Below are positions 1-59,233 of a DNA stretch of 59,233 bases, piece after piece. A program made the position numbers and the translations under genes. The DNA is from Pseudomonadota bacterium. Lineage in GTDB: Bacteria; Pseudomonadota; Gammaproteobacteria; Steroidobacterales; Steroidobacteraceae. Below the pieces are notes generated by a model, which was not told the origin of the DNA, did not search any database, and saw nothing but the letters and a program-made list of their open reading frames with translations. Position 1 is the first letter of the stretch. Every line of letters begins with the position of its first letter. The stretch lies in assembly GCA_021780475.1 (NCBI GenBank), contig JAJXYR010000043.1, forward strand, positions 1-59,233. Reading direction: 5' to 3'.

Positions 1-482
1 GCAATCCGGCGAGCGCCAACTATGGCAAGCCGATCACGCAGTACGTTTTCCGCGGCGCGGTCAAGTCGATCACCAACACCTTCGGCAATCCGAACACGCC
101 GACCGCCTATTCGCCGAAAGTTCAGGCGAACTTGCGGGCGCGCTACGACTGGTCGATGAACGAGTACAACTATTTCGTCCAGGCTGGCGCCGTCTATGTC
201 GGCTCGATGTACAACAATACCAACACCGATCCGACTTTGAATGGCGACAATCCGGCGAATCTGCAGGCGATCAACACGACGCTGTTCCGGTTCGCACAGC
301 CGTCCTACACGACGTATGATGCCTCGTTCGGTGTGGCAAAAGACGCCTGGTCGGTGACGATATTCGGCGACAACCTCAACAACTCCAACGCCAGCACGTT
401 CACGTCGACGGCGCAGTTCATCGAGACGCAGGTGCCGCTGCGGCCCCGCGTGCTTGGTGTGCGCGTCGGCATGAAGTTCTGA
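1..482 (+). CDS. TonB-dependent receptor, C-terminal fragment (5' end outside window)
   Basis: Open from the window edge; beta-barrel C-terminus 'FVQAGAVYVGSMYNN...ASFGVAKDAWSVTIFGDNLNNSNAS...PLRPRVLGVRVGMKF' closely resembles the C-terminus of the intact receptor at 32870-35554 ('...PLRPRVIGVSFGYSF'). The ORF-track start at 132 is internal. Confidence 0.85.
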   Translation, partial: NPASANYGKPITQYVFRGAVKSITNTFGNPNTPTAYSPKVQANLRARYDWSMNEYNYFVQAGAVYVGSMYNNTNTDPTLNGDNPANLQAINTTLFRFAQPSYTTYDASFGVAKDAWSVTIFGDNLNNSNASTFTSTAQFIETQVPLRPRVLGVRVGMKF

Positions 483-506
483 AGCCGGGCGATTCCGGTA
501 GAATCG

Positions 507-536
507 AAGGCGGGCAGCGATGCCCGCCTTTTTTTT
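507..536 (+). terminator. Rho-independent terminator after TonB receptor
   Basis: AAGGCGGGCA-GCGA-TGCCCGCCTT perfect stem followed by a run of T. Confidence 0.85.
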
Positions 537-545
537 GGGAGTTCA

Positions 546-2543
546 ATGACCGCAGAAGCCGCCGCGCCCGCCTCCCCGGTTGAATCCGAAGTCCGTCGGA
601 TTCGCGTGTTATTGGAACAGAGCCGTTTCGATGAAGCGCTCAAGGCGGCAGAAGCCCAGAGCCGCCTCACTCCGGACAACCGGGACGTGAACTATGGGCG
701 GGCCGTCGCGCTGCGATACCTGCAACGCGTGCCGGAGGCGCTCTCGGTTCTCGATCACATCGAAAAGACGCACCCGGGATTCTCGCGGCTTTACCAGGAG
801 CGCGGCCACTGTTACGTCACGCTGCGCGACGCGCCCCGGGCGATCGAGGCCTACCAGGCCGCGGTCAATCGCAATCCCGCGCTAAGCGCCAGCTGGGCGA
901 AGCTGCAGACGCTCTATCGGATGGTCGGACAGCCCGACAACGCCGCAATCGCCGCGTCGCACGTCGAAGTGACATCCAAATTGCCGGCGGCGGTGCTGAA
1001 TGCCACCGGCCTGCTCTGCGACGGCGACGTGCTCGAGGCGGAGATGCTGATTCGACCTTACCTTCTGCAGCACCCGCAGGACGTCGAGGCGATGCGCCTT
1101 CTCGCGCGCATTGCGCTCGAGCGGGACGTGGTCCACGACGCCGATGTGTTGCTCGCGGCGGTCGTCGAACTCGCGCCGGACTACAAGGCGGCGCGCTATG
1201 ACTACGCGCGCGCCCTGATGAGGCGCCACAAGTACGGCCCCGCACTCGAGCAGATCGAAATTCTGCTCGCCGCCGAGCCGGACAATCGCCTGTATCGGAC
1301 GGCCCGCGCGACGGCGTATGTCGGGATCGGCGATCATGAGCGCGCACTCGTGCTGTATCAGGACCTGCTCCGGGGCGCGCCGCAGAGCGCCGATCTGCAT
1401 CTGTCGATCGCGCACACCTTGAAGACGCTGGGCCGCCGCGACGAGGCGATCGACGCCTACCGGGCGGCCGCCGCGGCCCGTCCGGAATTCGGCGATGCGT
1501 ACTGGAGTCTCGCGAACCTCAAGACTTATCGCTTCACGGACGGGGAAATCGAAGCGATGCGCACGCACGAGGCGGCCGCGGGCACCGCGCGCGAGGACCG
1601 TTATCACCTGTCGTTCGCGCTCGGCAAGGCGCTCGAGGACCGGGGGGATTTCGAGCAATCGTTCCGCTGCTACGAGCGCGGGAATGCGCTGCGGCGCGAG
1701 GAATCGCAATACGATCCGGCGTTCGTGGAACGCAACACCGAGCTGCAGAAGCGCGTTTGCACCCGGGAGTTCTTCGAGAGCCGGCGCGCGGTGGGCTGTC
1801 CCAGTACGGATCCGATCTTCATCGTCGGTCTGCCGCGGTCCGGATCGACGTTGATCGAACAAATACTCGCCTCCCATTCCCAAGTCGAGGGCACGATGGA
1901 GCTCTCGGAGATTGCGACCTACACGGTCGACCTCGAGGGCCGGAACCGCGATGCGACGAATCGCCGCTACCCGCGCGTGCTCGCGGAGCTGCCCGCGGAG
2001 GAATTCAGCCGCCTTGGCGAGCGATACATCGCCGACACCCGGGTATACCGCGGCGGCAAGCCTTTCTTCATCGACAAGATGCCGAACAACTTCCGGCACA
2101 TCGGCCTCATCCACTTGATGCTGCCCAATGCCCGGATCATCGACGCACGTCGCGAGCCGATGGCCTGTTGCTTCTCGAACTTCAAGCAGCTGTTCGCCTC
2201 CGGACAGGAATTCACGTACAGCCTGGACGACATCGCGAGGTATTATCGGACCTACGTCGAGCTGATGGCGCATTGGGACGCTGCGCTACCCGGCCGGATC
2301 CTGCGGGTCCGGCACGAGGAACTGGTCGAGGACCTGGAAGGCAACGTGCGCCGGATACTCGATTATTGTGGATTGGCGTTCGAGCCGGCGTGCCTCGAAT
2401 TTCACAGGACCGAGCGCCACGTGCGCACCGCGAGTTCCGAGCAGGTCCGGCGTCCGATCAATCGCGATGGCATCGACCAGTGGCGCCATTATGAACCGTG
2501 GCTCGGCCCGCTGCGCAACGCACTGGGGCCGCTCGCGCAATAG
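546..2543 (+). CDS. TPR-repeat protein with C-terminal sulfotransferase domain
   Basis: N-terminal TPR-like helices; C-terminal PAPS-binding-like motif 'DPIFIVGLPRSGSTLIEQILASHSQVEG'; SD-like 'gggag' upstream of ATG. Confidence 0.88.
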   Translation: MTAEAAAPASPVESEVRRIRVLLEQSRFDEALKAAEAQSRLTPDNRDVNYGRAVALRYLQRVPEALSVLDHIEKTHPGFSRLYQERGHCYVTLRDAPRAIEAYQAAVNRNPALSASWAKLQTLYRMVGQPDNAAIAASHVEVTSKLPAAVLNATGLLCDGDVLEAEMLIRPYLLQHPQDVEAMRLLARIALERDVVHDADVLLAAVVELAPDYKAARYDYARALMRRHKYGPALEQIEILLAAEPDNRLYRTARATAYVGIGDHERALVLYQDLLRGAPQSADLHLSIAHTLKTLGRRDEAIDAYRAAAAARPEFGDAYWSLANLKTYRFTDGEIEAMRTHEAAAGTAREDRYHLSFALGKALEDRGDFEQSFRCYERGNALRREESQYDPAFVERNTELQKRVCTREFFESRRAVGCPSTDPIFIVGLPRSGSTLIEQILASHSQVEGTMELSEIATYTVDLEGRNRDATNRRYPRVLAELPAEEFSRLGERYIADTRVYRGGKPFFIDKMPNNFRHIGLIHLMLPNARIIDARREPMACCFSNFKQLFASGQEFTYSLDDIARYYRTYVELMAHWDAALPGRILRVRHEELVEDLEGNVRRILDYCGLAFEPACLEFHRTERHVRTASSEQVRRPINRDGIDQWRHYEPWLGPLRNALGPLAQ

Positions 2544-2561
2544 CCTCTCTCAGGAGTTTCC

Positions 2562-4367
2562 ATGCAGAACAGGCCGGAATGTTTGCCGCAGGGAACGCTC
2601 GCGACGCGGATGATCCGCGTCGCGACCCTAGCCGTCTCCCTGGCCGCGTCCCTCGTCGCGACGGTCGCGTCGGCCGCCGACTTCCATCCCATCAACCCGA
2701 CGATGGCCGATCGCACCGTCGTGCTCGACGGCCGGCATTTGACGATCGGCGAGGTCGTCGATGTGGCCCGCCACGGCGCCAAAGTCGCCCTCAGTCCGGA
2801 AGCCCGACAGCGCTCCGCCGACGCCTACGGCCTGCTGCTCGAAGCGGCACGGGAGGACGTGCCGGTCTACTGGTTCAACCGTGGCTTCGGCGCCGGACGC
2901 GAGCACGCGATCTTCTCCGGCGATCCGACCTCGCGCGACAATAAAGAGCTGCTGACCGCGCGCGAGCTCGCCCAATTCCGCCGCGGCGCGCTCGCCGGCA
3001 TCGGTCCCGAGGTCACGCGCGAAGAGGACGTGCGGGCGATGCTGGTCGTGCGCGCGAACACGATGACCTACGAGGCGGCGAGTCCGGCCTTGACCCAGCG
3101 GCTGCTCGATCTGCTCAACGACCGGATCACGCCGGTCGTGCGCTCGCGCGGCAGCGTGGGCGAGGCGGATCTCGCCCCGCTCGCGAACGTCGCGGGCGCG
3201 ATGGTGGGCGTGGGCGACGCCTATTATCACGGAATCCGCATGCCCGCCGGCGCCGCGCTGCGGCGCGCCGGACTCGCGCCGCTCGCACCCTTCGCCGCCG
3301 ACGACAGCGCGCTCGAGAGTTCGAATGCCTTTTTCACCGGCGAGATGGCCTTGATGGCCTACGATGCGCGCGAGGCGCTGTTCTGGGCGGACCTCGCCTA
3401 CGCCGTCGACCTGAACGGCATGAACAGCAGCATCACGCCGCTCGCGCTGCCGGTGCAGCGCAACCGTCCGTTCAAATGGGTGAACTGGGATGCGGCGCGG
3501 GTGCTCGACATGATGCGCGGCAGCTACCTGTTCAACAAGGACGACAAGCGCATCATCCAGGATCCGGAAAGCCTGCGCGCCTCGTCGATCCGCCAGGGGT
3601 CCGCGTGGCAGAGCTGGACCCAGATGCGCGACGATCTGCTGGTTCAAATGAACTCGTCGGATCACAACCCGGCGGTGTTGGTCGGCGCCTCGCCCGGCGA
3701 TTCCTGGGAGCTGAACACGCCGGAACTGATGCAGTATTACGTCAAGGGCGGACCATTGAGCCATGGTGAGCACGGCTTCGTCCTTTCCAATGCGAACTGG
3801 GATCCCTACCCGCTGGCGAATGACGTGGAAGCGTTCACGATCGCCCTCGCGAACATGGATGTAGCGGTCGCCCAGCGGCTGCTGCGCTTTACCAGCACCT
3901 TCTTCACGGTGCTGCCGCCGCTACCCGACGCGCGCGGCGGCAGCGACTTCAACTCGGCGGCGCTGATGCAGGAAATCGACGGGCTGATCAACCCGGTCCC
4001 GCCCGAGGGCAGCGCCTTGGTCCAGAACGTCGAGGATCTCGAGGCCGGGACCCGGCTGAAGGCCCGTCGCGCGCGTCGCGTCGTCGCCGACACCATAGAT
4101 CTGCTCGCGGAGGACCTGCTGACGGGCACCGAATGGCTCGACATGCGCAAGATCGAGGATTCGAGCCGCAGCTTCGGCCTCGCGCCGACGGCGTTGTGGA
4201 CGGCGTTCCGGCACGCGGTGCCGCTCAAGCCGAACGTGCCGCTGTCCTCGGCGCAAAGCGCGCACGCCGAGGCGGTGGCGTTCATCCGCGGCCATGCCGC
4301 GGAGACGTTCTACGGCGCGCCGCCTCAGGATCACGGGCCGGGACAGCGGCGACACATCGAGCAATGA
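2562..4367 (+). CDS. Aromatic amino acid lyase (HAL/PAL superfamily) homologue with N-terminal signal peptide and without the canonical ASG (MIO) triad
   Basis: Family landmarks 'VYWFNRGFG', 'RGSVGEADLAPLANVAGAMVG', 'IQDPESLRASSIRQG', 'MNSSDHNPAV'; N-terminus 'MIRVATLAVSLAASLVATVASA|ADF' looks like a signal peptide; strong SD 'caggag' before ATG 2562. Confidence 0.82.
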   Translation: MQNRPECLPQGTLATRMIRVATLAVSLAASLVATVASAADFHPINPTMADRTVVLDGRHLTIGEVVDVARHGAKVALSPEARQRSADAYGLLLEAAREDVPVYWFNRGFGAGREHAIFSGDPTSRDNKELLTARELAQFRRGALAGIGPEVTREEDVRAMLVVRANTMTYEAASPALTQRLLDLLNDRITPVVRSRGSVGEADLAPLANVAGAMVGVGDAYYHGIRMPAGAALRRAGLAPLAPFAADDSALESSNAFFTGEMALMAYDAREALFWADLAYAVDLNGMNSSITPLALPVQRNRPFKWVNWDAARVLDMMRGSYLFNKDDKRIIQDPESLRASSIRQGSAWQSWTQMRDDLLVQMNSSDHNPAVLVGASPGDSWELNTPELMQYYVKGGPLSHGEHGFVLSNANWDPYPLANDVEAFTIALANMDVAVAQRLLRFTSTFFTVLPPLPDARGGSDFNSAALMQEIDGLINPVPPEGSALVQNVEDLEAGTRLKARRARRVVADTIDLLAEDLLTGTEWLDMRKIEDSSRSFGLAPTALWTAFRHAVPLKPNVPLSSAQSAHAEAVAFIRGHAAETFYGAPPQDHGPGQRRHIEQ

Positions 4368-5659
4368 CCGCCAGAATCCAGGCGCAGCCTCCGGCGCTGC
4401 GTGTTCGTTGGCGCATCTTCGCGTTTCTGTTCGCCTTCGGTTTGCTCGCGTACGTCCAACAGAAGAGCATCACCGTCGCCGCGGCGCGCATCATGCCGGA
4501 CCTGTCCTTGAGCCAGCAGCAAATCGGCTGGCTCGAACAGGCCTTCGTGATCGGCTACGCCCTGTTCCAGATGCCGGGCGGCCTGTTCGGCCAGCGTTTC
4601 GGCGCCCGGCTCACGTTCGTGATCATCGGCCTGATGGCCTGTGGCGCGATGCTCGCGACGGCGGCGGGACCGATGCTGCTCGGCGGGCGCGCGTTGTTCG
4701 TCGAACTGCTCACCGTCCAGTTGCTGCTCGGCGTCGCGCAGGCCGCCATTTTTCCGGTTTCCGCCGGTGTATTCGAGACCTGGTTTCCGCCGGGCCGCTG
4801 GCCCGCCGTCCAGGGTCTACAGACGATGGGCCTGCAACTCGGCGCCGCGATGACGCCGCCGCTGATCGCCTTCTTGATGCAGGGCTTCGGCTGGCAACGC
4901 GCGTTGTACTGGACGACGCTGCCGGCGCTCGGCGTGATCGGTTGGTGGGCCTGGTATGCGCGCAATGACCCCGCGCGCCACCCGGCGATGACCGCGGCGG
5001 AACTCGCCGAGATCGGCACGCACGTTGCAGCCGCCGCGGTGAAGCCGGTCGGCGCCGGACGGCTGCTGCGCCTGCTCGGCGACCGCAACGTGCTGTTGCT
5101 CGCGACGTCCTACCTGTGCATGAATTACGTGTTCTATCTGCTCGCGAACTGGGTGTTCCTGTACCTGGTGCAGGAGCGCCATTTCTCGATCCTCGAGGGC
5201 GGCTGGCTCGCGGGGGCGCCGCCGCTCGCGGCCGCGGTCGGTGCGGGTCTTGGCGGCCTGCTGACCGGGCTTGCCTGCCGGCGATATGGCACACGCGCCG
5301 GCTTTCGTCTGGTACCGCTGATCGCGCTGCCCGCGGCGGGCCTGTTGTTGCTGGTCGCAGTGAATTGTGCCAACCCGTTCCTGGCCGTCGGCACGCTCGC
5401 GCTCTGCTACGGCTTTGTCGAACTCACGGAGGGGGCTTATTGGGCGGCGGCGATGACGGTCGGCGGCGGCGATACGATGGCGGTCAGCGGCTTCATGAAC
5501 ACCGGCGGCAATCTCGGCGGCATCGTCGGTATTCCGCTGATCGCCTACCTGTCCGGCCACCAGGATTGGCATGCTGCCTTCCTGGTCGGTACCGGCTTTG
5601 CGTTCGTAAGCGCCGCGGCCTGGCTCGGCATCGATGCCGGCCGAACCACGGCGCGCTGA
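4364..5659 (+). CDS. MFS transporter
   Basis: Multiple TM segments, MFS-like N-terminus 'MTARIQAQPPALRVRWRIFAFLFAFGLLAYVQQKSITVAAARIMPDLSLSQQQIGWLEQ'; ATGA overlap with the upstream gene (ORF-track start 4133 is upstream of the likely start). Confidence 0.85.
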   Translation: MTARIQAQPPALRVRWRIFAFLFAFGLLAYVQQKSITVAAARIMPDLSLSQQQIGWLEQAFVIGYALFQMPGGLFGQRFGARLTFVIIGLMACGAMLATAAGPMLLGGRALFVELLTVQLLLGVAQAAIFPVSAGVFETWFPPGRWPAVQGLQTMGLQLGAAMTPPLIAFLMQGFGWQRALYWTTLPALGVIGWWAWYARNDPARHPAMTAAELAEIGTHVAAAAVKPVGAGRLLRLLGDRNVLLLATSYLCMNYVFYLLANWVFLYLVQERHFSILEGGWLAGAPPLAAAVGAGLGGLLTGLACRRYGTRAGFRLVPLIALPAAGLLLLVAVNCANPFLAVGTLALCYGFVELTEGAYWAAAMTVGGGDTMAVSGFMNTGGNLGGIVGIPLIAYLSGHQDWHAAFLVGTGFAFVSAAAWLGIDAGRTTAR

Positions 5660-5668
5660 CGGGGCGGT

Positions 5669-7018
5669 TCAGCGCCGGATCGGCGGTGCGAGCGACTTTA
5701 CCGATGCGAACAGCAGCGTTCGCAGGTCCGCGTCCGTGTGCGACGGCGTCGGATTGCCGGCCGGCGCGACCGTGGGATCGATCTGCGTCATCAGCACTGC
5801 GACGAGTCCGGTGGCCGGGCTCACGATCCAATGCGTGTCGAAGATGCCGCCCCAGGAATAATCGCCGTCCATACCGGCGAGCGGCGCGTGCCGCGCGTCG
5901 ATTTCCACGCCGACCCCGAGTCCGTATCCGAGTCCGATCGAGTCCGGGCCAAAGAAGTCGAACAGAGCGTCGGGCGCGACTTGATTGTGCGTCATCAGGC
6001 CGACGGTGACCGGCGACAAGATCTGGTGGCCGTCGAGACTGCCGCCGTTCGCGAGCATCTGGGCGAAGCGCAGATAGTCACCCGCGGTGGAGATCAATCC
6101 GCCGCCGCCGGATGGCCAGACCTTGGCATCCGTGGGATCGGTGAGCCAGTCGGCGTGGCTCGTCCGCAGCCCGCCGTCGTTGTCTCGACGATACATCGTC
6201 GCGAGCAGCGGCGCGTCCGCGGCCGGCAGATAGAATCCGGTCGAATTCATGTTCAGCGGCGTGAAGATCCTCTGCCGCAGGAATTGCGCAAACGGCATGC
6301 CCGAGACGACCTCGACCAGGCGGCCGAGCACGTCGTCGGCATAGCTGTAGCGCCAGCCGGCGCCCGGCTGATAGTAAAGCGGCATCGCCGCGATCTTGCG
6401 GACATTGGCGGCGAGCGTCGCGTCCGCATCGGGCCGCATCTTGCCGTAGATCGCGGCGAGCGGCGTCTTCATGTCGAATCCCGGCAGATAGCCGAGACCG
6501 CTCCGATGGGTCAACAGGTCGCGTATCGTGATGCCGCGCTTCGCCGGTTCCGTCAGGACGTTGCCGTGGGAGTCGAGGCCCGTGAACACGCGAGGATGCG
6601 CAAACTCCGGCAGAAACCGCGCGATCGGGTCGTCGAGTTGGAACAGCCCCTGCTCGTAGAGCATCAGCACCGCGACGCTCGTGATCGGCTTCGACATGCT
6701 CGCGATCCGAAAGCGCGTGTCCAGCGTCATCGGCGCGCGGCTGCGCAGGTTGCGGTAACCGACCGCGCTCGCATCGACGAGCTTGCCGTCGCGCGCGACC
6801 ATCAGCACGTAACCGGCGGCGAGGTGCCGCTCGGATTCGATCTTGAAGAATTCGTTCATATGCTGCAATCGCGGACCCGACAGGCCTAGCGCCGCGGCGC
6901 TTGCGCGCGGCAGCGGATCGGCGGGCCGCTCCGGGGACGCGACGGCAGTGCGGACAGCGCCGGCCAGCAGGGTCAGGGCGGCCAGGACGGTCGGCGCAAT
7001 CGGTCGATTGGATGTCAT
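5669..7018 (-). CDS. Serine hydrolase, beta-lactamase / EstB-like family, exported
   Basis: 'FRIASMSKPITSVAVLMLYEQG' (SxxK), 'YSYADDVLG' (YxN-like region), N-terminal signal peptide. Confidence 0.85.
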   Translation of the reverse strand: MTSNRPIAPTVLAALTLLAGAVRTAVASPERPADPLPRASAAALGLSGPRLQHMNEFFKIESERHLAAGYVLMVARDGKLVDASAVGYRNLRSRAPMTLDTRFRIASMSKPITSVAVLMLYEQGLFQLDDPIARFLPEFAHPRVFTGLDSHGNVLTEPAKRGITIRDLLTHRSGLGYLPGFDMKTPLAAIYGKMRPDADATLAANVRKIAAMPLYYQPGAGWRYSYADDVLGRLVEVVSGMPFAQFLRQRIFTPLNMNSTGFYLPAADAPLLATMYRRDNDGGLRTSHADWLTDPTDAKVWPSGGGGLISTAGDYLRFAQMLANGGSLDGHQILSPVTVGLMTHNQVAPDALFDFFGPDSIGLGYGLGVGVEIDARHAPLAGMDGDYSWGGIFDTHWIVSPATGLVAVLMTQIDPTVAPAGNPTPSHTDADLRTLLFASVKSLAPPIRR

Positions 7019-7033
7019 GAAGCCCTCGATCGG

Positions 7034-7552
7034 TTAAAAATCGGCGATGGTCGCCCGGATCCATTCCAGCAGGTGGTTCGCGTATGCGCGATCCACCAGC
7101 AGCAGCACTTCGGCCTCGGCGAGTCCGACCACGGTGACCGTTATGTCGGCGAAGCGCCCGGTACGGGCCTCCCCGGTCCGCGGGATCGACGCGGCGGAGC
7201 CCAGACGGCACAGCAGATCCCGCGTGCGCGCGCCGGCGATCGTCAGCGCCAGGATGCCGCCCGTTTGCACGACGACACAGGCGTCGCGGGAATCCGCAAG
7301 ACTCCGCCGCAGCGCTTCGATCGGGGCCCCGTCATCGCACAGGACCCAGCACTCATTCGGGGAGCGCCAGGCGAGCAGGTACGGGGTGTCGCCGACGGCG
7401 AATCGGCCGCGGACGCTGCGCTGCTCCGACGGCAACGCCGCGCCGAGCAGAGCGCCGATGCGCTCGCCGAGCGCATCGGCATCGAAATACCGGAGCGCGG
7501 CGACGTGCACGCCGCGGTCGAGTTCGACGGTGATTCCGGCCGCGCTATCCAT
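7034..7552 (-). CDS. soxG: Sarcosine oxidase gamma subunit family (copy 1)
   Basis: Last gene of a B-D-A-G ordered operon; 'LLAWRSPNECWVLCDDGAPIEALRRSL...CVVVQTGGILALTIAG'; start chosen at ATG 7552 (overlaps soxA end). Confidence 0.82.
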   Translation of the reverse strand: MDSAAGITVELDRGVHVAALRYFDADALGERIGALLGAALPSEQRSVRGRFAVGDTPYLLAWRSPNECWVLCDDGAPIEALRRSLADSRDACVVVQTGGILALTIAGARTRDLLCRLGSAASIPRTGEARTGRFADITVTVVGLAEAEVLLLVDRAYANHLLEWIRATIADF

Positions 7553-10448
7553 GCAGTCGGCTGCCGGCGGGATCGATGAACGGGGCTTTGACGACGATCG
7601 CATCGATCCGCTCTCCGAGGTGATGGACGCGGATGCGCTCGCCGAGCCGCGATGAGCCGCGCGCAAGCATGCCGAGGGCGACCGGTGCGCCGAGTTCGGG
7701 ACTCCAGAAGCTGGACGTGACGTGGCCTTCCGGCGTCGTCGGCGGATCGCTCGCGGCGATCTGCGCGCCGGTCGGCAGCTGGGTGCGGCCGTCCGCCGGC
7801 GACAAGGCGACCAGCTGGAAGCGCTGCGGATCGAGGGCCGCCGGACGCAGCAGCGAACGCCTTCCGACGAAGTTCGCCGTCTTGGCGCCGATCGCGCGTC
7901 CGAACCCGATGTCGCCCGGCAGTGTCGTGCCATCGGTGTCGGTGCCGATATGGATGTAGCCTTTCTCGGTTCGCAGGATCTCCAGCGCCTCGATGCCATA
8001 GAGCGCGCCGCCCGCGGCCGCGGCCGCCGTCCACAGGCGGTCGAGCACGGCGGTGGTTGCGTCGACGGGAAGGTTGATTTCGTAGGACAACTCGCCGGTG
8101 AAGCTCGCGCGCAGCACGCGCAGCGGCACGTCGCCGAGCGCGCTCTCCCGCATCGTCATGTGCTTCATCGAGCCCGGCGACAGGCCCGCATCGAATCCCA
8201 CCGCGGCCATCACCTCCCAGGACTTCGGTCCCGACAGCGTCACGTTGCCGTAGCGGGAGGTCACGGGGGTCACGAACACCCGGAGGTTCGTGTACTCGCA
8301 TTGCAGCCACTCTTCGAACGCGGACGCGGTGCGTTCCACGCCGGCGCTCGTCGTGTTGACCCAGAAATGGTGGTCGTCGAGGCGCGCGACGATGCCGTCG
8401 TCGACGACGATGCCGTTCTCGTTCAACAGCAATCCATATCGCGCCTGTCCGCGCGCGAGATTCGACATGGTGCCGACGTACATCAAATCCAGAAATTCGG
8501 CCGCATCCGGACCCCAGACCTCCAGTTTGCCGAGCGGCGAGCCGTCGAACACGCCGAGCGAGCGCCGCACGGTGCGCGCCTCGCGCTGCGCGGCGGCGTG
8601 CAAGGTCTCCCCGCCGACCGGGTAGGCCGCGGGCCGGTTCCAGTTGCCGAACTGTTCGTAGAGCGCCCCGTGCGCGGCATGCCACTCGGCGGCCGGCAAG
8701 TGTTTCAACGGCCTGTAAAGACGCCCGACCCGGCGCCCGACGAGTGCGCCCAAGCTTGCCGGCACGAACGGCGGTCGGAATTTCGTGGTGCCGACCTCGG
8801 CCGGTTCGCGACCGGTCAGTTCCCCCATCAGCACGAGCGCGTTGACGTTGCTGGTCTTGCCCTGGTCGGTCGCCATACCGGTGGTCGTGTAGCGCTTCAG
8901 GTGTTCCACGGAGCGGTAATTCTCCAGCGCGGCCAGACCCACGTCGCCGGCCGCGACGTCATTTTGCAGGTCGACGAACTGCTTGCCGCGTGCATCGGCG
9001 ATTCGGGTCGATGCGAGGGAACGCCCCGCGCCGCACGGTGTCGCCGACGGCACGGTGAATCCGAGTGCGAGCGCGCGTCCCACATCCAGCGCATGGGCCA
9101 CGGCCGTGTCCCGCGAAAATACGCCGGCGCAACCGCCGACACTGACGATGCCGGGAGCCGCGCCGTCCGGCACGAACATCGCGCCATCCGCGAGCCAGCG
9201 CAAGCGGCCTCCCGCCTGCGAATGCAGGTGAACCGCCGGCGCATGGCCGCCGGCGCTCAGGATGAGATCGCAATCGAAACGTTCGGGACGGGAACCATGG
9301 CCGTCGGCCGCCACCGCGACGCAGCCGCGTACCGCGCTGGTGCCTAGCACCTTGTCGATGCCGGTGTTCGGAAGTACCCGGACGCCGTCGACGTGCGCGC
9401 CGATGTCGGCGTGCGCGCGGCGATCGAGCAAGGCCACGATCTCGACCCCCGCGGCGCCGAGCGACGCGGCAACCTGGTAGGCCGAATCGCTGTTCGCGGC
9501 GATCACCGCGCGCCGGCCACAGGCGACGCCGTAGGCATGCGCATATTCGTCGGCGGCGCCGGCGAGCATCACGCCCGGCCGATCGTTGTCGGTGAACAGC
9601 ATCGGCCGCTCGAAGGACCCCTGGGCCGACACGATCGAGCGCGCGCGTATTTTCCACAGCCGCTCGCGCAGCACGCCGCGGGGGCCGCGCGGGCCGCCGG
9701 TCAGCCGTTCGGTCGCGCACAGGAGATTGTGGTCGTAGACGCCGAACGCGACGCTGCGGGTCAGGATCCGGACACCCGCCTGCGCCGCTTTGGCCGCGAG
9801 CGCGTCGAGCTCACCGTCGTCGCGCCAGCCAAGCGCTCCGCCGGTCGCGGTGCCGGCGGTGATCAGGATGGTGCCCGCCCCCGCCTGCGCCGCCGCGACG
9901 GCGGCCGAGAGGCCGGCGATGCCGCCGCCCGCGACCACGACATCGGCCTCCGCGCAGACCTCTTCGTAGCGGTCGTCGTCGGCTTCCAGCGAGGCGCGTC
10001 CCAGGCCGGCCATGCGGCGGACCATCGGTTCGAACAGGTGCCAGTTGGGCCACTTGAACGTCTTGTAGTAAAAGCCCGCGGGCAACAAGGGCGCGAACCA
10101 GCCGTTCACCGCGCCGAGATCGAAGCCGACGCTCGGCCAGCAATTGACGCTTTCGGCGACCATGCCCTCGGCGAGCTCGACGACGGTGGCGCGCGCGTTC
10201 GGCGTGCGGTGACGGCCGTCGATCAAGTCGACGATGGCGGTGGGTTCCTCGAGACCGCAGGAGAATATGCCGCGCGGCCGGTGGTATTTGAAACTCCGCC
10301 CGACGAGCTGCACGCCGTTCGCGACCAGCGCCGAGGCGAGCGTGTCGCCTTGCAATCCGGTATAAGGGCGGCCGTTCCACAGGAATGACAGCGTCCGCTC
10401 CCGGTCGATGCGCGAACCCCTGGGCGCCGCGAGCCGTCGTCCGCTCAT
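7545..10448 (-). CDS. soxA: Sarcosine oxidase alpha subunit family (copy 1)
   Basis: 'LSFLWNGRPYTGLQGDTLASALVANGVQLVGRSFKYHRPRGIFSCGLEEP', FAD motif 'VVVAGGGIAGLSAAVAAAQAGA', C-terminal GCV_T domain 'YGIEALEILRTEKGYIHIGTDTDGTTLPGDIGF'. Start placed at ATG 10448. Confidence 0.93.
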   Translation of the reverse strand: MSGRRLAAPRGSRIDRERTLSFLWNGRPYTGLQGDTLASALVANGVQLVGRSFKYHRPRGIFSCGLEEPTAIVDLIDGRHRTPNARATVVELAEGMVAESVNCWPSVGFDLGAVNGWFAPLLPAGFYYKTFKWPNWHLFEPMVRRMAGLGRASLEADDDRYEEVCAEADVVVAGGGIAGLSAAVAAAQAGAGTILITAGTATGGALGWRDDGELDALAAKAAQAGVRILTRSVAFGVYDHNLLCATERLTGGPRGPRGVLRERLWKIRARSIVSAQGSFERPMLFTDNDRPGVMLAGAADEYAHAYGVACGRRAVIAANSDSAYQVAASLGAAGVEIVALLDRRAHADIGAHVDGVRVLPNTGIDKVLGTSAVRGCVAVAADGHGSRPERFDCDLILSAGGHAPAVHLHSQAGGRLRWLADGAMFVPDGAAPGIVSVGGCAGVFSRDTAVAHALDVGRALALGFTVPSATPCGAGRSLASTRIADARGKQFVDLQNDVAAGDVGLAALENYRSVEHLKRYTTTGMATDQGKTSNVNALVLMGELTGREPAEVGTTKFRPPFVPASLGALVGRRVGRLYRPLKHLPAAEWHAAHGALYEQFGNWNRPAAYPVGGETLHAAAQREARTVRRSLGVFDGSPLGKLEVWGPDAAEFLDLMYVGTMSNLARGQARYGLLLNENGIVVDDGIVARLDDHHFWVNTTSAGVERTASAFEEWLQCEYTNLRVFVTPVTSRYGNVTLSGPKSWEVMAAVGFDAGLSPGSMKHMTMRESALGDVPLRVLRASFTGELSYEINLPVDATTAVLDRLWTAAAAAGGALYGIEALEILRTEKGYIHIGTDTDGTTLPGDIGFGRAIGAKTANFVGRRSLLRPAALDPQRFQLVALSPADGRTQLPTGAQIAASDPPTTPEGHVTSSFWSPELGAPVALGMLARGSSRLGERIRVHHLGERIDAIVVKAPFIDPAGSRLHG

Positions 10449-10711
10449 CGGGGCGCGGGCTCGGTGATCGCGTACACGGACAAGATCTCGTGCGTCACGG
10501 TATGCCGGGCGACGTTGAACCAACGGCCGCAGCCCTGCGCATGGCGCCAGCGCTCCAGGTGCACGCCCTTGGGATTGTCGCGGAAGAACAGATAATCTCC
10601 CCATTGCTGATCGCTCGCCTCGAGCGGAGGGCGCAGCAGGTGGCTCGCGCCGCCGCAGACGAATTCGCTCTCGTCGCGCCTGCCGCACAAAATACAGGGA
10701 ATCTGCATCAT
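10445..10711 (-). CDS. soxD: Sarcosine oxidase delta subunit family (copy 1)
   Basis: 'MQIPCILCGRRDESEF...QQWGDYLFFRDNPKGVHLERWRHAQGCGRWFNVARHTVTHEI' with CxxC and H/C zinc ligands. Confidence 0.92.
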   Translation of the reverse strand: MMQIPCILCGRRDESEFVCGGASHLLRPPLEASDQQWGDYLFFRDNPKGVHLERWRHAQGCGRWFNVARHTVTHEILSVYAITEPAPR

Positions 10712-10733
10712 CGCCGTGAAGTTCCTCGTGCGC

Positions 10734-11987
10734 TCAATGCGCGATGCCTGAAGCCGCCGCTTCATCGATCAAGCGGCCGGTGACGAACCGGGAGAGCGCG
10801 AACGGCTCGGCGAGCGGATGATTCTCGCCGGTCGCGAGAACATGCGCGAGCGTCCAGCCCCCGACCGGGATGCCTTTGAATCCGCCCGTGCCCCAGCCGC
10901 AATTGATGTACAGGCCTGGCACGGGCGTCGCGCCGATTATCGGACTCGAGTCGTGCACCACGTCGACGATGCCGGCCCATTGGCGCAGCATTTTCAAGCG
11001 TGCGTACGCCGGGAACAGCGCGAGCACCCCCGCGAGAATCGACTGGGTGACCGCGAAGCTGCCGCGCTGCGCGTACGAGGGGAACAAGTCGAGCATCGCG
11101 CCGATGACCAGTTCTCCCTTGTCCGACTGGCTGAGATAGGCGCCCGTTCCCGGCGAGAGCACGACCGTGTCGAGCACCGGCTTCAGGGGCTCGGACACCA
11201 TCGCCTGCAGTGCGTAGCTAGTCACCGGCAGACGGAAACCCGCCAGATTCGCGAGTACGCTGCTGTGCCCTGCGGCGGCGATGCCGACGCGGTCCGCGTT
11301 GATCCTGCCGCGCGTGGTGTCGACCCCGACGACCCGGCCGCCCTCCTGAACGAAGCCCTGTACCTCGCAGTTCTGGATGATGTCGACGCCGAGCGCAGAG
11401 GCCGCGCGCGCGTACCCCCAAGCGATCGCGTCGTGCCGGGCCGTCCCGCCGCGCCGCTGCGTGAATCCGCCGAGCACCGGGATGCGCGCCTGCGGGGACA
11501 TGTCGAGGCCCGGCACCATCGCCGCCACTTCGTCGCGGCTCAGAATCCCCGCGTCGATGCCGTTCATGCGCATCGCATTGGCCCAGCGCGACATCGCGTC
11601 CAGATCATGGCGGCTGTGTGCGAGCAGCACGAGGCCACGCTGGCTCAACATGATGTTGAAATTCAACTCGGCGGACAGGCCTTCGTAGAGCTTCAGCGAG
11701 AAGTCGTACAGGCGGGCGCTTTCGGGATACAGGTAATTCGAGCGCACGATGGTGGTGTTGCGGCCGGTGTTGCCGCCGCCGATCCACCCGCGCTCGATCA
11801 CGGCGACGTTGTTCAATCCATGATTCTTCGCGAGATAATAGGCCGTGGCGAGGCCGTGACCGCCCCCGCCGACGACGATCACGTCATAGGCGGCCTTCGG
11901 GGCGGCGTCGGTCCACGCCGGCGACCAGTTCCTCTGGCCGGAGAATGCGCCGCGCAGCAGCGACCAAGCGGAGTAACGATTTTGCAT
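10734..11987 (-). CDS. soxB: Sarcosine oxidase beta subunit family (copy 1)
   Basis: '[24 protein letters not shown]', '[23 protein letters not shown]', '[14 protein letters not shown]' (His consistent with covalent FMN site). Confidence 0.94.
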   Translation of the reverse strand: MQNRYSAWSLLRGAFSGQRNWSPAWTDAAPKAAYDVIVVGGGGHGLATAYYLAKNHGLNNVAVIERGWIGGGNTGRNTTIVRSNYLYPESARLYDFSLKLYEGLSAELNFNIMLSQRGLVLLAHSRHDLDAMSRWANAMRMNGIDAGILSRDEVAAMVPGLDMSPQARIPVLGGFTQRRGGTARHDAIAWGYARAASALGVDIIQNCEVQGFVQEGGRVVGVDTTRGRINADRVGIAAAGHSSVLANLAGFRLPVTSYALQAMVSEPLKPVLDTVVLSPGTGAYLSQSDKGELVIGAMLDLFPSYAQRGSFAVTQSILAGVLALFPAYARLKMLRQWAGIVDVVHDSSPIIGATPVPGLYINCGWGTGGFKGIPVGGWTLAHVLATGENHPLAEPFALSRFVTGRLIDEAAASGIAH

Positions 11988-12090
11988 CGGGCGCTAGTCT
12001 GCCTTCAACACGCACGCAATTCCAGCGCGCCACGCCGTCGATCCGCGTTATTCTCGGGGTTCGGATCGCTAATGCAGGGGAGTCCGGGGC

Positions 12091-14082
12091 TTGCCACGAT
12101 TCAACGCCGATATTCGCAGGCCCATGGCATGCCTGCGCGCCCTGCCGCTGTTCGCCGCGGCCGCGTTTTCCGCGCATGCGGCCGCGCCGTCCGCGCGCCC
12201 GGCGGCGACGCTGCGGATGGGGGAACTGACGCTGCACCGCTGCGCGGTCGTCGCGGCATATTGCGGCGACCTCGACCGTCCTCTCGACCCGGCACATCCT
12301 GGCGTCGGCAAGATCCGGATCCACTTCGAACTGTACCCGCACACCGGCGCGGGCGCAGCGCGCGGCACCCTGGTCGCGACCGAAGGCGGACCGGGCTATC
12401 CGGCGACCCAGTCGCGCGACGACTATCTGGCGCTGTTCCGGCCGCTGCGCGCGCGGCGCGACGTGCTGCTGATGGACAATCGCGGCACCGGTCGTTCGGG
12501 GGCGTTGAATTGCGCCGCGCTACAGACGGCGCCGCGCTGGACCATAGCCGGGGTGGCCGCCTGCGGCCGCGCGCTGGGGACAGGCGCCGCGCTCTACGGC
12601 ACCGCGTTCGCGGCGGACGATCTGGCCGCGATCCTGCGCGCGCTCGCCGTCCGACGCATCGACCTGTACGGCGATTCCTATGGAACCTACTTCGAACAAG
12701 TATTTGCGCTGCGCCACCCGACGCGGCTGCGCTCGATCGTGCTGGATGGCGCCTACCCCTTGAACGGCCCGGACTACGCCTGGTATCCCAGCTACGCACC
12801 GGCGATGCGCGCCAAATTCAACCTCGCGTGCGCGCGTTCTCCGGCGTGCGCGCGCATTCCGGGCGACTCGATCGCCCACATCCTGCCGGCGCTGCGGCGG
12901 TTGCGCGAACAGCCGTTCGCCGCCACCGCGCCAGACGCCGACGGGCGGCGCCGGACCTTCACGGCCGACGCCTCGGCCCTCGCGATACTGATGTTCGCGG
13001 GGTCCCCCGCGCTCGCGTCGGTGCGCGAAACGGACGCGGCCGCGCGCGCCTTCGCGCGCGGCGACCGCGCGCCCTTGTTGCGGTTGATGGCCGAGACCTA
13101 CAGCGGCGTCGACTCGCGCGACCCCACCGCGAACCCGCGCAATTGGAGCGCCGGGCTTGCCGCGGCAGTGCTCTGCCAGGACCCGCCGCAAATATTCGAC
13201 ATGAACCTCGACCCCGGCGCGCGCGTGCGGGCGCGGGACGCGGCGATCGCCCGGCGGCAGCGCGAACATCCGGGGACCTACGCGCCGTTCACGATGGACG
13301 AGTATCGCGGCATGCCGCTGGATTACAGCTTCATCGACGAATGCGTTCGCTGGCCGAAGCCGCCGCGTCAGCACCCCGACGGAGCCGTCATTCCCGCGGG
13401 TCGCGCGTATCCGGATATTCCGGCACTCGTGATCTCGGCCGATCTCGACGACATGACGACGGTGGCGAACGGCGCCGCGGTGGCGCGGGAGTTCCCGCAC
13501 GGCCGTCAAGTCGTGATGGTGAACAGCTTTCATGTGAACGCGCTGCCACGAGCGCGCGGCGACTGTGCCGCGCGCATCGTGCGCCACTTTCTGCGGACGC
13601 TGTCGCCTGGCGACACGCGTTGTGCGGGCCGCATCCCGCCGCTGCGCCTGGTTCCGGAATTCGCACGACGCGCCGGCGCGCTGGAACCCGCGGTGGCGGT
13701 GCCGGGAAACCGCGCCGGCAGACCGGGCCTTCAGGTCGTGCGCGCCGTGCTCCTGACCGTGGGCGATGTCGTCGTCCGCGCCGGGGAAAACACCACGGGG
13801 CGGGGACCCGGTTTGCGCGGCGGAAGCTTTCGCGTCGCGGCCGCCGGCCGCCGGCTCCGCATGAGCGGTGTGCGCTGGACTTCGGACGTCGCCGTCAGCG
13901 GCGTCGCGCAGGTGCCGGCCGGCCGCCGCGGCACGATCGATGCGCGGGTCCGGGTGCTGGGCCCCGGCGGGCTGGACGGCAGTCTGATGATCTCCTGGCC
14001 GCAATACCCCGCCGATGCGCGCGCGAGGATCGCGGGCATCCTCGGCGGCGAGACGGTACGGGCGCTCGCGCCCGCGCCCTGA
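12091..14082 (+). CDS. Exported alpha/beta hydrolase (proline-iminopeptidase / TAP-like family)
   Basis: 'GGPGYPATQSRDDYLALFRPL...DVLLMDNRGTGRSG', nucleophile elbow 'DLYGDSYGTYFEQ', N-terminal signal peptide; start could be ATG 12124. Confidence 0.82.
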   Translation: MPRFNADIRRPMACLRALPLFAAAAFSAHAAAPSARPAATLRMGELTLHRCAVVAAYCGDLDRPLDPAHPGVGKIRIHFELYPHTGAGAARGTLVATEGGPGYPATQSRDDYLALFRPLRARRDVLLMDNRGTGRSGALNCAALQTAPRWTIAGVAACGRALGTGAALYGTAFAADDLAAILRALAVRRIDLYGDSYGTYFEQVFALRHPTRLRSIVLDGAYPLNGPDYAWYPSYAPAMRAKFNLACARSPACARIPGDSIAHILPALRRLREQPFAATAPDADGRRRTFTADASALAILMFAGSPALASVRETDAAARAFARGDRAPLLRLMAETYSGVDSRDPTANPRNWSAGLAAAVLCQDPPQIFDMNLDPGARVRARDAAIARRQREHPGTYAPFTMDEYRGMPLDYSFIDECVRWPKPPRQHPDGAVIPAGRAYPDIPALVISADLDDMTTVANGAAVAREFPHGRQVVMVNSFHVNALPRARGDCAARIVRHFLRTLSPGDTRCAGRIPPLRLVPEFARRAGALEPAVAVPGNRAGRPGLQVVRAVLLTVGDVVVRAGENTTGRGPGLRGGSFRVAAAGRRLRMSGVRWTSDVAVSGVAQVPAGRRGTIDARVRVLGPGGLDGSLMISWPQYPADARARIAGILGGETVRALAPAP

Positions 14083-14087
14083 AGGTC

Positions 14088-16472
14088 TCAGAATCGATAG
14101 CGGATGTGAACGCCGAACACACGCGGTTCATTCGTCGTCTGGCGCTTGTCGTAGTTGTAGGTGTTCACGAACACGACCGCGCGCGTGTTGTCCAGGTTCG
14201 TGATGTAGGCCTCGACGTTCCACACATGGTCCGGCGTGCGCCAGCCGGCGCGCAGGTTCGCGATATTGAAAGCGGGCTGCAGCGAACGCGTGTCGGCGCG
14301 CAGGCTGCTCCACATCGCGCCGGTATGGGCGATGTCGTACTGGACGTAACCGATCAAGTTCGGGCGGATCGGCGCTTCGTAGCGCGCCGAGGCGCTCGCC
14401 TTGAAGTACGGCACGAACGGCAGGCGCTCGCCGGGCAGCACGACGTAGTTGGCATTCTGATAGGTGTTGCTCGTCAGGCGCGAGTCGTTATAGGCGAGCG
14501 ACATCGACAGCGTCAGGCCCGCTACGGGGCGCGCGTCGACGTTCGTCTCCATGCCGTAGACCCGGGCGTCGCCGATGTTCGCGTTGAACGTCGACGGTGA
14601 GATCGCGAGGTCGTAGACCGCGGTCTGATACTTCTTCCACGGCATGTAATAGGCGGCGCCGTTCCAGCGGTAGCGTCCTTCGTCGAACAGCGCCTTCCAG
14701 CCGAGTTCATAGCTGTCGAGCGTGTCGGGCGAGAACGTCGCGGGCACCAGGGGATTGCCGGCCGCCGACGTGTTGAACCCACCGTCGCGGAAGCCCTGCG
14801 CGAAGGAGAAGTAATACAAGGTGTTCGGCGTCGCCTGGAAGTTGACGCCGGCCTTGTAGTCGACCTTGGACGAGGAACCGCTCTCGACCGGAGTAGGCAC
14901 CTTCGGCTGGTAGTAATATCCCGCCCAGGCGCTCGATTGGGACACGCGCGAGCGGAAATCGCGCATGCCGACCGTGACGCTCCAGCGCTTGCCGAGATCC
15001 TGGGTCAGTTCACCGAAACCCGCGACCTGGTGATTGTCCTGGCGCGAAACATTGCTGTACCACTCCTGCGGCAGCGGCGTTCCGCCGTACTGGGCGATGT
15101 AATAGGACGCCTGGCTGCCCTGGAAATCGATGCCGGGCATGTCGTAGAACGAAGAGTAATCGTCCTTGGTCTGTTCGTAATACAAGCCGACGGTCCAGTG
15201 GGTGCTGCCGCCTTGCTTGGACTGGAGCCGCACTTCGTGCGACCAGCGATTGATCTGGTCATGGTAATCGTAGTACATCGTCGGCACGTTGCACCCGGAG
15301 AAGGTTGCGGGCGTCGTCGTGGGGTCGTAGACCTGACAGGCAACCGACTGCACGGTCGCCGGCGTCACGGACGGCGTGTTGACGTACTGGACGTACTCCG
15401 AATACTCGTTGATCTGATGGTTCGAGCGGCTGAAATAGCCGCCCGCGTAGATCAGGTCGCCGATGCCGACGTCGCCGTGGACCGTCAAGGACATCATCCG
15501 GTTGTAGCGTTCCTGTGCCTCCGGACCGAAACGGGCGACGTTGCGCGGACCGTTGACGCTCGGATTCTGATCCCAGGCGCCGCGGATCTTCTGGTGCTGG
15601 AAATCCCCCGACAGCGTCGCTGACCAATCGTCGCCGAATTTCTGGAGCAGCGCGACGCGGCCGCCGGCGAACAGTTCGCGGTTGTAGTTGTTGCCCGCCC
15701 ACTCGGCGTTCGTGCTGGTCGTGCCGTTGACCCAATTGCGCGTCTCCAGCAGGTTGTTGATGAATCCGCCCTTCTTCACGTAGAAGCCCGACACGCGCAG
15801 CGCCGACGTGCCGGCCGCGAGCGGCAGATTCAAGAATCCCTCCACGCTTTCGTTACGTTCGCCGCCGTCGATCTGGCCGCCGTCGAAATCCATGCCGCCG
15901 CTCAGTTTGGCCGGATCGGGCTTGTTGGTGATCAGGCGGATGGCCCCGGACATGGCTCCGGCCCCGTAGAGCGTGCCTTGCGGACCGTTCAAAACCTCGA
16001 CGCGGGCGATGTCGTAGGCGTGCAGATCCGGGATGCCGCCGAAATAGCTGAGCGGTTGTTCGTCGAGGTAATAGCCGGTGGTCGACGTGTTCGAGTTGTT
16101 CGGCGTGCTGCCGTCCGAAACGCCGCGCATGAAGAACTGCTGGTAGCCGGGACCGATGCTGATGAACGAGACGGTCGGCGCCTTGGCGGCGAAATCCTCG
16201 AATTGGGTGATGCCGAGGTTCTGCAGGTCCTTCGTGCCGAACACGTCGATGCTCTCCGGCACTTTCTGCAGGTCCTCGCTGCGCTTGCGCGCCGTGACGA
16301 CGATCTCGGACAGGCTGTCGCCGGCCGCCGGGCCGTCGGCGGCCCGCGCGGCCGCGATCCCCGCGGTTCCGGAACCGGACAGGATGGATGCGATCGCGAG
16401 CGACAACGCGCAGTTCCTGCGGTCGCGGCGCGACGGTCCGATCGTCAATATGTCGTCGGCGACTTTCTTCAT
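14088..16472 (-). CDS. TonB-dependent receptor
   Basis: 'LSEIVVTARKRSEDLQKVPESIDVF' TonB box/plug, 'RVEVLNGPQGTLYGAGAMSGAIRLITNKP', C-terminal 'VFGVHIRYRF'. Confidence 0.93.
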   Translation of the reverse strand: MKKVADDILTIGPSRRDRRNCALSLAIASILSGSGTAGIAAARAADGPAAGDSLSEIVVTARKRSEDLQKVPESIDVFGTKDLQNLGITQFEDFAAKAPTVSFISIGPGYQQFFMRGVSDGSTPNNSNTSTTGYYLDEQPLSYFGGIPDLHAYDIARVEVLNGPQGTLYGAGAMSGAIRLITNKPDPAKLSGGMDFDGGQIDGGERNESVEGFLNLPLAAGTSALRVSGFYVKKGGFINNLLETRNWVNGTTSTNAEWAGNNYNRELFAGGRVALLQKFGDDWSATLSGDFQHQKIRGAWDQNPSVNGPRNVARFGPEAQERYNRMMSLTVHGDVGIGDLIYAGGYFSRSNHQINEYSEYVQYVNTPSVTPATVQSVACQVYDPTTTPATFSGCNVPTMYYDYHDQINRWSHEVRLQSKQGGSTHWTVGLYYEQTKDDYSSFYDMPGIDFQGSQASYYIAQYGGTPLPQEWYSNVSRQDNHQVAGFGELTQDLGKRWSVTVGMRDFRSRVSQSSAWAGYYYQPKVPTPVESGSSSKVDYKAGVNFQATPNTLYYFSFAQGFRDGGFNTSAAGNPLVPATFSPDTLDSYELGWKALFDEGRYRWNGAAYYMPWKKYQTAVYDLAISPSTFNANIGDARVYGMETNVDARPVAGLTLSMSLAYNDSRLTSNTYQNANYVVLPGERLPFVPYFKASASARYEAPIRPNLIGYVQYDIAHTGAMWSSLRADTRSLQPAFNIANLRAGWRTPDHVWNVEAYITNLDNTRAVVFVNTYNYDKRQTTNEPRVFGVHIRYRF

Positions 16473-16613
16473 CCCGAATCTCCCGCGACGGCGCCTCGCG
16501 GGCGCCGCACGCCCGCATCCGGCATGGTTCCATCATGAGCGACGCGAAAGGCGCCCGTCAACCAATTTTATCTGACCATATAATTATGCGATATGCCGGT
16601 ATAGCGGCGGGCT

Positions 16614-18608
16614 TCAGGCGTCGAAGCGCTCGAGGCAGCTGCCGAGCGCCCGCCGCAGCGGCTCGAGTTGCCGCTCGAACCGGCGCCAATGGCCGATTCC
16701 CGAATCGTAGATCGGCAGCCGCACCTGCTCGGAACTCGCGGTACGCACCGCCCGCGGATTCTCATGGAATCTCAGGCAGGCGCTCTCGAACGGCAGGCCG
16801 CAATGGGTGAGCAGGCGGCGCACCTGGGCGTCGGTGTCCCGGACCAGCGCCTCGTAGGACAGACACAGCACCTTGCCGGGAAGCACGCGGTCCCAGTGGT
16901 CCATCAGCGCGAGGTAGCTGCGGTAATAGCGCCCGAGATCCTCGAGATCGTAGGTGAACGTCTGTCCTTTGGCGAAGTACTGCTTGAATGCACTGAAACA
17001 GGCGTCGAGCGGATGGCGGCGCACATCGATGATCTTCGCGTTCGGCAGCATCAGATGGATGAGGCCGACGTGGCTGAAGTTGTTCGGCATCTTGTCGATG
17101 AAATGCGGTCGGCCGGTGCGCAGGCTCCGCGTCTCCTCGAGATAGCGCCGCCCAAGCGCCTCGTAACGCCCGCCGGGCAGCGCCCGCAGGCACTCCGGAT
17201 AGGCGTCTTGCGCCCCGTTCCGGTGGTCGAGCTCCCGCACGAAGCCGCCGACCGTAGGCAGTTCCATCGTGCCCTCGACACGCGAATGGCTCGCGAGCAC
17301 CTGCTCGACCAGCGTCGATCCGGAACGCGGCAGTCCGACGACGAAAATCGGCGACGGATCCTCGCAGCCCTCCCCGGCCGTCGCCGCGAAAAACGCCGCG
17401 TCGTACACCGCGGCGACCCGGCGGCATTTCGACTCGAAGCCGGCCGCGTCGAACGGCGCGGCTAGGCGTCGCGCCGCGTTGCCGGCCGCGTAGCGCTCGA
17501 ACGCCTCGACGTCCAGCCCTCGTTGTTCGAAGGCGCGGCCCAGCGCGAAATCCAGCTGCGGCTCGCGCCTGCCGGGCGCCGCGGCCCGCAGCAGTTCCTG
17601 CATCGCCGCGAGCTCCGCATCGTCGAACCGGTAGGTCTTCAAATCGGCGAGGCTGTAATACGCTTCCGCGAAATCCGGCTGCTGCGCGATGCAGCGCCGA
17701 TAGCTTGCCTCGCACTCGGCCCGCCGTCCGAGCGTCTTCTGAACATGCCCCATCGACAGCAGCACGCGGATCTGCCGCGGGTCCATCTGCAGCGCCCGCG
17801 CGTAGGCGTCGAGCGCCTCGACCTGGCGCAGCGATTGCGCCAGAACCGACCCCAGCACCACCCAGCCCGAGGGGGCCGTGTCATCGATCAGCAGCGCGCG
17901 GCGGATCGCCGCGTCCGCCTCGGCCAGGTGCACCATTTCGAGATGGGTCTGCGCAAGACCGCGCTGGATCAGCGGCAGATGCACGGACTGGCGCTGCGCG
18001 TGGCGCAGCAGGCGCAGCGAGTCCTGGGGATGGCCGGCGGCGAGCGACACCGCCGCGAGGCCGCACAGGGCGCCGACCTGGTTCGCATCCTCCCGCAGCA
18101 CCCGGCGGAACAGCACCTCCGCCGCACGGCGTTCGCCGCCGTTCAACAGCAGACTCGCCTCCTCGAGGACGCCCACGTACGCGCCGGCGCCGAGCGCGGA
18201 CTGGTACGCCGCGCGCGCGGCCGCAAATTCCCCGGTGTTGACGAGCAGATCGCCGAACAGGAACCACGCGTCCTGCAAGGAGCCGTCCAGCGCGAGCCCT
18301 CTGCGCATCTCCTCGATCGCCGCGTCGAGCCGTCCGGCGGCCCGCAGCGCCTTCGCGAGGTCGACGCGCGCGTGCGCAAAATCCGGCGCCTCCCGGACGG
18401 CGAGTTCCAACGTCTCGATCGCGGCCGCGCCCCTGCCCTGCGCGAGCAACGCGATGCCGAGCACGCGCAGCGAATTCACCTCCCGCGGGAATTTCCGCTG
18501 AATCGCGCGCACCGCCGCTTCGGCCTCGGCCGGTTCACCGCGTTCGAGCGCGGCGAGCGCCGCCGCGTAGGCGCTCTGGAACCACTTGTCCAACCGTTCG
18601 GTCTGCAT
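16614..18608 (-). CDS. TPR-repeat protein with C-terminal sulfotransferase domain (paralogue of 546-2543)
   Basis: 'DPSPIFVVGLPRSGSTLVEQVLASHSRVEG' and 'PHFIDKMPNNFSHVGLIHLMLPNAKIIDVRRHPLDACFSAFKQYF', matching the first copy; SD GGAGA before ATG 18608. Confidence 0.88.
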   Translation of the reverse strand: MQTERLDKWFQSAYAAALAALERGEPAEAEAAVRAIQRKFPREVNSLRVLGIALLAQGRGAAAIETLELAVREAPDFAHARVDLAKALRAAGRLDAAIEEMRRGLALDGSLQDAWFLFGDLLVNTGEFAAARAAYQSALGAGAYVGVLEEASLLLNGGERRAAEVLFRRVLREDANQVGALCGLAAVSLAAGHPQDSLRLLRHAQRQSVHLPLIQRGLAQTHLEMVHLAEADAAIRRALLIDDTAPSGWVVLGSVLAQSLRQVEALDAYARALQMDPRQIRVLLSMGHVQKTLGRRAECEASYRRCIAQQPDFAEAYYSLADLKTYRFDDAELAAMQELLRAAAPGRREPQLDFALGRAFEQRGLDVEAFERYAAGNAARRLAAPFDAAGFESKCRRVAAVYDAAFFAATAGEGCEDPSPIFVVGLPRSGSTLVEQVLASHSRVEGTMELPTVGGFVRELDHRNGAQDAYPECLRALPGGRYEALGRRYLEETRSLRTGRPHFIDKMPNNFSHVGLIHLMLPNAKIIDVRRHPLDACFSAFKQYFAKGQTFTYDLEDLGRYYRSYLALMDHWDRVLPGKVLCLSYEALVRDTDAQVRRLLTHCGLPFESACLRFHENPRAVRTASSEQVRLPIYDSGIGHWRRFERQLEPLRRALGSCLERFDA

Positions 18609-18719
18609 CCGCTCTCCGCCGAGTCCCATTTCGCCCGAGACTAGCATGCGTCGCGACCCGGCAAGTCAGGGTCGCATCCGGACCATCCGCGGGACCGATT
18701 CCCTCTGTACGATCACCCC

Positions 18720-19589
18720 ATGGAATTTCAAACATCGCATCCTTACGTTCTGACCGCGAGTTGCGCGAGCCGCATGGGCACCGCGGCGGCGGTCACCGGC
18801 TTCCTCGCCTCGCATCGTCTTTACATCATGGAGATGCAACAATTCGACGACGTGCTGACGAAGCGCTTCTTCGTGCGCGTGAAGTTTTGCGGCGTCGCCG
18901 GCGAGACGGTGGACGTGGCGGGTTTGAAGGCGGATTTCGTCGCCCTCGCGCACGCCGAACAGATGCAGTGGGCGATCCACGACGGCTCCCACCGCGCCCG
19001 CGTGATGATCCTGGTGTCGAAGCTCGATCATTGTCTCGAGGACCTCCTGTACCGCCAGCGCATCGGCGAACTGCCGATGGAGGTTACCGCGATCGTCTCG
19101 AATCATCCGGACATGCGCAACATCGCCGAGCGCTACGGCATCGCCTATCACCTGATGCCGGTGACGGCCGCCACCAAGGCCGCCCAGGAGGCCCAGCTGC
19201 TCGAATTGATCGAGCGCACCGGCACGGAACTCGTCGTGCTCGCACGCTACATGCAGATCTTCTCCGACGACCTGTGCAAGCGTCTCGGCGGTCGCGCGCT
19301 CAACATCCACCATTCGTTCCTTCCCGGTTTCAAGGGTGCGAAGCCGTATCATCAGGCGCATGAGCGCGGCGTCAAGCTGATCGGCGCCACCGCGCATTTC
19401 GTCACCGGTGATCTCGACGAGGGTCCGATCATCGAACAGATCGTCGAGCGCGTCGACCACAGCTTCACGCCGGAGATGCTCGCCGCGGTGGGCCGGGACT
19501 CGGAACGCCGCGCGTTGTCGACCGCCGTGCGGCTGCTGCTCGAGAACAGGGTGTTTCTCGACGGCACCAAGACCGTCATCTTCAAATAG
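18720..19589 (+). CDS. purU: Formyltetrahydrofolate deformylase
   Basis: ACT-like N-terminus plus formyltransferase domain 'VVLARYMQIFSDDLCKRLGGRALNIHHSFLPGFKGAKPYHQAHERGVKLIGATAHFVTGDLDEGPIIEQ'. Confidence 0.95.
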   Translation: MEFQTSHPYVLTASCASRMGTAAAVTGFLASHRLYIMEMQQFDDVLTKRFFVRVKFCGVAGETVDVAGLKADFVALAHAEQMQWAIHDGSHRARVMILVSKLDHCLEDLLYRQRIGELPMEVTAIVSNHPDMRNIAERYGIAYHLMPVTAATKAAQEAQLLELIERTGTELVVLARYMQIFSDDLCKRLGGRALNIHHSFLPGFKGAKPYHQAHERGVKLIGATAHFVTGDLDEGPIIEQIVERVDHSFTPEMLAAVGRDSERRALSTAVRLLLENRVFLDGTKTVIFK

Positions 19590-20574
19590 CGGGCGCCTGC
19601 GCCTCGCTGCGCCGCCGCGCCTTGCGCTCGGCGCTCGGCGGATAGCCGAACTGGCTGCGGTAACACTTGGAGAAATGCGGCGGCGATTGAAATCCGCAGG
19701 CTGCGGTGATGTCCATGATCGGCATCGCGGTTTGCAGCAGTAGTTCGCGCGCCCGCCGCAGGCGCATCTCCAGGTAATAGCGCTTCGGCACGCAGTTCAG
19801 ATCGCGGCGGAACAGACGCTCGATCTGCCGCCGCGACAGGCCCGTGGCCTTGGCGATCTTGTCGAGGGACAAGGGCCTTTCGATGTTCTCCTCCATCAAC
19901 TGCGCAACCCGGATCAAGCCGCGGTTGGAGGGTCCGATTTGCGCGCGCAGCGGCACGTACTGGCGGTCGGTGTCGTTGCGCACCCGCTCGATCATGAACT
20001 GTTCGGACACAAGCTGCGATATCCGCGCGCCGAGCTTCGACTGGATCAAATGCAGCATCAAATCGAGCGGCGCCGTGCCGCCCGAACAGGTGAAGCGCTC
20101 GCGGTCGATGGTGAAAAGTTGGTCGCTGATGCGCACGCGCGGGAATTCCTCGCGCAGCGACGATAGGTTTTCCCAGTGGATGGTCGCCTTGTGATTATCG
20201 AGCAGGCCGGCGCGCGCGAGGGCATAGCCGCCGGTGCACAGTCCGCCCAAAGGAACGCGCCGATCAGCGAGGCGTCGCAGCTGCGCCAGCAGCGGCGCCG
20301 CGACCGCGTCCCGCACGTTGATGCCGCCGCAAACGAACAGGATATCGACCGGACCCAACTTGTCGAACGGCTCGGTGGGCGTGAGCGACATGCCGCTGCT
20401 CGACGGCACGGCCTGCCCGCTCGCGCTGACGACGGACCATTCGTACACCTCGCGGCCGACCAGGCGGTTCGCCATGCGCAGCGGTTCGACCGCGTTCGAC
20501 AGGGCGATCAGGGAATAATTCGGCAGGGTCAGAAACGCGTACTTGCATTTGCGCAGCACGGCGGCGGTTTCCAA
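19582..20574 (-). CDS. GlxA-family transcriptional regulator (DJ-1/PfpI-like domain + AraC HTH), GbdR/CdhR/SouR-like
   Basis: 'ALSNAVEPLRMANRLVG...PVDILFVCGG', 'GLCTGGYALARAGLL', C-terminal HTH 'LDKIAKATGLSRRQIERLFRRDLN...IMDITAACGFQSPPHFSKCYRSQFG'. Confidence 0.9.
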   Translation of the reverse strand: METAAVLRKCKYAFLTLPNYSLIALSNAVEPLRMANRLVGREVYEWSVVSASGQAVPSSSGMSLTPTEPFDKLGPVDILFVCGGINVRDAVAAPLLAQLRRLADRRVPLGGLCTGGYALARAGLLDNHKATIHWENLSSLREEFPRVRISDQLFTIDRERFTCSGGTAPLDLMLHLIQSKLGARISQLVSEQFMIERVRNDTDRQYVPLRAQIGPSNRGLIRVAQLMEENIERPLSLDKIAKATGLSRRQIERLFRRDLNCVPKRYYLEMRLRRARELLLQTAMPIMDITAACGFQSPPHFSKCYRSQFGYPPSAERKARRRSEAQAPAI

Positions 20575-20667
20575 GACGATGCGCTCCTTTCGAAGTTCAA
20601 GCGGGCTGGCCGGAAGCTGTCATTATGCCATCGCGCGACTCGAAATTGCCTCTTTACGGCATGTCAT

Positions 20668-20683
20668 TGTCGTTTTCCGGACA
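20668..20683. promoter_or_regulatory. Candidate operator TGTC-N8-GACA between the regulator and the DMGDH-like gene
   Basis: TGTCGTTTTCCGGACA inverted repeat; further TGTCATT copies at 20618 and 20662 in the same divergent intergenic region. Confidence 0.35.
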
Positions 20684-20816
20684 GTCCGTATGAGACTGCA
20701 CCGGCCCGTTGGCGGCGTCCTGACGCATTTCCATCAGGGACTGTCGCAAATGGCCTCACCTTCGGCGGTGCTCTAGTTACACTGCGGCAGACATCAACGT
20801 CGGAGATCCGCAACTA

Positions 20817-23282
20817 ATGAAAACTCATGCCCGCGTCGTGGTCATCGGCGGCGGCGTCGTCGGCGTCAGCACTTTGTATCACCTGGCGAAAAAAGGCTGG
20901 TCGGACGTCGTCTTGCTCGAACGTTCGGAACTGACGGCCGGTTCGACCTGGCACGCGGCCGGATTGTTGCCGCTGTTCAACATGAGTTATACGGTCGGCC
21001 AGCTGCACAAGTACTCGGTCGACCTGTACAAGCGCCTGCCGGCGGAAACCGGGCAGGACGTCAGTTTTCACGTCACCGGCAACCTGCGTCTCGCCACCTG
21101 CCGCGACCGCATGGACGAATACCAGAAGTATTGCGGAACCGCGAACACGATCGGTGTGCCGTTCCAGATCATCGGACCGAAGGAGGTCCGCGACTTGTGG
21201 CCGCTCGCCGAGATCGGCGACGGCCAGGAGACGCCCAAGATCATCGGCGCGCTCTACCATCCGGACGACGGCCACATCGCGCCGGCCGACTTGACGATGG
21301 CGCTGCGCAAGGGCGCGCGCAGTCGCGGCGCCGAGATATACGAACATACCGAGGTCACCGCCGTCCGCCAGACCGCGTCCGGCGAATGGCACCTGACGAC
21401 GAACAAGGGCGAGATCACAGCGGAGCACGTGGTCTGCGCGACCGGCAACTATGCGCGGCAAACCGGCCGCATGTTCGGCATCAACGTGCCCTCGATCCCG
21501 GTCGAACATCAATACATCGTCTACGACGAATCCCCGGAGCTCAAAGCCTACCGCCAGGGCGGCGGCCGCGAACTCGCGGTGCTGCGGGAAAGCGACAAAT
21601 CCTACTATCTGCGTGAAGAGCGCATGGGCTGGATCCTGGGACCCTACGAGGCCGGTGCGCCGGCGCGCTTCGCCGACGGGGTCCCTGAATGGTTCGGCAA
21701 GAGCCTGTTCGAGGGCGACCTGGACCGGCTGCTGCCCCACGTCGAAGCCGCGATGCGGCGCGTGCCCGCACTCGCCACCTGCGGGATCAAGGACATCGTC
21801 AACGGGCCGATCGCCTACACGCCGGACGGCAGCCCGCTGGTCGGACCCGCCTGGGGGGCGCGCAACCTGTGGCTCAACGAAGGACACAGCTTCGGCATCA
21901 CCGCGGCGGGCGGCTCGGGTTGGCAGCTCGCCGAATGGATGGTCGACGGCGAGCCCGGGATCGACATGGCCGCGGTCGATCCGCGCCGCTACGGCCCGTA
22001 CACCAGCAAGCGCTACGTCGTTCAAAAGAACGAGGAAACCTACCGCAACGTATTCGTGATCCATTACCCGGACGAAGAGCGCGCCGATGCGCGTCCGGCG
22101 AAAACGAGTCCGATCTACGACAAGCTCGCGCGCATGGGCGCGGTGTTCGGCCAACGCTATGGATGGGAGCGCCCGAACTGGTTCGCACCGCCCGGCGTGT
22201 CGCCCAAGGACGACTGGAGCTTCCGCCGCTCGAATTATTTCGAGCACGTCGGCAACGAGGTGCGGCGGATGCGCGAAGACGTCGGCATCATCGACCTCTC
22301 GCCGTTCACCAAGCACGAGGTGTCGGGACCCGGGGCCGAGAGCTGGCTCGATGGACTCGTCGCCAACAAGGTGCCGACGAAGATCGGCCGCATCGCCCTC
22401 TGCCATGCGCTGACCCCGCGCGGCGGCATCCGCTCGGAATTCACCATCACCAAGCTCGGCGAACAACGCTATTACGTCGTCAGCGCCGGCGCCGCCGAGC
22501 GGTACGACGGCGATTACCTGCAGAAGATGCTGCCGCCGGACTCGGCGGCGACGATCAGCCTTCGCAACATCACGACGAGCCGCGGCTGCTTCGTGCTCGC
22601 CGGACCGCGATCGCGCGACGTGTTGGCGGCGCTCACCGACGTGCCGCTCGACAATGCCGCCTTCCCCTGGCTGACCGGTCAGATCGCCGAGGTCGGACTT
22701 GCCACCGATGTGTACCTGATGCGCGTCAATTTCGTTGGTTCCCTCGGCTGGGAGCTGCACTTCCCGATCGAATACGCCCACCACCTGTTCGACGCCCTGC
22801 TCCGCGCCGGCGCCGCGCACCGCATCGGCATGGTCGGCATGCGCGCGATGGAATCGCTGCGCATGGAGAAATCCTACCGCATGTGGGGCACCGACCTGAC
22901 GCCGGACTACACGCCGTTCGAGGCCGGTCTGGACCGGTTCGTGCGCATGAACAAGGGGGATTTCATCGGCAGGGCGGCGCTAGAGAAGCAGCTCGCCGCC
23001 GGCGTGCCGCACCGATTCATCACCCTCGAAGTGCATGGCGTCGTGGACGCGGATCCGCTCGGCAACGAACCGCTGTACGATGCGGACGGCAAACTGATCG
23101 GGCGCGCCACCTCCGGCTACTTCGGTCACGCGCTCGGCAAGAGCCTCGCGATCGGTTACGTCGCCCCCGCGTTCGCGGCGGTCGGCACGCAACTGGAAAT
23201 CGAGATCCTCGGCGAACGCAAGCGCGCGACCGTGCTGGTGGATTCGCCCTACGATCCCGAGAACAAGGATCTCCGGGCCTGA
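20817..23282 (+). CDS. FAD-dependent dehydrogenase with C-terminal GCV_T domains (dimethylglycine/sarcosine dehydrogenase family)
   Basis: '[22 protein letters not shown]', '[16 protein letters not shown]' (His as in covalent-FAD DMGDH/SARDH), C-terminal GCV_T region '[41 protein letters not shown]'. Confidence 0.9.
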
Positions 23283-23304
23283 GGACCGCGCGCGTACCAT
23301 CGCC

Positions 23305-24564
23305 ATGAGCAAGCAAACATTTTCTGGTCTCGCGCTGATCCGGCGCGCGCTCACCGGCCACCGGGACTGGCGGCCCCAGTGGCGCAAGGCCGCGCCGAAG
23401 CCCGCATATGATGCCGTGATCGTCGGCGGCGGCGGGCATGGGCTCGGTGCCGCCTATTACCTCGCCCGCGAACACGGGATCACGAATGTCGCGGTGCTCG
23501 AAAAGGGATGGATCGGCGGCGGCAACACCGGCCGGAACACGACCATCATCCGTTCGAACTACCTGTTCGACGAGAGCGCGGCGCTCTACGACCATTCGGT
23601 CAAGCTGTGGGAGAACCTCTCGCAGGAGCTCAACTACAACGTGATGTTCTCGCCCCGCGGCGTGATGATGCTCGCCCACACGGTGCACGACATCCAGGTT
23701 TTCAAGCGGCACGTGCATGCGAATCGCTGCAACGGCGTGGACAACGAATGGCTGGAGCCCGAGGAGGCCAAGGCCTTCTGTCCGCCGCTCAACATCGAGG
23801 GCAACATGCGCTATCCGGTGCTCGGCGCGGCGCTGCAGCGCCGCGGCGGAACGGCGCGCCACGACGCGGTCGCGTGGGGTTATGCGCGCGCCGCCGACGC
23901 ACTCGGCGTCGACATCATCGAGAACTGCGAGGTGCTCGGCATCCGCCGTGACGCGGCCGGCCGCGTCGAGGCCTTGGAAACGACGCGCGGCGTCATCCGC
24001 GCCGGCAGGGTCGGTGTCTCCGCGGCGGGCAACACCAGCGCCGTGCTCGGACTCGCCGGCGTGCGGCTGCCGCTCGAGAGCTATCCGCTGCAGGCGCTGG
24101 TGTCGGAGCCGGTCAAGCCGATCTTCCCCTGTGTCGTGATGTCCAACACGATTCACGCCTACATCAGCCAGTCGGACAAGGGCGAACTGGTCATCGGCGC
24201 CGGTACGGACGCCTATACGTCCTATACCCAGCGCGGTGCCCTGCACATCAACACGCACACGCTCGACGCCATCTGCGAACTGTTCCCGACCTTCCGCCGG
24301 ATGCGCATGATGCGCAATTGGGGCGGCATCGTCGACGTCACGCCGGACCGCTCGCCGATCATCGCCAAGACCCCCGTGCCCGGGTTGTACGTCAACTGTG
24401 GCTGGGGAACCGGCGGCTTCAAGGCGACGCCCGGCGCGGCGCACGTGTTTGCGTGGACCATCGCCCGCGACGAACCGCACCCGATCAACGCGCCGTTCAC
24501 GATCGAGCGTTTCCGCGACGGCCACCTGATCGACGAGGCCGCGGCGGCCGCCGTCGCCCACTGA
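23305..24564 (+). CDS. soxB: Sarcosine oxidase beta subunit family (copy 2)
   Basis: '[24 protein letters not shown]', '[20 protein letters not shown]', '[16 protein letters not shown]'; clear paralogue of 10734-11987. Confidence 0.94.
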
Positions 24565-24576
24565 ACGAGGCGCGTG

Positions 24577-24885
24577 ATGCTGCTCATATCCTGTCCCTAT
24601 TGCGGTGACCGCCCGGAAATCGAATTCACGTACGGCGGTCAGGCGCATCTGGTCCGACCCGCCGACCCATCCGCGCTCGACGATCAACAATGGGCCGAGT
24701 ACCTTTACATGCGCACGAACACCAAGGGAGTCCATGCGGAGCGCTGGCGCCATGCGCGCGGCTGCGGACGATTCTTCAACGCGCTGCGCGACACGACGAC
24801 CGACCGGTTCGCCGCGACGTACAAGATCGGCGCCGCGCGGCCTGACCCCGCGGCGTCCGAGCCGACCCCGGGAACGGCGCGATGA
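24577..24885 (+). CDS. soxD: Sarcosine oxidase delta subunit family (copy 2)
   Basis: 'MLLISCPYCGDRPEIEFTYGGQAHLVRPADPS...WRHARGCGRFFNALRDTTTDRF'; GTG start at 24574 also possible. Confidence 0.92.
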   Translation: MLLISCPYCGDRPEIEFTYGGQAHLVRPADPSALDDQQWAEYLYMRTNTKGVHAERWRHARGCGRFFNALRDTTTDRFAATYKIGAARPDPAASEPTPGTAR

Positions 24886-27869
24886 GCGTGTGGCGCACTC
24901 CGGGCGGCGGTCGCATCGACCGCACCCAGCGTCGGAAATTCCGCTTCGACGGCCGAGACTACCAAGGCGTCGCCGGCGATACGCTCGCCTCCGCGCTGCT
25001 CGCGAACGGCGTGCACCTGGTCGGCCGATCGTTCAAGTATCACCGCCCCCGCGGCCTTCTGTCGGCGGGCGCCGAGGAGCCGAACGGCCTCGTGACGGTG
25101 CGCCGCGATGCGGCGCGGGTCACGCCGAATCTGCGCGCGACACAGGTGGAACTGTACGAAGGCCTCGACGCGCTGAGCCAGAACCGCTGGCCGAGCCTGC
25201 AATTCGACGTCGGCCGGATCAACGACTGGCTGTCGCCGCTGTTTCCCGCGGGCTTTTACTACAAGACCTTCATGTGGCCGAAGGGTGCATGGAAATCCTT
25301 GTATGAGCCGGTGATCCGCCGCGCCGCGGGACTCGGTGTGGCGCCCACCGAGCCGGATCCGGACCGCTACGCGCAGTGCTACGCGCACTGCGACGTGCTG
25401 GTCGCCGGCGGCGGCGCCGCCGGTCTCGCCGCGGCTCTGGCCGCGGCCGACGAAGGCGCGCGGGTGATCCTGTGCGATGAACAAAACGAATTCGGCGGCG
25501 CGCTGCTTTCGGACCCGCAGGCGACGATCAACGGCGCGGGCGGGCAGGCCTGGGTCGATCAGGCGCTTGCCGAACTGTCGGCGAACCCGCGGGTCACGTT
25601 GCTCGCCCGAACGACCGCATTCGGCTACTTCCCGCACAACTTGCTCGGCTTGAACGAGCGCCTCACCGACCATTTGTCGGCGCCGCCCGCCGGCCGCGCG
25701 CGCGAGCGCCTGTGGCAAGTGCGTGCGCGAAGCGTGGTGCTCGCGACAGGCGCGATCGAACGGCCCGTCGTGTTCCCGGGCAATGACCGCCCGGGCATCC
25801 TGCTCGCCGGCGCCGCGCGGACTTTCCTGAACCGATACGGCGTGCGCGTCGGCACGCGCGCGGTGCTGGTCACCGCGGGCGACGACGCCTACCAGGCGGC
25901 GCTGGACCTGCACGCGGCCGGGGTGTCGATCGCGGCGGTCGCCGACCTGCGGCCGCAGGCCGAAGGCGCGCTGCCGACGGCGGCGCGCCGGGCGGGCATC
26001 GAGGTGCTAACATCGGCCACGGTGCTCGGCACCTTGGGAGGCCTGCGCGTCAATGAAATCGTGCTCGGCGAACTGGATGGGACGGGCGGCGTGCGGCGCA
26101 AGCGCACCGTGCGCTGTGACGCCGTGCTGATGTCCGGCGGTTATACACCGAGTGTTCACCTGTTTTCGCAGTCCCGCGGCAAGCTCGCGTGGAACGAGCC
26201 GCTGCAAGCCTTCCTGCCCGACCGGTCGGCGGAGCGCGAGCGCTCGGTCGGCGCCTGCCGCGGCATCTACGACCTGGCGGGCGTCATCGATGATGGGTTC
26301 GCCGCCGGGGCGGAGGCCGCTTCCGGCCGCAGCGGACGGCGGCGCAGCGTCAGCGCGCATTCGGCGGGCGGGGACGGATCGGCATTTCTCGGCGCGGTGC
26401 CGCTCGCCGGCGCGAGCTCCGACAAGTCCTTCGTGGACTGGCAGCACGACGTGACCGTCAAGGACCTGCTGCTCGCGACGCGCGAGGGCTTCCGTTCGAT
26501 CGAACACGTCAAGCGGTTCACGACCACCGGCATGGCGACCGATCAAGGCAAGACCTCGAATCTCAACGCCCTGTCGATCGTCGCCGGCGCGCTCGAGGTG
26601 CCGATTCCGCAGGTCGGTCTCACCAGTTTTCGCATGCCTTACACGCCCACCACGTTCGGCAGCTTCGCCGGCGCTTCGCGGGGCGATTTGTTCGATCCGG
26701 TGCGCAAGACCCCGATGCACGACTGGGCCGCGACCGAAGGGGCGGTCTTCGAGGATGTCGGCTTGTGGAAGCGGGCCCGGTACTTTCCGCGCGGCGGCGA
26801 AGGCATGCACGAAGCGGTCGCACGCGAATGCCTCGCGGTGCGCTCCGCCTGCGGCATCTTCGACGCCTCGACGCTCGGCAAGATCGAGGTCGTGGGCGCG
26901 GATGCCGCCGAGTTCCTGAACCGGCTCTACGTCAACAACTGGTCGAATCTCGCCGTCGGACGCTGCCGATACGGAATTCTCTGCCGCGAGGACGGATTCG
27001 TCTACGACGACGGCGTCGTGGCGCGGCTCGCGCCCGATCGCTTCCACGTGACGACGACGACCGGCGGAGCCGCGCGCGTGCTCGCGATGATGGAGGATTA
27101 CCGCCAGACAGAATGGCCGGAACTCGCGGTGTGGCTGGCCTCGACGACGGAGCAATGGGCGGTGATCGCGGTTCAGGGGCCGAAATCCCGCGACCTCCTC
27201 CAAGGACTGGTAGAAGACATCGACATCGGCGCCGCGGCGCTGCCGCACATGAGCGTCGCACACGGCCGCATCTGCGGCGTGCCCGGCATGGTGATGCGCG
27301 TCAGCTTCAGCGGCGAGCTCGGCTTCGAGGTGAACGTTCCCGCCGACTACGGGCTCGGCGTGTGGCGGGCGATTCATGCCCGTGGCGAGAAGGACATCAC
27401 CCCCTACGGCACCGAGACCATGCACGTCCTGCGCGCCGAAAAAGGCTACATCATCGTCGGGCAGGACACGGACGGCACCGTGACGCCGGACGATGCCGGC
27501 CTCGCCTGGGCGATCGGCAAGTCGAAGGCCGATTTCGTCGGCAAGCGTTCGCTGCAGCGAGCGTCGATGCACGCGCCGATGCGCAAACAGCTCGTCGGTT
27601 TGAAAAGCCGCGACGGCCGCACCATCCTCGAGGAAGGCGCGCAGGTCGCCGAAATCCCCGGACAAAAACCGCCGATGCGCCTGATCGGTCACGTGAGTTC
27701 GTCCTATTACAGCGCCTGCCTCGCCCACCCGATCGCGCTCGCACTGGTCGCCGGCGGCCGCGCGCGGATGGGCACGACGCTGTATGTGCCAATGCCCGGT
27801 GGCGACATCGAGGTCGAAGTCGTCCCGCCGGTTTTCTATGATCCGAGTGGAGCACGCATCCATGCTTGA
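24882..27869 (+). CDS. soxA: Sarcosine oxidase alpha subunit family (copy 2)
   Basis: 'RKFRFDGRDYQGVAGDTLASALLANGVHLVGRSFKYHRPRGLLSAGAEEP'; GCV_T C-terminus; ATGA overlap with soxD. Confidence 0.94.
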   Translation: MSVWRTPGGGRIDRTQRRKFRFDGRDYQGVAGDTLASALLANGVHLVGRSFKYHRPRGLLSAGAEEPNGLVTVRRDAARVTPNLRATQVELYEGLDALSQNRWPSLQFDVGRINDWLSPLFPAGFYYKTFMWPKGAWKSLYEPVIRRAAGLGVAPTEPDPDRYAQCYAHCDVLVAGGGAAGLAAALAAADEGARVILCDEQNEFGGALLSDPQATINGAGGQAWVDQALAELSANPRVTLLARTTAFGYFPHNLLGLNERLTDHLSAPPAGRARERLWQVRARSVVLATGAIERPVVFPGNDRPGILLAGAARTFLNRYGVRVGTRAVLVTAGDDAYQAALDLHAAGVSIAAVADLRPQAEGALPTAARRAGIEVLTSATVLGTLGGLRVNEIVLGELDGTGGVRRKRTVRCDAVLMSGGYTPSVHLFSQSRGKLAWNEPLQAFLPDRSAERERSVGACRGIYDLAGVIDDGFAAGAEAASGRSGRRRSVSAHSAGGDGSAFLGAVPLAGASSDKSFVDWQHDVTVKDLLLATREGFRSIEHVKRFTTTGMATDQGKTSNLNALSIVAGALEVPIPQVGLTSFRMPYTPTTFGSFAGASRGDLFDPVRKTPMHDWAATEGAVFEDVGLWKRARYFPRGGEGMHEAVARECLAVRSACGIFDASTLGKIEVVGADAAEFLNRLYVNNWSNLAVGRCRYGILCREDGFVYDDGVVARLAPDRFHVTTTTGGAARVLAMMEDYRQTEWPELAVWLASTTEQWAVIAVQGPKSRDLLQGLVEDIDIGAAALPHMSVAHGRICGVPGMVMRVSFSGELGFEVNVPADYGLGVWRAIHARGEKDITPYGTETMHVLRAEKGYIIVGQDTDGTVTPDDAGLAWAIGKSKADFVGKRSLQRASMHAPMRKQLVGLKSRDGRTILEEGAQVAEIPGQKPPMRLIGHVSSSYYSACLAHPIALALVAGGRARMGTTLYVPMPGGDIEVEVVPPVFYDPSGARIHA

Positions 27870-28416
27870 GCCGCTTGCGCGCATTCCGCCGGCATTTTCA
27901 TCCACGTCCTGGATGAACCCGCTGCCTCCTGCGACGCGCCTGCTGTTTTTCGCCGATCGCGCCGCGCGCGCCGCGGCCGCCGGCGCGTTCCCGATGCCCG
28001 TGACGGAAGAGGCCTGCCGCGCCCACGCCGACGGCGCGCGCGCGTGCTTGTGGCTGGGTCCCGACGAGTATCTGCTGCTCGCACCGGCCGAACCGGGCGC
28101 GGCCAGGGTCCAGGCGGCGCTGACCGCCGCCGTGGGACCGCTGCCGCATGCGCTGGTGGACATCAGTCACCGCCAGGTGGCGTTCGAGATCCATGGGCCG
28201 CTCGCGGCCCAGATATTGAACGGCGCCTGCGCGCTGGACCTCGATCCGGCCGGATTCCCGGTCGGCATGTGCACGCGGACCGCGCTCGCGAAGGCCGACG
28301 TGGTGCTGTGGCGGACCGAAGTCCACAGGTTCCATGTCGAGGTCTGGCGCTCCTTCAGTCCCTACGTGACCGCCCTGCTCACGGAGATCGCGGGCGCGCT
28401 ACCTGCCGCCCATTAA
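27862..28416 (+). CDS. soxG: Sarcosine oxidase gamma subunit family (copy 2)
   Basis: 'CLWLGPDEYLLLAPAEPG...LPHALVDISHRQVAFEIHGPLAAQILNGACALDL'; start ATG 27862 overlaps the soxA end. Confidence 0.9.
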   Translation: MLEPLARIPPAFSSTSWMNPLPPATRLLFFADRAARAAAAGAFPMPVTEEACRAHADGARACLWLGPDEYLLLAPAEPGAARVQAALTAAVGPLPHALVDISHRQVAFEIHGPLAAQILNGACALDLDPAGFPVGMCTRTALAKADVVLWRTEVHRFHVEVWRSFSPYVTALLTEIAGALPAAH

Positions 28417-29171
28417 GACCGGGGCTTGCGGAACTTGAGGATGAACTGGTCGGTGTGGCCGCGAATCGCCGGATCGAACACCTTCAGGGTCCGCGTGTCC
28501 TTCGGGTTTCGCAGCGCGTTGCTCTCGGCGACCAAGCGGAACCCGGCCGCCTCGACCTCCTGCTTTACGACGGCTTCGTCGATGCGATGCAGGGTGTTGG
28601 TGTCCGCGATTCCAGAACCCGCCGGCGCGGAATGGTCCAGGACGACGAAGACTCCACCGGGCCGCAGCGCGTCGAACACGGCCTTGTCGACCTTGGCCGT
28701 GTCGGCAGGCGCGAAAAAAGGATCCTTCAGATCGTGATAATTGCGTGAAGTCCACACGACATCGAGGGGCAGCGGCGCCGCCACCTCGTTGATCGACGCA
28801 TGGATCACGTGCACGTTGTGATATTCGGCTGCGACCGCATCGATGGGAGGCGGCTTGTGCGTGAAATGAGAATCGAGCTCGCTCGGCTGGAATGAATACA
28901 CCACGCCCTTCGGTCCGACCGCCGTCGCGAACAGCCTGGTGAAATAACCGCCTCCCGGGATCATGTCCATGACCCGCATTCCGGGCCGGATTCCGGCGAA
29001 CCGCAGCATGACCGCGGGCTTGCGTTCGGCGTCGGTGGCGACGTCGGCGGCGGGGCGCAGCGGATCATGGATCGCGGCCCGGATGTTCGCCGGCAGCGGC
29101 CCGGCGGTCGCGGTCGCGGTCGCGGCGGCCAGCAGGATCATCGTCAAGGCGGTAAGCATCGGCTTGCGCAT
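28413..29171 (-). CDS. Class I SAM-dependent methyltransferase-like protein with predicted signal peptide
   Basis: 'RFAGIRPGMRVMDMIPGGGYFTRLFATAVGPKGVVYSFQ' motif I; N-terminus 'MRKPMLTALTMILLAAATATATAGPLP' looks exported. Confidence 0.82.
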   Translation of the reverse strand: MRKPMLTALTMILLAAATATATAGPLPANIRAAIHDPLRPAADVATDAERKPAVMLRFAGIRPGMRVMDMIPGGGYFTRLFATAVGPKGVVYSFQPSELDSHFTHKPPPIDAVAAEYHNVHVIHASINEVAAPLPLDVVWTSRNYHDLKDPFFAPADTAKVDKAVFDALRPGGVFVVLDHSAPAGSGIADTNTLHRIDEAVVKQEVEAAGFRLVAESNALRNPKDTRTLKVFDPAIRGHTDQFILKFRKPRS

Positions 29172-29203
29172 CGTCGTTCCTCCCCCGTTGGAATCTTGGG
29201 CCA

Positions 29204-30370
29204 TTATGGCACCGTCACACGCTCGAAGCGCGCGACGGTCTCGACGTGTTCGGTGAACGGCATCAGATTGAACGCGGTGAGCGCGACGAGGCGCTGCCTG
29301 CCCTGAGCGGTGAGCCGGGTCACATCCCGCTGCAGCGATTCGAGCGAACAGCTGATGTAGAGGAATCGCTCCGGCGGGTCGTCGGCGAGCGCCGCGGCGA
29401 GCAGCGGATCGAGACCCTTGCGCGGGGGATCGGCGATCACCACGTCGGCGTCCGCGGCGGCGGCGACCGCCGCGTCCGCCACCCCCGGCACGACGGTGAT
29501 CCTGGCGCGGTCGGCCGGGTCCAGCCCGGCGATTCCGAGCTCGAGCCCCTGCAAGGCCTGATCGCCCGCCTCGTTCATCCGGATGTCGCCAACCCTGTCG
29601 AGCACGGACAGCCCAATGGCGCCGACTCCGGCATAGAACTCCGCGACCCGCGCATTCGCCGGGATCTGGTCGCGCACGTGCGCGATGATGGCCTCGGCGA
29701 TCTCGAGATTGTTCTGCCCGAAGGCCCCGGGGGGATAATGCACCTGTGCGCCGCCGAAACACTCCGTGACGCTCGCCGGGCCGCACCACCGGCGGAATTC
29801 GCGGCCGAGAATCGCATTGGTGCGCTCGGTCTGGACGTTGAACCATAGGCTGTGCAATGCGTCGCCGAGGCGATCGCGGATCAGATCCAGACAGTCGCGC
29901 AAGGGCTCCGTGAGGGGGCTGTTGGCGACCAGCACCACCTGCGCGGTCCGGGTGCGGCGCTCCACGACCACTTGCAGGTAGCGTGCGTGGCCCAAGTGCG
30001 CCTTGTCCGAATAACAACTCACCCGGGCATCGATCAACGCGCCGCGCACCACCGCCGCGACGCGATTGATCAGGGGGTCATGCACGCTGCAGTCGGGAAT
30101 GTGCACCACCCGGTGACTGTCGAGTTCGAACAAGCCGAGCTTCGGCGATTCCAATCGGCCGCGAATGGCGAGGCGCGCCCGCAGACGGAAACCCGAATCG
30201 GCGCCCGACACCTCAGGCGTGGGGCCGAGTCCATGATCTCGCGCGAGGCGCTCGAGCGCCTCGCGCGACGCGGGGGAGATGCCGGCGGCGCCGAACCGGG
30301 GACAGGCGCAGCACGGCGGGCGGTGCGGACAGCGTCGTCCCTCCACGGGGGGTGTATCGTCGTTCTGCAT
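29204..30370 (-). CDS. RNA (uracil-5-)-methyltransferase, RumA/TrmA-like, with N-terminal Cys cluster
   Basis: 'CPHRPPCCACPRFG' Fe-S-like cluster; 'VTECFGGAQVHYPPGAFGQNNLEIAEAIIAHVRD', 'FYAGVGAIGLSVL', 'FLYISCSLESLQRDVTRL'. Confidence 0.88.
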   Translation of the reverse strand: MQNDDTPPVEGRRCPHRPPCCACPRFGAAGISPASREALERLARDHGLGPTPEVSGADSGFRLRARLAIRGRLESPKLGLFELDSHRVVHIPDCSVHDPLINRVAAVVRGALIDARVSCYSDKAHLGHARYLQVVVERRTRTAQVVLVANSPLTEPLRDCLDLIRDRLGDALHSLWFNVQTERTNAILGREFRRWCGPASVTECFGGAQVHYPPGAFGQNNLEIAEAIIAHVRDQIPANARVAEFYAGVGAIGLSVLDRVGDIRMNEAGDQALQGLELGIAGLDPADRARITVVPGVADAAVAAAADADVVIADPPRKGLDPLLAAALADDPPERFLYISCSLESLQRDVTRLTAQGRQRLVALTAFNLMPFTEHVETVARFERVTVP

Positions 30371-30401
30371 GCGTCCACGCTAGCAGAAAACCACCGTCAG
30401 A

Positions 30402-32078
30402 CTAGGCGCAGTCGGCGATATCGCTTCCGGCGTCGACCGCCGCCGCGAACAGCTTCTCCTCGGCGGCGATCTCGCGGCCCATGTTCGCGATTTGCGCCCA
30501 TTCCTCCGCCGACAGCGCTCCGTTTCTCTTCGACAACCGGCGCGCGACCTCGAGGAAGGCGCGGCGGTTCTCCGCGGCGGCCGTGTAATAGAGTTCCAAT
30601 AGCTTCAGACGCAGATCGTTGCGCTCCGGCTCGCGCTCGATCGCCTGCCGCAACACGTCGGCGGGGCTCTTGCGGCGCTCGACGAATTCGCTCCGATCGT
30701 TCAGCGCGGCTGGCAAGCTCACGTGCGTGGTGTTGATCGAATGTTCCGGATCGAAGGTGCGCAACAGGTGTTCGGCCGTCTCGTCGGTCAGCTCCGCCGG
30801 CTGCTCGAGAATCGCGGTGATGCCGGTGAAATCGCCGGTGGGAGCGGCCAATTGGACGGTGGTATCGCCGGAGGGTCTGGAATCAACGCCGGCGGGTGCG
30901 CTATCGGCTTCGGGCAGCGGTCGAGGCCGGCGTGCGCGCCACAAGGATACCAATGCCGCCAGCGCGGCGAACAACGCGCCCAAATCCGCGGCGAGCCGCC
31001 ACAAGCGCCCGGGGTGGGCCGGCGCGGGCGCGGACACCGGTGCGGGCGCCGCGGCGCTTGTCGTGTGCGTCGCGGCCGGCGCAGACGCTTGATTGACCCG
31101 CTGGTGAGGGCTCGGCACGGGCGCCGGCAACGGGAGCGGCTGGTTCAGCTGACTGCGCACCGCGGCGATCGACTGTTGCAACGTGGCGATTCGACGATTC
31201 AGCGCGGCGATCGTCGCGACCGGCGCGGGGAGCACAGACGGCTTCTGCCGTTGCACGTGCCAGGCATGCATTTGGGTCGCGAACTCGCGCGCCGCGGCGG
31301 CCGGATCGATGGCCGCCAGTTCCGCGGCCGTCGGCATCCGCAGCGTCGCACCGCTGTGCAACAGGTTGAGATTGCCGGAAAAGGCCGCCGGATTGTCTTT
31401 GAATACCGCGATCATCAGACGCCGCTCGTCCGCCGGCGTCGCCGCACCGGCCCGCTGCGCGATCCGGCTCAAGGTATCGTGCGGCGACACGGTATAGGTC
31501 ATGCGCATCGACGGGACCTGCGCGGACTTCGCGCGAGTCGCACTTCTCGGCCGGCGCGGACGCTTGCGCACGGCCTCGGCCTTGACCTTGACCTTGACTT
31601 TGGCCGGCACCTTGGTCTTGAGCTTGGTCTCGGTCTTGGTGTTCGCTTGCGTGCCCGCCGCTTGTCTCGCCTCGGCGCCGAATCCCGGCGGGTCGAGCAG
31701 CACGGTGTACTCGCGCATCAGTTCACCGTTCGCCGATTGCAGATCGACCAACAAATTGACCAAGGGTTCGACGACCGGTTGCTGCGATTGCAGCAGGATC
31801 ACCGGTCGCCCTTGCGGATCCTGGTCGAGCTTGAGCGTGGTCGTCGCTAGGAAAGCCGGGCGGTCGATGCCGCGACTGCGAAAGAGCGCGTCGCTCGCAA
31901 TCGAGGCGCGCAAATCCGCAAGCTCCGCGTTGCTTGCGCCGATGAGATCGATGCGCGCGACCAAGGGGTCGCCCAGCGCCGAGGCGATATGAATCTCGCC
32001 GAGGCCGAGCGCGTGCGCGGCACCCGGCAGAGCGAAACCCATCATCAGCAGCTTGGGATCCAATTTGTGCAATTTCAT
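30402..32078 (-). CDS. fimV: FimV-like protein (exported, LysM-like, TPR-like C-terminus)
   Basis: 'ALGLGEIHIASALGDPLVARIDLIGASNAELADLRASIASDALFRSRGIDRP...LKLDQDPQGRPVILLQSQQPVVEPLVNLLVDLQSANGELMREYTVLLDPP' is the characteristic FimV N-terminus; LysM-like 'YTVSPHDTLSRIAQRAG'. Confidence 0.85.
   Translation of the reverse strand: MKLHKLDPKLLMMGFALPGAAHALGLGEIHIASALGDPLVARIDLIGASNAELADLRASIASDALFRSRGIDRPAFLATTTLKLDQDPQGRPVILLQSQQPVVEPLVNLLVDLQSANGELMREYTVLLDPPGFGAEARQAAGTQANTKTETKLKTKVPAKVKVKVKAEAVRKRPRRPRSATRAKSAQVPSMRMTYTVSPHDTLSRIAQRAGAATPADERRLMIAVFKDNPAAFSGNLNLLHSGATLRMPTAAELAAIDPAAAAREFATQMHAWHVQRQKPSVLPAPVATIAALNRRIATLQQSIAAVRSQLNQPLPLPAPVPSPHQRVNQASAPAATHTTSAAAPAPVSAPAPAHPGRLWRLAADLGALFAALAALVSLWRARRPRPLPEADSAPAGVDSRPSGDTTVQLAAPTGDFTGITAILEQPAELTDETAEHLLRTFDPEHSINTTHVSLPAALNDRSEFVERRKSPADVLRQAIEREPERNDLRLKLLELYYTAAAENRRAFLEVARRLSKRNGALSAEEWAQIANMGREIAAEEKLFAAAVDAGSDIADCA
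31580..31641 (-). repeat. Low-complexity Lys-Thr/Lys-Val repeat in the FimV linker
   Basis: Peptide 'TKTETKLKTKVPAKVKVKVKAEA' encoded by near-repeats of ACCTTG/GACCTT. Confidence 0.7.
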
Positions 32079-32235
32079 GGCTTGAAAGGCTATCGGATCG
32101 GGCGTTTTCCGCCCGCGATACACGTCACCGATTCTCGATCGACATTTGCCGGCCCGTCGCATATTCGGTCGAATTCCGGCGCTTCGGCGCTACAATGAGG
32201 CCGGTCGCCGCGGCAGGGACCGAAGGAGCGAAGAA

Positions 32236-32565
32236 ATGGCCTTGATCGCTTGTAGCGAATGTGGACGCGCGGTGAGCGACAAGGCGACGACCTGCGTCGG
32301 TTGCGGCGCCCCACTCGCAACGTCGTCGGGAATCGACCTGGTGCCACGGCGGTCCAAGTCGCCGCCGCCGACACGCGCGCAAATCAAGCGCCGGCTGCCG
32401 GTCGCCGTCACGGTGCTCGTGCTTGGGATCTTGTTGGCGGCCATCGCCGACCGCCCGGTCGTGGGGGCCAAGCTCGCGTCCTTCGTGGCGGCGCTGTTGA
32501 TCATCGCCGGACTCAGCTGGCTGCTGGTCTTGCTCGTCCATGCGGCCGGTTCACGTCAACGTTGA
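32236..32565 (+). CDS. Small zinc-ribbon membrane protein
   Basis: 'CSECGRAVSDKATTCVGCGAP' (two CxxC) followed by two TM-like segments; SD 'ggagcgaagaa' before ATG 32236. Confidence 0.75.
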   Translation: MALIACSECGRAVSDKATTCVGCGAPLATSSGIDLVPRRSKSPPPTRAQIKRRLPVAVTVLVLGILLAAIADRPVVGAKLASFVAALLIIAGLSWLLVLLVHAAGSRQR

Positions 32566-32869
32566 CCGTTAATTTTCGTGGCGTACAGGCAACATTAAAC
32601 CTTGCTTCAATTCGATCGGCACCCCGGACATTCCCTCGCGTGACCATGCCAGTCACCTAGGTGTTTGTATTACAGGCTAATAAATGCAATATTCGGCAAG
32701 GCTTGAATCCGCTGGGCGGTTCATCCAAGATATGTTGTGTTCGGGGTATATGAATTATTGAGCATGCATTCAATTCGCGCAGCGACCGGATTTCGGTCGG
32801 CACCGCGGGACCGCTGATCGGGCGGCCGACGTCGGCGCGTCATCCACAAATTTCCAAAGGGATCCAGCC

Positions 32870-35554
32870 ATGAACTCCAAGCTCTCATACGCGATAGCGG
32901 CCATCTTGGGAGGCGCTTCCATGGGCGCCCATGCGGCTGCGCCGGCCACCACGGTCGCCGACGCCAATTCCGACTCCCTGCAGGAGATCACCGTGACGGC
33001 GCAGCGGCGCACGCAAAGCATGCAGGACGTGCCGATCTCGATGCAGGCGTTCACGTCGAAAACGCTGACGCAGCTGAACATCGCGACCTTCGACGACTAT
33101 GTAAAGTATCTGCCCAACGTGACGAGCCAGAACAACGGTCCCGGCCAGAACGAAGTGTTCATGCGCGGCCTGTCCGCCGGCGCACAAGGCACGCAAGGCA
33201 GCGGATCCACGGCATTCTTCCCGAACGTCGCCATTTATCTCGACAACCAGTCCGGCCAGCTGCCGAACCGCAATCTCGACATCTACGCGGCGGACCTGAG
33301 CCGCATCGAAGTCCTCGAAGGTCCTCAGGGCACCTTGTTCGGCGCCGGCGCCGAGGCCGGCGTGATCCGCTACATCACCAACGAGCCGAAGCTCGACGTG
33401 ACCGAGGGCAACGTCACCGCCGGGTACGGCGTGACGGCGCACGGCGACCCGAACACCGATGCGACCCTGGTGCTGAACGTCCCGCTGATTTCCGACACCC
33501 TCGCGGTTCGCGGCGTGATCTACGACGACAGCCGCGGCGGCTACATCGACAACGTGCCGGCGACATTCACGCGCCAGAGCACCGATATCGGCATTCACTA
33601 CGCGAACTACGCCACCGGTTGCTCGGCCGGCGCGCCGGCGTCCGGAGTGTGCCCGGCCGGCTCCACGGTGACCGCTTACGGCGTGCCGCCGAGCGCCGCC
33701 GCGATCAACAACTACAATATTGCGCGGCGCGCGATCAATCCCGTGACCTACAAAGGCATGCGCGTCGAGGCGCTCTACAAGATCAACGACGACTGGAACA
33801 TCCTGCTCACCCAGATGTACCAGAATCTCGATTCGCAGGGCGTGTTCTATCAACAGCCGAATGCCTCGGACGGTCAGGCGCTCGCGCCGCTCCAAGTGAC
33901 GCTGTTCAACCCAAGCTACAACAAGGACAAGTTCGAGAACACGGCCTGGACCGTGAACGGCAAATTCGGCGCGTTGAAGGCGGTCTACACCGGCGGCTAT
34001 CTCGTCCGGCACATGGAACAGACCGGCGACTACACCAATTATTCGCGCGGCGTGTACGCCGATTACTACCAGTGCTACGGCCCGGGTTCGGGCGGCGACG
34101 CCAGCCTGACCTCGACCTGTTACACCCCGAGCGCCACCTGGCACTCGCTCGAGCGCAACGAGCACATGCAGCACGAGTTCCGCGTGAGCACGCCGGACGA
34201 CTGGCGCGCGCGCGGCATCGCGGGCGTCTATTACGAGACCAACAAGGTGTACGACCAGACGCGCTGGGCCTACAAGTCGATTCCGAATTGCACCGCCACC
34301 ACGACGACGGGGTGTCTCTCCGACGTCGGCACCTTCCCCGGATCGAGCGTCGAAAACCCGGGCATACAGACCGACCCGACGTCCTTCTACCAGGACACGC
34401 GGCGCGAAACCAAGCAGCTCGCCTTCTTCGTGTCGGCCGACTACGACATCATCCCGAAGGTGCTGACCGCCACCGTCGGCACGCGCCATTTCCGATTCGA
34501 CAATTCCTCGGGCGGCAGCGTGCTCAGCAGCTTCGGCTGTTTCGAGGCCGGCACGCCCGCCGGCGGATGCCACGATCCGGTCTATTCGTACAATCTGAAC
34601 AATCAGGGCCTCGCGGACACAGAATCCGGCTGGAAGAGCCGCGCGAACCTGACCTGGCACGTCACGCGCGACGCGATGGTGTATTACACCTGGTCGCAGG
34701 GCTTCCGCCCGGGCGGCTTCAACCAGAACGGCGGCACGACCCACATCATGGGGCCCGACGGCAATTATCAGTACATCCTGCCGAAGGCCTATCACTCCGA
34801 CTCCTTGACCAACAACGAGATCGGCTGGAAGACCGAATGGCTGGATCACCGCCTGCAGTGGAACGGCGCGATCTACCGCGAGAACTGGAACGACGTGCAG
34901 ATCGCGTTCTTCGATCCGGGCATCGGCCTAGGCAACATCTACTTCGACACCAACGGCCAGAATTTCGTCGTCAAGGGCCTGGAAACCTCGCTCGTCGCGC
35001 GCGTCACCAAGGGACTCACGCTGCAGGGCGCCGCGTCCTGGAACCAGAGCCGCCAGACGAATTCGCCGGCCCTGGTCGACAACGTGCCGGGCAGCGTGAA
35101 CATCGGCAAGGCGATCACGCAATACTGCCCCGACGGGACACCGGCCTCGTGCACCGCGGTCTCGAATCCATTCGGCCCCATCGGCTCGCCGAGCGCGAAT
35201 TCGCCGCCGATGCAGTTCAGCCTGCGCGCGCGCTACGAGTGGACGATCAGCGATACCAACTGGTTCGTGCAGGCCGGCGCCGTGCACACCTCCCACTCGT
35301 TCACGCAGGCGGGCTCCGCGCAGTCCTTCGCGCAATCCGGGACCATCAGCGGACGGCTGCGCTGGGAAAATCCCGCGTACACGATGTACAACGCCTCGCT
35401 CGGCGTCGCCAAGGATCAGTGGAACGCGAAGCTCACCGTCGAGAACCTCACCAACTCGAACGCCAGCGTGAACACGAACAGCGACCAGTTCATCGTCGCG
35501 CAGACGCCGCTGCGCCCGCGCGTGATCGGCGTGTCGTTCGGCTACAGCTTCTGA
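32870..35554 (+). CDS. TonB-dependent receptor
   Basis: Signal peptide, 'LQEITVTAQRRTQSMQDVPISMQAF', 'RIEVLEGPQGTLFGAGAEAGVIRYITNEPKLD', C-terminal 'PRVIGVSFGYSF'. Confidence 0.94.
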   Translation: MNSKLSYAIAAILGGASMGAHAAAPATTVADANSDSLQEITVTAQRRTQSMQDVPISMQAFTSKTLTQLNIATFDDYVKYLPNVTSQNNGPGQNEVFMRGLSAGAQGTQGSGSTAFFPNVAIYLDNQSGQLPNRNLDIYAADLSRIEVLEGPQGTLFGAGAEAGVIRYITNEPKLDVTEGNVTAGYGVTAHGDPNTDATLVLNVPLISDTLAVRGVIYDDSRGGYIDNVPATFTRQSTDIGIHYANYATGCSAGAPASGVCPAGSTVTAYGVPPSAAAINNYNIARRAINPVTYKGMRVEALYKINDDWNILLTQMYQNLDSQGVFYQQPNASDGQALAPLQVTLFNPSYNKDKFENTAWTVNGKFGALKAVYTGGYLVRHMEQTGDYTNYSRGVYADYYQCYGPGSGGDASLTSTCYTPSATWHSLERNEHMQHEFRVSTPDDWRARGIAGVYYETNKVYDQTRWAYKSIPNCTATTTTGCLSDVGTFPGSSVENPGIQTDPTSFYQDTRRETKQLAFFVSADYDIIPKVLTATVGTRHFRFDNSSGGSVLSSFGCFEAGTPAGGCHDPVYSYNLNNQGLADTESGWKSRANLTWHVTRDAMVYYTWSQGFRPGGFNQNGGTTHIMGPDGNYQYILPKAYHSDSLTNNEIGWKTEWLDHRLQWNGAIYRENWNDVQIAFFDPGIGLGNIYFDTNGQNFVVKGLETSLVARVTKGLTLQGAASWNQSRQTNSPALVDNVPGSVNIGKAITQYCPDGTPASCTAVSNPFGPIGSPSANSPPMQFSLRARYEWTISDTNWFVQAGAVHTSHSFTQAGSAQSFAQSGTISGRLRWENPAYTMYNASLGVAKDQWNAKLTVENLTNSNASVNTNSDQFIVAQTPLRPRVIGVSFGYSF

Positions 35555-35566
35555 GGCCCGGCTGAC

Positions 35567-35594
35567 AAGGCCTCCCGCGCGAGCGGGAGGCCTT
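35567..35594. terminator. Hairpin, likely bidirectional terminator between convergent genes
   Basis: AAGGCCTCCCGC-GCGA-GCGGGAGGCCTT, perfect 12-bp stem, placed between the TonB receptor and betA stops. Confidence 0.75.
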
Positions 35595-35609
35595 TGGGGT
35601 TTCGTCCGT

Positions 35610-37262
35610 TCAGCGCAGCGCGGCGCGACGTGGCGGGGCCTGGGTATGGACGGCCGTCGACGGAGCGAGCATCCCCCGGCCGAGAATGTGGTCGGCCGCC
35701 TTTTCGGCGAGCATGATCGTCGGCGCGTTCAGGTTGCCGGTGGTCACGGACGGCATGATCGAGGAATCGACGACACGCAGCCGCTCGATCCCAATCACCC
35801 GGGTCAGCGGATCCACGACCGCCATCGGATCGCCGGGGTCGCCCATCTTGCACGAACAGGACGGGTGGTACGCGCTCTCGACTTTCGCACGAACGAACTC
35901 GTCGATGGCCGCGTCGCCGACGACGTCCGCGCCCGGCTGAATCTCCCGGCCCCGATACGGATCGAACGCGGCCTGGGCGAAAATCTCCCGGGTCAGCCGC
36001 ACGCAGGCGCGCATCTCCGCCCAGTCGTCCGGGTGGCTGAGATAATTGAACAGGATCTTCGGCTTCTCCAGCGGATTGGTCGAGGTGATGCGCACCCAGC
36101 CGCGGCTCTTCGAGCGCATCGGACCGACATGGGCCTGGAAACCGTGCTCCTTCGCGAGCGTCGACCCGTCGTAGGCGACCGCGAGCGGCAGGAAATGATA
36201 CTGGATGTCCGGATACGGCACGGCCGGGCTGCTGCGGATGAAACCGCAGGATTCGAAATGATTGGTCGCGCCGAGGCCGTCCTTGAACAGCAGCCAGCGG
36301 ATTCCGACCCGCAGTTTGCCGAGCGGCTTGATCGCCGGGTACAGGCTGACCGGCTGCGTGCAGGCCACCTGGAAATAGAACTCCAGGTGATCCTGCAGAT
36401 TCTCGCCGACCCCCGGGAGATCGTGCACGACCGGGATGCCGAGCTCACGCAGCAGCTTCGCCGGTCCGATGCCGGACAGCTGCAACAACTGCGGCGAGTT
36501 GATCGGCCCGCCGGCGAGGATCGTTTCGCGCCGCGCGCGCGCGACGTGCAGCGCATCGCCGCGGCGAAACTCCACGCCCACCGCGCGCCGGCCCTCGAAC
36601 AGGATCCGCGTCGCGAGCGCCTGGGTCATGACGACGAGATTCCTGCGCTTCATCGCCGGCCGCAGGTACGCGTTCGCGGCGCTCGCGCGCCGGCCGTTCG
36701 CGACCGTCATGTCCATGCGCCCGAAGCCTTCCTGTTGCGCGCCGTTGATGTCGTCGGTTCGCGCATAACCGGCCTGTTCGGCCGCCGCGAGCCAGGCCGC
36801 GTGCAGCGGATTCTTCAAGGAGCCGTAGCGCGTTCCGAGCGGTCCGCGATCGCCGCGATAGGCATCGCCGCCGTCGGCGCGCGTCTCCGCACGCTTGAAA
36901 TACGGCAGGACGTCGGCGTAGCTCCATCCGGCCGCGCCCTCCTCCTCCCAGCGCTCGAAGTCCTGCGGATTGCCGCGCACGTAGACGAGGCCGTTGATCG
37001 ACGAGGAGCCGCCGAGGACCTTGCCGCGGGGCGTGTGCATGATCCGCCCGCCGAGGTGCGGCTCCGGCTCCGTGTGATAGAACCAGTTGTACTTGGGCAT
37101 GTTCATCGGAATCGACAAGGCCGAGGGCATCTGGATGAACACCGAGCGGTCCGATCCGCCGTACTCCAGCACCAGCACGCTCGCGCCGCCGTCGGCGGTC
37201 AGCCGGTCCGCGAGCACGCAACCGGCCGAGCCCGCGCCGACGATCACATAATCGAATTCCAT
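35610..37262 (-). CDS. betA: Choline dehydrogenase (GMC oxidoreductase)
   Basis: 'FDYVIVGAGSAGCVLADRL', 'GKVLGGSSSINGLVYVRGNPQDFERWEEEGAAGWSYADVLPYFKRAE', 'SAYHPSCSCKMG'; next to the betIB fusion. Confidence 0.93.
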   Translation of the reverse strand: MEFDYVIVGAGSAGCVLADRLTADGGASVLVLEYGGSDRSVFIQMPSALSIPMNMPKYNWFYHTEPEPHLGGRIMHTPRGKVLGGSSSINGLVYVRGNPQDFERWEEEGAAGWSYADVLPYFKRAETRADGGDAYRGDRGPLGTRYGSLKNPLHAAWLAAAEQAGYARTDDINGAQQEGFGRMDMTVANGRRASAANAYLRPAMKRRNLVVMTQALATRILFEGRRAVGVEFRRGDALHVARARRETILAGGPINSPQLLQLSGIGPAKLLRELGIPVVHDLPGVGENLQDHLEFYFQVACTQPVSLYPAIKPLGKLRVGIRWLLFKDGLGATNHFESCGFIRSSPAVPYPDIQYHFLPLAVAYDGSTLAKEHGFQAHVGPMRSKSRGWVRITSTNPLEKPKILFNYLSHPDDWAEMRACVRLTREIFAQAAFDPYRGREIQPGADVVGDAAIDEFVRAKVESAYHPSCSCKMGDPGDPMAVVDPLTRVIGIERLRVVDSSIMPSVTTGNLNAPTIMLAEKAADHILGRGMLAPSTAVHTQAPPRRAALR

Positions 37263-37284
37263 CTCGGTCACACCCTGCACTCCA

Positions 37285-39384
37285 TCAGTAAGGCGCGTCC
37301 ACGTCGCCCATCGCGACATAGACACTCTTCAATTGCGTGTAATGCTCGATCGCCGCGCGGCCGTTCTCGCGCCCGATCCCGGACAACTTGTAGCCGCCGA
37401 ACGGCAATTCGATCGGCGTGACGTTGTAATGATTGATCCAGCAGGTGCCGGCCTGCAGGCGCGCGATCACCCGGTGGGCGCGCGTCAGGTCGTTCGTGAA
37501 GACGCCGGCCGCGAGGCCGAATTCGGTGGCGTTGGCGCGGGCGATCACGTCCTCCTCGTCCTCGAAATCCAGGATGGACATCACCGGACCGAAGATCTCC
37601 TCGCGCACGATCGCCATGTCGTCGTGGCATCCGTCGAATACCGTGGGTGCGACGAAAAAGCCGTTCGCGAGATCTCCGTCGGTCACGCGGCCGCCGCCGG
37701 TGATCACGCGCGCACCCTCGGCGCGGCCGCGGGCGATGTAGCCCAGGACCTTGTTCAAGTGCGCTTCACTGGTGAGCGGGCCGATCTGGGTGGCTGGATC
37801 CAGCGGATCGCCGATGCGCATGGCCGCGACGCGCGCGGCCAGGCGTTCGAGGAACGCCGCCTTGATGGACCGATGCACGAAAACCCGGGTCGCGTTCGAA
37901 CAAACCTGGCCGGTCGAATAAAAGTTCGCGAGCAGCGCTCCGCCGACCGCATTGTCCAACTTGGCGTCGTCGAAGACGATCAGCGGCGACTTGCCGCCGA
38001 GTTCCAACGTCACGTACTTCAGTGTCTGCGCCGCATCGCTCATGACGGCCTTTCCCGTCCCCACTTCGCCAGTGAGGGAGACCTTGCGGATTCTGGGGTG
38101 GCGCGTCAGCAGGCGGCCCGTGTCCGCGAACCCTTGCACCACTTGAAAGACCCCGCGCGGCACACCGGCCTCGAGAAAGATCTCCTGGAGCTTGACCGCG
38201 CTCAAGGGCGTGATCTCCGCGGGCTTGAATATCATTGCGTTGCCGCAGGCGAGGGCCGGCGCCGCCTTCCAGCAGGCGATCTGCAGCGGATAATTCCACG
38301 CGCCGATGCCGGCGACGACTCCGAGAGGCTCGCGCCGCGTATAGCCGAAGGCCTGCGGCCCGAGATCGATGTGCTCGCCGGCGAGGCTTTGCGCGAGGGC
38401 GGCGAAATACTCGATGCATTCCGCGCCCGAGATGACGTCGACGACGCGGGTCTCCTGGATCGGCTTGCCCGTGTCGCGGGTTTCCAGTTCCGCGAGTTCA
38501 TCATTGCGCTCGCGCAGCAATGCCGCCGCGCGCCGCAGCACGCGCGCCCGCTGCGCACCGGGCCAGGATGCCCATTCCGTCTGGCCGCGCGTCGCGGCCG
38601 CAACGGCGGCCTCGATTTCATCGACGCCGGCAACGGTCAGGTACTCGAGCACGGCGCCGGTCGTCGGATTGACCGTCGCGAAGCGTTCACCGGCCGCCGG
38701 CGCGGCGGTCGGCGCACCGGACAAAGCCACGCGCGGCGCCGCGTCCGCGGTGGTCGTGTTGTCCCGCAGGCGGCCATCGACGAAGGCGGTGAGCAGTGCC
38801 CGGGCCCCTTCGCTGTCGGCCTCGCGCCATTCGGACAAGGCCGCACGCAGCCAGACGCCGTCGATCATCGCCGCGATCATCGACGCGATGCTGTGGGCCT
38901 GCGCGGGGGGCACTAATTTCGCGAGCGACAGACGCAGCGTCGACAAGGTGCGCCGCTGATACACGGATTGGACCCGGTACAAACCCTTGAGCTGCAAGGC
39001 CTGTCCCCAGAAGGCCAGCCAGGCCGTTCCGGTGCGCCGGTCGAACTCCTGCGGTGCAAGATTCGCGTCGATCACCGCCTGAATGCGGCCGCGCGGCGTG
39101 TGCGCCAGGCGCAGTCGCGCACGCACCAGGTCACCGACGCGGCGGGCGAGCGAGCGGAACGCCGCGACGAGCAGACCATCCTTGTCGCCGAAATAGTGCG
39201 CGACCAGCCCGGGTGAGACGTTCGCGCGCGCCGCGATTTGCGCAAGGGTCGTGCCAGTGAATCCGACTTCCGCTAGGCTGTCGATCGTGACGTCGATCAG
39301 CTGGCGCCGGCGCATGTCTTCGACCGGTTCGCGCGATTTATCGTTGCGTGGTGTTGAGTGAGTATTCAATTTTACGGTCCTCAT
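37285..39384 (-). CDS. Fusion ORF: BetI-type TetR repressor (N-terminal) + betaine aldehyde dehydrogenase BetB (C-terminal)
   Basis: One uninterrupted 699-aa ORF: '[56 protein letters not shown]...[38 protein letters not shown]' (BetI), then '[22 protein letters not shown]...[34 protein letters not shown]...[15 protein letters not shown]...[17 protein letters not shown]' (BetB). Confidence 0.92.
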
Positions 39385-39452
39385 GGGCGGCGACGAGGCC
39401 CCCTATGGACGCCCGGCGGAATTGCGCCTAAGATCGGCCGTCACAAAATTCT

Positions 39453-39471
39453 ATTAGCTTTATCAACTAAT
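39453..39471. promoter_or_regulatory. Candidate operator ATTAG-N9-CTAAT between the betIB fusion and the choXW-like gene
   Basis: ATTAGCTTTATCAACTAAT inverted repeat within an AT-rich stretch of an otherwise GC-rich divergent intergenic region. Confidence 0.45.
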
Positions 39472-39484
39472 TAGGGAATCTTGG

Positions 39485-41392
39485 GTGAGCGCAGACCAGA
39501 TCACGTTAAACGCTTATTCAAACTGGCGCATCAAGGTGCCATCATGCCGCTCTCACGGCCGCCGGGTCAAGCCCCGCACGCGTCGGTTCGAGCGCTTCGC
39601 CATCGCATTCGCCGCGCTGTTTTCCTTGGCGCTCGCGAGCGTGGCGCAGGCCGTCGTCGACCCGCCGTCGTGCCGCACGGTGCGTTTCTCCGACGTCGGT
39701 TGGACCGACGTCACCTCGACGACCGCGATCGCGAGCGAACTGCTGTCCCGCCTCGGCTACACGCCGACCGTCACGGTCCTGTCGGTTCCGGTTACGTTCG
39801 CCTCCTTGCGCAACAAGGACCTCGACGTGTTCCTCGGGAACTGGATGCCGACCCAGGAAGCCGACCGGCATCAATACGTCGCCGACGGATCCGTGGTGGT
39901 TCTGCGGCCGAACCTCACGGGGGCCAAATACACGCTCGCGGTGCCCGCCTACACCTACGACGCGGGCTTGCGCAGCTTCGCGGACATCGAACGTTTCGGC
40001 GCGCAGCTCAATCACGTCATTTACGGGATCGAACCCGGCAACGACGGCAACCGCACCATCCTGAAAATGCTGAAGCAAAATCTGTTCGGCCTCGGCAACT
40101 TCCAATTGGTCGAGTCCTCCGAGCAGGGCATGCTGTCCCAGGTCGCCCGCGCGTTTCAGGCGAAACAGCCGATCGTCTTCCTCGCGTGGGAACCGCATCC
40201 GATGAACATGCGCTTCGACCTGCGCTATCTGAACGGCGGCGACGCGGTCTTCGGGCCGAACTTCGGCGGTGCGACGGTCTACACCGTCACGCGCGCGGGC
40301 TATGCAGCCCAATGCCCGAATGTCGGCCATCTGCTCGAAAATCTCCAATTCACGCTGCGCGGCGAGAATCAGATGATGGATGCGATATTGGACCGGCACA
40401 TGCAGCCGCGCGCGGCGGCCGCGGCCTGGCTGAAAGCCCATCCCCGGGCCGTGTCGGCCTGGCTCGCGGGCGTTTACACCGTCGACGGCAAGCCGGCGAC
40501 GGACGCGCTGGCGGACGCACCCCGGCGGCTCGGTCCGCGCGGCATCGAGCAGTGGATCACGAGCCACAAGATTCCGGTAGGCGACATGATGGCGGTCGCG
40601 ATCGACGCCACCAAAAAGCACGGCACGCTGTTCTTCGACGGCGTATCCACGGTGATCTCCTCCACGGTCAACGATCTAACCCGCCTGCTCGAGGTCGTGC
40701 CGGCGCTGGTGTTCATCGTCGGCGCGACGCTGCTGTCCTATGCGCTGCGCCGTTCCTGGGGCATCGCCGCCTTCGTCGGCATCGCCTTGTTGTTCATCTT
40801 GAATCAAGGCTATTGGATCGCGACGATGGAGACGCTGTCGCTCGTGATCGTTGCGACGCTGCTGTCGACGGCGATCGGCGTGCCGCTGGGAATCGCCGCC
40901 GCCCACCGGCCGAGGCTGTTCGCGGCGCTGCGGCCGGTGCTCGACCTGATGCAGACCTTGCCGACCTTCGTGTACCTGATTCCGACGCTGGTGCTGTTCG
41001 GACTCGGTGTGGTGCCGGGATTGATCTCCACGGTGATCTTCGCGCTGCCCGCGCCGATCCGCCTCACCCACCTCGGCGTCTCGTCCGTGCCCAGGCCCTT
41101 GATCGAGGCCGGCGAGGCCTTCGGGGCGACGCCGATGCAGCTGCTGTGGAAAATCGAGCTGCCGAGCGCGGCGCCGACGATCATCGCCGGTGTCACCCAA
41201 TGCATCATGCTCAGCCTGTCGATGGTGGTGATCGCGGCGCTCGTCGGCGCGGGCGGGCTCGGCGTGCCGGTCGTACGCGCGTTGAACACGGTCCAGGTTG
41301 GCATGGGATTCGAGGCGGGCTTCACCATCGTGCTGCTCGCGATCATCCTCGACCGCGTCAGCCGTCCCAAGGAACCGGGAGCGCCGCGATGA
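39485..41392 (+). CDS. Fused glycine-betaine/choline ABC transporter: N-terminal substrate-binding domain (ChoX/OpuAC-like) + C-terminal permease (ChoW/ProW-like)
   Basis: Binding domain 'TVRFSDVGWTDVTSTTAIASELLSRLGYTPTV...LDVFLGNWMPTQEAD' followed in frame by permease 'VPLGIAAAHRP...PVLDLMQTLPTFVYLIPTLVLFGLGVVPGLISTVIFALPAPIRLTHLGV...EAFGATPMQLLWKIELPSAAPTIIAGVTQCIMLSLSMVVIAALVGAGGLG'. Confidence 0.9.
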   Translation: MSADQITLNAYSNWRIKVPSCRSHGRRVKPRTRRFERFAIAFAALFSLALASVAQAVVDPPSCRTVRFSDVGWTDVTSTTAIASELLSRLGYTPTVTVLSVPVTFASLRNKDLDVFLGNWMPTQEADRHQYVADGSVVVLRPNLTGAKYTLAVPAYTYDAGLRSFADIERFGAQLNHVIYGIEPGNDGNRTILKMLKQNLFGLGNFQLVESSEQGMLSQVARAFQAKQPIVFLAWEPHPMNMRFDLRYLNGGDAVFGPNFGGATVYTVTRAGYAAQCPNVGHLLENLQFTLRGENQMMDAILDRHMQPRAAAAAWLKAHPRAVSAWLAGVYTVDGKPATDALADAPRRLGPRGIEQWITSHKIPVGDMMAVAIDATKKHGTLFFDGVSTVISSTVNDLTRLLEVVPALVFIVGATLLSYALRRSWGIAAFVGIALLFILNQGYWIATMETLSLVIVATLLSTAIGVPLGIAAAHRPRLFAALRPVLDLMQTLPTFVYLIPTLVLFGLGVVPGLISTVIFALPAPIRLTHLGVSSVPRPLIEAGEAFGATPMQLLWKIELPSAAPTIIAGVTQCIMLSLSMVVIAALVGAGGLGVPVVRALNTVQVGMGFEAGFTIVLLAIILDRVSRPKEPGAPR

Positions 41393-42609
41393 GCACCGCG
41401 ATCGAATTCAAGTCCGTCGACATCCTGTTCTCCCGCGGCGAGGGACGCGACGGCCGCAAGTCGATCCGTGAGGCGCTCGCGCTCCTCGACTCGGGCGGCA
41501 CCCGCGCGCAGATCGCCGACAAGTTCGGGGTCGTGGTCGGCGTCGCGGGCGCGAGCCTCGCCGTCGAGAGCGGCGAGATATCGGTCCTCATGGGGCTCTC
41601 CGGGTCAGGCAAATCGACGCTGTTGCGCGCTGCGAACGGGTTGAACCGGGTCACCCGCGGATCGGTGCTGGTACACGCCGGCGATGCGCCGATCGACGTC
41701 GCGAACTGCGATGCGCTGCGGCTGCGCGGCCTGCGGCGGGCACGGATCGCGATGGTGTTCCAGCAATTCGGCCTGCTGCCCTGGCGCACCGTCCGCGACA
41801 ATGTCGGTTTCGGCCTCGAGCTGCGGGGCGAGCGGCCGGCGGCGCGGCGCAGGATCGTCGACGAGAAGCTCGAACTCGTCGGTCTGTCGCAGTGGGCCGA
41901 ACGGCATGTCTCCGAATTGTCTGGCGGCATGCAGCAGCGCGTGGGACTCGCGCGCGCGTTCGCCACAGAGGCCGACATCCTCCTGATGGACGAACCGTTC
42001 TCCGCGCTCGACCCCTTGATCCGCGGGAAGCTGCAGGATGAACTTCTCGAGCTGCAGTCGCGCGTGAAAAAGACGATCCTGTTCGTGAGTCACGATCTAG
42101 ACGAGGCGCTGCGTCTCGGCGATCGGATCACGATCATGCAAAACGGCCGCATCGTGCAGACCGGCACCGCGCTCGACATCGTCATGGCTCCGGCGGACGA
42201 CTACGTCGCCGAGTTCGTGCAGCACATGAACCCGCTGGACGTGCTGACGGGCGGGATGATCATGCGCGCGCGCGCCGATTTCGAGGGCGACGGCGACGGA
42301 CTGTGGCTCGACGCCGGCCGCCGCTACCGGCTCCGTCTCGACGCGGCGGACCGGGCGCTCGCGCTGCAGGCGGATGCGCGTCCGCTCGAACTGGTGACCG
42401 TGCCGGCCGAGGGCGTGATGCCCGCCGGAGCGGGCGGTGCGCCGCTCGCCCCGGCCTCGCTGTCGCTGCACGAGATCATCCGCCTGCGCAAGTTGTCCGG
42501 CCATCCCGTGCTGCTCGAGGCGGAGGGGCGCGTGATCGGCGTCTGCGGCGATGCCGAGATCATCACGGCATTGGCCGCGGCGGGCCGGGACAACAGGACC
42601 CCGCGCTAG
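41389..42609 (+). CDS. choV: Glycine betaine/choline ABC transporter ATP-binding protein
   Basis: Walker A 'GLSGSGKSTLLRAANGLNRVTRG', signature 'LSGGMQQRVGLARAFATEADILLMDEPFSALDPLIR'; ATGA overlap with the permease. The ORF-track start at 39481 is out-of-frame read-through. Confidence 0.92.
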   Translation: MSTAIEFKSVDILFSRGEGRDGRKSIREALALLDSGGTRAQIADKFGVVVGVAGASLAVESGEISVLMGLSGSGKSTLLRAANGLNRVTRGSVLVHAGDAPIDVANCDALRLRGLRRARIAMVFQQFGLLPWRTVRDNVGFGLELRGERPAARRRIVDEKLELVGLSQWAERHVSELSGGMQQRVGLARAFATEADILLMDEPFSALDPLIRGKLQDELLELQSRVKKTILFVSHDLDEALRLGDRITIMQNGRIVQTGTALDIVMAPADDYVAEFVQHMNPLDVLTGGMIMRARADFEGDGDGLWLDAGRRYRLRLDAADRALALQADARPLELVTVPAEGVMPAGAGGAPLAPASLSLHEIIRLRKLSGHPVLLEAEGRVIGVCGDAEIITALAAAGRDNRTPR

Positions 42610-42640
42610 CCGCCGCGGCGGCCCGCCCGACGTCTGGCGT

Positions 42641-42665
42641 ATTTATTATCATCAATATAATATAA
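42641..42665. promoter_or_regulatory. AT-rich 25-bp imperfect palindrome (element C1) upstream of the BKACE operon
   Basis: ATTTATTATCATCAATATAATATAA; 20/25 identical to 50261-50285; contains TATAAT. Confidence 0.55.
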
Positions 42666-42702
42666 CCGCATCGACCGCCGCCGGCGGGACAGGGGATACG
42701 CC

Positions 42703-43602
42703 ATGAACCACGATGTCATCATTTCCTGCGCCGTCACCGGCGACGACACCAAGGTCACCAAGAGCCCTCATTGCGCCATCACGCCGGCCGAGATCGCCGC
42801 GACGGCCGTTGCCGCCGCGAACGCGGGGGCGGCGATCGTGCACATCCACGTGCGCGATCCCGACACCGGCGCGTTCAGCATGGAGACCCGGCACTACCGC
42901 GAGGTGGTCAAGCGCATCCGCGACAGCGGCGTCGACGTCATCGTCAACCTGACCTGCGGGATGGGCGGATACATCGTCGTCGGCGATCACGGTCTCGCGG
43001 ACACACCGGGACCGGGCAGCGATTTCGTGAGCCAGGAAGACCGCATGCGCCACGTCATCGATCTGTGCAACGAGGGATTGTACCGGCCTGACATCGCGAC
43101 GCTCGATTGCGGGAGCCTGAACTTCGGCGACGGCAATCGCGCCTACGTATCGACGCCGAACTATCTGCGCCAGGGCGCCCAGATCCTCAAGGACCTCAAG
43201 GTCAAGCCGGAGCTCGAAGTGTTCGACACCGGCAACCTCTGGTTCGTCAAACAGCTGATCAAGGAGGGGCTGCTCGAGGCGCCCGCGCTGATCCAGCTGT
43301 GCATGGGCATCCCGTACGGCGTGCCCGCGGACGTCGGCCATCTGCTCGCGATGACCAATTCGCTGCCCGCGGACTGCAACTGGGGCACTTTCGCGATCAG
43401 CCGCATGCAAATGCCCTGGGTGGCCCAATCCGTGCTCCTGGGCGGCAACGTGCGCGTCGGCCTAGAGGACAACCTGTATCTGAGCAAGGGCGTGTATGCG
43501 AGCAATGCCCAGCTCGTCGAGAAGGCGCGTGTGATCATCGAGGCGATGGGCGCACGCATCCTGACCCCGGCCCAGGCGCGCGAGCGCTTGAAGCTCGGCT
43601 GA
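42703..43602 (+). CDS. BKACE-family protein (3-keto-5-aminohexanoate-cleavage-like; probable dehydrocarnitine cleavage enzyme)
   Basis: 'ISCAVTGDDTKVTKSPHCAITPAEIAATAVAAANAGAAIVHIHVRDPDTGAFSMETRHYREVVKRIRDSGVDVIVNLTCGMGG', 'PELEVFDTGNLWFVKQLIKEG'; context with carnitine dehydrogenase. Confidence 0.88.
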   Translation: MNHDVIISCAVTGDDTKVTKSPHCAITPAEIAATAVAAANAGAAIVHIHVRDPDTGAFSMETRHYREVVKRIRDSGVDVIVNLTCGMGGYIVVGDHGLADTPGPGSDFVSQEDRMRHVIDLCNEGLYRPDIATLDCGSLNFGDGNRAYVSTPNYLRQGAQILKDLKVKPELEVFDTGNLWFVKQLIKEGLLEAPALIQLCMGIPYGVPADVGHLLAMTNSLPADCNWGTFAISRMQMPWVAQSVLLGGNVRVGLEDNLYLSKGVYASNAQLVEKARVIIEAMGARILTPAQARERLKLG

Positions 43603-43615
43603 GCCCGCGCCTCGC

Positions 43616-44092
43616 ATGGATGGGTTGGCGCCATATCGCGCGCGGATCGAGCCGGAGTGGATCGACTACAACGGGCATCTGCGCGACGCCTACTACGGCG
43701 TCGTGTTCAGCCATGCGATCGATGACTTCATGGAGCAGATCGGCCTCGACGCGGCGTACCGCGAAAGCACGCGGTGCACGCTGTACACGCTGGAGACGCA
43801 TTTTCACTATCTGCACGAGGTCAAATCCAGCGACACACTGACGGTGCGCAGCCTGGTGCTGGACTCGGACCGTAAGCGCATTCTCGCGGCCGGCCTGTTC
43901 ACCTGCGACCGGATCGTGGGGCCGGTCGCCGCCGCCGAGGCGGTGCTGCTGCACGTCCGGCAGGGAGAACGACCCGCCAGCGCCCCGTTCCCCGCGGCTG
44001 TCGAGACGCGGCTCGCGGCGCTCAACGCGGAGGCGGCGCCCGAATTCCCGCGCTCCCGAAAACTCGAGCTGCCGAGGCGCCCAGGCGCATGA
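43616..44092 (+). CDS. Thioesterase (hotdog fold; betainyl-CoA or carnitinyl-CoA thioesterase candidate)
   Basis: 'RIEPEWIDYNGHLRDAYYGVVFSHAIDDFMEQIG' matches the C-terminal domain of the carnitine dehydrogenase at 48746-50230 ('VRPEWVDYNSHMTDYRYLHVAGEAQD'). Confidence 0.82.
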   Translation: MDGLAPYRARIEPEWIDYNGHLRDAYYGVVFSHAIDDFMEQIGLDAAYRESTRCTLYTLETHFHYLHEVKSSDTLTVRSLVLDSDRKRILAAGLFTCDRIVGPVAAAEAVLLHVRQGERPASAPFPAAVETRLAALNAEAAPEFPRSRKLELPRRPGA

Positions 44093-46149
44093 CCCCGCCG
44101 ATCAGGCGATTGATCGCGCCCCGCAGCATCGCGCTGATCGGCGCCGGCGCCTGGACCGACGCGGTCGCGGCGGCGGGCGCGGCCATCGGCTTCGACGGTC
44201 CGATCTGGCGGGTACACCCGAGCCGCGCCTCCACCGCCGCGGTGACCTACTACCGCTCCGTGGAGGAGTTGCCGGCGGCGCCGGATGCGGCTTTCCTGGC
44301 GGTGCCGAATCACGAGACCGCCGGCGTCGCCGCCGCTCTCGCGCGCCGCGGCGCCGGGGGATTCGTCGGCTTCAGCTCCGGATTCTCCGAGACCGGCACC
44401 GAGCGCGGCCGCGCGCTCACGCGCGACCTGACGGCCGCCGCCGGCGACCTGCCCTACTTCGGTCCGAACTGCTACGGGTTCGTGAACTTCTTCGATCGCG
44501 CCGCGTTGTGGCCGGATCAACTGGTGGGAACGCCGCCGGAACGCGGCGTCGCGTTGATCTGCCAGAGCGGCACGATCGCGCTGACCCTGATGTTCAACGA
44601 CCGCTCCCTGCCGATCGGCTACCTGTTCACGGTCGGCAACCAAACACGCGTGGCGGTCGAGGACTTGATCGAAATTCTGACCGACGATCCGCGCGTCACG
44701 GCCTTCGGCCTGTACCTCGAAGGCATTCAGGATCCCGCCCGCTTCGCCCGCGCCGCGGCGCGCGCGCGCGCCGCGGGTAAGCCGATCGCCGTGGTCAAGT
44801 CCGGGCGCACCGAGGCGGCCGCGCGCACGGCGCACAGCCACACCGGAGCGCTCGCGGGAACCGACGCCGTATTCGACGCGTTTTGCCGGCAGGCGGGGCT
44901 CGCGCGCTGCGAGACGCTCGCCACGCTGTGCGAGACGCTGAAGATATTCCACTCCGGCGGACCGCTCCCGGGATCGCGCGTGCTGATCATGGGCGCTTCC
45001 GGCGGCGACATGGCGATGACCGCCGACGTGGCCCGCAACCTCGAGTTGGAATTCACGCCGATTCCGCCGGCGCAGGCAACGGCCCTCGGCGGGCTGCTCG
45101 GCGATCGCGTAACCGTCGCCAACCCGTTCGACATTCACACCTACCTGTGGTTCGACCCGCCGGCATTGCGCAAGGTGTTCGCGGCCGTGCTGCAATCGGG
45201 TTACGACGCCGTCGGCTTCATGCTCGACTGTCCGCCCGACGGCAAGGCCGCCACGGAGGCGTTCGACGTGGTCATCGACGAATATATCGACGTCTGCGCC
45301 GGCGCCGGGACTCGCGCGGCGCTCATCGCCTCGCTGCCGGAAACGATGGGTGCGCGAATCCGCGCGAACTGCCTGCGGGGCGGTGTCGTGCCGCTCCAGG
45401 GCCAGCGCGAGGCCCTCGAGGCGCTCGCCGCCGCCGGCGCCGTCGGCGCGGCATGGGCGCTGCCGGGGCCGGGATTGAGCCTGCCGGTCCGCGGCCCGGC
45501 CGGCACGGCGGTGCGCACGCTGACCGAGCACGAGGGCAAGGCGGAACTGTCGACGTTCGGCGTGCCGGTACCGCGCAGCACGCTCGCCGCGCCGTCGGCC
45601 GCGGCCGCCGCCGCGACGGCGCTCGGCTTTCCCGTGGTGCTCAAGGCCGTCGGCGCCCATCTGGAACACAAGACGGAGGTCGGCGGCGTCGCCTTGAACC
45701 TGCGAGACGCCGCCGAAGTCGAGGAGGCGGCCGGTCGGCTCGGCGCCCTGTCGCACACCCTGCTCGTCGAGGAAATGATCGTCGACGGGATCGCGGAACT
45801 CATCGTCGGCGTCATAGTCGATCCGCAATTCGGCCAGGTTCTGGTGCTCGGCGCGGGCGGCGTGCTCGCCGAACTGCTCGCGGACACGGTGAGTCTGTTG
45901 CCGCCGTGGACGGATGCGGCCGTCGGGGCCGCGCTGGCCCGGCTCAAGGTCGCCCGGCTGATCGGCGGCTTTCGCGGCAGGCCGCCGGGCGATCTCCGTG
46001 CGCTGGTCGATGCGATCGTGCGCATCGGCGAATTCGCCGCCGCCCGACGCGAGCAGCTGATGGAGCTGGACGTCAATCCCATCCTGGTGCGACCCGCCGG
46101 CCGCGGCGTGGTCGCGGTGGACACACTGATTCGGTTGGTACAGGAGTAG
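44089..46149 (+). CDS. ADP-forming acyl-CoA synthetase (CoA-binding + ATP-grasp), candidate betaine:CoA ligase
   Basis: 'LIAPRSIALIGAG', 'HSHTGALAGTDAVFDAFCRQAG', ATP-grasp region 'GFPVVLKAVGAHLEHKTEVGGVALNLRDAAEV...LMELDVNPILVRPAGRGVVAVDTLI'. Confidence 0.88.
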   Translation: MTPPIRRLIAPRSIALIGAGAWTDAVAAAGAAIGFDGPIWRVHPSRASTAAVTYYRSVEELPAAPDAAFLAVPNHETAGVAAALARRGAGGFVGFSSGFSETGTERGRALTRDLTAAAGDLPYFGPNCYGFVNFFDRAALWPDQLVGTPPERGVALICQSGTIALTLMFNDRSLPIGYLFTVGNQTRVAVEDLIEILTDDPRVTAFGLYLEGIQDPARFARAAARARAAGKPIAVVKSGRTEAAARTAHSHTGALAGTDAVFDAFCRQAGLARCETLATLCETLKIFHSGGPLPGSRVLIMGASGGDMAMTADVARNLELEFTPIPPAQATALGGLLGDRVTVANPFDIHTYLWFDPPALRKVFAAVLQSGYDAVGFMLDCPPDGKAATEAFDVVIDEYIDVCAGAGTRAALIASLPETMGARIRANCLRGGVVPLQGQREALEALAAAGAVGAAWALPGPGLSLPVRGPAGTAVRTLTEHEGKAELSTFGVPVPRSTLAAPSAAAAAATALGFPVVLKAVGAHLEHKTEVGGVALNLRDAAEVEEAAGRLGALSHTLLVEEMIVDGIAELIVGVIVDPQFGQVLVLGAGGVLAELLADTVSLLPPWTDAAVGAALARLKVARLIGGFRGRPPGDLRALVDAIVRIGEFAAARREQLMELDVNPILVRPAGRGVVAVDTLIRLVQE

Positions 46150-46152
46150 CGC

Positions 46153-46938
46153 ATGACGGACGACGACGCGGGCATCAAGACTTCGCGCAGCGGAACGGTT
46201 CTCGAGGTGACGATCGACCGACCCAAGGCGAACGCGATCGATCTGGCGGCCAGCCGCCGGCTCAACGACGTGTTCACGGCGTTCCGCGACGATGCCGCGC
46301 TGCGCATCGCGATCGTCACCGGTGCCGGCGAGCGCTTCTTCTGCCCGGGCTGGGATCTGAAGGCCGCGGCGGCCGGCGAGAAGTCCGACGAGGACTGGGG
46401 CGTCGGCGGCTTCGGCGGCCTGAATTATCCACGCAATCTCAACAAGCCGGTGATCGCCGCGGTCAACGGCATCGCCTGCGGCGGGGGCTTCGAGATCGTG
46501 CTGGGCACCGACATCATCGTCATGGAAGAGCACGCGAAATTCGCGCTGCCCGAAATCAACGTCGGCGTGCTGGCCGACGCCGGCACGATCAAGCTGCCGC
46601 GCCGGGTGCCGTACCACGTCGCGGTCGAATTCCTGATGACGGGGCGATGGATGGACGCCGCGGAGGCGAAGCATTGGGGGCTCGCGAACCACGTCGTGCC
46701 GAAGGGCGGCGCCATGGCCAAGGCGCGCGAAATAGCGCAGCAGCTCGCCGGCGGTCCGCCGCTGCTCTTCCCCGCGATCAAACAGCTCATGCGCCACGCC
46801 GAGGTGGTCGCCGAACACGAGGCGTTCGCGCTGCACGACGCGCTCGATGCGGTACAGCGGGTGGTGCGCTCGGACGATCTGAAGGAGGGAACGCGCGCCT
46901 TTGCCGAAAAGCGCGCGCCCCGCTGGACCGGGAGCTAG
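46153..46938 (+). CDS. caiD: Enoyl-CoA hydratase, CaiD-like (carnitinyl-CoA dehydratase)
   Basis: 'GTVLEVTIDRPKANAIDLAASRRLNDVFTAFRDDAALRIAIVTGAGERFFCPGWDLKAAAAGEKSDEDWGVGGFGGL' strongly resembles E. coli CaiD. Confidence 0.85.
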   Translation: MTDDDAGIKTSRSGTVLEVTIDRPKANAIDLAASRRLNDVFTAFRDDAALRIAIVTGAGERFFCPGWDLKAAAAGEKSDEDWGVGGFGGLNYPRNLNKPVIAAVNGIACGGGFEIVLGTDIIVMEEHAKFALPEINVGVLADAGTIKLPRRVPYHVAVEFLMTGRWMDAAEAKHWGLANHVVPKGGAMAKAREIAQQLAGGPPLLFPAIKQLMRHAEVVAEHEAFALHDALDAVQRVVRSDDLKEGTRAFAEKRAPRWTGS

Positions 46939-48098
46939 CCGCCCAACGGCCGCAACAGCGCGCGCGAGATGATCATGCGCTGGATCTCGCTGGTTCCCTC
47001 CCAGATCCGCTCGATGCGCGCGTCGCGCCAGATTCGCTCGATCGGCAGGTCGCTCATCAATCCCATGCCGCCGTGAATCTGCAGCGCCTCGTCGGCAACC
47101 ATCGCGAGCACCTCGCTCGCCTTCAGTTTGGCGATTGCCATGTCCATGTCGGTCGAGGTCCCGCGGTCGTGCTTCCACGCGGCCTGCAACACCAATAATT
47201 CGGCCGCGCGGATCTCCACGGCCATGTCGGCAAGCTTGAAGCCGACCCCCTGAAACTTGCCTATCGTCTGGCCGAACTGGGTCCGTTCCGCGGCCCAGCG
47301 GGTGGCCAGATCCATCGCCCGCTCCGCGCGTCCGAGACAGGTCGCGGCCACCTGCAGTCGCGTCGCGCCGAGCCAGCTGTTGGCGACCTCGAAGCCGCGG
47401 TGCAGTTCGCCGAGGATCGCGCTACGCGGCACGCGGCAGTCATTGAACTCCAGGATGCTGTTCGTGTAGCCGCGGTGGGAGACGTTCTTGTAGCCGGCGC
47501 GGATCTCGAATCCGGGATGGCCGCGGTCGATCAGGAACGCGGTAATCAGCTTGCGCACGCCGCGGCTGCCGTTTTCCTCCCCCGAAGCCGCGAACAGGAT
47601 CACGTAGTCGGAGTGATCGGCGTGGCTGATGAAATGCTTCGTGCCGTTGATCACGAAATCATCCCCGGAGGCCACGGCCGAGGTCTTCATGCCGCGAAGG
47701 TCGGAACCCGCTCCGGGCTCGGTCATCGCCAGGCATTCGGTGCGCGTGCCGCGCACCGTCGGCAGCAGGTAACGCTCACGCTGTTCATCCCGGCACGCGA
47801 GCAGAATATTCGAAGGCCGGCCGACGCAGGACCAGTGCAGCGCGTAGTTGGCCGCGCCGAGCTCCTTCTCGTACAGCGCCCAGGTGACCGTGTCCAGGCC
47901 GGCACCGCCGACTTCGACCGGCATGTTGGCGGCGTAGAGGCCGGCGTCGATCGCCCTCGCCTTCAGTTCGTCGCGCAGATCGTCGCGCAAGACCCCGCTC
48001 GCCTCGATTTCCGGCTCGTGCGGATACAGTTCCGTGCGGACGAAATCGCGCGTGGTGTCGATGATCAGCTGCTGTTCGTCGGTCAACGAGAAATCCAT
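46935..48098 (-). CDS. Acyl-CoA dehydrogenase (crotonobetainyl/gamma-butyrobetainyl-CoA dehydrogenase candidate)
   Basis: 'MDFSLTDEQQLIIDTTRDFVRTELYPHEPEIEASG', 'AMTEPGAGSDLRGMKTSAV', 'DEALQIHGGMGLMSDLPIERIWRDARIERIWEGTSEIQRMIISR'. Confidence 0.9.
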   Translation of the reverse strand: MDFSLTDEQQLIIDTTRDFVRTELYPHEPEIEASGVLRDDLRDELKARAIDAGLYAANMPVEVGGAGLDTVTWALYEKELGAANYALHWSCVGRPSNILLACRDEQRERYLLPTVRGTRTECLAMTEPGAGSDLRGMKTSAVASGDDFVINGTKHFISHADHSDYVILFAASGEENGSRGVRKLITAFLIDRGHPGFEIRAGYKNVSHRGYTNSILEFNDCRVPRSAILGELHRGFEVANSWLGATRLQVAATCLGRAERAMDLATRWAAERTQFGQTIGKFQGVGFKLADMAVEIRAAELLVLQAAWKHDRGTSTDMDMAIAKLKASEVLAMVADEALQIHGGMGLMSDLPIERIWRDARIERIWEGTSEIQRMIISRALLRPLGG

Positions 48099-48111
48099 CG
48101 TCGAACTCCTG

Positions 48112-48735
48112 TCAGGATTGCGCCGCGGCGCGCGGCGTGCGGGTCTCGGCCCTGACCCGCAGCATGTCGAGCTGCAGGCGCAGCTGCGCGACCTGCGTCG
48201 CCGGCGGCCAGTCGGCGGGGCTGGTGACGACGCTCGCGGTCAGCCCGTTGATGAAGGTCACGACCGAGCGCAAGGCCTCGTCGCGCACCCTTTTCGGCCA
48301 GTCGGTCGAGGCCGGCCAGTGCAGCGCGAAGCAGCGCGCGTAGACGCGCAGGTACTCACGATGAACCCAGGCGTTCAGACGCCTGACTTCCTTGTCCGCG
48401 GAAACCCTGCCCCAGAAAGCCATCCAGAAGGCGCATTCGGCGAACCGTCGCTCGTCGAGCGGCAGCGCCTCCGACAACACGCCGAGCAGTCCCGCCCCGT
48501 CGTGTCCGCGTTGGTGCGTCAACCGATCCTCGATGCGCTTCAGCATCAATCGCAGACCGGCGAGGATGATCTGCTGCTTCGACTCATAGTAGTGGGCGAT
48601 CATCCCGGTCGTGTAGCCCGCCGCGGCCGCGATGCGGGCGACCGTCGCGTGCTCGAAGCCGTGGGCGGCGACCACCTCGCACGCGATCCGGGCGATCTCC
48701 TCGCGGCGCGCGTCGTGGTCCACGATCTTCGGCAT
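48112..48735 (-). CDS. TetR/AcrR (BetI-like) transcriptional regulator
   Basis: HTH 'RREEIARIACEVVAAHGFEHATVARIAAAAGYTTGMIAHYYESKQQIILAGL'. Confidence 0.88.
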   Translation of the reverse strand: MPKIVDHDARREEIARIACEVVAAHGFEHATVARIAAAAGYTTGMIAHYYESKQQIILAGLRLMLKRIEDRLTHQRGHDGAGLLGVLSEALPLDERRFAECAFWMAFWGRVSADKEVRRLNAWVHREYLRVYARCFALHWPASTDWPKRVRDEALRSVVTFINGLTASVVTSPADWPPATQVAQLRLQLDMLRVRAETRTPRAAAQS

Positions 48736-48745
48736 CGCCGCGCCT

Positions 48746-50230
48746 TCAGGCCCTGGCCGAACCGATCCCGCGGCCGGCGGCGGCCGGCACAGCCAGCGCG
48801 GCATGCGCCTTGCGCAGGCGCTCGAGCCGGGCGCGCACGCCGGCCTCGATCGGAGCCGCCTTGGCGGCGGCGGTGTCGACGTGCAGGTGCATCTGTTCGC
48901 AGTGCGACAACAGCGCATCGTCGGACCGGCGGTGCAGGCGATGAAAGACGCGCAGGCGCTTGTCGTCGACGTCGAGCACCTGGGTCGTCATGTAGACCGG
49001 CTCGCCCGCCTTCGCCTCGCGCAGGTAGGCGACGTGCGACTCGACGTCGTAGAACATGCGTCCGGACCGGCGGTACGCGTCATCGATGCCGACGAGCCGA
49101 TAGAGCGCATCCTGGGCTTCACCGGCCACGTGCAGATAGCGGTAATCGGTCATGTGGGAGTTGTAGTCGACCCATTCCGGCCGGACGGTCGTGTCGATCA
49201 ACCGCAGCGGCCCCGGCGCATCGAGGTCCGCAGCCGGTGTTTGCGCGTCGGAGTCCCGGTAGAGCCGCTCCTCGAGCGCACGCAGCGTGGAGCCGGCGCC
49301 GATGTCGTACTGCCGCAGGACCTGCTGGATCGCGACCAGGTAATCATCGCGCAGGCGCTCCAACTCTCGGATCGAGCGGCCGCGCGCCTCGGCCTGGGTA
49401 CCCTCGACCATGCGATCGATCAGCGTCTCGGTGAGCTCCGGCGCCTCGAGCTTGGTCCACGGCCACTTCAGGCAGGGGCCGAATTGCGCCAGCATGTGCC
49501 GCATGCCCGACTCGCCGCCGGCGAGGTGATAGATCAGGTTGGTGCCCATGGCCGCCCAGCGCAGGCCGGGCCCGTAGATGATGGCATCGTCGAGCTCCCC
49601 GGTGGTGGCGACGCCGTCATTGACCATGTGCAGGATTTCGCGCCAAAGCGCCTCCTGCAGACGGTCGGTCAGATGACCGGGCACCTCGCGGCGCACGTGC
49701 AGCGGGTGCATGCCGATGTAACGGAGGAAATCGGACGCCGCGTCGATGGTCGTCTGCGTGGTTTTCGCCCCGCCGACCACCTCGACCAAGGGCAGAAGGT
49801 AGACGGGATTGAACGGATGCGCGACGCAAAAACGCTCCGGGGCCGTCATGTCCCTCTGCAGATCGCTCGGCATCAGACCCGAGGTGCTCGAGGCGATGAT
49901 GACGTCGGCCGCGGCGTGGCGGCTGACCTCGCCCAGCAGCCGCTGCTTCAATTCAAGCTGCTCTGGAATGTTCTCCTGGATGAAGTCGGCCTTTTCGGCC
50001 ATCTCGCGCAGGTTCGTCGTGAAGGAAAGCCGCCCTTTCGGCGGCAACGGAGCCGAGGTCAGCCGCGCGAGCGCGGGCTCGGCGTTGGCGACCGCGCCGC
50101 GCATCCACGCCTCCATCTCCGGCTTCACATCCGCGGCGATGACGTCGATGCCGAAATGCAGCGCCCGCGCCGCCCAGCCGCCGCCGATCACGCCGGTCCC
50201 CAGAAGTCCCAGTGTCTTCACTTTTCTCAC
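48746..50230 (-). CDS. L-carnitine dehydrogenase fused to C-terminal thioesterase domain
   Basis: 3-hydroxyacyl-CoA-dehydrogenase fold 'VKTLGLLGTGVIGGGWAARALHFGIDVIAADVKPE' and 'RFCVAHPFNPVYLLPLVEVVGG', then hotdog domain 'RPEWVDYNSHMTDYRYL'. GTG start at 50230 with GAGG upstream. Confidence 0.88.
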   Translation of the reverse strand: MRKVKTLGLLGTGVIGGGWAARALHFGIDVIAADVKPEMEAWMRGAVANAEPALARLTSAPLPPKGRLSFTTNLREMAEKADFIQENIPEQLELKQRLLGEVSRHAAADVIIASSTSGLMPSDLQRDMTAPERFCVAHPFNPVYLLPLVEVVGGAKTTQTTIDAASDFLRYIGMHPLHVRREVPGHLTDRLQEALWREILHMVNDGVATTGELDDAIIYGPGLRWAAMGTNLIYHLAGGESGMRHMLAQFGPCLKWPWTKLEAPELTETLIDRMVEGTQAEARGRSIRELERLRDDYLVAIQQVLRQYDIGAGSTLRALEERLYRDSDAQTPAADLDAPGPLRLIDTTVRPEWVDYNSHMTDYRYLHVAGEAQDALYRLVGIDDAYRRSGRMFYDVESHVAYLREAKAGEPVYMTTQVLDVDDKRLRVFHRLHRRSDDALLSHCEQMHLHVDTAAAKAAPIEAGVRARLERLRKAHAALAVPAAAGRGIGSARA

Positions 50231-50260
50231 GATCAACGCCCTCGTTCGCCGCCGCCGGAT

Positions 50261-50285
50261 TTGTAATATCACGAATATAATATAA
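50261..50285. promoter_or_regulatory. AT-rich 25-bp imperfect palindrome (element C2) upstream of the carnitine dehydrogenase gene
   Basis: TTGTAATATCACGAATATAATATAA; TTGTAATAT-N7-ATAATATAA arms match 7/9; 20/25 identical to 42641-42665. Confidence 0.55.
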
Positions 50286-50324
50286 AAACGCGCGCGCGGC
50301 GAGGCGCCCGAGGCCGGCGGTGGA

Positions 50325-51470
50325 CTATTCGAGCAGCAACACCGCCGATTCGGCCGTCCAGCTCAGGTACACCTCGTCGCTCCAGTCGATCGCCCACTGC
50401 GAACTGCGGCGCTCGTTTTGCGCGAAAACGGTGACGATCTTGCCGCAGTCGAGTTTGATGCGATACGTGGAACGGTTGCCGAGATAGCCGAGTTCCCAGA
50501 CCATTCCCCTGAGCTGATTCATCCGGGTCCCCGACACCGGCTCCTTGGTCAATTTGATCTTCTCCGGCCTCACCGCCAGCCACACGCGCTGCCCCCTGGC
50601 GTGCCTTCCGGGGTCGTCCGCGACCAGGGCGGTCCCGGTCTGCGCGCAGTTCAGCGTGGTAAAGCCCGCCTCGCTGTGATCGACCTCGCCCTCGAACAGG
50701 TTCGTGGTGCCGACGAAGTCCGCGACGAACCGGTTGCGCGGGAACTCGTAGATGTCGGCCGGTGCGCCCACCTGCTGGACCTGGCCATGATTCATCACCG
50801 CGATCCGCGTCGACAGGGCCATCGCCTCGTCCTGATCGTGCGTGACGAACACGAACGTGATGCCGACCCGGTATTGGATGTTCATGAGCTCGAACTGGGT
50901 CTGCTCGCGCAGCTTCTTGTCGAGCGCGCTCAAGGGCTCGTCGAGCAACAGCACCTTGGGCCGCCGGATCAGCGCGCGCGCGAGCGCGACGCGCTGCCGC
51001 TGGCCGCCCGACAATTGGTGCGGCTTTCGCCGGGCGAGCGGACCGAGTTCGACCATGTCCAGCGCCTCGGTCACGCGCTTCGCCTTGACCGCCGCGTCCT
51101 CGCGGATGCGGCGCAATCCGTAGCCGACGTTCTGTTCGACCGTCATGTGCGGAAACAGCGCGTAGGACTGGAACATCATGTTGACGGGCCGCTCGTGCGG
51201 CGGCACGCCGCTCATGTCCGCGTCCTCGATCAGGATCCGCCCGGAGCTCGGCGCGGCAAATCCGGCGAGCATGCGCAGCAGCGTCGTCTTCCCGCAGCCC
51301 GAGGCGCCGACCAGCGCGAACATCTCGCCCTTGTAGATGCGCAGGTCCACCCCGTCGACCGCCGTGAACGCACCGAAGGTCTTGACCACGTTCTCGATGA
51401 CGATCTGCGGCTTTGCGGCCGGATCGAGCCACGGGCGGTCGCCGGTCGACTGTTGCTGGGCGGAGAGCAT
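50325..51470 (-). CDS. ABC transporter ATP-binding protein, PotA/PotG-like (spermidine/putrescine type)
   Basis: Walker A 'GASGCGKTTLLRMLAGFAAPSSGRILIEDADMSGVPPHERPVNMMFQSYALFPHMTVEQNVGYGL', 'LSGGQRQRVALARALIRRPKVLLLDEPLSALDKKLR', TOBE-like C-terminus. Confidence 0.92.
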   Translation of the reverse strand: MLSAQQQSTGDRPWLDPAAKPQIVIENVVKTFGAFTAVDGVDLRIYKGEMFALVGASGCGKTTLLRMLAGFAAPSSGRILIEDADMSGVPPHERPVNMMFQSYALFPHMTVEQNVGYGLRRIREDAAVKAKRVTEALDMVELGPLARRKPHQLSGGQRQRVALARALIRRPKVLLLDEPLSALDKKLREQTQFELMNIQYRVGITFVFVTHDQDEAMALSTRIAVMNHGQVQQVGAPADIYEFPRNRFVADFVGTTNLFEGEVDHSEAGFTTLNCAQTGTALVADDPGRHARGQRVWLAVRPEKIKLTKEPVSGTRMNQLRGMVWELGYLGNRSTYRIKLDCGKIVTVFAQNERRSSQWAIDWSDEVYLSWTAESAVLLLE

Positions 51471-51475
51471 GCGCC

Positions 51476-52681
51476 TCAGAAGTCCGCGGGTGGTGTGGCG
51501 CGCCGCCGCTCGGGCGCGAAGAATACGCGGTCCACGACGCGCGCCCGCGCCATGCGCCGTTCCCATACGAGCTCGCGGTTCAAATAGATCTCCACCCAGA
51601 CGGTTGAACCAAGGGCTGCGTGCGACGCGTCCACGATAGCAAGCGCGATGTTGCGCTTGCAAGTCGGCGACCAGACCGCCGAAGTCACCGCGCCGAGCCT
51701 GCGCCTCGCGGACGCGCCGGCATAGATCAGCGCGTCGTGCGCCGGTTTGTTGCCGTCTATGTCGAGCCCGACGAGGCGCACCGACGGGCCGGCGCGCCGC
51801 ACCTGCTCGAGCGCGCGGCGGCCGTTGAAGTGGCCCTTGCCGAAATCCAGCAGCCAGTCGAGGCCCAGTTCGAACGGGTTGCGGCCGGTGCCGACCCTGA
51901 TCGTGTGCAGGGCCGACAGGAAGTCGACGTTCGGACTCAGGAATCCGGCCTCGAGGCGCGCGACGTTCAAGGCGCGCGAGCCGATCGGCCGCAGCCCCCA
52001 GGTCCGTCCGGCCGTCATCAGCAGGTCCCAGACGGCCTCGGCGTCCGCGGGATTCATCCATAGCTCGTAGCCCAGATCGCCGGTGTAGCCGGTGCGCGAG
52101 ATCATGACCGGCGCGGCGCCGGCCTCGAAGTGGCCGATCTCGAACGGCTTCAGCCGCATGGCCGCGTCGAGCCCGGCCGCCCTCAACACCGACGCGGAGG
52201 TCGGGCCCTGCAGCGCGAGCGCGGCGACTTGTTCCGTCACTTCCTCGACGACGACGTCGAATCCGATCGCCGCCGCGGCCAGCCAATCGATCTGCCGCAT
52301 CGCGGTGCAGAGGCGGAATTCCCGCTCGGAAAGCCGGAACAAGGTGCCGTCGTCGATCAACAAGCCGGCATCGTCGCACCAAATGCAGTATGCGACCCTG
52401 CCTACTTTCAGCTTCGTCACGTCGCGGGTGATCAACCGATTCAGATAGTCGAGCGCATCCGGTCCCGCGATCCGGTATTTCACCATCGGCGTCAGGTCGT
52501 AGAGCGTCGCCGCGTTGCGAATCGCGAAGTATTCCTGCTCCATGGTCGTGAACACATCGACCGTCGAATAGCCGGCCCAGGCGATGAATTCCTCGACCTG
52601 GCACAAGGGGCGCGCGCGGCGGTGAAACGGCGTGCGCAGCAGCGGCTTCAGGAAATGCGGCGCCGAGACGCTGTCGTCCAT
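51476..52681 (-). CDS. GCV_T-family aminomethyltransferase (possible THF-dependent demethylase)
   Basis: 'LYDLTPMVKYRIAGPDALDYLNRLITRDVTKLKVGRVAYCIWCDDAGLLIDDGTLFRLSEREFRLCTA', 'ISRTGYTGDLGYELWMNPADAEAVWDLLM'. Confidence 0.88.
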   Translation of the reverse strand: MDDSVSAPHFLKPLLRTPFHRRARPLCQVEEFIAWAGYSTVDVFTTMEQEYFAIRNAATLYDLTPMVKYRIAGPDALDYLNRLITRDVTKLKVGRVAYCIWCDDAGLLIDDGTLFRLSEREFRLCTAMRQIDWLAAAAIGFDVVVEEVTEQVAALALQGPTSASVLRAAGLDAAMRLKPFEIGHFEAGAAPVMISRTGYTGDLGYELWMNPADAEAVWDLLMTAGRTWGLRPIGSRALNVARLEAGFLSPNVDFLSALHTIRVGTGRNPFELGLDWLLDFGKGHFNGRRALEQVRRAGPSVRLVGLDIDGNKPAHDALIYAGASARRRLGAVTSAVWSPTCKRNIALAIVDASHAALGSTVWVEIYLNRELVWERRMARARVVDRVFFAPERRRATPPADF

Positions 52682-52682
52682 G

Positions 52683-54242
52683 TCAACCCCTCCCCTGCAG
52701 GACTTCTCTGGCCGCATTGCGCCCGGCGATGCCCATGACGCCGCCGCCCGGGTGGCTGCCGGCTCCGCATAGGAACAAGCCGGCAACCGGGCTGCGGTAC
52801 TGCGTCGCACCGGGTACGGGCCGCACGAAGAAGAACTGGTCGAAAGCCAGGTCACCGTGATGCCAGTGGCCGCCGGTGATGCGCAATTCCCGCTCGAGAT
52901 CCGGCGGGGTCAGCAGTTCCGCGGCGACGATCTGGGATTCGAGGCCCGGCGCGAAGCGCGCCATCGAGTCGATCGCACTCTTCAGCAGCCGCGGCCGCTG
53001 CAGGTCCCATCCGCCGCCCGCGGCGTACGGTGCGTATTGCAGGATCGCCGAGAGCACGTGCTTTCCCGGCGGCGCGAGCGTGCCGTCGTTCACGCTGGGA
53101 ACCGTGATTTCCAGAACCGGTTCGCGCGAAAACTCGCCGTACTTCGCATGGTCGTAGGCGTGTTCGATGTAGCGCATCGACGGCGCAATCAGCAATCGAC
53201 CGCCGAGGCCGTCGGCGTCGAGCCCCGCGAAGCGCGGCACGCCGTCGAGCGCCAGATGCAGCTTCGCCGCCAGGCCGCGCGCGCGAAAATGGGTCGTGCG
53301 GCGCACGAAATCCGTATCCAGATGACGGGCGCCGACGAGCCGCAGCAGCGTCGTCTTCGGATCGGCGCTCGAGATCACGGTGCCCGCGCCGATGCGCGCG
53401 CCGTCCGCGAGCACGACGCCCACCGCGCGGTCGCCCTCGATCCAGACCCGCTCGACCGGCGTCGCGGTGCGCACCACCGCGCCCGCGGCGCTCGCGGCCC
53501 CGGCGAGCGCCGCGCATACCGCGCCCATGCCGCCGACCGGCTGCCACAGGCCGGCGTCGCCGGCAATGCGTTGACCGGCGAGCCGGTAAAGCAGCGTCAG
53601 CACCGTCCCCGGTGAACGCGGCCCGAAATTGGTGCCGAGCACCGCGTCGAAAGCGAGCGCGCCCTTCAACGGCTCCGAGCCGAAGTTTTCGTTCAGCCAG
53701 TCGAATGCGTTCATGCCGCCGATCCGCAACAACTCGCGCAGGTCGCGCCGCCCGAGCCGCCGCAGACGCAGCCCGAGGCGCAGCAATTCGATCCGGTCGC
53801 TCAATCGTCCGGCGCCGAGGCGCGGCGGCGTGCGCTCGAGCGCCGGTGCAAGCGCCCCCGCAAAGCGGCGCATCCGCGCTTCGTAGTCCGCGTAGGCGCC
53901 GGCCTCCGCGCCCGCACCCTGCGCATCGATGCGCAGCGGCGCGAGACCCTGGAGCAGCGAGGTCGTCGGCATGTGCGTCGCCGCAGCGGCAAGACCATGG
54001 GAGTCGAGGCGCAGATCGCGCCGCAGGTCCGCAGACAGCGAATGCAGCAGATGGGCGCCGGCCGAGACGCGGTATCCGGGGAAGAACTCGCGGGTCGCGG
54101 CGGCCCCGCCGATCCGCTCCGCCGCCTCGAGCACCAGGACGCCGCGGCCCGCCCGTGCGAGCAGGGCGGCGCAGGCGAGTCCATTGTGGCCCGCGCCGAT
54201 CACGATGCAGTCGTAGCGCGGCACGCCGCCCGCGGCGCTCAT
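52683..54242 (-). CDS. Phytoene-dehydrogenase-like FAD oxidoreductase (copy B)
   Basis: 'YDCIVIGAGHNGLACAALLARAGRGVLVLEAAERIGGAAATREFFPGYRVSAGAHLLHSL', C-terminal 'VAGLFLCGAGSHPGGGVMGIAGRNAAREVL'. Confidence 0.88.
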   Translation of the reverse strand: MSAAGGVPRYDCIVIGAGHNGLACAALLARAGRGVLVLEAAERIGGAAATREFFPGYRVSAGAHLLHSLSADLRRDLRLDSHGLAAAATHMPTTSLLQGLAPLRIDAQGAGAEAGAYADYEARMRRFAGALAPALERTPPRLGAGRLSDRIELLRLGLRLRRLGRRDLRELLRIGGMNAFDWLNENFGSEPLKGALAFDAVLGTNFGPRSPGTVLTLLYRLAGQRIAGDAGLWQPVGGMGAVCAALAGAASAAGAVVRTATPVERVWIEGDRAVGVVLADGARIGAGTVISSADPKTTLLRLVGARHLDTDFVRRTTHFRARGLAAKLHLALDGVPRFAGLDADGLGGRLLIAPSMRYIEHAYDHAKYGEFSREPVLEITVPSVNDGTLAPPGKHVLSAILQYAPYAAGGGWDLQRPRLLKSAIDSMARFAPGLESQIVAAELLTPPDLERELRITGGHWHHGDLAFDQFFFVRPVPGATQYRSPVAGLFLCGAGSHPGGGVMGIAGRNAAREVLQGRG

Positions 54243-55855
54243 GCCGCGGCCTTCCGGCCCAGATCCCGCAGCACGGCGCGGGCCGCGTTCGCCCCCGGAG
54301 CGCCCATGACGCCGCCGCCTGGATGCGCGCTCGAACCGCACAGATAGACGCCGGCGACCGGCGTGCGGTATTGCGCGTACCCCGGAATCGGTCTGTTGAA
54401 CAGCAGTTGATCCATCGTCAACTCACCCTGGAAAATATTCCCCTCGGTCAGCCCCACCTCGTTCTCGATGTCCCACGGGGTGCGGATCTCCGCATGCAGG
54501 ATCAAATCCTTGAAGCCCGGGCTATGGCGCGCGATCGTCTCGATCACCGTGTCGCCGAAGGCGCGGCGGCGCGTGTCGTTCCAGGGGCCTTCCGCGAGTT
54601 CGTAGGGGCAGTACTGCACGAACACCGACATGTAGTGCTTGCCGTTCGGCGCCATCGTTGGATCGATCTGCGAAGGGATCAGCATGTCGATGTACGGCGC
54701 GCGCGACCAACGCCCGTCCTTCCAGTCGTCGTAGGCGCGCTCCATCATCTCGATCGTGTCGGTGACATGCATGTCGCCTCGGGTGCACGGCGATTCCGGG
54801 GGAATCGCCGGAAACCGCGGCAGTCCGTCGAGCGCGATGTTCAGCTTGCCGGAGGATCCGCGGATCTTGAAATTGCGCACCTGCCGCAGGAAGTCCGGCG
54901 GCAGATCCTGCGGATCCATCGTGCGCAGGAATGTGCGCCGCACGTCCAGATTCGACAGCACGAGGCGCGCCGCGAGTTCCTCGCCGTCCTCCAGCACCAC
55001 GCCGCGGGTGCGCCCGCCCTTGACCAGGATCCGCGCAACCGGCGCGTCGGCGCGGATCCTGCCACCGCTCGCCCCGAACGAGGCGGCGAGCGCATTGCTG
55101 ATCGCGCCCATGCCGCCGCGCGCGAAGCCCCAGGCCCCGACCGTGTCGTCGATGTCGCCCATGTAATGGTGCAGCAGAACGTAGGCGGTGCCCGGGGACC
55201 GGGGTCCGAGAGCCGTGCCGATGATCGAGCTGCCGGCGAAATGCGCCTTGACGATCTCGCTCTCGAAATATTCGTCCAGAAAGTCTGCCGCGCTCATCGT
55301 CCAGAAGCGCAGCGTGTCGGCCATGCGCCGCTCGCCGAGTCCATGGAAGCGTCGCGCGAGGAACAGCAACTCCGCGATGTCGCGCGGCTTGAACGAGGTC
55401 GGATCCGGTGGCTCGCGCATCAACATCGGCTTGATGAATTTGCACTGGCGCATCACGTCGCGCGAATAGCGCTCATAGGCCTCCGCGTCGCGCTTCGAGT
55501 GCCGCCCGATTTCCCGGCGCAGCGCGTCGTGATTGTCGTAAAGCGCGAGGTGGCCGCCGTCCCGCATCATCGTGCACCCGCCCTCGTACGGGATGATCTG
55601 AAGCCCGAATTTCGGCAGCTCGAGCGCACGGATGATCTCCGGACGCAGCAGACTGCAGACGTAGGAGCAATTCGAGTACGTGAACTCGCCGTACAGCCGG
55701 CGGCTCACCGCGGCCCCGCCGACGAACGGGTTGCGCTCGAGCACGAGCACGTCCAGGCCCGCGCGCGCGAGGTAACAAGCGGCGACCAGGCCGTTGTGCC
55801 CGGCGCCGACGATGATGGCGTCGTGCTCGCGCCTCGGCGCCGTCCGCGCGCTCAC
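54239..55855 (-). CDS. Phytoene-dehydrogenase-like FAD oxidoreductase (copy A)
   Basis: 'HDAIIVGAGHNGLVAACYLARAGLDVLVLERNPFVGGAAVSRRLYGEFTYSNCSYVCSLLRPEII', C-terminal 'VAGVYLCGSSAHPGGGVMGAPGANAARAVL'; GTG start inferred from GTGA overlap. Confidence 0.87.
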   Translation of the reverse strand: MSARTAPRREHDAIIVGAGHNGLVAACYLARAGLDVLVLERNPFVGGAAVSRRLYGEFTYSNCSYVCSLLRPEIIRALELPKFGLQIIPYEGGCTMMRDGGHLALYDNHDALRREIGRHSKRDAEAYERYSRDVMRQCKFIKPMLMREPPDPTSFKPRDIAELLFLARRFHGLGERRMADTLRFWTMSAADFLDEYFESEIVKAHFAGSSIIGTALGPRSPGTAYVLLHHYMGDIDDTVGAWGFARGGMGAISNALAASFGASGGRIRADAPVARILVKGGRTRGVVLEDGEELAARLVLSNLDVRRTFLRTMDPQDLPPDFLRQVRNFKIRGSSGKLNIALDGLPRFPAIPPESPCTRGDMHVTDTIEMMERAYDDWKDGRWSRAPYIDMLIPSQIDPTMAPNGKHYMSVFVQYCPYELAEGPWNDTRRRAFGDTVIETIARHSPGFKDLILHAEIRTPWDIENEVGLTEGNIFQGELTMDQLLFNRPIPGYAQYRTPVAGVYLCGSSAHPGGGVMGAPGANAARAVLRDLGRKAAA

Positions 55856-57180
55856 GCGCGCACTTTGCGCGCGGCATCCGTCGCCGCGAGCGTCGCGTCC
55901 ACCGCAGTCTCGAAGCCGCGCAGGGTATCCGCGAGGCACGCCGCGTCGTGCGAGGCGCATACGAACCACGGTTCGCGCGAATCCGGCTCACAGAGCACGC
56001 CCTCGTCATGCAGGACCTTCGCCATCGCATCGTAGAAGCTGTAGTCGCTTCCCTTCCAATCGCGATAGTTGCGCGGCGGATCCTGCGCGAAATACAGGCC
56101 GCTCATCGACGGATGACCGACGAAGCTGTGGGCGATGCCGCGTGCCCCGAGGATCTCGCTCATGCCGGCGCGCAGCTTCGTGCCGTAGTCGGCGATGGTC
56201 TCGAGCGCGTCCGTCTCGTCGAGAATCTGCAATGTTCTCTCGGCCGCCGCGAGCGACACCGAGTGCGCGGTATAGGTGCCGCCGTGGGCGACGCCGTGGC
56301 CGAGCTTGCGCATGATCTTCTCGCGCCCGGCGAGCACCGAGATCGGGTAGCCATTGCCCATGGCCTTGGCGAACGTGCACAGATCGGCGTGCACCCCGTA
56401 CAGTTCCTGGACTCCGCCGCGCGCGACGCGAAAGCCGGTTTTCACCTCGTCGATCAACAGCACGACCCCGTAGCGGTCGCACAGCGCGCGCGCCGCCCGC
56501 AGATATCCCGGCTCCGCGGCGATGCCGAGGCAGTTCCCCATGATCGGCTCGATCAACAGGCAGGCGATGCGGTCCGCGTAGCGTTTGAACACGTCCTCCA
56601 GCTGATTGGCGTCGTTCGCCTGCACGAAATGCGCGAAGCCGCGGGTGCTGAGCGGCACGCCCTCGCTGTAGGGCCGGACCTCGGGGTCGCCGACCTGGGA
56701 CCATTTGTCCATCGGCGTGAACCACATCGCGGCGTCGAACAAGCCGTGATACCCACCCTCGAGAATCACGTAATCGTCCCGCCCGGTGAACGCGCGCGCC
56801 AGGCGCAGACCCGCCATGACCGCTTCGGTGCCGGAGTTCGAATAACGCACGAGTTCGGCGGCGGGCACCATTTTCGCGATCCGCTCCGCGACCGCAAGTT
56901 CCCGCTCCGTCGACAGCGCGAACACCCCGCCGATCTCCATGCCCGCGCGCGCGGCTTCATCGACCCGGGGATCCGCGTATCCCAGGATTCCGGGACCGTA
57001 GCCCATGCGGTAATCGACATAGACGTTGTCGTCCAGGTCGGTGAGGCGTGCGCCGCGGCCGTGTTTGACGTAGATGGTGCGAGCGTCGCCCCAGTAGCGA
57101 AAGTTCGAAGCGACGCCGAGCGGCAGCCGCTTGAGCGCGCGACGGAAATGCGCATTGCTCTTGGTCAGGTTTCTGGCCAT
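55852..57180 (-). CDS. Class III PLP-dependent aminotransferase (glutamate-1-semialdehyde aminomutase-like family)
   Basis: 'VRYSNSGTEAVMAGLRLARAFTGRDDYVILEGGYHG', 'GVVLLIDEVKTGFRVARGG', 'FAKAMGNGYPISVLAG' (PLP-Lys region). Confidence 0.9.
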   Translation of the reverse strand: MARNLTKSNAHFRRALKRLPLGVASNFRYWGDARTIYVKHGRGARLTDLDDNVYVDYRMGYGPGILGYADPRVDEAARAGMEIGGVFALSTERELAVAERIAKMVPAAELVRYSNSGTEAVMAGLRLARAFTGRDDYVILEGGYHGLFDAAMWFTPMDKWSQVGDPEVRPYSEGVPLSTRGFAHFVQANDANQLEDVFKRYADRIACLLIEPIMGNCLGIAAEPGYLRAARALCDRYGVVLLIDEVKTGFRVARGGVQELYGVHADLCTFAKAMGNGYPISVLAGREKIMRKLGHGVAHGGTYTAHSVSLAAAERTLQILDETDALETIADYGTKLRAGMSEILGARGIAHSFVGHPSMSGLYFAQDPPRNYRDWKGSDYSFYDAMAKVLHDEGVLCEPDSREPWFVCASHDAACLADTLRGFETAVDATLAATDAARKVRA

Positions 57181-57204
57181 CGCGTTCCCCTTGTGGTTTC
57201 CTGG

Positions 57205-57222
57205 ATTATACATTCATATAAT
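57205..57222. promoter_or_regulatory. AT-rich palindrome ATTATA-CATTCA-TATAAT (element R1), promoter side of the aminotransferase operon
   Basis: Perfect 6-bp arms with 6-bp spacer just upstream of ATG 57180 (minus strand). Confidence 0.55.
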
Positions 57223-57340
57223 TTTTTGCCAACCCCGGCTCGGCGCGGCGCGGCGCAAGATCGCGACCTGACGTCACATCTGCTGCTTTTTTCTGCCTAA
57301 ATCACGCCATCGCTTGCCAGGCGCAGGCTACTCGGCGTAA

Positions 57341-57358
57341 ATTGTATGCTCATATAAT
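57341..57358. promoter_or_regulatory. AT-rich element ATTGTA-TGCTCA-TATAAT (element R2), promoter side of the Rieske gene
   Basis: 14/18 identical to element R1; TATAAT 20 bp upstream of ATG 57378. Confidence 0.55.
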
Positions 57359-57377
57359 TCGAGACCGGAGAAGCAGC

Positions 57378-58553
57378 ATGTCAGTCAGCACGATCGCGGA
57401 GAAGGCCGGCGAGTCCGTGGCGGCGGCGCCGCATGCGCTGCCCGCCTGGGTCTATGACCACGCCGAGTTGCACCGGCTCGAGCTCGAGCGCGTGCTGCTG
57501 CCGACCTGGCAGATCGTCTGTCACGTCAATTCCATTCCGCGGGCCGGCGACTACGAAACCTTGGATCTGGGACCCGAAAGCGTCGTGGTCGTGCGTGGCG
57601 CCGACTCGGGTGTTCGCGCGTTCCACAATGTCTGCCGGCACCGCGGCGCCCGCCTGCTGGACGGCGCGGGCAGATGCCCGGGAACGATCACCTGCCCGTA
57701 CCACGGCTGGACCTATCGCAGCGACGGAGCCCTGATCGGCGTGCCGACGAAGGAACGTTTTCCCGGCCTGGATCGGGCCGAACACGGCCTGCGCGAGGTG
57801 CGCGTGGAAATTGCGTTCGGCTTCGTGTTCGTCGCGATCGCGGGCGACCCGCCCCCGGTCGCGCAGTCCTGGGCGGCGTTTCGCGAGGAACTCGCCCCGT
57901 ATGAGATCGAAAGGATGATGCCCCTGGGTCCGATCACCACGGAATTGTGGGACGTGGATTGGAAGCTCGCGATGGACAATTACCTCGAGTCCTACCACGT
58001 GCCGATCGGCCATCCGGGGCTCAACCGGATGTTCACGCCGGACTACGAAGACCAGGCCTCGGTGCCGACGATAGCCCGCGGCGTCAGCTGGCTGCGCGAA
58101 CAGGAGTCGCCACGCTGGTCGGAGCGGCTCTATCAGCGCCACGTGGCCCGCGTCGTGACGAATCTGCCGGAACCGTACCGGCGGTGCTGGCGCTTCTTCA
58201 GCGCCCTGCCCAATCTCGGCATCGACATCTTTCCGGAACAGATGGATTTCTTCCAGGTGATCCCGCGGGGACCCGGACGCTGCGCGATCCGCAGCGGCGT
58301 GTTCGCGCTGCCGGACGCGCGCCCGGAAATGCGCGCCCTGCGCTATCTCGGCTCGCGGATCAACACCCAGGTCAACGACGAGGACCGCCGGCTCTGCGGC
58401 CGCGTGCAGCGCGGCCTCGCATCGAGCAGCTATCGGCCGGGTCCCCTATCCGGGCTCGAGAGCTGCATGCTGGAGTTCCATGACCGGTTGCGGGAGCGCA
58501 TCCCGGAGCTGCGGCTGCCGCATCCGCCCCGGCAATTCGCCGGGGCGCATTGA
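57378..58553 (+). CDS. Rieske non-heme iron oxygenase alpha subunit (GbcA / CntA / choline-monooxygenase-like)
   Basis: Rieske ligands 'CRHRGARLL' and 'CPYHGWTYRSDG'; mononuclear iron region 'WKLAMDNYLESYHVPIGHPGL'. Confidence 0.9.
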   Translation: MSVSTIAEKAGESVAAAPHALPAWVYDHAELHRLELERVLLPTWQIVCHVNSIPRAGDYETLDLGPESVVVVRGADSGVRAFHNVCRHRGARLLDGAGRCPGTITCPYHGWTYRSDGALIGVPTKERFPGLDRAEHGLREVRVEIAFGFVFVAIAGDPPPVAQSWAAFREELAPYEIERMMPLGPITTELWDVDWKLAMDNYLESYHVPIGHPGLNRMFTPDYEDQASVPTIARGVSWLREQESPRWSERLYQRHVARVVTNLPEPYRRCWRFFSALPNLGIDIFPEQMDFFQVIPRGPGRCAIRSGVFALPDARPEMRALRYLGSRINTQVNDEDRRLCGRVQRGLASSSYRPGPLSGLESCMLEFHDRLRERIPELRLPHPPRQFAGAH

Positions 58554-58554
58554 A

Positions 58555-59233
58555 TCAGCCGAGATGCACCCACGCCGACTTGGTTTGCGTGTAGGACAGC
58601 AGACTCTCGAGGCACTTGTCGCGGCCCTGGCCGGATTGTTTGTACCCGCCGAACGGCTGCGTCATGTCGCCATGGTCGAAGCAATTCACCCAGATGACGC
58701 CCGCCTCCAGATCGCGCACCGTCTTGTGCGCGACACTCACGTCGCGCGTCCACACGGACGCCGCGAGGCCATAGATCGAGTCATTGGCGATCGCCACCGC
58801 CTGCTCGATGCCGTCGACCTCGATCGCCGCCGCGACCGGCCCGAAGATCTCCTCGCGGGCGATCGTCATCCGGTTGTCCACGCCCGAGAACAGGGCGGGT
58901 TCGATGAAGGCGCCCGGGGACTGTGGCGCGACGCCGCCGAATTCCAGGCGCGCCCCCTCGCTCTTGCCGCGCTCGATGTAGCTCATCACGCGCGCGCAAT
59001 GCGCGGCGGTGACCAGCGGCCCGAGATTGGTCGCCGGGTCGAGCGGGTCTCCGGGCCGGTACGCGTTGCGCCCGCGCTCGATGAACCTCGCGATGAACTC
59101 CTTGGCGATGGGCCGGTCGATCAGCAATCTCGACCCGGCATTGCAGACCTCGCCCATGTTGCCGTAGATGCCGTTGATCGCGTACGTGACGGCGGCGTCG
59201 AGATCCGGCAGGTCGGCGAGAAAAATCAGATCG
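58555..59233 (-). CDS. Aldehyde dehydrogenase, C-terminal part (5' end outside window)
   Basis: 'GNMGEVCNAGSRLLIDRPIAKEFIARF', '[27 protein letters not shown]', 'VNCFDHGDMTQPFGGYKQSGQGRDKCLESLLSYTQTKSAW'; open to the window edge. Confidence 0.9.
   Translation of the reverse strand, partial: DLIFLADLPDLDAAVTYAINGIYGNMGEVCNAGSRLLIDRPIAKEFIARFIERGRNAYRPGDPLDPATNLGPLVTAAHCARVMSYIERGKSEGARLEFGGVAPQSPGAFIEPALFSGVDNRMTIAREEIFGPVAAAIEVDGIEQAVAIANDSIYGLAASVWTRDVSVAHKTVRDLEAGVIWVNCFDHGDMTQPFGGYKQSGQGRDKCLESLLSYTQTKSAWVHLG

Follow-up and report, generated by a model that had tools for sequence, protein, structure and literature searches.

Organization of the locus

The window, that is the whole stretch of 59,233 nucleotides that was analysed, comes from a genome of the family Steroidobacteraceae and contains, at positions 2562-4367 of the forward strand, a gene encoding a PF00221 lyase without the residues that form the MIO group. 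This assignment is based on a PDB match (see below) and on the PF00221 profile, which matches with 305 bits (cut-off 27.3) over its positions 1-454 of 466. The frame 2562-4364 is translated into 601 amino acids and two starts are candidates: ATG 2562, for which the motif AGGAG read upstream (2552-2556, forward strand) may be the ribosome-binding site, and ATG 2610, which yields 585 amino acids and a compact signal peptide. The export signal is retained with either start. It is represented by the signal-peptide-like segment MIRVATLAVSLAASLVATVASA (2610-2675, forward strand; longer if the start is 2562), with a predicted cleavage before AD. The Sec-type N-terminus noticed in the initial annotation is kept by most relatives of the enzyme (the clade described below): a crude rule, requiring a hydrophobic N-terminal segment and an AxA-like site, is passed by 66 of 72 members, while four of the six failures are near the threshold and two look truly signal-less. 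Export of the window lyase is likely from these features. Characterised histidine and phenylalanine ammonia-lyases (HAL and PAL) are cytosolic.

The lyase gene is preceded on the same strand by a TPR-sulfotransferase gene (546-2543; PF13469, 176 bits) that ends 18 bases before ATG 2562, and it is followed by a gene for an MFS transporter of the anion:cation symporter type (4364-5659, forward strand; PF07690, TIGR00893) whose start overlaps the lyase stop in the sequence ATGA (4364-4367). The short gap and the overlap suggest that the three genes form one operon. Further upstream lies the 3' end of a TonB-dependent receptor gene (3-482, forward strand), which clusters with receptors found beside other members of the clade. 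On the reverse strand are found a beta-lactamase-fold serine hydrolase with a signal-like N-terminus (5669-7018; PF00144), relatives of which occur near the lyase in loci L004 and L006, and heterotetrameric sarcosine oxidase-like genes (gamma-like, alpha and beta; 7037-11987). TIGR01372 reaches 1052 bits in these genes, below its cut-off of 1164, TIGR01373 scores 663 bits, above its cut-off, and the gamma-like gene was assigned by position only.

The sarcosine oxidase-like genes open a large region (7037-58550) devoted to the catabolism of choline, carnitine, glycine betaine, dimethylglycine and sarcosine. It contains two SoxAB sets, PurU, a GbdR-like regulator, BetA, a choline ABC transporter, a carnitine 3-dehydrogenase, a BKACE-like enzyme and a GbcA-like oxygenase. 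Two possible fusions, each in a single frame, were observed: a TetR/BetI-like start joined to a betaine aldehyde dehydrogenase (37288-39315, 676 amino acids), and a choline-binding protein joined to the permease (39626-41389, 588 amino acids).

Active-site motifs and absence of the MIO triad

The alignment with the HutH protein of the same genome reveals that the sequence GSVGASGDL is replaced in the window lyase by GSVGEADL (residues 197-204, 3150-3173, forward strand): a single Glu (E201) stands for Ala-Ser and the motif is one residue shorter, D203 being kept. The initial annotation had described the triad as replaced and shorter by one residue, and the Glu proved to be invariant in the 66 aligned clade sequences, none of which contains GASGD. 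An Ala-Ser-Gly equivalent elsewhere in the protein, which by the initial annotation would have refuted its reading, was sought over the whole window lyase with the motif [ACT][SC]G (ASG-, CSG- or TSG-like) and none was found. MIO therefore cannot form in the known way and, as had been proposed, the chemistry must differ from that of HAL and PAL. The idea of an ordinary histidine, phenylalanine or tyrosine ammonia-lyase (HAL, PAL or TAL), in which the triad would lie at another place or cyclise in a variant way, can appeal to the PF00221 membership and to HAL-like scores below the cut-offs; it is contradicted by the sequence and hardly credible, given the missing triad, the curated cut-offs for HutH, PAL and aminomutase that are not reached (171 against 539 for HutH, the others lower) and the presence in the genome of a separate canonical HutH with GSVGASGDL. 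A pseudogene or an assembly error was also considered and is excluded by 66 related intact frames with an invariant site.

The letters and coordinates first given are right, and the flanking family motifs are present: the Tyr loop VYWFNRGFG (residues 102-110, 2865-2891, forward strand), where Y103 occupies the position of HAL Tyr53, the motif QDPESLR (residues 333-339, 3558-3578, forward strand), which keeps Arg339, and NSSDHNP (residues 364-370). Glu in place of the usual Tyr of QDxYSLR, also pointed out initially, is confirmed as Glu336 at the position of HAL Tyr280 and is shared by 64 of the 66 clade sequences. Three other forward-strand motifs were located by alignment: SSNA (3318-3329), which matches the S-x-N-A of ergothionase where HAL has N-G-T-Q; NANWDPYP (3789-3812), specific to the clade, with Trp413 at the position of HAL Phe329; and VEDL (4029-4040), of which Glu491 is the Glu conserved in HAL and ergothionase.

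Phylogenetic position

The best PDB match of the window lyase is the Treponema denticola ergothionase 6s7j (phmmer E-value 5e-34, profile E-value 2e-64), and the AlphaFold model (mean pLDDT 86.6) also finds ergothionase as the best fold match (Foldseek E-value 7e-27). Ergothionase converts ergothioneine into thiourocanate and trimethylamine. The identity between the window clade and the T. denticola enzyme is of about 24%. In the phylogenetic tree the clade forms a fully supported group (100/100) with a long stem of 2.65 changes per site, localized on the ergothionase side and apart from HAL (99/95); a MIO-less group, named C, is placed beside HAL. The novelty that the initial annotation saw in a MIO-less member has to be restricted, because ergothionase is already known as a PF00221 enzyme without MIO (PMC13405746). 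The missing MIO is explained by this kinship and the window protein is not a new kind of enzyme. What is new is the clade itself, an exported and mis-annotated variant for which NCBIfam and Pfam contain no name.

A second group of MIO-less proteins (group B) comprises sequences from Burkholderia (L078), Paraburkholderia, Sinorhizobium meliloti, Polaromonas and Paracoccus saliphilus (loci L078, L079, L069, L070 and L080) and is nearer to the T. denticola ergothionase than the window clade is. In P. saliphilus the signal-bearing, MIO-less group B lyase (L080:5911-7599) comes directly after hutI-hutH-hutG-hutU, an arrangement that would suit a betaine substrate converted to an intermediate of the histidine pathway. 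On the S. meliloti plasmid pSymA, the group B gene (L069:9947-11587) is near a gene annotated as dimethylsulfoniopropionate lyase (14262-14930) and a peptide-type ABC transporter. A third MIO-less PF00221 group (L081:5992-7476 and, on the reverse strand, L050:10860-12371) displays GSIGAGDL or GSIGAADL and an NTG loop and has no signal peptide; the L081 gene is flanked by an ornithine cyclodeaminase-family gene on one side and a PhnD-like gene on the other, and a PhnD-like gene also occurs near MIO-less lyases of the other two groups.

Distribution and conservation of the clade

Relatives sharing 48-74% identity were detected at 64 loci in a scan of genome contigs, and every one of them comes from Proteobacteria. 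The hosts are Steroidobacteraceae and other Gammaproteobacteria, Mesorhizobium, Labrys, Sphingomonas and Acetobacteraceae. The clade is rare, as it occurs in 5 of 147 genomes of the order and in 2 of 399 genomes sampled across the phylum, the window genome being included in both counts. In addition to Glu201, the residues Tyr103, Arg107, Gly200, Asp203, Gln333, Asp334, Arg339, Trp349, Asn364, Asn369-Pro370, Asn412-Trp413-Asp414 and Glu423 are invariant in the 66 aligned sequences. Tandem or nearby duplicates were observed in L044 (9773-11551), L052 (2241-4019), L016 (9862-11535), L013, L014, L025 and L058. Some second copies have an altered site (GGTGEADG in L044 and L052) or an altered loop (VYGLNRG), which suggests more than one substrate in the clade.

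Association with ergothioneine catabolism

The ergothioneine pathway comprises ergothionase, thiohydantoin desulfurase, thiourocanate hydratase, ErtD and ErtE. Its genes were identified here through NCBIfam names and curated cut-offs. The pathway was reportedly reconstituted by Beliaeva et al. in 2021 (cited in PMC9732360). In Sphingomonas formosensis (L056) one strand carries, in this order, the clade lyase, thiohydantoin desulfurase (596 bits, cut-off 440), thiourocanate hydratase (990 bits, cut-off 930) and an MHS transporter, and the opposite strand carries ErtE (581 bits, cut-off 520) and ErtD (763 bits, cut-off 600), so that every known step of the pathway is present except a recognised ergothionase. 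In an alphaproteobacterium (L044) the desulfurase, hydratase and transporter genes are followed by two tandem clade members, then by an ammonium transporter, a GcvT-like gene, a trimethylamine monooxygenase (832 bits, cut-off 675) and the start of a TMAO-demethylase-like gene; enzymes for both ergothionase products are thus present. The L052 locus, found in another assembly, almost duplicates that of L044, and the two MAGs are near-identical. In Burkholderia arboris (L078) a group B lyase stands in for the clade member, beside the desulfurase, the hydratase, the transporter and the beginning of ErtD.

The genomes of L044, L052 and L056 contain no PF00221 proteins other than clade members and, in S. 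formosensis, one HAL. The clade member is therefore the only candidate ergothionase in two lineages, and from this gene content clade members very probably act as ergothionases in S. formosensis and in the alphaproteobacterium. Of the active-site positions compared between the window lyase and the L056 protein, nearly all carry the same letter.

These observations also bear on the binding role that the initial annotation had considered. A catalytically dead periplasmic protein, binding or sensing betaines or aromatic amino acids, would fit the missing MIO, the predicted export and the neighbouring TonB-dependent receptors and transporters. Such a protein would not be expected to keep Tyr103, E201, D203, Q333-D334, R339 and E491 invariant or nearly so, nor to stand where two ergothioneine clusters have their single lyase; we thus find a binding-only role unsupported and quite improbable.

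Thiourocanate hydratase is nevertheless found over its cut-off in only 3 of the 43 clade genomes (5 of 399 in the phylum) and is missing at this level from the other 40. The window genome (92% complete) contains neither a thiourocanate hydratase over the cut-off, the urocanase of its hut cluster being the only related enzyme, nor, over the cut-offs, a trimethylamine monooxygenase or a TMAO demethylase; it has six MTTB-family genes. In this organism the lyase may consequently act either on ergothioneine, the pathway being left incomplete, or on a different betaine.

Neighbourhoods of the other clade members

Neighbourhoods were established from a codon-based gene call, after discarding the shadow ORFs of a first clustering. 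In several Gammaproteobacteria a TonB-dependent receptor and a TPR-sulfotransferase precede the clade member, which is followed by a phosphonate-binding-like protein, a desaturase-like protein and a ProP-type MHS transporter. The co-occurrence with TPR-sulfotransferase and MFS genes, which the initial annotation had proposed to check, holds in the nearest relatives: a TPR-sulfotransferase is beside clade members in 11 loci, and an MFS gene 78-80% identical to that of the window follows the lyase in L003 and L004. Genes for the catabolism of methylated amines and ergothioneine are more informative neighbours. Genes for choline sulfatase, TauD, FolD, aldehyde dehydrogenase and dimethylglycine-dehydrogenase-like proteins are repeatedly found close by; the lyase of Sphingomonas oleivorans (L036) adjoins sarcosine oxidase, PurU and FolD, and two MTTB-family methyltransferases are near that of L042. 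From the copy numbers in the same genomes, a dimethylglycine-dehydrogenase/SoxA-like gene would be expected near 0.61 of the 38 loci and a choline sulfatase gene near 0.08; the observed counts are 9 and 4, but the significance is inflated, as shared ancestry is not taken into account. A point against the function proposed below is that the loci of Mesorhizobium and Labrys showed no recognisable marker of methylated amines in the vicinity.

This context lends some weight to a cofactor-free C-N lyase of the same fold that expels something other than trimethylamine, for instance an N-methylated amino acid or an amine with one or two methyl groups, or to an isomerase. The ert-linked members would in that case be exceptions with a specialised role. 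The window neighbourhood favours the oxidation of dimethylglycine and sarcosine over that of trimethylamine, haem-dependent N-demethylase-like genes are found near L016, L038 and L047, and most clade genomes are without thiourocanate hydratase. We nevertheless consider this alternative unlikely, since the active-site letters of the window lyase match those of the ert-linked L056 protein, and the ert-linked members fall in two different subclades of the tree, so that the activity is not restricted to one odd branch.

Proposed function

We propose, with a probability of roughly 60%, that the window protein belongs to the ergothionase class as a C-N lyase that is exported and needs no cofactor, and that it would perform in the periplasm an acid/base elimination on a betaine and release trimethylamine. 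Its assignment to the class of exported, cofactor-free trimethylammonium lyases is moderately secure, and we regard the case for such an activity in the clade as strong. By homology, Tyr103, as the probable base, would remove the proton beta to the nitrogen, Arg339 would hold the carboxylate of the substrate and trimethylamine would leave without electrophilic help, while E201 and D203, at the former place of MIO, may hold the cation or protonate the intermediate. Trimethylamine, in contrast to ammonia, leaves readily by itself, which would make MIO unnecessary. The ert-linked members probably act on ergothioneine; in the window organism the substrate would be either this compound or a different trimethylammonium acid. 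A broader view, which we hold only tentatively, is that the clade consists of periplasmic enzymes that split betaines, that took over independently the role of the known ergothionase in ergothioneine catabolism, and that in most hosts, including that of the window, cleave other natural trimethylammonium acids (e.g. hercynine, tyrosine betaine or hypaphorine) imported by TonB-dependent receptors. Our search of the literature on MIO-less lyases beyond ergothionase, hypaphorine catabolism and the catalytic residues of ergothionase found nothing useful.

These genes almost certainly do not encode the histidine or aromatic amino acid ammonia-lyases that their annotations name. If the proposal is true, a second enzyme family degrades ergothioneine and related betaines in soil Proteobacteria, in the envelope and not in the cytosol; if the broader view also holds, soil bacteria would make trimethylamine outside the cytoplasm by an undescribed route. 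Searches for ergothionase built on the Burkholderia sequence and on annotation (as in PMC13405746) would miss the clade, which also provides a clean way to test why an enzyme can do without MIO when a tertiary amine is the leaving group.

Comparison with known lyases

The window lyase shares with the histidine, phenylalanine and tyrosine ammonia-lyases the fold, the Tyr loop and the QD..S.R and NP motifs, whereas their Ala-Ser-Gly, His83, Asn195 and Tyr280 are missing or changed in it and kept by the HutH of the same genome. Group B is MIO-less and signal-bearing like the window clade, and the ert genes next to its Burkholderia member are those that accompany the clade lyase in S. formosensis. 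Group B differs by the motif QDPLSFR and a separate branch in the tree, with identities of 24-33% to the window clade and of 36-39% between its best members and the T. denticola ergothionase.

The ergothionases of T. denticola (6s7j/6s7q) and of Burkholderia sp. HME13 are similar to the window lyase in the PF00221 fold, the absence of MIO, the Glu of G-E-[GA]-D, the Tyr, S-x-N-A, QDPxS-R and the Glu of VED/IED. The NRG loop after the Tyr is alike in the Treponema enzyme, including the Arg at position 107, which is Thr in HAL. The window lyase differs from ergothionase by its separate clade, by the export signal (the solved Treponema chain is without one) and by Glu in place of Leu in QDP-x-S. 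The Lys of 6s7j (about residue 383), which we take to be catalytic in ergothionase, is replaced by Phe463 in the window lyase and by Tyr in most clade members, which counts against the proposed function; it is present in most group B proteins and in one clade paralogue (L044:9773-11551). Finally, the window clade is distinguished from ergothionase by the Trp-Asp-Pro-Tyr motif and by extra invariant Trp and Arg residues.
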